Virus record (IMG/VR): IMGVR_UViG_3300028706_000043
Span: 1 to 22,340 of that record
DNA: 22,340 bases
From: a virus
Reading direction: 5' to 3' (one strand)
Positions 1 to 22,340 of this stretch are shown in pieces (the first letter of the stretch is position 1; each line of letters starts with the position of its first letter). The position numbers and the translations under genes are program-made. The notes beneath the pieces were generated by a model. The model was not told the origin of the DNA. It was given only the letters and a program-made list of their open reading frames with translations, and made no database searches.

Positions 1-457
1 ATACAGGAGGTGTATTACCAGCTCCTCCAGGATTCATATTTTCTGGAACTGGAGAACCACTACTCCATCTTCCGCCACCGCCAGAACCTCCAGCTAAACC
101 TACTCCACCACCATCACCTCTTCCGCCACCACCACCAGCTGATGTTATACATCCAAAAACTGTATTACCACCATTAGCACCAGAAGCTCCAGGTGATCCT
201 GCACCTCCAGCTCCAATTGTTAAAGTACTACCATCAATAGGTGCTAAAGAAACACATGTAGCAGTACGATACCCTCCAGCACCACCTCCGCCTCCACCAG
301 CTCCTCCTGCACCACCTCCGCCAACTACCAAAATTTCTGGTGCAGTTGTAGCAGTACAGTTAGTTCTTTTATATGTTGTTGTGGAAGTAAAAGTTCTCAC
401 CACAGTTTGTGGTGAACATACTACTTTTATAGGTCCAATAATTCCGCCATTTGCCAT
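1..457 (-). CDS. Glycine-rich tail-fiber tip / receptor-binding protein, N-terminal part
   Basis: This gene is cut by the left window edge; 152 codons are visible and no stop is reached. The ATG at 457 has a perfect AGGAGG 9 nt upstream, which overlaps the stop of the preceding gene. The first 40 residues are ordinary. From about residue 43 the protein becomes strongly glycine-rich, with runs such as GGGGAGGAGGGGGG interrupted by short beta-like stretches (LTIGAGGAG, NTVFGCITSAGGGGG). Glycine-rich modules of this kind occur at phage fiber tips (T-even gp38-type adhesins, and Gly-rich domains at fiber ends), where packed polyglycine helices present variable receptor-binding loops. Its position directly after a long repetitive fiber gene fits that role. 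It could instead be a generic Gly-rich structural protein. The gene itself is certain; the receptor-binding role is inference. Confidence 0.75.
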   Translation of the reverse strand, partial: MANGGIIGPIKVVCSPQTVVRTFTSTTTYKRTNCTATTAPEILVVGGGGAGGAGGGGGGAGGYRTATCVSLAPIDGSTLTIGAGGAGSPGASGANGGNTVFGCITSAGGGGGRGDGGGVGLAGGSGGGGRWSSGSPVPENMNPGGAGNTPPV

Positions 458-470
458 AGCTAATTACCTC

Positions 471-830
471 CTACGCGTCGTCTAATTCTTCGTATGAAAC
501 AAAATAAGTTAAATCACTATTAGCACTTGCTGTAACTGCTAATATATCTGTTTCATCTAAATAGATTGGGTTTTCTAAAAAACTTAATGTTGCATCTGCT
601 GGAACAGAAATTGTGCTACCAATAGCAACATAGTTAGAACCATTATCTACACTAACTTCTATTGTTATATCTGCTGCATTTGTTCCATCAATGTTAGCAA
701 TAAGTATTGTATTTATTTTTGCTACTTTGTCTGCAGCTACATCAACAGCTGATGCTCTTGAAGTAGTCACTGCTCCTGTTGCATTTTTAGCATTAATTGT
801 TGCTACGTTTACTATATTTGGTGTTGCCAT
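471..830 (-). CDS. Small beta-rich virion protein, probably fiber-associated (119 aa)
   Basis: I do not recognise a named family. The 119-aa protein is rich in Thr, Val, Ala and Asp, has no cysteine and no membrane segment, and looks like a small beta-sandwich (alternating hydrophobics in ITIEVSVDNGSNYVAIGSTI and a Tyr/Asp-rich C-terminus). The start at 830 is supported by AAGGAG 6 nt upstream. It lies between the long tail fiber and the Gly-rich tip gene, 12 nt after the fiber stop, so it probably belongs to the same fiber or tail-tip assembly. It might trimerise or bridge fiber and tip, but nothing in the sequence proves that. Confidence 0.75.
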   Translation of the reverse strand: MATPNIVNVATINAKNATGAVTTSRASAVDVAADKVAKINTILIANIDGTNAADITIEVSVDNGSNYVAIGSTISVPADATLSFLENPIYLDETDILAVTASANSDLTYFVSYEELDDA

Positions 831-842
831 AATTGTCTCCTT

Positions 843-2948
843 TTACCCGAATACGATCGCCATTGCAATAGCTTTTCCTACTGATGCGGCACTCGAATTT
901 GCGTCTATGTATGTTACTAATCTTGAAGCTGCTGTTTTTCTATTAGTTCCACCTGCTCCATTGTCTATTATAAATAAGTCAGCATCCACAATAGCTTCTC
1001 CTATATCAGTTGCTCCATCAATATCTAAGTCTGCTACAGCTATACCTCCATCAGGAAATACAGGGTTTTGACTAAATGTTACTACACCATCTGAAGCAAT
1101 TGATATAGCATCTGTATCACTAGTGTGTCCAATTGTTGTTCCGTTAATAATTACATTATCAACTGTTAAAGTTGTTAGAGTTCCTAATGATGTGATATTT
1201 GATTGTGCCGCAGTCGTTACTGTAGCGGCTGTACCACTTGCATTACCTGTAACATTTCCTGTCAAAGCACCTACAAAAGCAGTAGATGTAATTGAAGTTG
1301 CTCCTGTAACTACTCCTGCGTCTACACTTATTGTACCATCTAATAAAATTGCTGAACCAGCAGCAGGTTCAATATTTATTGCTGCTCCTGAATCTAAAGT
1401 TAATACACCTGCTGAATCAATGTCTACTGTGCCATCTGCGGTTATTTGAATATTGGCTGCTGCCGCTGCTGCATCCGTTGTTACTATACTTAATGTTCCA
1501 TTCGTTCCTGCTGTAAATACTGCTGTATCACTAGCTGAACCAGTCATAGTAACTACTTTGCCATCTACAGCAACATCATCTACTGTTAATGCTGTTAATG
1601 TTCCTAATGAAGTTACACTTGTTTGTGCCGCTGTTGATAAAGTTCCTGCTAGTTCTCCAGAAGAACCATAAATAACTGCCTTACTATTAACAACACTATT
1701 TGCCGAAGCTGTATCTAATAAATTTAATTCTGCTGCTGTTGAAGAAACAGCCGTACTTCCTAAAGTAAGTTGTCCATCAGGTACAATTAAACCTGCTCCA
1801 CCATTAAATATTAAATCATCTGCTGAAGTGTCCCAAGTAACGTTTGCACTTGCTGTATCTCCGTAAAGTATAACATCGTATCCTTGATCATTTGCACCGA
1901 TAGTTAATGTTGCATCTAATTGAACTGCACCATCAATATCGACAGCGTCTAAATTTGTAGTTCCATCTATATCTGCATTGCCTGATATGTCTAAAGTTGT
2001 AGCATCTAATTCTCCAGCTACTGTTAACACACCATCAGCTAAAGTCATTAGATCTATATCACTTGTATGTCCAATTGTAGCACCGTTAGTAATAACATTA
2101 TCAACGGTTAAAGTTGTAAGCGTACCTAAGCTTGTTACACTGCCTTGTGCAGCAGTAGCTAAAGTACCTGTTAAAGTTCCTGTTACTGTAAGATTATCAG
2201 CTATTGTTGTTTCTGAAGTTGTATGTCCAATTGTAACTGCAATACCCGAAGTCTCCGTTGCAACTTTTAAAGCACCTTGTGAATTTGTAATATAAGAATT
2301 TGTACCATCGTGATAAACCAACATATCATTGCCAGTACCAAACTTGGCATTAGCACTATCAGCAAAAGTTGCATGAGATCCGGTCAATACATTGAAAGCA
2401 TTCGCTGTCATTGTAAAATCATCAGCGCCTGCTATTCTAAAATCTATTTGATCATCTGTATCTGCTGTAATACTTGTATCAGCATCAGCATCTAAAATTA
2501 ATTCGTTACCATCTAAATCAAATGCTCCAGCAGATGTAATTCCTGTGTCAATAACATCGGTACCGTTACAATATAAAATTTTTGTTCCTTTATCAGAAGT
2601 TCCCCAAGTAACACCAGTTTGACCTGAAACCATAAACTGAACAGTGTAAGCACCTGATGTTTGATTATCTACAATCCAAACTTTTTCTTTTGCTGTGACT
2701 GTTACAACTTGGTTTCCAGTGATAGTTCCAGTTAAAGCAATAACCATGTTTCGAGCAGCATCACCTGTTGAACCATCGGTATATGTTAAAGCTGTTGTAT
2801 CAGCACCCCCAGCAATGGATTGTGCAACATAACCACGAACTGCTTCTTCTATAATTTGTATATTGGTATTTGTTTTTGTTCCCCAGTTACCGGCGTTCTC
2901 GCCAGTGGTCATTAACTCTGTTCCAATATCCGTATAGGTTGATGCCAT
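843..2948 (-). CDS. Repetitive tail fiber protein (701 aa)
   Basis: This is a probable trimeric tail fiber. The N-terminal 135 residues (MASTYTDIGTELMTTGENAG and following, with the TWGT / ILYCNGT region) look like a separate attachment domain. From about residue 140 the chain becomes a low-complexity Thr/Asp/Ala/Ile/Gly beta-repeat with no cysteines. A unit built on AAQ-SVTSLGTLTTLTVDNV recurs at residues 265-297, 439-460 and 579-611. The first and third copies continue into ING-TIGHTSD. The C-terminus ends in a short hydrophobic tag, AIAMAIVFG, that I remember at the ends of similar marine phage fibers. The ATG overlaps the preceding stop by 1 nt (TAATG) and has GGGAG upstream. Host-range determinants are more likely in this and the next two genes than elsewhere in the window. 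The family call rests on composition and repeats, not on an alignment. Confidence 0.85.
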   Translation of the reverse strand: MASTYTDIGTELMTTGENAGNWGTKTNTNIQIIEEAVRGYVAQSIAGGADTTALTYTDGSTGDAARNMVIALTGTITGNQVVTVTAKEKVWIVDNQTSGAYTVQFMVSGQTGVTWGTSDKGTKILYCNGTDVIDTGITSAGAFDLDGNELILDADADTSITADTDDQIDFRIAGADDFTMTANAFNVLTGSHATFADSANAKFGTGNDMLVYHDGTNSYITNSQGALKVATETSGIAVTIGHTTSETTIADNLTVTGTLTGTLATAAQGSVTSLGTLTTLTVDNVITNGATIGHTSDIDLMTLADGVLTVAGELDATTLDISGNADIDGTTNLDAVDIDGAVQLDATLTIGANDQGYDVILYGDTASANVTWDTSADDLIFNGGAGLIVPDGQLTLGSTAVSSTAAELNLLDTASANSVVNSKAVIYGSSGELAGTLSTAAQTSVTSLGTLTALTVDDVAVDGKVVTMTGSASDTAVFTAGTNGTLSIVTTDAAAAAANIQITADGTVDIDSAGVLTLDSGAAINIEPAAGSAILLDGTISVDAGVVTGATSITSTAFVGALTGNVTGNASGTAATVTTAAQSNITSLGTLTTLTVDNVIINGTTIGHTSDTDAISIASDGVVTFSQNPVFPDGGIAVADLDIDGATDIGEAIVDADLFIIDNGAGGTNRKTAASRLVTYIDANSSAASVGKAIAMAIVFG
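1116..2156 (-). repeat. Three diverged copies of a fiber repeat module inside the 701-aa gene
   Basis: The copies lie at 2058-2156, 1569-1634 and 1116-1214. The outer two are about 99 nt long and clearly similar at DNA level (both contain cattatcaac-ggttaaagttgt-like blocks on the plus strand). The middle copy covers only the first two thirds of the module. They encode the SLGTLTxLTVDxV unit and fit growth of the fiber shaft by internal duplication. They could also promote recombination between related fibers. Confidence 0.75.
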
Positions 2949-3433
2949 TAAGCGCTCCCTACAAACACCTCAACATCACAAGATGCTGTATCTGTGTCTA
3001 CTGTAATATCTACTAAGTCGGAAAGACCTGATGCTAAAGCTGATCCCGATGCTTTCATCGTATCAACAAGTCCACCACTATTATCACCTGGATAAATAAA
3101 CGAGTGACCAGCGTCAACCTTCATTCTAAATTCTGTGTTATCTTCATCTCTAAAAGTTAACATAATATGATTTGATGAATCTAAATTTGTAATTCTAATA
3201 TATCTAACATCACCATCATCAAACATTCCTGCAATATAACCAACTTTATTAGCGGTTACGCCAACGCTACTTAGTGCTGATAAAAATCCTATTAATCCAG
3301 ATTCTGTTGTTGATGCGGTTACAACTCTTTTTACAACTTCATTAACACTAGAAATATCTAAAGATCTTTCCGATCCATAATCTATGTTGTTAAGAGTGAT
3401 TGCTTCTTTGATAGTTGTTGTTAGTGTTGCCAT
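2948..3433 (-). CDS. Putative tail/fiber-associated structural protein (161 aa)
   Basis: I do not recognise a named family. The protein is 161 aa, acidic and beta-rich, with a central segment (VRYIRITNLDSSNHIMLTF) and a following HSFIYPGDNSG loop that look like a small jelly-roll or decoration-type domain. There is no signal peptide or membrane segment. AAGGAT about 7 nt upstream supports the start at 3433, and its stop overlaps the fiber ATG by 1 nt, so expression of the two is probably coupled. Its place between the adaptor gene and the fiber suggests a role in joining the fiber to the tail or in the tail hub. That role is inferred from gene order only. Confidence 0.7.
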   Translation of the reverse strand: MATLTTTIKEAITLNNIDYGSERSLDISSVNEVVKRVVTASTTESGLIGFLSALSSVGVTANKVGYIAGMFDDGDVRYIRITNLDSSNHIMLTFRDEDNTEFRMKVDAGHSFIYPGDNSGGLVDTMKASGSALASGLSDLVDITVDTDTASCDVEVFVGSA

Positions 3434-3443
3434 AATTTAATCC

Positions 3444-4145
3444 TTACGGTGTCGGAGACTGAACGGGTATACGTGGTTCGCCGTCCGTATAATCGTCTCG
3501 TCTTCTTCTACCTATTTGTTCTCCACCGAATTTTTGTACTTCGGTTTGATATTTTTGTTCGTATAATTGTAACATATCCATCGGGCCTTTTAAATAACTA
3601 AATGCCTCTACCAGACATGCATATAAAAGTCCATTGCCAAAATTAAGACTTAAATAACTTGTTGTATTTGCTGAACTCAATCCTGTTGGTCTAGCGTTGT
3701 AATGAATTTTGTACATAAAAGCTGAAGAAGGTGTTGGTACAATTGTAATTCTTCCTGAAGAAGTTGCTCCCGTTCCATCTGCTCCTCCTGACATAGCATA
3801 ATATTTTGGTGTGCCAGTAGTTGTTTCAGCTGCATCATATTCTCTTAAATAACTAATATCTTTTTTTTCAAGCCAACTATTAGCTCCAGTTGCAGCCGTT
3901 GTTGAAGTATAAACTTGAAGTCCTCTAATAAATAAAGTTCCCGCAGGAGCATAAACATTGTCTTTTGAAGCTGTTAAATTTCCAAGCATTTCTTTTCGAT
4001 CTGCATCAATTGGAATATCTCTTTGAATTCTAAGTTCTGAATTATCTATAAATTGATCAGTAATTGTACTTGACAATACTGAAGTTCCAACTTCAGTATA
4101 ATTCTGAATTGCTGTTGTAAGTGTTGAATAAGTAAATCCTGCCAT
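3444..4145 (-). CDS. Head-tail adaptor-like protein (233 aa)
   Basis: The N-terminus (FTYSTLTTAIQNYTE, then TITDQFIDNSELRIQRDIPI) has the helical pattern of podovirus adaptor proteins of the phage SU10 type: a short helix, a FIxxAExRI-like helix, then a beta domain ending in RITIVPTP. The C-terminal third is again helical (LLYACLVEAFSYLKGPMDMLQLYEQKY), followed by a basic tail with RRRR. Such proteins form a ring below the portal that connects the head to the short tail. The stop is at 3444 and the ATG at 4145 overlaps the preceding stop by 1 nt with no clear RBS, so translation probably depends on coupling. The family call is from memory of the motif pattern and is moderate. Confidence 0.7.
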   Translation of the reverse strand: MAGFTYSTLTTAIQNYTEVGTSVLSSTITDQFIDNSELRIQRDIPIDADRKEMLGNLTASKDNVYAPAGTLFIRGLQVYTSTTAATGANSWLEKKDISYLREYDAAETTTGTPKYYAMSGGADGTGATSSGRITIVPTPSSAFMYKIHYNARPTGLSSANTTSYLSLNFGNGLLYACLVEAFSYLKGPMDMLQLYEQKYQTEVQKFGGEQIGRRRRDDYTDGEPRIPVQSPTP

Positions 4146-4711
4146 TATGCTGATAAAGTAACTGGTCCTATTGAAACCGGAAACTTCCCTCCTTTAACTT
4201 CCCCTGCTGTTGCAGTATTTGTGTTAACTGTAAAATAAAAATAATCTGTTGTTTTATCTGTGTCTCTACTACCGCTAACATATTTACCTGTAGTAATAGC
4301 ATAACCTGAAGCATATGCAATATTTGATCCTGCTATGCCATCAAAGCTGGCTGGATTACCATATGCTGCAGAACCATTTGAAACTGTTGGTGCACCTCTA
4401 AATCTATATGTAGACCCATTTGTTAAACCATGTTCTGGTGCAAAAACATTTATAATACCTGATGATGCTGCATAAGTTGTAAATGGATCATGGGGTAATA
4501 ATTGTGCAACATCGTTTTCTGATCTTGCTGGTCTAGTATCCATTAATCCTTGAAAATCTCCACCATGCGCTTTTGGTTGAAGTTGTGGATGTTTGGGTTC
4601 AAATTCTGATTTATGTACAAACATACCATTCCATTCATGGACCATTTCTTTATATGGAAATTCCATTCCCGATCTATCTGATATTGCTTTTGCGTATTTT
4701 CCAGTTGCCAT
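4145..4711 (-). CDS. Conserved marine-phage structural protein of unknown function (188 aa)
   Basis: I recognise the N-terminal pattern KYAKAISDRSG, YKEMVHEWNG and KHPQLQP as one that recurs in marine phage structural clusters, but know of no assigned function. The first 75 residues are polar and motif-dense. The rest (from about DPFTTYAASSG) looks like a small Ig-like or beta-sandwich domain ending in GPVTLSA. This two-part build, a docking segment plus a beta domain, would suit a tail or neck accessory protein. It is bound to both neighbours by 1-nt TAATG overlaps (4145 and 4711). No RBS is obvious, which fits coupled translation. Confidence 0.7.
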   Translation of the reverse strand: MATGKYAKAISDRSGMEFPYKEMVHEWNGMFVHKSEFEPKHPQLQPKAHGGDFQGLMDTRPARSENDVAQLLPHDPFTTYAASSGIINVFAPEHGLTNGSTYRFRGAPTVSNGSAAYGNPASFDGIAGSNIAYASGYAITTGKYVSGSRDTDKTTDYFYFTVNTNTATAGEVKGGKFPVSIGPVTLSA

Positions 4712-4998
4712 TATCTTTTCCTTGTAGCTTTAGCCTTCATAATTTTATCAAAACGTTGAATTTCTGTATCACCTGTCATATGGTTTATATAAGTTTTACT
4801 TTTACCAGTTATAGGGTTTTTCATTTTAAAAGTAGGTTCTTTACCAAATTTTTTTTTATAAGCTTTACGAGGACCACTAACAATTTTACTTATAAGTTTT
4901 TCTTTTATTTTAGAAACTTTGTGTGCTTGAGATGTAGTTAATGTTTTTTTGGAACCACTTTTTATTATTGCTCCCATTCCTTTAGTTATTAGTGTCAT
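4711..4998 (-). CDS. Small highly basic protein (95 aa)
   Basis: This 95-aa protein is dominated by Lys (for example RKAYKKKFGKEPTFKMKNP and KAKATRKR at the C-terminus) and has no Cys. No family is recognised. The composition suggests nucleic-acid contact or a disordered virion component. The segment KNPITGKSKTYINHMTGD may form a small folded unit. AGGAG 7 nt upstream supports the start at 4998. It lies between two tail/adaptor genes, so a role in the head-tail joint or as an ejected DNA-bound protein is conceivable. Compare the similarly basic proteins at 11063 and 11365. Confidence 0.65.
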   Translation of the reverse strand: MTLITKGMGAIIKSGSKKTLTTSQAHKVSKIKEKLISKIVSGPRKAYKKKFGKEPTFKMKNPITGKSKTYINHMTGDTEIQRFDKIMKAKATRKR

Positions 4999-5007
4999 AA
5001 TTTTCTC

Positions 5008-5763
5008 CTATATATTCGGGTAATAATTCTTAGGAGTTATGTATGTACTAGCTGCAGAGCCATCTTCTGCCAATGCTCTTGCTAATTCATCTTCGTATAA
5101 TAACTTCATTGTTTGTGTTAATTGTGGATTTACTTTTTGACTTAAATAAAAAGCTAATCCTGAAACCATACAAGGTACGAATCTGTATGGTAAATCTGTT
5201 GCATCTGTATATGTTGCATCTACATCTTGTATTCTTTTTAAATAATAAAAATGTAAATCTTTAGCTGCACTAGTTGAGTCTGCTGTTGGGTAAACGGTTA
5301 TAGTTGTTTTGTCCACGAATCTTTGAACAAAAAATTTTGATGGTGTTCCTTTAGATAACTTACTTGCTAACGCGGAATAAGTTGCTCTTGATACTTTTGT
5401 TAATGCTGAATCTGATTGATTAGTTGCAGTTCTATTTGATCTTAAAGATGCTTCCAAAACATCAGCAACACCATAAACGCTTGCAGGAGAAGTTGTCGTT
5501 GAACTTGTTCCATCTCCACTTGCTCTATAAAAAGTATATTCAGCTTGTCCTTCAATTAAATCAATATTAGTATCACCTACTTCCCAATAGTGCACACCTC
5601 TATTGCCCCATTCTTGAAACATTATGTTTAAAGAACGTCTTGCGGTTTTTAATTGATATCCAGAAACAGCTTGTATGCCAAGTCTTTCATAAGCTTCTTC
5701 AATGATTTCATCGACAGCAAATGTCTTGTCAAAAGTAACTGTGCCTGAAGTTGTATTGGCCAT
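5008..5763 (-). CDS. Head-to-tail adaptor, P22 gp4-like (251 aa)
   Basis: After a beta-like start, the helix pair IIEEAYERLGIQAVSGYQLKTARRSLNIMFQEWGNRGVHYWEV (residues about 18-60) matches the family pattern I know from podovirus tail accessory factors (P22 gp4 and relatives): a LG-x-G-xxL-xxAxxxLN-xMxxxW-xxxGxxxW arrangement. A beta region containing SKFFVQRFVDKTTITVYPT follows, and the C-terminal part is helical (PYRFVPCMVSGLAFYLSQK and LYEDELARALAED). Such proteins bind the portal after packaging and plug or extend the neck. GGGAGG is close upstream of the ATG. The length, about 250 aa, is somewhat longer than P22 gp4 (166 aa). Confidence 0.75.
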   Translation of the reverse strand: MANTTSGTVTFDKTFAVDEIIEEAYERLGIQAVSGYQLKTARRSLNIMFQEWGNRGVHYWEVGDTNIDLIEGQAEYTFYRASGDGTSSTTTSPASVYGVADVLEASLRSNRTATNQSDSALTKVSRATYSALASKLSKGTPSKFFVQRFVDKTTITVYPTADSTSAAKDLHFYYLKRIQDVDATYTDATDLPYRFVPCMVSGLAFYLSQKVNPQLTQTMKLLYEDELARALAEDGSAASTYITPKNYYPNI

Positions 5764-5774
5764 AAGTTACCTCC

Positions 5775-6191
5775 CTAGTACGATTTACTTAATTCTAGAA
5801 TAATTGTGTAAGCATCATTAGCGGTATGATGCAAAGTTGTTAAATCAATATCTCCATCAATGCCACTACCTGCATTATTTTTAATTCCACCGAAAGATCT
5901 AAAATCAAAATGTCCATTAGTAGGTTCTAGAGTTACTCCACCACCTAAAATTAATGCTTTAACATTAGATGAAGCATTCCATTCTAAATCGACTCTCATT
6001 CCCGAAATTGCATACCATACTTGTGTAATATGAACTCTTGCACATGCGTCTCCATCTGAATTCGCGGTTAAAGCTGAGACATCTACTTTTTTTACAGATG
6101 CTTCACCTGAACCATCCGATATATTTGTAAACTTCATTACAGTGGTTCGATCACCATCTGATAAAGTTTGACTTGTTACTGCGTCTGCCAT
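5775..6191 (-). CDS. Putative virion protein, beta-rich (138 aa)
   Basis: I recognise no named family. The protein begins with ADAVTSQTLSDGDRTTVMKFTNISDGSGEA and has strong beta patterning throughout, including VHITQVWYAISGMRVDLEW and YTIILELSKSY at the very end. It is acidic and has one Cys. The RBS is AGGAGG close before the ATG at 6191, in the short gap downstream of a UUCG-type hairpin. It lies between the 168-aa protein and the gp4-like adaptor. A tail-tube-less phage could use such a protein as a head-surface or neck ornament, but this cannot be decided here. Confidence 0.7.
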   Translation of the reverse strand: MADAVTSQTLSDGDRTTVMKFTNISDGSGEASVKKVDVSALTANSDGDACARVHITQVWYAISGMRVDLEWNASSNVKALILGGGVTLEPTNGHFDFRSFGGIKNNAGSGIDGDIDLTTLHHTANDAYTIILELSKSY

Positions 6192-6207
6192 TTTTTCCTC
6201 CTGTTAG

Positions 6208-6233
6208 AGAGAGGGAGCCGAAGCTCCCGCTCT
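6208..6233 (-). terminator. Stable UUCG-capped hairpin between two virion genes
   Basis: On the minus strand a stem GGGAGC-TTCG-GCTCCC (6213-6228) is extended by AGAG/CTCT (6208-6211 with 6230-6233) across one mismatch. The TTCG tetraloop makes it unusually stable. No real T-run follows (only TCTCTAAC before the next RBS), so it is at best a partial terminator. It may also be an RNA-stability or processing element that sets the ratio of the 168-aa to the 138-aa product. Confidence 0.55.
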
Positions 6234-6248
6234 AATTTAAGTTATTTA

Positions 6249-6755
6249 TTATTGATCTCCAAATGCAGGTGCGTCTACACCTTGTGAGAATCCCCAAATT
6301 AGCCAGTTAGTACTATCTTTAGCTAAAATATTAATCTCCATACCACCAAAGTCTGTAAGAGTTAATGTAGAGTTAGAGTTTCCATCAGCATAAATAGTTA
6401 CGTTATTAGCATCTGAATCATCATGAACGACACCACCAATAAAGTAATTAGCATCAGCACCTGTATCAAAGATAAGGTTTTCTGTTTCTTCTGCAGCGCC
6501 ACCATAAATAAATTTAAAGTGTGCACCAGCAACTGGTGACGGTAATGTAATTGTTCTATTTGCTGAGATCGCTGGAACTACAATTAGTCTTCCACTATGT
6601 GTAGCATTAGTAAGAGTTGTATTTTCATCTCCCAATGTAACAGGTCCATCACCTAAAGTGATGACTTCAGTAATCGTTCCAGTAGATGCCGCTTTACTGA
6701 CTGTTTTAAATGTATCTTCAGATCTTACTGGACCTGAAAAAGTTGTTTTTGACAT
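6249..6755 (-). CDS. Putative capsid decoration / surface protein (168 aa)
   Basis: No family can be named with certainty. The protein starts SKTTFSGPVRSEDTF and is built of beta segments (SGRLIVVPAI, NRTITLPSPVAGAHFKFIY, NNVTIYADGNSNSTLTLTD, WLIWGF). It is acidic, lacks Cys and resembles small trimeric phage surface proteins. The Gly/Pro-poor central repeats with Asn/Asp are typical of decoration or fiber-like proteins. AGGAGG 6 nt before the ATG is excellent. It has its own leader with a long inverted repeat (6775-6822) and an upstream promoter candidate (6847-6875), so it is probably made in large amounts and independently of the capsid genes. Confidence 0.7.
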   Translation of the reverse strand: MSKTTFSGPVRSEDTFKTVSKAASTGTITEVITLGDGPVTLGDENTTLTNATHSGRLIVVPAISANRTITLPSPVAGAHFKFIYGGAAEETENLIFDTGADANYFIGGVVHDDSDANNVTIYADGNSNSTLTLTDFGGMEINILAKDSTNWLIWGFSQGVDAPAFGDQ

Positions 6756-6774
6756 AATATTCCTCCTAGAATAT

Positions 6775-6822
6775 TTAAATGTAGTCCCTAGGGGATAGCC
6801 GACTATACGCGTCTACATTTAA
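6775..6822 (-). promoter_or_regulatory. Long inverted repeat in the 5' leader of the 168-aa gene
   Basis: The arms ttaaatgtag (6775-6784) and ctacatttaa (6813-6822) are a perfect 10-bp inverted repeat around 28 nt. On the minus strand the interior can form competing pairings: ATAG-TCGG-CTAT, and TAGTC with GACTA. The latter shares CTA with the outer arm, so the two folds exclude each other. The structure ends 7 nt upstream of the AGGAGG. It could protect the mRNA 5' end or control translation. The base pairing is visible; the function is inference. Confidence 0.6.
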
Positions 6823-6846
6823 GTTTATTTTTTGTATAGTGATTTT

Positions 6847-6875
6847 TTTATATGTTATTTTTTAGTAGAGTGCAA
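6847..6875 (-). promoter_or_regulatory. Sigma70-like promoter candidate upstream of the 168-aa gene
   Basis: On the minus strand TTGCAC (6870-6875) is separated by exactly 17 nt from TATAAA (6847-6852). The -10 matches 5 of 6 consensus bases and the -35 matches 3 of 6. It lies in the 166-nt intergenic space with very AT-rich sequence around it. Transcription would start near 6840 and give a leader of about 85 nt that contains the inverted repeat at 6775-6822. Confidence 0.5.
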
Positions 6876-6907
6876 TAGATCCTTACAAAAATATACGATT
6901 TCAGCGA

Positions 6908-6934
6908 TGTAGCTTTGTGACTTAAGTAGCTACA
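6908..6934 (-). terminator. Weak hairpin at the end of the 69-aa gene
   Basis: TGTAGCT (6928-6934 read on the minus strand) and AGCTACA (6908-6914) form a 7-bp stem with a 13-nt loop that spans the stop codon at 6922-6924. No T-tract follows, so an intrinsic terminator is doubtful. It may act as an mRNA 3'-end stabiliser. Confidence 0.3.
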
Positions 6935-7131
6935 GAAACTTGTGGAGCGGCAGCTTCAATAGAATTTTGCCTTTGAGCAATTTTAGCTTCTTCAAGCTTA
7001 ATTTCAGTGATGACTTCTTTAATTTTGTCATCAATTCTAACCATGTTAAGTGTATATCTATCATGGTCAACATGCTCCTGTTCCCACTTCAACTCCAAGG
7101 ACCTTTTTTGTTTGTATAGGTCTTGTATCAT
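6922..7131 (-). CDS. Small helical protein (69 aa), coiled-coil-like
   Basis: No family is recognised. I start it at 7131 (MIQDLYKQKRSLELKWEQEH) because AGGAGG lies exactly 6 nt upstream. An ATG at 7146 in the same frame would place that RBS inside the coding region. The 69-aa protein is almost wholly helical and charged (Lys/Glu heptad-like pattern through IDDKIKEVITEIKLEEAKIAQ), ending in a short Ala/Pro/Val tail. It overlaps the 3' end of the upstream gene by 65 nt in another frame. Lying right after the capsid gene, it could be a small assembly factor. Confidence 0.65.
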   Translation of the reverse strand: MIQDLYKQKRSLELKWEQEHVDHDRYTLNMVRIDDKIKEVITEIKLEEAKIAQRQNSIEAAAPQVSVAT

Positions 7132-7321
7132 CAATAACCTCCTCATAAGTTATTCGATTTATCTCGTTATTATAGTTTTTTCCGAGATATTCCCAGTTTA
7201 TACTCTTTTCTCCCAACTTGTCAAGGATTGATTGTTCAAGAGAAATGGCATTATCTTCAGCTAAAACATTAAATTTAGCATAATGATCGAGAGCCCAGAT
7301 TTTGACTATAAATTGTTTCAT
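7067..7321 (-). CDS. Small hypothetical protein (84 aa)
   Basis: No family is recognised. It starts MKQFIVKIWALDHYAKFNVLAEDN, a beta-then-helix pattern, and continues with LEQSILDKLGEKSINWEYLG, as in many small phage accessory proteins. The RBS is weak (AGAAAG 10 nt upstream). It begins just after the MCP terminator and overlaps the next gene by 65 nt. A consensus-like promoter (7197-7224) lies inside it. The protein could be real and expressed by read-through past the terminator, or the region may mainly serve as promoter DNA for the downstream gene. Confidence 0.55.
   Translation of the reverse strand: MKQFIVKIWALDHYAKFNVLAEDNAISLEQSILDKLGEKSINWEYLGKNYNNEINRITYEEVIDDTRPIQTKKVLGVEVGTGAC
7197..7224 (-). 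promoter_or_regulatory. Promoter candidate inside the 84-aa gene
   Basis: On the minus strand a perfect TTGACA (7219-7224) is followed after 16 nt by TATAAA (7197-7202; 5 of 6 consensus). It lies about 65 nt upstream of the start codon of the 69-aa gene and 120 nt past the MCP terminator, so it could restart transcription after the capsid operon. Being inside a coding frame is a reason for caution. Confidence 0.5.
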
Positions 7322-7341
7322 GGTTTTTTCTTTCTATTTAG

Positions 7342-7370
7342 AAAATGTGGCCGAACTATGTCCGGCCACA
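7342..7370 (-). terminator. Rho-independent terminator after the major capsid gene
   Basis: On the minus strand a perfect 8-bp GC-rich stem, TGTGGCCG (rc of 7363-7370) with CGGCCACA (rc of 7346-7353), encloses a 9-nt loop. It is followed directly by TTTTC (7341-7345). It starts 15 nt after the MCP stop codon. The orientation is clear because no T-run follows on the plus strand. Confidence 0.8.
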
Positions 7371-7384
7371 AAATTTAATTATGC

Positions 7385-8299
7385 TTACGCACCTTCGCAA
7401 CCAAAGATACCTCTATAGTCTGATACTCCAAATGAGTATCTTTCTCTAGCTTTGTATCTAACGTTACCAGTATCAAAGTCACCTTCCATTGCAGTTGTCA
7501 ATGGTGCTCTAGTGAACATTTTCATACCGTTAGGACAATCTGTAATGATGTACCATGAGTCAGAATCAGTTAAGAAATTGTTCACTCTATAACCTTGAGG
7601 AACCATTCCCATTGATGCAACAGCATTGATATCATTATCAGCTGTACCAGTTCTACCTTGAGATTTTAACAATCTCTCAGCTGAGAACTGATTAGCAGAA
7701 GGAATTATCATTTTAACTCCTTTAGCTGCCACTCTTAACCCACGTTCATCAGTAAATGCAGCAATGTCAATCAATGCTTGCTCTAATGATGTTTCATTTA
7801 AGTCTGCTTGCGTAGTTAAAGTGTTTTTAACATTAGTTCCACTCACAGTTGTGTGAGCAGTGTTAAATAAAGAAACACCATCCCCTGAATCAAAACCGTC
7901 TGCCGTAGGTAGACCATTGTTCAGTGGAGCTGCTGCTTTCACTTGTTTTGCATTAGACATAGATCTTGCTAGAGCTTTTGTGTATCTAGAAGAAATTCTA
8001 TCGTAGAGATTATCTTCGATAGCTTCTTCCGTGATAGCAAATGCTAAAGCAATTGTATCGTGTGTGTAACGAGCTGTGTAAGTTTCTTGAGACTGATCGT
8101 AATTTACGCCAGACCCTTCAACTTTCACGTTTGCGTTTGCGAAACCACTTAACATTACTTCCTCTTCGAAAGCTCTGTCAGATGATTCGTTGGTATAAAT
8201 CTCAGCGTGCTGATTATCATACCTTTTGTACTCCAGACCGAATAGTGCATTCAGGCCTGGCTCTAACTCTTTAACGAGTTGTGCTCTTGATATTGCCAT
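7385..8299 (-). CDS. Major capsid protein, HK97-fold, Mu gpT-like (304 aa)
   Basis: This is the main shell protein. The N-terminus (AISRAQLVKELEPGLNALFGLEY) and the following acidic/aromatic stretch have the look of the Mu gpT-like branch of HK97-fold capsid proteins. The conserved regions are FAITEEAIEDNLYDR (N-terminal arm and long spine helix area), LAVRSMxNAKQ-like ALARSMSNAKQVKAA, and the C-terminal P-domain strand SWYIITDCPNGMKMFTRAPL. The ending RERYSFGVSDYRGIFG is typical of this family. The length of 304 aa is normal. AGGAG stands 7 nt before the ATG. The gene follows scaffold and decoration genes in the usual head order and ends at a strong terminator, as expected for the most abundant product. 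There is no N-terminal protease domain, so the scaffold is separate (9453-10406). Confidence 0.85.
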   Translation of the reverse strand: MAISRAQLVKELEPGLNALFGLEYKRYDNQHAEIYTNESSDRAFEEEVMLSGFANANVKVEGSGVNYDQSQETYTARYTHDTIALAFAITEEAIEDNLYDRISSRYTKALARSMSNAKQVKAAAPLNNGLPTADGFDSGDGVSLFNTAHTTVSGTNVKNTLTTQADLNETSLEQALIDIAAFTDERGLRVAAKGVKMIIPSANQFSAERLLKSQGRTGTADNDINAVASMGMVPQGYRVNNFLTDSDSWYIITDCPNGMKMFTRAPLTTAMEGDFDTGNVRYKARERYSFGVSDYRGIFGCEGA

Positions 8300-8308
8300 T
8301 TTATGCTC

Positions 8309-8908
8309 CTAAGTTCCAGACCCGACAAATTCGGACAAGTTTTGTACAACTTCCAAAGAACAGTACGCAGCAGTTAAGTCGCTGTTTTCTGTTTCTTCAG
8401 CACTTCTTAGTAATCTCCAAGAATGTGTAGTTGCATGTGTTGTCGCGATTTCAAGGGATGTTGTTGATCTTCCAGTTGACGTGCTTCCGCCTGTATTGGC
8501 GTTAACAGAAAACGTTTCCATAAATTTCACGTGAGCAGCAGGAACATTTGCAGCTACTGCAGTGTCCGATGCTATTGTGTATTTTTGGAAAGGATAATCA
8601 TTAACAAACGCTTGTGTGTCTTCGCTGTTTGCTGGAGTAATTGTTGCGTCATACCAATGCGCCCAAGTGGGTTTATTAGTAGAAGCTGCGTTATAGTAGA
8701 TTCCGTACAGAACACCGATCGTTGTAACGGTATCGGCGCTTTCACCAGTAATCATATAACCGCCTGTCGATTTCATCGCCATGCCGTTAAAAAGATCAAC
8801 TGATGCTGCAGAATCAATCCAGTATTGAGAAAGACCTTGAGTCGCAGGTGTGTTACCTAACGTCCCAGATTGTCTAAAACCAAAACCGGCGCTGTTTCTA
8901 TTAGCCAT
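8309..8908 (-). CDS. Putative capsid decoration / head-stabilising protein (199 aa)
   Basis: No named family is certain. The gene is directly upstream of MCP (9-nt gap), where decoration proteins commonly lie. The chain is Thr/Ser/Ala-rich, with a start (ANRNSAGFGFRQSGTLGNTPATQG) that looks disordered or head-binding. A beta-rich middle follows (TTIGVLYGIYYNAASTNKPTW, FQKYTIASDTAVAANVPAAH), then a C-terminal segment with SWRLLRSAEETEN. I have seen this protein type next to MCP in uncultured marine phages but know of no demonstrated function. AAGGAG 8 nt before the ATG supports the start, and the leader has a nested hairpin (8924-8952). Confidence 0.7.
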   Translation of the reverse strand: MANRNSAGFGFRQSGTLGNTPATQGLSQYWIDSAASVDLFNGMAMKSTGGYMITGESADTVTTIGVLYGIYYNAASTNKPTWAHWYDATITPANSEDTQAFVNDYPFQKYTIASDTAVAANVPAAHVKFMETFSVNANTGGSTSTGRSTTSLEIATTHATTHSWRLLRSAEETENSDLTAAYCSLEVVQNLSEFVGSGT

Positions 8909-8923
8909 GTTATTACTCCTTAT

Positions 8924-8952
8924 GTGACCTGTCCTTGCGGACCTCCAGTCAC
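8924..8952 (-). promoter_or_regulatory. Nested GNRA-capped hairpin in the leader of the decoration-like gene
   Basis: On the minus strand the outer stem GTGAC/GTCAC (8948-8952 with 8924-8928) encloses an inner stem GTCC-GCAA-GGAC (8931-8942), whose GCAA loop is a GNRA tetraloop. It sits 4 nt upstream of the AAGGAG of the 199-aa gene, in the 75-nt gap after the 154-aa gene. It could mask or expose the RBS or protect the transcript. No T-run follows, so it is not an intrinsic terminator. Confidence 0.5.
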
Positions 8953-8983
8953 GGTTGATTTAAATCGGATAGTTTAAGAAATA

Positions 8984-9448
8984 TTATTTCTTTGTACCAC
9001 CGAAGGTTGTGCGAGACTGCCTATCAACATTGATTGGCATACTCTTATGCTCTTCCCTCATTAAATCGTTTTCAATTGCTTCTTCCTGACCTTCAGATTG
9101 TTTTTTGAAGTATTCAGTTCGAGAACGCGCGATCTCTTCAGGTACCCTTGCGAGCAAAAGGCCACCGACCCCAATCACTCCTGCGTATTTACCATCAGTG
9201 ACTACGGGATAATCAGTATCTTTATATTCGTCAGCTCTCACTAACTCATAACCAGATCTTAATCTTCCAGAAATATTTTTAGAATCGTGAAATCCTAAAC
9301 TTTCTGCCCGTATCCATCTGTGTCGGAATCCATCCGGCGCAGGCGGTGCATCTAGAGAAGATGGAGGAGCCCACTCTTTTGGTCTTTCAGTATTTGACCG
9401 AGTTTGGCTCGCACGAGAAGTTACTTTTTTGTCATTTTCTTTTTTCAT
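8984..9448 (-). CDS. Conserved head-region protein of unknown function (154 aa)
   Basis: The pattern RHRWIRAESLGFHDSKNISGRLRSGYELVR, followed by YPVVTDGKYAGVIGVGGLLLARVPEEIARSR, is familiar to me from marine phage head clusters, without an assigned function. The first 35 residues are polar and Pro-rich. A compact domain spans about residues 40-110, and a charged helix (YFKKQSEGQEEAIENDLMREEH) and a basic tail ending in FGGTKK follow. GGAAGGAG about 9-11 nt upstream supports the ATG at 9448. It lies between scaffold and decoration genes (4 nt after the scaffold stop), so a capsid-assembly or portal-vertex role is likely but unproven. Confidence 0.7.
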   Translation of the reverse strand: MKKENDKKVTSRASQTRSNTERPKEWAPPSSLDAPPAPDGFRHRWIRAESLGFHDSKNISGRLRSGYELVRADEYKDTDYPVVTDGKYAGVIGVGGLLLARVPEEIARSRTEYFKKQSEGQEEAIENDLMREEHKSMPINVDRQSRTTFGGTKK

Positions 9449-9452
9449 ATGC

Positions 9453-10406
9453 TTATGCTCCTTCCGTGAGTTTTAATTGTTTTGCATAGTCTTCGAGTGG
9501 CACACCTAATTTTTTAGCTATTGCTACCTGTGAAGATGTGAGTCTCACAGTTTTGCGACCAGATTTTACGCTTCTATTAGCTGAAGCTACCGACTGAACG
9601 GGTCTGTTCGTTGCTATGTTTTCAGTATTACCAAATTTATGGGGAAAGTCAACTTTTATTCTCTTGTCTACTTCCGCATAATATTCACTAGATTGAGGAT
9701 CAAAACCTTCAGCAACTAGGTCTTTATGGACCTCAAATGCTGTAAAAGTCATCGCTCTATCTTGCCCAAACCATTTATTTCTACTTGCCCAATCCTCTGC
9801 TTGAGGGTCTGGAGCTGGTAAATCTTGTGGTGTGGGTTGGCGTAAATTACCACCGTCTTGTAGTCGGACAGGTTCCTGTCTAACGGGTTGTTGTTCTTTT
9901 CTTTGCTCCAATTTTGCATTTTCAAATGCAAGTGTAGCAATTCTTTTATTAGCTTCGACTTGAGCAGTTGCATCACCAGCTTCGATTGCCGTCGCAAGTT
10001 CTTTTTGCGCGGAATCCATTCCAGTTTTTACATTCTCCTCAAATTTTTTAGTGTAATCAGAATCAACTTTTTGAAATCTTTCATTATCAATTTGTCTTTT
10101 CTGTTCTACAGCTTGTGCATATTCCACAGCTGCAGCTTCTCTACGTTCTGCTTCTCTCATCTTACGAGTAAGTTTTGCAATACGAGATTGAACACCTTTA
10201 CTATAAACTTCTAATTCTTCGTCCTGTTTTCCTGTTTCAGTTTTTACTGGTTCTTCTTTTACTTCTTCTACTACTGTTTCCTGTTCCGTGTTTTCTGGTT
10301 CAACTTTATTGACTACTTCTTCTGGTAAATCAACTTCGGTTTCTGGACCTGAAGTATCTATATCTACCATGGGTTCGTCATGTTTTATTTTATTTTCTTC
10401 TGGCAT
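9453..10406 (-). CDS. Scaffolding protein-like (317 aa)
   Basis: This gene probably guides capsid assembly and is then removed. It has the classic composition: a strongly acidic N-terminus (residues 1-65, rich in Glu/Val/Pro) and a long charged helical region (RKMREAERREAAAVEYAQAVEQ to about residue 175) suited to coiled-coil dimers. A Gln/Pro-rich linker follows, and a C-terminal basic segment (RSVKSGRKTVRLTSSQVAIAKKLG) that resembles capsid-binding helix-turn-helix ends of scaffolds. The patch WFGQDRAMTFTAFEVHKDLVAEGFDPQSSEYYAEVDKRI is a conserved domain in these proteins. It sits between the GroES-like gene and the head genes, 4 nt before the 154-aa gene. AGGAAGGA precedes the ATG. There is no visible protease motif. 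Confidence 0.75.
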   Translation of the reverse strand: MPEENKIKHDEPMVDIDTSGPETEVDLPEEVVNKVEPENTEQETVVEEVKEEPVKTETGKQDEELEVYSKGVQSRIAKLTRKMREAERREAAAVEYAQAVEQKRQIDNERFQKVDSDYTKKFEENVKTGMDSAQKELATAIEAGDATAQVEANKRIATLAFENAKLEQRKEQQPVRQEPVRLQDGGNLRQPTPQDLPAPDPQAEDWASRNKWFGQDRAMTFTAFEVHKDLVAEGFDPQSSEYYAEVDKRIKVDFPHKFGNTENIATNRPVQSVASANRSVKSGRKTVRLTSSQVAIAKKLGVPLEDYAKQLKLTEGA

Positions 10407-10420
10407 AGTTCCTTCCTATG

Positions 10421-10867
10421 TTAATATTTGTGCAGGATATCTGTTGGATCCTGAACCGTTGCTAAAACTTCATCTTCATTAAGAAGACGAACTTCCCCAC
10501 CCTCAATTTCTATACGTGATCCTGCATAACGCGCAAAGACCACCCAATCACCAACCTTGCACCACGGACCGTTTGGATATCTCTCCTTATCCACATAACA
10601 CGCATCTCCCATTGCAAGAACACTTCCGCATTGTGAGGCTACTTGTTGCCTGTCTACAGTTTCATTTCCTAGTAAGATTCCGCCTTTAGTTTTTTCATCT
10701 ATTCTAAATGGTAAAACTAGCATTCTCCAACCAGTAGGTTTAGGTAATTTTGTTGTTTCTTTTGTAATTTCTTTTTTTGGTTCTGATTTTTTTACACCAA
10801 CTAAATCTTTATTTGGTAGTGCTATCTTTGAGTTTGTGGTCTCCAATATCGATGACTGTTCCTTCAT
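10421..10867 (-). CDS. Phage GroES-like co-chaperonin (148 aa)
   Basis: This is a Cpn10 co-chaperonin that would cap the host GroEL and help fold phage proteins, most likely the capsid protein as with T4 gp31. The Cpn10 domain spans about residues 44-142. The start GWRMLVLPF (46-54) is followed by the mobile loop DEKTKGGILL (57-66), whose GGI-LL contacts GroEL. VGDWVVFARYAG and IEGGEVRLLNEDEVLA match the C-terminal half. The first 40 residues are a Lys/Ser-rich extension not present in bacterial GroES (97 aa), and an insert around CYVDKERYPNGPWC carries two Cys. I start at 10867 because AGGAG lies 6 nt upstream. A longer in-frame ATG at 10924 lacks this and would be fully inside the upstream gene. 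The first 59 nt overlap the preceding gene. Confidence 0.88.
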   Translation of the reverse strand: MKEQSSILETTNSKIALPNKDLVGVKKSEPKKEITKETTKLPKPTGWRMLVLPFRIDEKTKGGILLGNETVDRQQVASQCGSVLAMGDACYVDKERYPNGPWCKVGDWVVFARYAGSRIEIEGGEVRLLNEDEVLATVQDPTDILHKY

Positions 10868-11051
10868 TTTTCTCCTCTGAGTTAAGCAGGCTAGAAAGTT
10901 CCTGACGCACTGATTCCAATGCATTGATTTGTCCTAATATATATCTATATTTTTCCATACTGTCAACACCAGTAGTGATGACAATAGTTAAACTATTTAA
11001 TTGTGATTCGATCGCTCTTTGTAATTTATAAATTACTGTTTCGGGACTCAT
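10809..11051 (-). CDS. Small helical protein preceding GroES (80 aa)
   Basis: No named family. The pattern ETVIYKLQRAIESQLNSLTIVITTGVDSMEKYRYILGQINALESVRQELSSLLN is one I remember as a small conserved protein in pelagic phages; it is nearly all helix. The last 25 residues are charged and polar. Its 3' end overlaps the GroES-like start by 59 nt in another frame, so the two are probably translated together. The RBS is weak: the upstream region is only an A/T-rich run after the 100-aa gene. The helix pair could form a dimer, perhaps an assembly or packaging accessory. No function can be assigned. Confidence 0.75.
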   Translation of the reverse strand: MSPETVIYKLQRAIESQLNSLTIVITTGVDSMEKYRYILGQINALESVRQELSSLLNSEEKNEGTVIDIGDHKLKDSTTK

Positions 11052-11062
11052 TTTTTAAGAAA

Positions 11063-11365
11063 TTATTTTTTACTTTCTAATGCTTTTTTAAACATTCTAC
11101 CTATTACTTTAGAATTGTCTTTCATAATTTGTTTTTTTCTATCTGATTCTTTCATAGATTTTCCTGTTTTCTTTTTAAAAGTTAAAGGCATTTTATTTTC
11201 TATTTCAAACAATGTTTGTTTTAATTTTGCTTTAGAACCTTTTGTTTTTTGTATAGCAATATTTAATTTGCTTTTAGCTTCACCTAATTTTGTTTTATTA
11301 ACTTTTGGTAATACTCCTTTAATAGCACTCCAACCTGCTTGACCTGCTTTTACCCATCCTGACAT
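11063..11365 (-). CDS. Small highly basic protein (100 aa)
   Basis: No family is recognised. About a quarter of residues are Lys, in blocks such as KQTLFEIENKMPLTFKKKTGK and SDRKKQIMKDNSKVIGRMFKK. An N-terminal helix-like stretch (GWVKAGQAGWSAIKGVLPKV) carries two Trp. A predicted helical, DNA-binding or membrane-attaching peptide would fit. The ATG follows AAGG in AAGGAAAAAAATAATG and overlaps the preceding stop by 1 nt. It forms a pair with the next basic gene, and the two basic proteins lie between the holin-like gene and the helical 80-aa protein. Confidence 0.68.
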   Translation of the reverse strand: MSGWVKAGQAGWSAIKGVLPKVNKTKLGEAKSKLNIAIQKTKGSKAKLKQTLFEIENKMPLTFKKKTGKSMKESDRKKQIMKDNSKVIGRMFKKALESKK

Positions 11366-11697
11366 TATTTTTTTCCTTTTAATTTTTTTAATAATTCTTT
11401 TGTTCTATCTGGTAAATCTTTTTTCATTATTTTATCTACAAGTTTAGGATTTTTTTTAGTAAATTTTCTAGACTGTTTTAATATTCCTTTAACAATCGAA
11501 GGCACTCCTGCTGGATTTCCTTTTGTTGGTCCTTTAACACGCGGTTGTGTTGGGTTAACTGGTGCACCTTTTTCTTTTTTTAAAGTTTTCATTGCAACAC
11601 CTAAATCAAAATCTTTTTTGTTTATATTAGGAACTTTAGGAACTTTTCTATCTCTTCCCATGTCTGCTCCGCCACCTAAATTAAATCTTTTTCTCAT
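11365..11697 (-). CDS. Small highly basic Pro/Lys-rich protein (110 aa)
   Basis: No family is recognised. Strongly basic, with a Gly-rich start (RKRFNLGGGADMGRDRK), a Pro/Lys-rich middle (KGAPVNPTQPRVKGPTKGNP) and a Lys-dense helical C-terminus (FTKKNPKLVDKIMKKDLPDRTKELLKKLKGKK). It is probably largely unstructured. The GGAGG in the last codons of the preceding gene (GGGKK) lies 9 nt before the ATG at 11697, and both ends overlap their neighbours by 1 nt. Together with 11063-11365 it could be a DNA-associated internal virion protein. That is inferred from composition and position only. Confidence 0.68.
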   Translation of the reverse strand: MRKRFNLGGGADMGRDRKVPKVPNINKKDFDLGVAMKTLKKEKGAPVNPTQPRVKGPTKGNPAGVPSIVKGILKQSRKFTKKNPKLVDKIMKKDLPDRTKELLKKLKGKK

Positions 11698-12086
11698 TAT
11701 TTTTTTCCTCCGCCGTTTCTAAATATTTGTGTTCCCTTTATACCAAAAATACTTGCGCATACAAGTATCCATAAATTTGTAAACCAGCTTGGAAGCGCCT
11801 GGAAATGGTCAAAGAACATTTTTATCTTATCCATAGCTGCCGGATCGTCTGACCAAACCCCATAGGCGAGCACCAAAATTGGCAACGTTAAAATTAATAA
11901 AACCACCTCGTCCTTATAATCTGAATCTCTCGATTCTAAAAGTTTGCCCTGGTATTCTGTCTCTCCACGGGCCATTTTTGTGGCTGCCATATGTTGTGCA
12001 TCAGCCATAGCCATCTTAGTCTCTTGTTTTTTCTTATAGATGTGCGTGCCAGCGTTTAAAGCAAGCTTAATTGCTCCTAACCACAT
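11697..12086 (-). CDS. Holin-like membrane protein (129 aa)
   Basis: A small membrane protein with a polar first half (residues 1-58, amphipathic helix with Ala/Met/Lys) and two membrane segments: EVVLLILTLPILVLAYGVW (60-78) and about 102-118 (FTNLWILVCASIFGIKG). They are joined by a loop with SDDPAAMDKIKMFFDHFQALPSW. The C-terminus is short and positively charged (NGGGKK). Size, two-span topology and position in the structural cluster fit a holin that opens the inner membrane at lysis, or a GTA-type holin. No endolysin is visible in this window, so a role in DNA ejection or assembly is an alternative. The first codons lack an obvious RBS; the ATG sits next to the stop of the 56-aa gene (1-nt gap). 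Confidence 0.6.
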   Translation of the reverse strand: MWLGAIKLALNAGTHIYKKKQETKMAMADAQHMAATKMARGETEYQGKLLESRDSDYKDEVVLLILTLPILVLAYGVWSDDPAAMDKIKMFFDHFQALPSWFTNLWILVCASIFGIKGTQIFRNGGGKK

Positions 12087-12087
12087 A

Positions 12088-12258
12088 TTAAACCCAAGTT
12101 ACTGGTTTTTGTTTTCTAGCAGCGCCAGAACCTTTAACTTCTTGTTTGTTGCCAACAGCTAAATAAGATTTTCCTCTAAAACTTGTTGCTGATCTTGGAT
12201 CAACAATTTTTTTAGAATCTTCCATTTTAATTATTGTAGGCTTTTTATAGTTTTGCAT
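12088..12258 (-). CDS. Short conserved-looking basic protein (56 aa)
   Basis: The reading frame MQNYKKPTIIKMEDSKKIVD continues to a C-terminal QEVKGSGAARKQKPVTWV before TAA at 12088-12090. It fills the otherwise empty gap between portal and holin-like gene, and its stop lies 1 nt from the next ATG. Codon use is like the neighbours, and AAAGGT lies about 7 nt upstream. A Gly-Ala-Ala-Arg block near the C-terminus recalls short tail pieces (RGxGAAxRG) that I remember in marine phages next to portal genes. Function unknown. Confidence 0.6.
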   Translation of the reverse strand: MQNYKKPTIIKMEDSKKIVDPRSATSFRGKSYLAVGNKQEVKGSGAARKQKPVTWV

Positions 12259-12270
12259 AATATTTACCTT

Positions 12271-14736
12271 TTACCCTTTTGGTTTCATGTTAGCAAGTGT
12301 TAATCTGTTTTCATTTGCTATTTCTTGTTTCTCAATTGAAGTATCAGCACGTAATTCTGCTAATTCTTCGTTTTGTTCAAGCTTTTCTTCATTTAAATTC
12401 TTAGCTTGAAGTAGTTTTGCTCTTTCAAGTTCTTGTTTAGCAGTTGTTTCTTCCTGTTTACGTTGATTCTCCATTGCTTTTAAATCAACTTCTCTTGATT
12501 TTAGTTTTAATAAAGGATCAGAATCAAATTGAGATGTAATTTCTTTTTCTTCCTTCATAAAATCGCCTGTCATCTCTGCAATCAATACTGCTTTTCTTGC
12601 TTCAATGCCTTGAGTCATCTCTTGCACCTGTTGTTGTGCTTGTGGATTGACTGCTGCTTGTTGCGCAAGTTGTTGTAGTTGTACCATTTGCTCTCTATAT
12701 TCTAATTGCACCTGTTCAGTTGCCATCAGACTAATATGTTCTAATATATTTTTTTGTATCGCAGCCATAACCGGTGGATTATTTCTAACTAAATTAGTTG
12801 ACATAAAATTTAAGTGAGCAGTAACATGTGCTCTGTGATCTTGTCCTGGAAATGCTTGAAATTGTTTTCCGCCTAATGCATCTATGTGTTCTAATGATGG
12901 ATCTTTAGGTGCTTTTGGTGGCGGTGGTGGTAAAATTCTATCAATATCTTTTATACCTAACGCTTCATACATTTTTCTAAATGCCATGTATGAATTATGT
13001 ATTTGTGGGTTTGACATTGCAAGTTGTAATCCAGTTTGAGCTAAAGATATTCTTTGACTCATTGAAAATATGTTTGGATCCGCAACAGGTAGTACATCTA
13101 CTTTGTCATCAAAATCTGTGACCTTAACGTTCTTTTGTCCACCAACAACATCGTAAGGATATTCTGGTGGTAAATAAGTAGCAAATACTTTTGCTAATAA
13201 TTTAAATTCATTCTTTAATGCCGAGTATAGTCGTTTATGGATTGCTGACATCACTCTTGAACCACGTTCTAAAAGAGCTACAGTCGTACCAACAGCTGCT
13301 TGTTGGTTCCCGTCACCGACCTGCATGTCAGCAATGGACGCGAATCTCTGTCCTGCTTGAACTACAGTTCCCATCAAAGCTAATAAAGTTTGTGATGGTT
13401 CCTTGTAAGGTAAAAATACAAATGCATCTTTTAAATTACCACCTGGAGTATCTACATCTTTAAATTCTCCTGGCTGTATTGGTGTTGCGTCATCTTTTAC
13501 TCTGACACCTCTTTGTTTAAATCCGGCTGGTAAGTTTGATAAAGTTCCAGCATCTAACAACTGACGGAGAGCCGACGTTGCTGTACGGCTCAATCCGCCA
13601 ATCATATGAATGAGTCCAAAACCATAAAATCCTAGTCCGGGCAGAAATTTGAAATGGACAAAATATTGGATTTTATTTTTAAGTGGATCATTGGGCGCAA
13701 AGTTTCGTCTTACGGACAAAACTTTTTGACTACCTTCTTCGATTGTAACGACGTAAGGTAATTTTATTTCTGTTGGTTCACCGTCTTGACCAACATCTTC
13801 AAAACCTTCTAAATCTAAATTAACGTGACATTCAAGTAATGTGTATAAAGTTTCTGCTCGTGCTGTTTTAGTAACACCTTCTAATTCACGTTCTTTGTCA
13901 GTAACTTTATCCGCGTCTGTTGCTGCTGAAGGTTTTGCTAATTCTATATCTGTATAAAAACCATTTACTTGTTGTTTACGTAAATCGTTTTCAGAAATTT
14001 TAATAACATGAATGACTGCTTCCGCATCGTCTAATGAAGTTGCTGTATAAGGTACAACAAGATCATCTGCGGGAACAAATTTTGATACAGCTCGTCCTAA
14101 TAAATCATCATAATAAACTTTTTTAAATGTTGAACCTGCAAGAGGTAAATGAAATAACATTTGATCAAATTCTGGTTCGTATTCTTTCATCTGATCCATC
14201 AATTGATAATTCATGAAATCTTTTACTCTTTGAGATTGTTGTTCTTTTAATGGACTCGATACACCTAGCATTTGTGTTCTAACTGGACCATCTGCTGGTA
14301 ATAATTCTTTATAAGCTAATGCTTGAAACTGAGTTACAGCTTCTGCTAATACAGGGTGAGTTGCACCTGATGCTCCTTGAAAAGGTTCATTACGATTATC
14401 GTATTTAAAACCTAAAAGATCTAAACCATTGATATAAGATTGTTCCCAATCTTTTCTTGATGATTTATAATCTTGGTAATCTGATCTAATTTTTGATCCA
14501 ATGGGATCTAAAATTTCTTCTGATAATATATCTGCTAAGTTATCAAAGTGCGATTGCGAACCTACTTGGTTCACGGCATTTGGATCAAAATCAATAGTCG
14601 CACCACCATCTTCTTCTGGTATTACTTCTACGGGTCCTTGTTGTTGTTCTTGCTCCGTAATATCGACTTCTTGTTCCGGCCCAGGAACATTTAATTGAGT
14701 ACGAGTATTCGGGAGACCTTTTTCAATATCTGCCAT
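12271..14736 (-). CDS. Portal protein (821 aa)
   Basis: This is the dodecameric ring at the packaging vertex. It is a long podovirus-type portal: an acidic N-terminus with PNAVNQVGSQ, a conserved core from about residue 75 to 600 with KIRSDYQDYKSSRKDWEQSY, NEPFQGASGATHPVLAEA and LPLAGSTFKKVYYD. A further strong region is FLPGLGFYGFGLIHMIGGLSRTATSALRQLLDAG (364-397). Conserved motifs include PSQTLLALMGTVVQAGQRFASI and QQAAVGTTVALLERGSRVMS. A PPPPPK block (603-608) leads to a Gln-rich helical C-terminus (670-815), probably the DNA-facing barrel or coiled-coil crown, as in P22-like portals. AGGAG 6 nt before the ATG supports the start. It follows the 731-aa gene by 8 nt. Confidence 0.85.
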   Translation of the reverse strand: MADIEKGLPNTRTQLNVPGPEQEVDITEQEQQQGPVEVIPEEDGGATIDFDPNAVNQVGSQSHFDNLADILSEEILDPIGSKIRSDYQDYKSSRKDWEQSYINGLDLLGFKYDNRNEPFQGASGATHPVLAEAVTQFQALAYKELLPADGPVRTQMLGVSSPLKEQQSQRVKDFMNYQLMDQMKEYEPEFDQMLFHLPLAGSTFKKVYYDDLLGRAVSKFVPADDLVVPYTATSLDDAEAVIHVIKISENDLRKQQVNGFYTDIELAKPSAATDADKVTDKERELEGVTKTARAETLYTLLECHVNLDLEGFEDVGQDGEPTEIKLPYVVTIEEGSQKVLSVRRNFAPNDPLKNKIQYFVHFKFLPGLGFYGFGLIHMIGGLSRTATSALRQLLDAGTLSNLPAGFKQRGVRVKDDATPIQPGEFKDVDTPGGNLKDAFVFLPYKEPSQTLLALMGTVVQAGQRFASIADMQVGDGNQQAAVGTTVALLERGSRVMSAIHKRLYSALKNEFKLLAKVFATYLPPEYPYDVVGGQKNVKVTDFDDKVDVLPVADPNIFSMSQRISLAQTGLQLAMSNPQIHNSYMAFRKMYEALGIKDIDRILPPPPPKAPKDPSLEHIDALGGKQFQAFPGQDHRAHVTAHLNFMSTNLVRNNPPVMAAIQKNILEHISLMATEQVQLEYREQMVQLQQLAQQAAVNPQAQQQVQEMTQGIEARKAVLIAEMTGDFMKEEKEITSQFDSDPLLKLKSREVDLKAMENQRKQEETTAKQELERAKLLQAKNLNEEKLEQNEELAELRADTSIEKQEIANENRLTLANMKPKG

Positions 14737-14744
14737 TTATTCTC

Positions 14745-16940
14745 CTATGATTTTTTACCATTGATTAATATAGAACGCAACCCTTGTCTTTCAGGTGGAA
14801 TCTCACTTGGTTTACGTATTCCAGTTATACCACCACCCATATAACCTGCTCTGCCTCCTGATGCTCCTTCAAATAAATAACCTAAATCGTCAGACCTTTC
14901 ATAAAGACCTGACATTGCTTCTTTTGGTAGAGGAATATTTGGATCTTGTAATTGTTCCCATGTTAAATAATTTCTTTTTTTGTTTATTTCTGCTACTTGT
15001 TCAGGAGAACCATATTCTAATAAACCAGCCGTAGGATTAAATATATTCCAATTTCCTGGCCAAAGATTATAAAATGCTTCACCAAAACCAGAACTATAAG
15101 GATGAACATATCTAGCTTTATCTTCATAATCCCCTTTTCCTTGAGCTATTAATTCTTTTCTTACTTTATCTTCTGCCACGTTATAAGTAGATGTAAAACC
15201 TATATTTATATCTTCCTGTGTTATTTGACTTACATCTTTTCCAGTTTGTTCAGAAATATTAGACATATAGTTAGTCCATAAATTATCTTGTTTTTTATTT
15301 GCCAAAGCTAGTTGTTTTTCCGCATTTTTAAATTGATCAAACGCCATTTTTCCTTGAGCACCTGAAAGATTTGTATATAAATCTGTACCTTTTAATTTTT
15401 CCCAATTCTCAGATTCTTTTTGAAAACCTGGAAGATTATACTCTCTTCTTTCAATATCCTGTTGATTTGCAGATAAATCTAAAGTCTGTTGTAAATTCTC
15501 AAGTTGTAAATCTGAATATCCCATTTCTTTCGCTGTTTCTATTAAATTACTATGTGTCGTTCCAAAATCTTTAAAAATGAAAGCTTTATCCAATGCTTCC
15601 CCAAACGGAATTCCTTTAGCACTTGAAGCCCATGTATCTAAACCTACATACCAAACTTCACCGCCAATCCAACTAAACGGATTAGCAATCCCTAACTTTC
15701 TAATATTTTTAACTATTCCTCTTGCTGCACTTTTAACTTTGTTAGGATTTTCTTTTAAAAGTTTTTGATAAATTGATTTATACTTCTCACCCCCAGCAAT
15801 TTTTATAAATTCATCTGGATTACTTTGAACCAGTGCCATTCCACATTTCTTAGTTGCAAAACCAATTCTTCCACCCCCTGCAACTAAGTTAGAACACACG
15901 TCATCAATATTTATCCCTAGCTTTTTAAAAAGTTTAGCTTGAGCTTCTGCTGCGGTTTTATTTCTACTGTTTTGAAGATGGGTTTTAAAAGATGTTTTTC
16001 CTTTAGGGGTTGATAAATCTTTTAAAATTTGTTTCTTAGACTCTGCTCTCTCGAAATTTTTTCGTTCTTCACCACTCATCTCTATATATTTTTTATTTTC
16101 ACCCTCAATACCAGAAAAACTCATTTTATAATTTCCAGCTTTATTTTTAAATACTCCGGTTTCTGTATCAACTTGAAAGTAACCAATTTGACCTTTATAT
16201 TCAGGGCCTAATTTTTGAATAGCATTTTTAACATTTAGCTTCGCTTCACCATTTAATATTTCTAATCGTTTTTTATAACCTTCGGGTTTATTTTTAATTA
16301 AAAGTTCTTGTTTCTCAGCAATCTTCTGCCCAATTTCATTAAAACCTTCTAACTTTCTATTCATTTTGGCATCGATTTTAAAAGTTGTTTGAGTTCCAGG
16401 AGGAGCTGATTCAATTAAAGGATAAACGTGACTAAACTGTGTTCCAGTCTGACCTTGACCTATCATCGAGATATTAGAACCTTGAACTTTTTTTATTTTG
16501 TCGGATCTTACTATATTTGCTTTGTTCTTAGGAACATAACTATGTTTACCTTCAAATTGAGCGTCTATACCCAACTTTTTCAGCTCCCTATATTCTTTGT
16601 CAGTTATAATATTCTCATCAACTAAATCTTGATAATTATAATTTTTATATTTTGGATCGTTTATTCTTTCTGTTAATATTTCAATATATTCAGGATTTTT
16701 TAAACTTTTTTTATGTTGATTCTTACCTGGGTTTTTAGACCACCAGTTTGAGTGTGCATTTCCTCCGGGATAAATATGCCCAGTCTTTTTATTATAGACC
16801 TTACTTGTATCACCATTATACCCGGGCCGTGATCCGTCAACCGTGTTTTGTACTAATTGACCTTCAGAATACATGTTCCGTGGTTCTTTGTCCCCGTACA
16901 TTTCTTGCATCTTGTCAATGTAATCTAGTATACTTCTCAT
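14745..16940 (-). CDS. Large GGR-motif protein of unknown function (731 aa)
   Basis: No function is assigned. It is Lys/Asn-rich. The N-terminal part (1-150) has a GSRPGYNGD motif (36-44) and a segment IYPGGNAHSNWWSKNP. The middle (about 175-300) has the pattern TTFKIDAKMNRKLEGFNEIG and GYFQVDTETGVFKNKAG. At 349-366 two Cys flank a GGGRIGF motif. A helical, partly hydrophobic region follows (about 400-460: IRKLGIANPFSWIGGEVWYV and FGEALDKAF), with more helix to 600. The C-terminus ends in ASGGRAGYMGGGITGIRKP and a short tail. I recall related proteins in pelagic phages between terminase and portal. It starts on an ATGA overlap with the 834-aa gene. It may be packaged or ejected; this is inference. 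Confidence 0.7.
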   Translation of the reverse strand: MRSILDYIDKMQEMYGDKEPRNMYSEGQLVQNTVDGSRPGYNGDTSKVYNKKTGHIYPGGNAHSNWWSKNPGKNQHKKSLKNPEYIEILTERINDPKYKNYNYQDLVDENIITDKEYRELKKLGIDAQFEGKHSYVPKNKANIVRSDKIKKVQGSNISMIGQGQTGTQFSHVYPLIESAPPGTQTTFKIDAKMNRKLEGFNEIGQKIAEKQELLIKNKPEGYKKRLEILNGEAKLNVKNAIQKLGPEYKGQIGYFQVDTETGVFKNKAGNYKMSFSGIEGENKKYIEMSGEERKNFERAESKKQILKDLSTPKGKTSFKTHLQNSRNKTAAEAQAKLFKKLGINIDDVCSNLVAGGGRIGFATKKCGMALVQSNPDEFIKIAGGEKYKSIYQKLLKENPNKVKSAARGIVKNIRKLGIANPFSWIGGEVWYVGLDTWASSAKGIPFGEALDKAFIFKDFGTTHSNLIETAKEMGYSDLQLENLQQTLDLSANQQDIERREYNLPGFQKESENWEKLKGTDLYTNLSGAQGKMAFDQFKNAEKQLALANKKQDNLWTNYMSNISEQTGKDVSQITQEDINIGFTSTYNVAEDKVRKELIAQGKGDYEDKARYVHPYSSGFGEAFYNLWPGNWNIFNPTAGLLEYGSPEQVAEINKKRNYLTWEQLQDPNIPLPKEAMSGLYERSDDLGYLFEGASGGRAGYMGGGITGIRKPSEIPPERQGLRSILINGKKS

Positions 16941-19441
16941 TCGCCCAACATTCCAGCTAAACCGCCCCCGGATAACGGAACACGGCCACCGGATGCTTTT
17001 TCTATTTCTTTTGTGCTAAATTTTACATAATCATCATCAAACACAGATCCTTCATTAACAACTTCATCTGGTACACCTTGTTCAATATTTTTCATTTTAC
17101 CATCACCATCTGGTGTTGCAGTAAACTCTTCATATTCTTCAACTTTTGCAGATTTCTTTTTTCCAATTTTAGTTGGAACTTCGTCTACTTTGTAACTCAT
17201 ATAAACATCTTCAGCGATGTCGTTATTCTTTTTTATAATTTCTATGTTGCCTGCAAAGTCTTCTTCCATTGTGTAATCTTTATATTTTTTAGATATGGCT
17301 TTATCTTGAGTTGCTAGTGCATCATCACCCATCATTTTAATTTTATCTACCAATTTAAAGAAGTACGGAGGAGGGGTCCCGGATCCTGCAGATTTAATAA
17401 CTTCTTTTGCAGCTTGTTTTTTACCACCACCTTTTAATAAACCAAATAATCCTGATTTAGCAGCACCGATTCCTGCGCCAGTTCCCGCCATCCATTTTAA
17501 GAATGCACGTCTACCAAAACCAAATTTTTGTCTTGCCATAAGTCCTTCTTTGTATCCGGTTCTTCCTCTGCCAGTTTTATTAGAAAAATTTTGATTAGTA
17601 CCTGTATTTTGAGAAGCAAAACCTCCTGAAGTTATACCGGCATTTCTATATACTTGTGGGTTCTTTGCCATTGCTCTAGCCGCCGTTGCAGCTTCTCTTG
17701 ATCTTTGCGCTTGTTTAGCTGCCGCTGCTTGCTGTGCTGCTGCTTGTTTAGCTAATTCTGTTTCTCTTATTTGTTTAAAAGTATCGGCTTGTTTTTGTTT
17801 TCTTTTAAATAATGCTTCTTTAGCCATCATTGCTTTCATATCAAAACCATCAATTTCATCTGCGTTTACAGGTGCAGCGTCAAATAAAAAACCAAGTCCC
17901 CCTAATAATTTTGGTGCCAATGTGTTTACACTTTTTTTTACAGCTGTTGTTCCAGTATTTAATAATCTTTGGAAAGTTGGAGAATTAGGATATTTCAACT
18001 TCATTCTTTCAAAAGCATTCATTCCTTTAGTTGCTTGGGTAGGACTACTTACTATTTCTTTGCCAAAAGAAATTCCAGATTTATTAAAACCTCCTCCAAT
18101 TGGAGAAGTTAAATTTTTTGCAGATGTAACTACACCAAGTTTTGATGGTCCATATCTTGAAGCAACATTTATATTTGGTGATGTAAATACATTGCCTTTC
18201 CCGGCCCATGTTGGAACTGTACCTCCTTTAAATCCTGACTTTGCTATAGCATCAGCAATTGCAGGACTTGTTCCATGATATCCTAGATTTACAGTCGAAC
18301 TTAATCCAGCATACGATCCCGCTTCATCCACTAAACCTCTTTTAGGTTTAGCAACCGTGGATTCCGTTCTCTCACCCAGTAATCCTGCAACACCGCCGTC
18401 TGCAAAAGGTTTTTTAAAACCAATATTAAAACCACTTGGTCCAACGCCCGCTACAAATGATGAATCTGTTTTAGGATTAAATCTACTGATACCTACTCTT
18501 GCATCTTTGGGATTAATAATACTATTATTAAAATCATTTATAATATTTCCAGTTTGTTCTCCTTTTATATTATCCATAAATCCACCATAAAGGCTATAAT
18601 CTATTGGTTGATATTTTTTTAATGGATCTTCTTCTGGAAGATTTATTGTTTGTAATTCAATATACGCTTCTATTTTTTCTCTTAATTTTTTTTCATCTTC
18701 TAATTCTTTTTTAGTTTTCTTTTTTCTTTTAGGTCCTATAAAAACATCTTCTCCATCTTTATATCCTGTTCTACCGCCGTCGGCCATGTCTTCTGGATCA
18801 ATAGGTATATCTCTTTCAAAGATATGATCTTCTGTTTCTTTTAATATTTTTTTAGATTCTTCTGGTGTTAAATTTTTATATACGCCTTTTCTACCAATTA
18901 CAGAATTTGCTTCTTTCATCGCGTCCATTGGTTCCATATTTTTTATATTTTTAATAATGTTGTCAGCACTACCTACTTCTTCTGCAAAAGGTTTACCAAA
19001 ATCTGTTTTAATAACATTTTTGCCAGATTGTCTATCTAACATGTTAAATAAATCGTTTGTAATACCTTTTCCTTCAGAAGAAGATGCATCTATAACTTTT
19101 GCTTTTGGTTTTATTAAAGATTTTAGCAAGACTCTACCTTCAGGAGTGCCTTTAATGCTTTCCATGAATCTTCTACCTTCAGGACTATCTATCTGATAAT
19201 TCCATTCATTAATCGTTGGTCCTTTAGGTTTATTAAGTTCAATTAAATATTTAAGTTCTTGTTCAGACATTTTATCTATGTCTTGACCTTGGCTTTTAGC
19301 AGACTCTACCCATTTCTTAACTGTATTATCAACATCCCTTACTAAATTTTTATTAATAGACATGATACCCTCATGTTGAAAAGGCGCAGATTTCTTCATC
19401 GCTTGCTTCATTAATAATCTTCTAAGTATTGATATTGACAT
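16937..19441 (-). CDS. Large modular GGR-motif protein with ADP-ribosyltransferase-like segment (834 aa)
   Basis: No family is established. Modules in order: a Lys/Glu-rich N-terminal part (1-215); a GGRTGYKDG motif (222-230); a charged linker with KRKKKTKKELEDEKK; a GGVAGLLGE motif (349-357). A segment at 380-470 follows whose pattern NLGYHGTSPAIADAIAKSGF ... NVFTSPNINVASRYG ... GKEIVSSP resembles ADP-ribosyltransferases (candidate H389, Y430, E462). Then come an Ala/Gln-rich helix (565-592), GRTGYKEG (626-633), a twin-arginine-like segment FGRRAFLKWMAGTGAGIGAA (642-661), a domain beginning PPYFFKLVDKIKMMGDDAL (690-709), and a terminal SGGRVPLSGGGLAGMLGE. It is coupled to terminase by a 1-nt overlap (TAATG) with no clear RBS. 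It may be a virion-carried effector; this is a hypothesis. Confidence 0.7.
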   Translation of the reverse strand: MSISILRRLLMKQAMKKSAPFQHEGIMSINKNLVRDVDNTVKKWVESAKSQGQDIDKMSEQELKYLIELNKPKGPTINEWNYQIDSPEGRRFMESIKGTPEGRVLLKSLIKPKAKVIDASSSEGKGITNDLFNMLDRQSGKNVIKTDFGKPFAEEVGSADNIIKNIKNMEPMDAMKEANSVIGRKGVYKNLTPEESKKILKETEDHIFERDIPIDPEDMADGGRTGYKDGEDVFIGPKRKKKTKKELEDEKKLREKIEAYIELQTINLPEEDPLKKYQPIDYSLYGGFMDNIKGEQTGNIINDFNNSIINPKDARVGISRFNPKTDSSFVAGVGPSGFNIGFKKPFADGGVAGLLGERTESTVAKPKRGLVDEAGSYAGLSSTVNLGYHGTSPAIADAIAKSGFKGGTVPTWAGKGNVFTSPNINVASRYGPSKLGVVTSAKNLTSPIGGGFNKSGISFGKEIVSSPTQATKGMNAFERMKLKYPNSPTFQRLLNTGTTAVKKSVNTLAPKLLGGLGFLFDAAPVNADEIDGFDMKAMMAKEALFKRKQKQADTFKQIRETELAKQAAAQQAAAAKQAQRSREAATAARAMAKNPQVYRNAGITSGGFASQNTGTNQNFSNKTGRGRTGYKEGLMARQKFGFGRRAFLKWMAGTGAGIGAAKSGLFGLLKGGGKKQAAKEVIKSAGSGTPPPYFFKLVDKIKMMGDDALATQDKAISKKYKDYTMEEDFAGNIEIIKKNNDIAEDVYMSYKVDEVPTKIGKKKSAKVEEYEEFTATPDGDGKMKNIEQGVPDEVVNEGSVFDDDYVKFSTKEIEKASGGRVPLSGGGLAGMLGE
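18032..18304 (-). other. ADP-ribosyltransferase-like segment within the 834-aa protein
   Basis: Residues about 380-470. The order beta-strand-HGT, helix AIADAIAKSGF, Gly-rich loop, VFTSPN-x-ASRY-G, and a later KEIV-SSPxQ is the order seen in PARP/diphtheria-toxin-like (H-Y-E) ADP-ribosyltransferases. There H and Y hold NAD and E is catalytic. I assign H389, Y430 and E462 by position only. The match is visual, with no alignment score. Confidence 0.45.
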
Positions 19442-20922
19442 TAATAATAAACTCTTTTTCTAGGCGTTGATTTTTCTTCTACATAATCCTCGGGGTGAGA
19501 GATAAAACCTCCCTGTCTGAATCGCATAACAGCCATAGTCATAGCATCAACTAAGTCATCATGATCACCGTGTGGAAATGCTGCGCATTCCTCAATTACT
19601 TCCTCCGCGAATCTCTGTTCTGGTGCCCAAATCATTCCAGATTCAAACAAAGGCGCACACGAATTTACTCTTACATGCTTATCATTTCCACGGCTTGGTG
19701 TAAAGGTAGAAACGGGAATATCCATTTGTCTTAATTCATGAGTAAGTGGTGTACCCGATGCTTTTTGTTCAACGATCACGGATTCTGGATTCCAATATTT
19801 ATATTGTTCTAAAGCTCTTCTTCTTAACTCTGGAAACTCCATACGCTCTTTTATAGCATCTAACAAGATTAAATTGGCAGGTGAGTCTTCATTTGGATAA
19901 AAAACACCCCACGTTGTAATTGCGCTAAAGTCAGCAGTTTCTTTTTTAAGAAAAGCGGTGTCATAAGACTGTATGACATGATGAAGTTGTGGAATCCAAT
20001 CTTCTTTCCATCTACGCCACCATTCACGTTTAATTAACGCACCTTCTTCCGAAGTTGGCTTTTGCATCCATTGCGCGTTCCATTTACCAACTGGTAATGT
20101 TGCTTTAACTTTCTCTAACTCATCTAATTTCCAATATTCAGGCCAAACCGGTTTTTCTTTTCCTGGTTCGTGGTCCATGATTGCTGGAAACTCGACCACG
20201 TCCCATTGATCGCCTTTAACGTCTTTTTGATTTTTTAATAGAACTCCCGTTAAATCTTTTTTACTCCATCTTGTCATAACGAGCACAATTTTACCTCCCG
20301 GCTGTAATCTTTGTCTTGGACCTGATGTATACCAGTCATAAGCCGACTCTAATGCAGTTGCAGATAACGCATCTTGCTCAGAATGGGGATCGTCAATAAT
20401 TAATAGGTCAGCACCCCGTCCAGTGATTGCTCCACCGACACCTGCAGCGAAGTACTCGCCGCCTTGTGCTGTTTCCCACCTCCCAGCAGCTTTACTATCT
20501 TCTTGTAATGTAGTTTCAAATATTTTTCGGTATTCATCACTATCAATTAAGTGTTTTGCTTTACGACCAAATCTTACTGCTAGTTCTCCTGTGTGCGTGA
20601 CTTGAATAATTTTTAATTTTGGATCACGGCCCACCATCCAGGCAGGAAGTAGAAAAGAGGCAAACTCAGATTTTGTATGTCTTGGTGGCATGTTGACAAT
20701 TAGTCTATTTATTTTTCCTGTAGCCAAATCATTAAATTTTTTTGCAATAATTCTGTGGTGCGCACCTTCAATGAACTCGGGCCACGTACATTTGACAAAG
20801 GACATGAAGTCTTCTCTTGCTTTATTTTGTATTTTTCTTTCAGCATGCATTACTTGCAGCGTTTTAAATTCTCTTCTTACATCAGCAGGTAATTTACTTA
20901 TGTCTATCTGGTTTAAATTCAT
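19441..20922 (-). CDS. terL: Terminase large subunit (493 aa)
   Basis: This is the ATPase-nuclease motor that packages DNA into the prohead. The ATPase domain contains a Walker A variant PPRHTKSE (79-86), a Walker B LLIIDDPH (173-180), and VLVMTRWS (213-220), a coupling-type motif. The nuclease domain shows SYDTAF (D321), VEQKASG (E385) and HGDHDDLVDAM (D453/D455/D456/D459). The length of 493 aa is normal for complete TerL. No RBS precedes the ATG: an AT-rich run lies there (AAAAATTTTT), so initiation may be leader-dependent or the level low. The next possible Met is at residue 25. It heads the structural cluster, and its stop overlaps the next ATG by 1 nt. No small terminase subunit was recognised upstream. 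Confidence 0.92.
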   Translation of the reverse strand: MNLNQIDISKLPADVRREFKTLQVMHAERKIQNKAREDFMSFVKCTWPEFIEGAHHRIIAKKFNDLATGKINRLIVNMPPRHTKSEFASFLLPAWMVGRDPKLKIIQVTHTGELAVRFGRKAKHLIDSDEYRKIFETTLQEDSKAAGRWETAQGGEYFAAGVGGAITGRGADLLIIDDPHSEQDALSATALESAYDWYTSGPRQRLQPGGKIVLVMTRWSKKDLTGVLLKNQKDVKGDQWDVVEFPAIMDHEPGKEKPVWPEYWKLDELEKVKATLPVGKWNAQWMQKPTSEEGALIKREWWRRWKEDWIPQLHHVIQSYDTAFLKKETADFSAITTWGVFYPNEDSPANLILLDAIKERMEFPELRRRALEQYKYWNPESVIVEQKASGTPLTHELRQMDIPVSTFTPSRGNDKHVRVNSCAPLFESGMIWAPEQRFAEEVIEECAAFPHGDHDDLVDAMTMAVMRFRQGGFISHPEDYVEEKSTPRKRVYY

Positions 20923-21003
20923 AAAAATTTTTTATAATTTTTTTTGCATCAATATAGATGTTTAAAATGAATTTAGCACCATTAAACCTCTAAATCAAGC
21001 AAT

Positions 21004-21018
21004 ACAACCTGAAGTTGT
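21004..21018 (-). other. Small hairpin in the terminase leader
   Basis: ACAAC and GTTGT form a 5-bp stem with a 5-nt loop (21004-21008 with 21014-21018). It lies just downstream of the promoter candidate at 21029-21057 and about 80 nt before the terminase ATG, so it would be part of the leader RNA. It is weak on its own. Confidence 0.3.
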
Positions 21019-21023
21019 GGGAC

Positions 21024-21057
21024 CCCTTTATATAAAAGGGTGTACGGGGTGTCTTAA
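21024..21057 (-). promoter_or_regulatory. Promoter candidate with overlapping inverted repeat upstream of terminase
   Basis: On the minus strand TTAAGA (21052-21057, 4 of 6) is followed after 17 nt by TATATA (21029-21034, 4 of 6). A TATAAA with 19-nt spacing also exists. The -10 lies in the loop of a perfect 6-bp inverted repeat, CCCTTT and AAAGGG (21024-21029 with 21035-21040), which could serve as an operator. The 221-nt gap is the longest gene-free region and would be expected to drive the terminase cluster. The hexamers are only moderate matches. Confidence 0.4.
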
Positions 21058-21105
21058 TCTAATCTAGTTTGGGATTGGGTCTGGTACCTCTATTGATATG
21101 GGTGA

Positions 21106-21127
21106 GTGTGGTCCAACAGGACCACAC
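21106..21127 (-). terminator. Perfect 9-bp hairpin after the 87-aa gene
   Basis: GTGTGGTCC and GGACCACAC (21106-21114 with 21119-21127) pair perfectly around a 4-nt loop, 17 nt after the stop of the 87-aa gene. The stem is strong and GC-rich but has no following T-tract on either strand. It is more like a transcript 3'-end or processing element, or a protein-binding palindrome, than an intrinsic terminator. Confidence 0.5.
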
Positions 21128-21143
21128 ATTGTATGTAACTCGG

Positions 21144-21407
21144 TTAGTCTAGTAAGACCATGTATTGATCAGTGAAGTATTTCTGAAACCAATCTAATCC
21201 TTTACGATGTGTCTTCCAATCTTGTATCTGTTCTGCTCCCATCAATGTATCATAGACAGCAACAGCAAACCAAGGCAACAGCGCTGGCTCTCCACTAAAT
21301 CTATTCTTCACAACGATCTCCTCTTTAAAGCTGTCTGCTTTTTGTCTGTTATAATCTGCATCAAATGGCATTTTATATTCTTTGTTATTATATTTAATTG
21401 TTTCCAT
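21144..21407 (-). CDS. Conserved small marine-phage protein (87 aa)
   Basis: No function is known. I recognise the C-terminal pattern FSGEPALLPWFAVAVYDTLMG and KGLDWFQKYFTDQYMVLLD from marine phage genomes, where it recurs as a small hypothetical. It is a compact, probably helical protein with a mixed N-terminus (METIKYNNKEYKMPFDADYN). The start at 21407 has AGGAGA close upstream and sits in the conserved leader that it shares with the gene at 22209. The promoter at 21435-21463 would give it its own mRNA. It is the last gene before the terminase intergenic region. Confidence 0.75.
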   Translation of the reverse strand: METIKYNNKEYKMPFDADYNRQKADSFKEEIVVKNRFSGEPALLPWFAVAVYDTLMGAEQIQDWKTHRKGLDWFQKYFTDQYMVLLD

Positions 21408-21434
21408 GTTTTCTCCTGTATTAGTTATGGGATT

Positions 21435-21463
21435 ATCCTAGTCTAATTCAGTTCTATTGTCAA
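21435..21463 (-). promoter_or_regulatory. Promoter cassette copy 2, overlapping the end of the zinc-motif gene
   Basis: On the minus strand a perfect TTGACA (21458-21463), a 17-nt spacer and TAGGAT (21435-21440; 4 of 6) lie inside the last codons of the 109-aa gene. The stop TAG is the first three bases of the -10. Downstream, ATAACTAATACAGGAGAAA leads to the ATG at 21407. The sequence from -10 to RBS matches copy 1 (22240-22268) almost base for base. Confidence 0.75.
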
Positions 21464-21767
21464 CCCTTTCAATAGTATTATAAGTACGATATCCACTATC
21501 ATCAGTTATCTTGTGATAGCCTTGGCTCTCTCGTCTGTGTCTGATAAACTCTATCGGTCTGCCTTGCTCGATGTTTTCCATATTAGTTGCTAACCATTGT
21601 AACTTACATGATTGACTACAAAAGTATTTATCTGACTCTGAATACCAATTCTGGTCCATGTCACAGTATGCATACTTACCACGAACCACACCTCTAGATT
21701 TTAGAAACCTATCTGTTGTAGGTTTTTCATGGCACGTCGGCCCTTGGCAAAAATGTTTGTTAGGCAT
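21438..21767 (-). CDS. Small zinc-ribbon-like protein (109 aa)
   Basis: Five Cys are arranged as a metal site: C7-x4-C12, then C35, then C50-x3-C54 (FCQGPTC, YCDMD, YFCSQSCK). This suggests a zinc-binding fold, perhaps nucleic-acid or protein binding. After residue 60 the chain is polar, with RPIEFIRHRRESQGYHKI. I recall similar Cys-rich small proteins in marine phages without known function. It starts at 21767 with GAGGGGG 6-7 nt upstream. The gene overlaps the 58-aa gene by 8 nt at its start. Its 3' end carries the promoter for the next gene. Confidence 0.7.
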   Translation of the reverse strand: MPNKHFCQGPTCHEKPTTDRFLKSRGVVRGKYAYCDMDQNWYSESDKYFCSQSCKLQWLATNMENIEQGRPIEFIRHRRESQGYHKITDDSGYRTYNTIERVDNRTELD

Positions 21768-21936
21768 TATTATCCCCCTCAGTCATTTGAAACCTTGCCA
21801 AGATTTTGGCATGGCTTTCGATTGCGTTCTCTAAAGTTTTAATTCTATCTTCTAGATATTTAAACTTGTTGCGTTGCAACATTGCGTCTTTGTTTCTGTC
21901 TATTGTTTCAAAGTGTTCTTCATTTTGTTGCGTCAT
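21760..21936 (-). CDS. Small coiled-coil-like protein (58 aa)
   Basis: The frame MTQQNEEHFETIDRNKDAML continues to EDRIKTLENAIESHAKILAR and ends GDNNA before TAA at 21760-21762. It is almost entirely charged and helical with a heptad-like hydrophobic pattern (L, I, L, I), so it probably oligomerises. GGAG is 9 nt before the ATG at 21936. It starts on an ATGA overlap with the 27-aa gene and ends 8 nt inside the zinc-motif gene, so the three are translationally linked. Function unknown. Confidence 0.6.
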   Translation of the reverse strand: MTQQNEEHFETIDRNKDAMLQRNKFKYLEDRIKTLENAIESHAKILARFQMTEGDNNA

Positions 21937-22016
21937 TTTTTATCACTCCATAATCTTAAACCTATTAGAATAACTATCATTCCAAAGAATGATAGTTCAT
22001 ATATTAATTGTTCCAT
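21933..22016 (-). CDS. 27-aa single-pass membrane micropeptide
   Basis: The frame starts MEQLIYELSFFGMIVILIGL and ends with RLWSDKK. One hydrophobic stretch (about residues 9-22) followed by a positive C-terminus is the pattern of a small inner-membrane peptide. GAGG lies 7 nt before the ATG, the preceding gene stops 1 nt away and the next gene starts on its TGA (ATGA), so its size and position are bounded on both sides. Small phage membrane peptides often act as lysis or host-takeover factors. Here only its existence is argued. Confidence 0.5.
   Translation of the reverse strand: MEQLIYELSFFGMIVILIGLRLWSDKK
21972..21997 (-). repeat. Perfect 11-bp inverted repeat inside the micropeptide gene
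   Basis: The arms aactatcattc (21972-21982) and gaatgatagtt (21987-21997) enclose a 4-nt loop. It starts 17 nt inside the coding sequence. There is no T-run on either strand, so it is not a terminator. In mRNA it would slow the ribosome early in the gene or act as a regulatory or protein-binding site. Confidence 0.65.
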
Positions 22017-22017
22017 A

Positions 22018-22209
22018 TTAAAACCTCATTTTCCAACTGCCTTTTGCTGTTCTATATCCGTCAGCGTCCATATCAAAGTATATCATAATTTGATGACCTA
22101 ATTTAGTTAATCTTTCTTGACACTTGTCCGTCCATTTTGCGTTTCTTGTTATATGCTTTTTATGTTTCTTTGCGTAGTATGTTATTTTAAACGTTTGTCC
22201 TATTTCCAT
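22018..22209 (-). CDS. Small conserved phage protein (63 aa)
   Basis: No function is known. It begins MEIGQTFKITYYAKKHKKHI, is basic in the first 25 residues, and ends YFDMDADGYRTAKGSWKMRF, a C-terminal pattern I remember from other marine phage small proteins. It looks like a compact alpha/beta domain with a terminal beta strand. AGGAGA about 8 nt upstream supports the ATG. It has promoter copy 1 (22240-22268). Its stop lies 1 nt from the micropeptide ATG, so 22209-21438 is probably one small operon. Confidence 0.7.
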   Translation of the reverse strand: MEIGQTFKITYYAKKHKKHITRNAKWTDKCQERLTKLGHQIMIYFDMDADGYRTAKGSWKMRF

Positions 22210-22239
22210 GTTTCTTTCTCCTGTATTGGTTATAGGACT

Positions 22240-22268
22240 ATCCTATTACAGATAGCCCTAGTTGTCAA
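22240..22268 (-). promoter_or_regulatory. Promoter cassette copy 1 with operator-like palindrome
   Basis: On the minus strand a perfect TTGACA (22263-22268), 17 nt and TAGGAT (22240-22245). The -10 is part of a palindrome ATAGGA-TAG-TCCTAT (22232-22246), which could bind a repressor or activator. The following ATAACCAATACAGGAGAAA repeats copy 2. The spacing is ideal and the -35 perfect. Confidence 0.8.
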
Positions 22269-22270
22269 AC

Positions 22271-22340
22271 TTAATTTAGACTTTCTTCATATTGTTTTCT
22301 AGCCAATATTTTCGCCTCTCTTGTATTATTTAATTGTTTG
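22271..22340 (-). CDS. C-terminal end of a gene entering from the right edge (partial)
   Basis: An open frame runs from the window edge to TAA at 22271-22273, 22 codons, with charged helical sequence KQLNNTREAKILARKQYEES. It stops just before the TTGACA of promoter copy 1, which would be a natural end of an upstream gene. Too short for identification; an 11-codon TTG-started frame is nested in it. Confidence 0.4.
   Translation of the reverse strand, partial: KQLNNTREAKILARKQYEESLN

Follow-up and report, generated by a model that had tools for sequence, protein, structure and literature searches.

Does a frame of only 27 codons, tightly packed into a phage operon and holding a perfect hairpin, matter to the virus as a peptide, as an RNA structure, or as both, and what might it do? 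The question is raised by the window, the whole 22,340-nucleotide stretch of virus record IMGVR_UViG_3300028706_000043 that was analyzed here. The elements of the operon are as follows, with the promoter first and the genes in the order of transcription.

22233-22268, minus strand: operon promoter, with -35 TTGACA at 22263-22268, -10 TAGGAT at 22240-22245, and 17 nt between them.
22233-22260, minus strand: operator-like inverted repeat in the promoter.
22018-22209, minus strand: conserved 63-aa gene, homologue of HTVC027P gp36 and upstream border of a variable slot.
22024-22027, minus strand: Shine-Dalgarno (SD) GAGG of the micropeptide gene, within the 3' end of the 63-aa gene.
21933-22016, minus strand: 27-aa single-TM micropeptide gene (MEQLIYELSFFGMIVILIGLRLWSDKK), ATG start, with 22 distinct relatives.
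21972-21997, no strand assigned: perfect 11-bp inverted repeat with a 4-nt loop inside the micropeptide gene, intact in one subgroup only.
21946-21949, minus strand: GGAG SD of the 58-aa gene, contained in the micropeptide's W-S codons TGG AGT.
21760-21936, minus strand: 58-aa gene, charged and coiled-coil-like in look, the slot's downstream border.
21438-21767, minus strand: 109-aa cysteine-rich gene, putatively zinc-binding, homologue of HTVC027P gp37.

The packing that a sequence-only reading had ascribed to the 27-aa frame is all seen in the sequence: an RBS (GAGG, 7 nt from the ATG), a 1-nt gap after the 63-aa gene, whose end lies at 22018, and an ATGA overlap with the 58-aa gene, which starts at 21936. 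The one hydrophobic helix that it described is present as a single TM-like stretch, which would presumably insert into a membrane. Besides the contigs that share the exact hairpin stem, relatives were found with degenerate DNA patterns that take no account of the stem (the same amino acids in any codons, the C-terminal motif, and the N-terminal motif); the N-terminal-motif matches L288, L289, and L292 were dropped because they encode unrelated proteins. Length and sequence are kept across the 22 distinct relatives, with family lengths of 24–28 aa and the consensus M(T)EQxxYEL-(hydrophobic)-LIG[LF]R[LI][WF][GSR]D. Changes fall at 103 third, 58 first, and 19 second codon positions, with a pN/pS of 0.071 within the close (ELSFFG) group and 0.25 across all relatives. 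The frame and its amino acids are conserved amid excess synonymous change, as expected of a genuine small gene. Because third-position changes dominate and pN/pS is low, we judge the micropeptide to be a real gene under protein-level purifying selection, yet one missed by gene finders.

At its terminase end, which includes this operon, the window (a virus fragment) aligns to Pelagibacter phage HTVC027P with 73% identity across 46% of a 4.3-kb query, a match that marks it as part of an HTVC027P-like pelagiphage of the HTVC023P/027P type. Pelagiphages, which infect the marine bacterium SAR11, are among the ocean's most abundant viruses, and we know of no function for most of their early genes. 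HTVC027P itself has neither the micropeptide nor the 58-aa gene; there, gp37 (109 aa) comes immediately after gp36 (63 aa). The micropeptide family is nevertheless common to two unrelated pelagiphage backbones, that of the window and a ~34–36-kb group comprising Greip, HTVC100P, HTVC024P, and others. HTVC100P holds a 25-aa homologue at 548-625 (56% identity, no annotation), and contig L172, whose closest relatives are Greip and HTVC100P, also carries the 27-aa family. A pattern search for the family gave 0 matches in 84,980 bacterial and archaeal genomes, and PHROGs, Pfam, and PADLOC returned nothing significant for the 27-, 58-, 63-, and 109-aa proteins. An Rfam hit to CRISPR-DR40 at 21836-21865 scored under the gathering threshold and was taken as chance.

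Still smaller TM peptides of 20–21 aa (e.g., MESMYLAFILAIIIVLIWGK) were observed beside or near the 27-aa family at L172:11157-11219, L170:334-396, L171:866-928, L173:7774-7839, and L275:5227. Greip has an unannotated 20-aa peptide, MEHFYLALVLAIIITLIFGK, of the same type as the neighbor of the 27-aa gene in L172. Reference isolates miss such genes, as the HTVC100P and Greip peptides both illustrate.

The locus between the 63-aa and 58-aa genes behaves as a variable slot. Among 73 distinct slots, 38 hold one gene, 8 hold two, and 27 were read as empty, although two of the latter (L072 and L245) probably hold an occupant overlooked by the automatic parser. Occupants belong to several families of 21–55 aa, and a TM-like stretch was found in 44 of the 46 distinct ones, the exceptions being L098 (an apparent frameshift) and L215 (a mis-chosen frame), compared with 0 of 16 annotated HTVC027P CDS of 65 aa or less. 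Another peptide stands before the micropeptide in L227 and after it in L223, while in HTVC100P and L172 the micropeptide precedes unrelated genes. Judged by these predicted TM stretches, the slot hosts tiny membrane peptides that stand in for one another, and the micropeptide family is one such group.

In most occupants, the last codons double as the SD of the next gene. The micropeptide family provides GGAG through TGG AGT GAT or TGG GGA GAT, and in nearly all of its members the next start follows either GGAG or a shorter run of purines; other families build AGGAG, GGAG, or AGGA from different codons. Where the slot is empty, the 58-aa gene relies instead on a GAGG in the 63-aa gene's 3' end. 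The Ser before Asp is always encoded by AGY, which makes up 29% of the window's Ser codons; this bias is suggestive, the members being related and their count not one of independent events. The SD codons, unlike the hairpin, appear as a visible nucleotide-level constraint in the gene.

Synonymous divergence also sets the gene apart from its surroundings. For the same contig pairs, pS is 0.18–0.24 in the micropeptide gene versus 0.52–0.61 in the flanking genes; between the window and L008 there is one difference in the micropeptide gene, and the flanks are saturated. DNA identity forms a roughly gene-sized island at the micropeptide gene. Since its synonymous sites are far more conserved than those of the flanks, the simplest account suggested is gene exchange between diverged phages, while nucleotide-level constraint rather than exchange could be an alternative.

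We consider it probable, with real room for doubt, that this is an accessory membrane micropeptide gene of HTVC023P/027P-type pelagiphages, sitting in an exchangeable slot and modulating a host membrane process. The peptide would most likely insert into the inner membrane of SAR11 as a single helix, with its acidic N-terminus out and its basic C-terminus in. The family, written M(T)EQxxYEL-[hydrophobic stretch]-LIG[LF]RLW[GS]DxK, would be one of several interchangeable slot peptides. An occupant takes its RBS from the 3' end of the preceding gene and gives one to the next gene via its own last codons, so that the operon would stay expressed as occupants come, go, or are exchanged. During infection, the peptide may bind and modulate a host membrane protein or process, with host takeover, exclusion of competing phages, and evasion of defense as candidate purposes. 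The gene is accessory and variable and its predicted location is the membrane, which is the pattern of superinfection-exclusion or host-takeover factors. When the sequence-only reading offered a lysis or host-membrane factor, the second half was the better one: a host-membrane role is our best reading, drawn from hydrophobicity and the accessory, exchangeable pattern, and a lysis role is less likely given dispensability and location. The main text of the HTVC027P transcriptome study (PMC12753301) gives no timing for gp36–gp39, and that phage is without the micropeptide gene.

What, then, of the hairpin? The perfect 11-bp stem with a 4-nt loop reported within the 84-nt gene was located there in full, with arms at 21972-21982 and 21987-21997. 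Perfect stems of at least 11 bp with loops of 3–8 nt are expected 0.03–0.05 times per 22-kb window, and one was seen; when the peptide was back-translated with codons drawn at the window's frequencies, 2 of 20,000 sequences reached 11 bp (P about 1e-4). Folding energy is ordinary compared with synonymous sequences (P = 0.18; 18% were as good) and gives z = -2.2 relative to dinucleotide shuffles. We regard the stem as genuine and rare, only modestly so once the whole-window search is allowed for.

The exact stem recurs in 11 further viral contigs, each time at a homologous gene. Elsewhere in the family, it is broken synonymously with the helix identical (TCA to TCT in L170 and L171, ATA to ATT in L172) or lost through amino acid changes (L124, L073, L254, L258, L260, L262, and L264). 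Over 21 distinct sequences, pairing holds in 88% of cells, covariation equals that of shuffles (157/500), and a two-sided change occurs in only one cell; RNAalifold gave no consensus pair (0 pairs) across the relatives. Synonymous-site conservation and compensatory changes had been proposed as checks on the stem. The former is seen for the gene as a whole against its flanks and not for the arms, whose codons vary like the others (4/7 versus 9/13 outside in the ELSFFG group, an unbiased set), and the latter failed to appear. Because the stem is broken without compensation, covaries no more than shuffles, and yields no RNAalifold pair, we regard it as a feature of one subgroup that is not structurally conserved, and a conserved RNA was rejected family-wide. 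Thus, where peptide and RNA structure had both been called constrained, the peptide half stands on its pN/pS and the RNA half falls; in the same way, the frame is conserved in the 22 relatives and the stem is perfect in one subgroup only.

Stems were also observed in an unrelated, two-TM-like 52-aa slot family (e.g., L295:1317-1472, L301:1501-1656, and L325:1501-1647), where a 10-bp perfect stem lies inside the gene with arms CTATCCATGT/ACATGGATAG or CTATCCACAT/ATGTGGATAG. Of 35 distinct segments, 6 have the stem perfect and most have it broken, and within a subgroup both partners have changed in two of the pairs. Overall, stems of at least 8 bp occur in 34% of slot genes, an excess that comes largely from two clades, versus 1.8% expected and 8.5% and 0% in the two neighboring genes. 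This could reflect a function specific to the clade or template-switch mutation, which at imperfect palindromes could yield both perfect stems and paired changes. Separately, a 9-bp perfect hairpin (GTGTGGTCC/GGACCACAC) lies at 21106-21127, downstream of an 87-aa gene, with similar ones in L262 and L245; it is a possible terminator, without a T-run.

Could the hairpin nonetheless work within its clade, as an RNA-processing or DNA-exchange element around which the peptide sequence was shaped? Its rarity given the peptide, the six 52-aa-family segments with their paired changes, and the excess of slot-gene stems all speak for it. Against these stand uncompensated breaks across most of both families, the missing consensus fold, the ordinary synonymous variation of the arm codons, and template switching as another source of such stems and paired changes. 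The intragenic stem also does not follow the promoter palindrome type: the same stem is kept despite promoter palindromes GGGGAGAATAT, CCTATCCTAC, and TAGGGCTATC, and the idea that it copies the promoter operator was rejected. We consider a working hairpin unlikely; in the membrane-peptide reading that we favor, it would be a side effect of the nucleotide sequence, confined to its lineage, and not a working part.

A lysis factor, that is, a minimal holin-like or antiholin-like peptide, would fit the single hydrophobic helix and the replacement of membrane peptides by non-homologous ones at one locus, which is typical of holins. We hold it to be distinctly unlikely, since the micropeptide is absent from about a third of slots and no lytic enzyme is adjacent, the M15 peptidase gp17 of HTVC027P lying ~8 kb away. 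The peptide is also shorter than known holins, and neither a lysis-cassette neighborhood nor a PHROG or significant Pfam match was found for it.

The promoter offers a separate observation from the intragenic stem. Its palindrome has its center some 21 nt past the first T of TTGACA and was found in 92 of 97 distinct relatives, versus 4 of 485 shuffles; the relatives include HTVC027P upstream of gp36 (L002). With 40 different inner arm sequences, pairing is kept while the sequence changes, and we describe it as a fixed-position, hypervariable, operator-like palindrome. Elsewhere in the window, at 4070-4099 (plus strand), TTGACA is followed by a 24-nt near-perfect palindrome ending in TATAAT, antisense within the gene at 3444-4145. 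A bolder proposal would make the slot an exchange site of marine phages for membrane micropeptides only, with the recurrent hairpins as exchange or RNA-processing elements, and would join it to the promoter palindrome in a diversifying module for phage-phage competition (exclusion); we give this little credence.

A type I toxin-like hydrophobic peptide, suggested by a size and hydrophobicity like those of TisB- and Ibs-like peptides, seems very improbable, as the good SD and operon position suggest ordinary co-expression and the Rfam scan showed no relevant family. Least credible of all is the leader or attenuator, the regulator of the 58-aa and zinc-motif genes put forward by the sequence-only reading, in which translation of the 27-aa frame through its internal hairpin would control them in cis: although the frame overlaps the 58-aa gene by ATGA and is coupled to it by an SD, it has neither a fixed downstream partner nor a conserved structure, because about a third of slots are empty with the 58-aa gene still following with its SD, other peptides intervene on either side, the downstream genes change, and the stem is broken in many relatives.

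The accessory membrane micropeptide thus fares best, and it has a wider bearing. Membrane peptides of 24–28 aa, with neighbors down to 20–21 aa, are common to unrelated pelagiphages and appear to be swapped in a fixed slot, and they would offer a tractable handle on how pelagiphages act at the SAR11 membrane.

Several known systems resemble this one in part. T4 Imm and HK97 gp15 are superinfection-exclusion or host-takeover membrane proteins of about 80–100 aa. Like them, the micropeptide would be an accessory small inner-membrane protein that varies between relatives; it is far shorter at 27 aa. KdpF, CydX, and AcrZ are single helices of about 30–50 aa that act by binding a larger membrane protein. 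The micropeptide shares their small single-TM form, with a putative partner, but is phage-borne and exchangeable where they are bacterial. Holins and pinholins, too, are small membrane proteins that give way to unrelated ones at a single locus, whereas the micropeptide is much shorter, dispensable, and away from the lytic enzyme. Finally, it resembles the phage small proteins of unknown function of Fremin et al. 2022, as cited in PMC11323111, in being a conserved small phage ORF missed by annotation; compared with those, 27 aa is at the extreme of size, and here a syntenic slot for membrane peptides only is defined.
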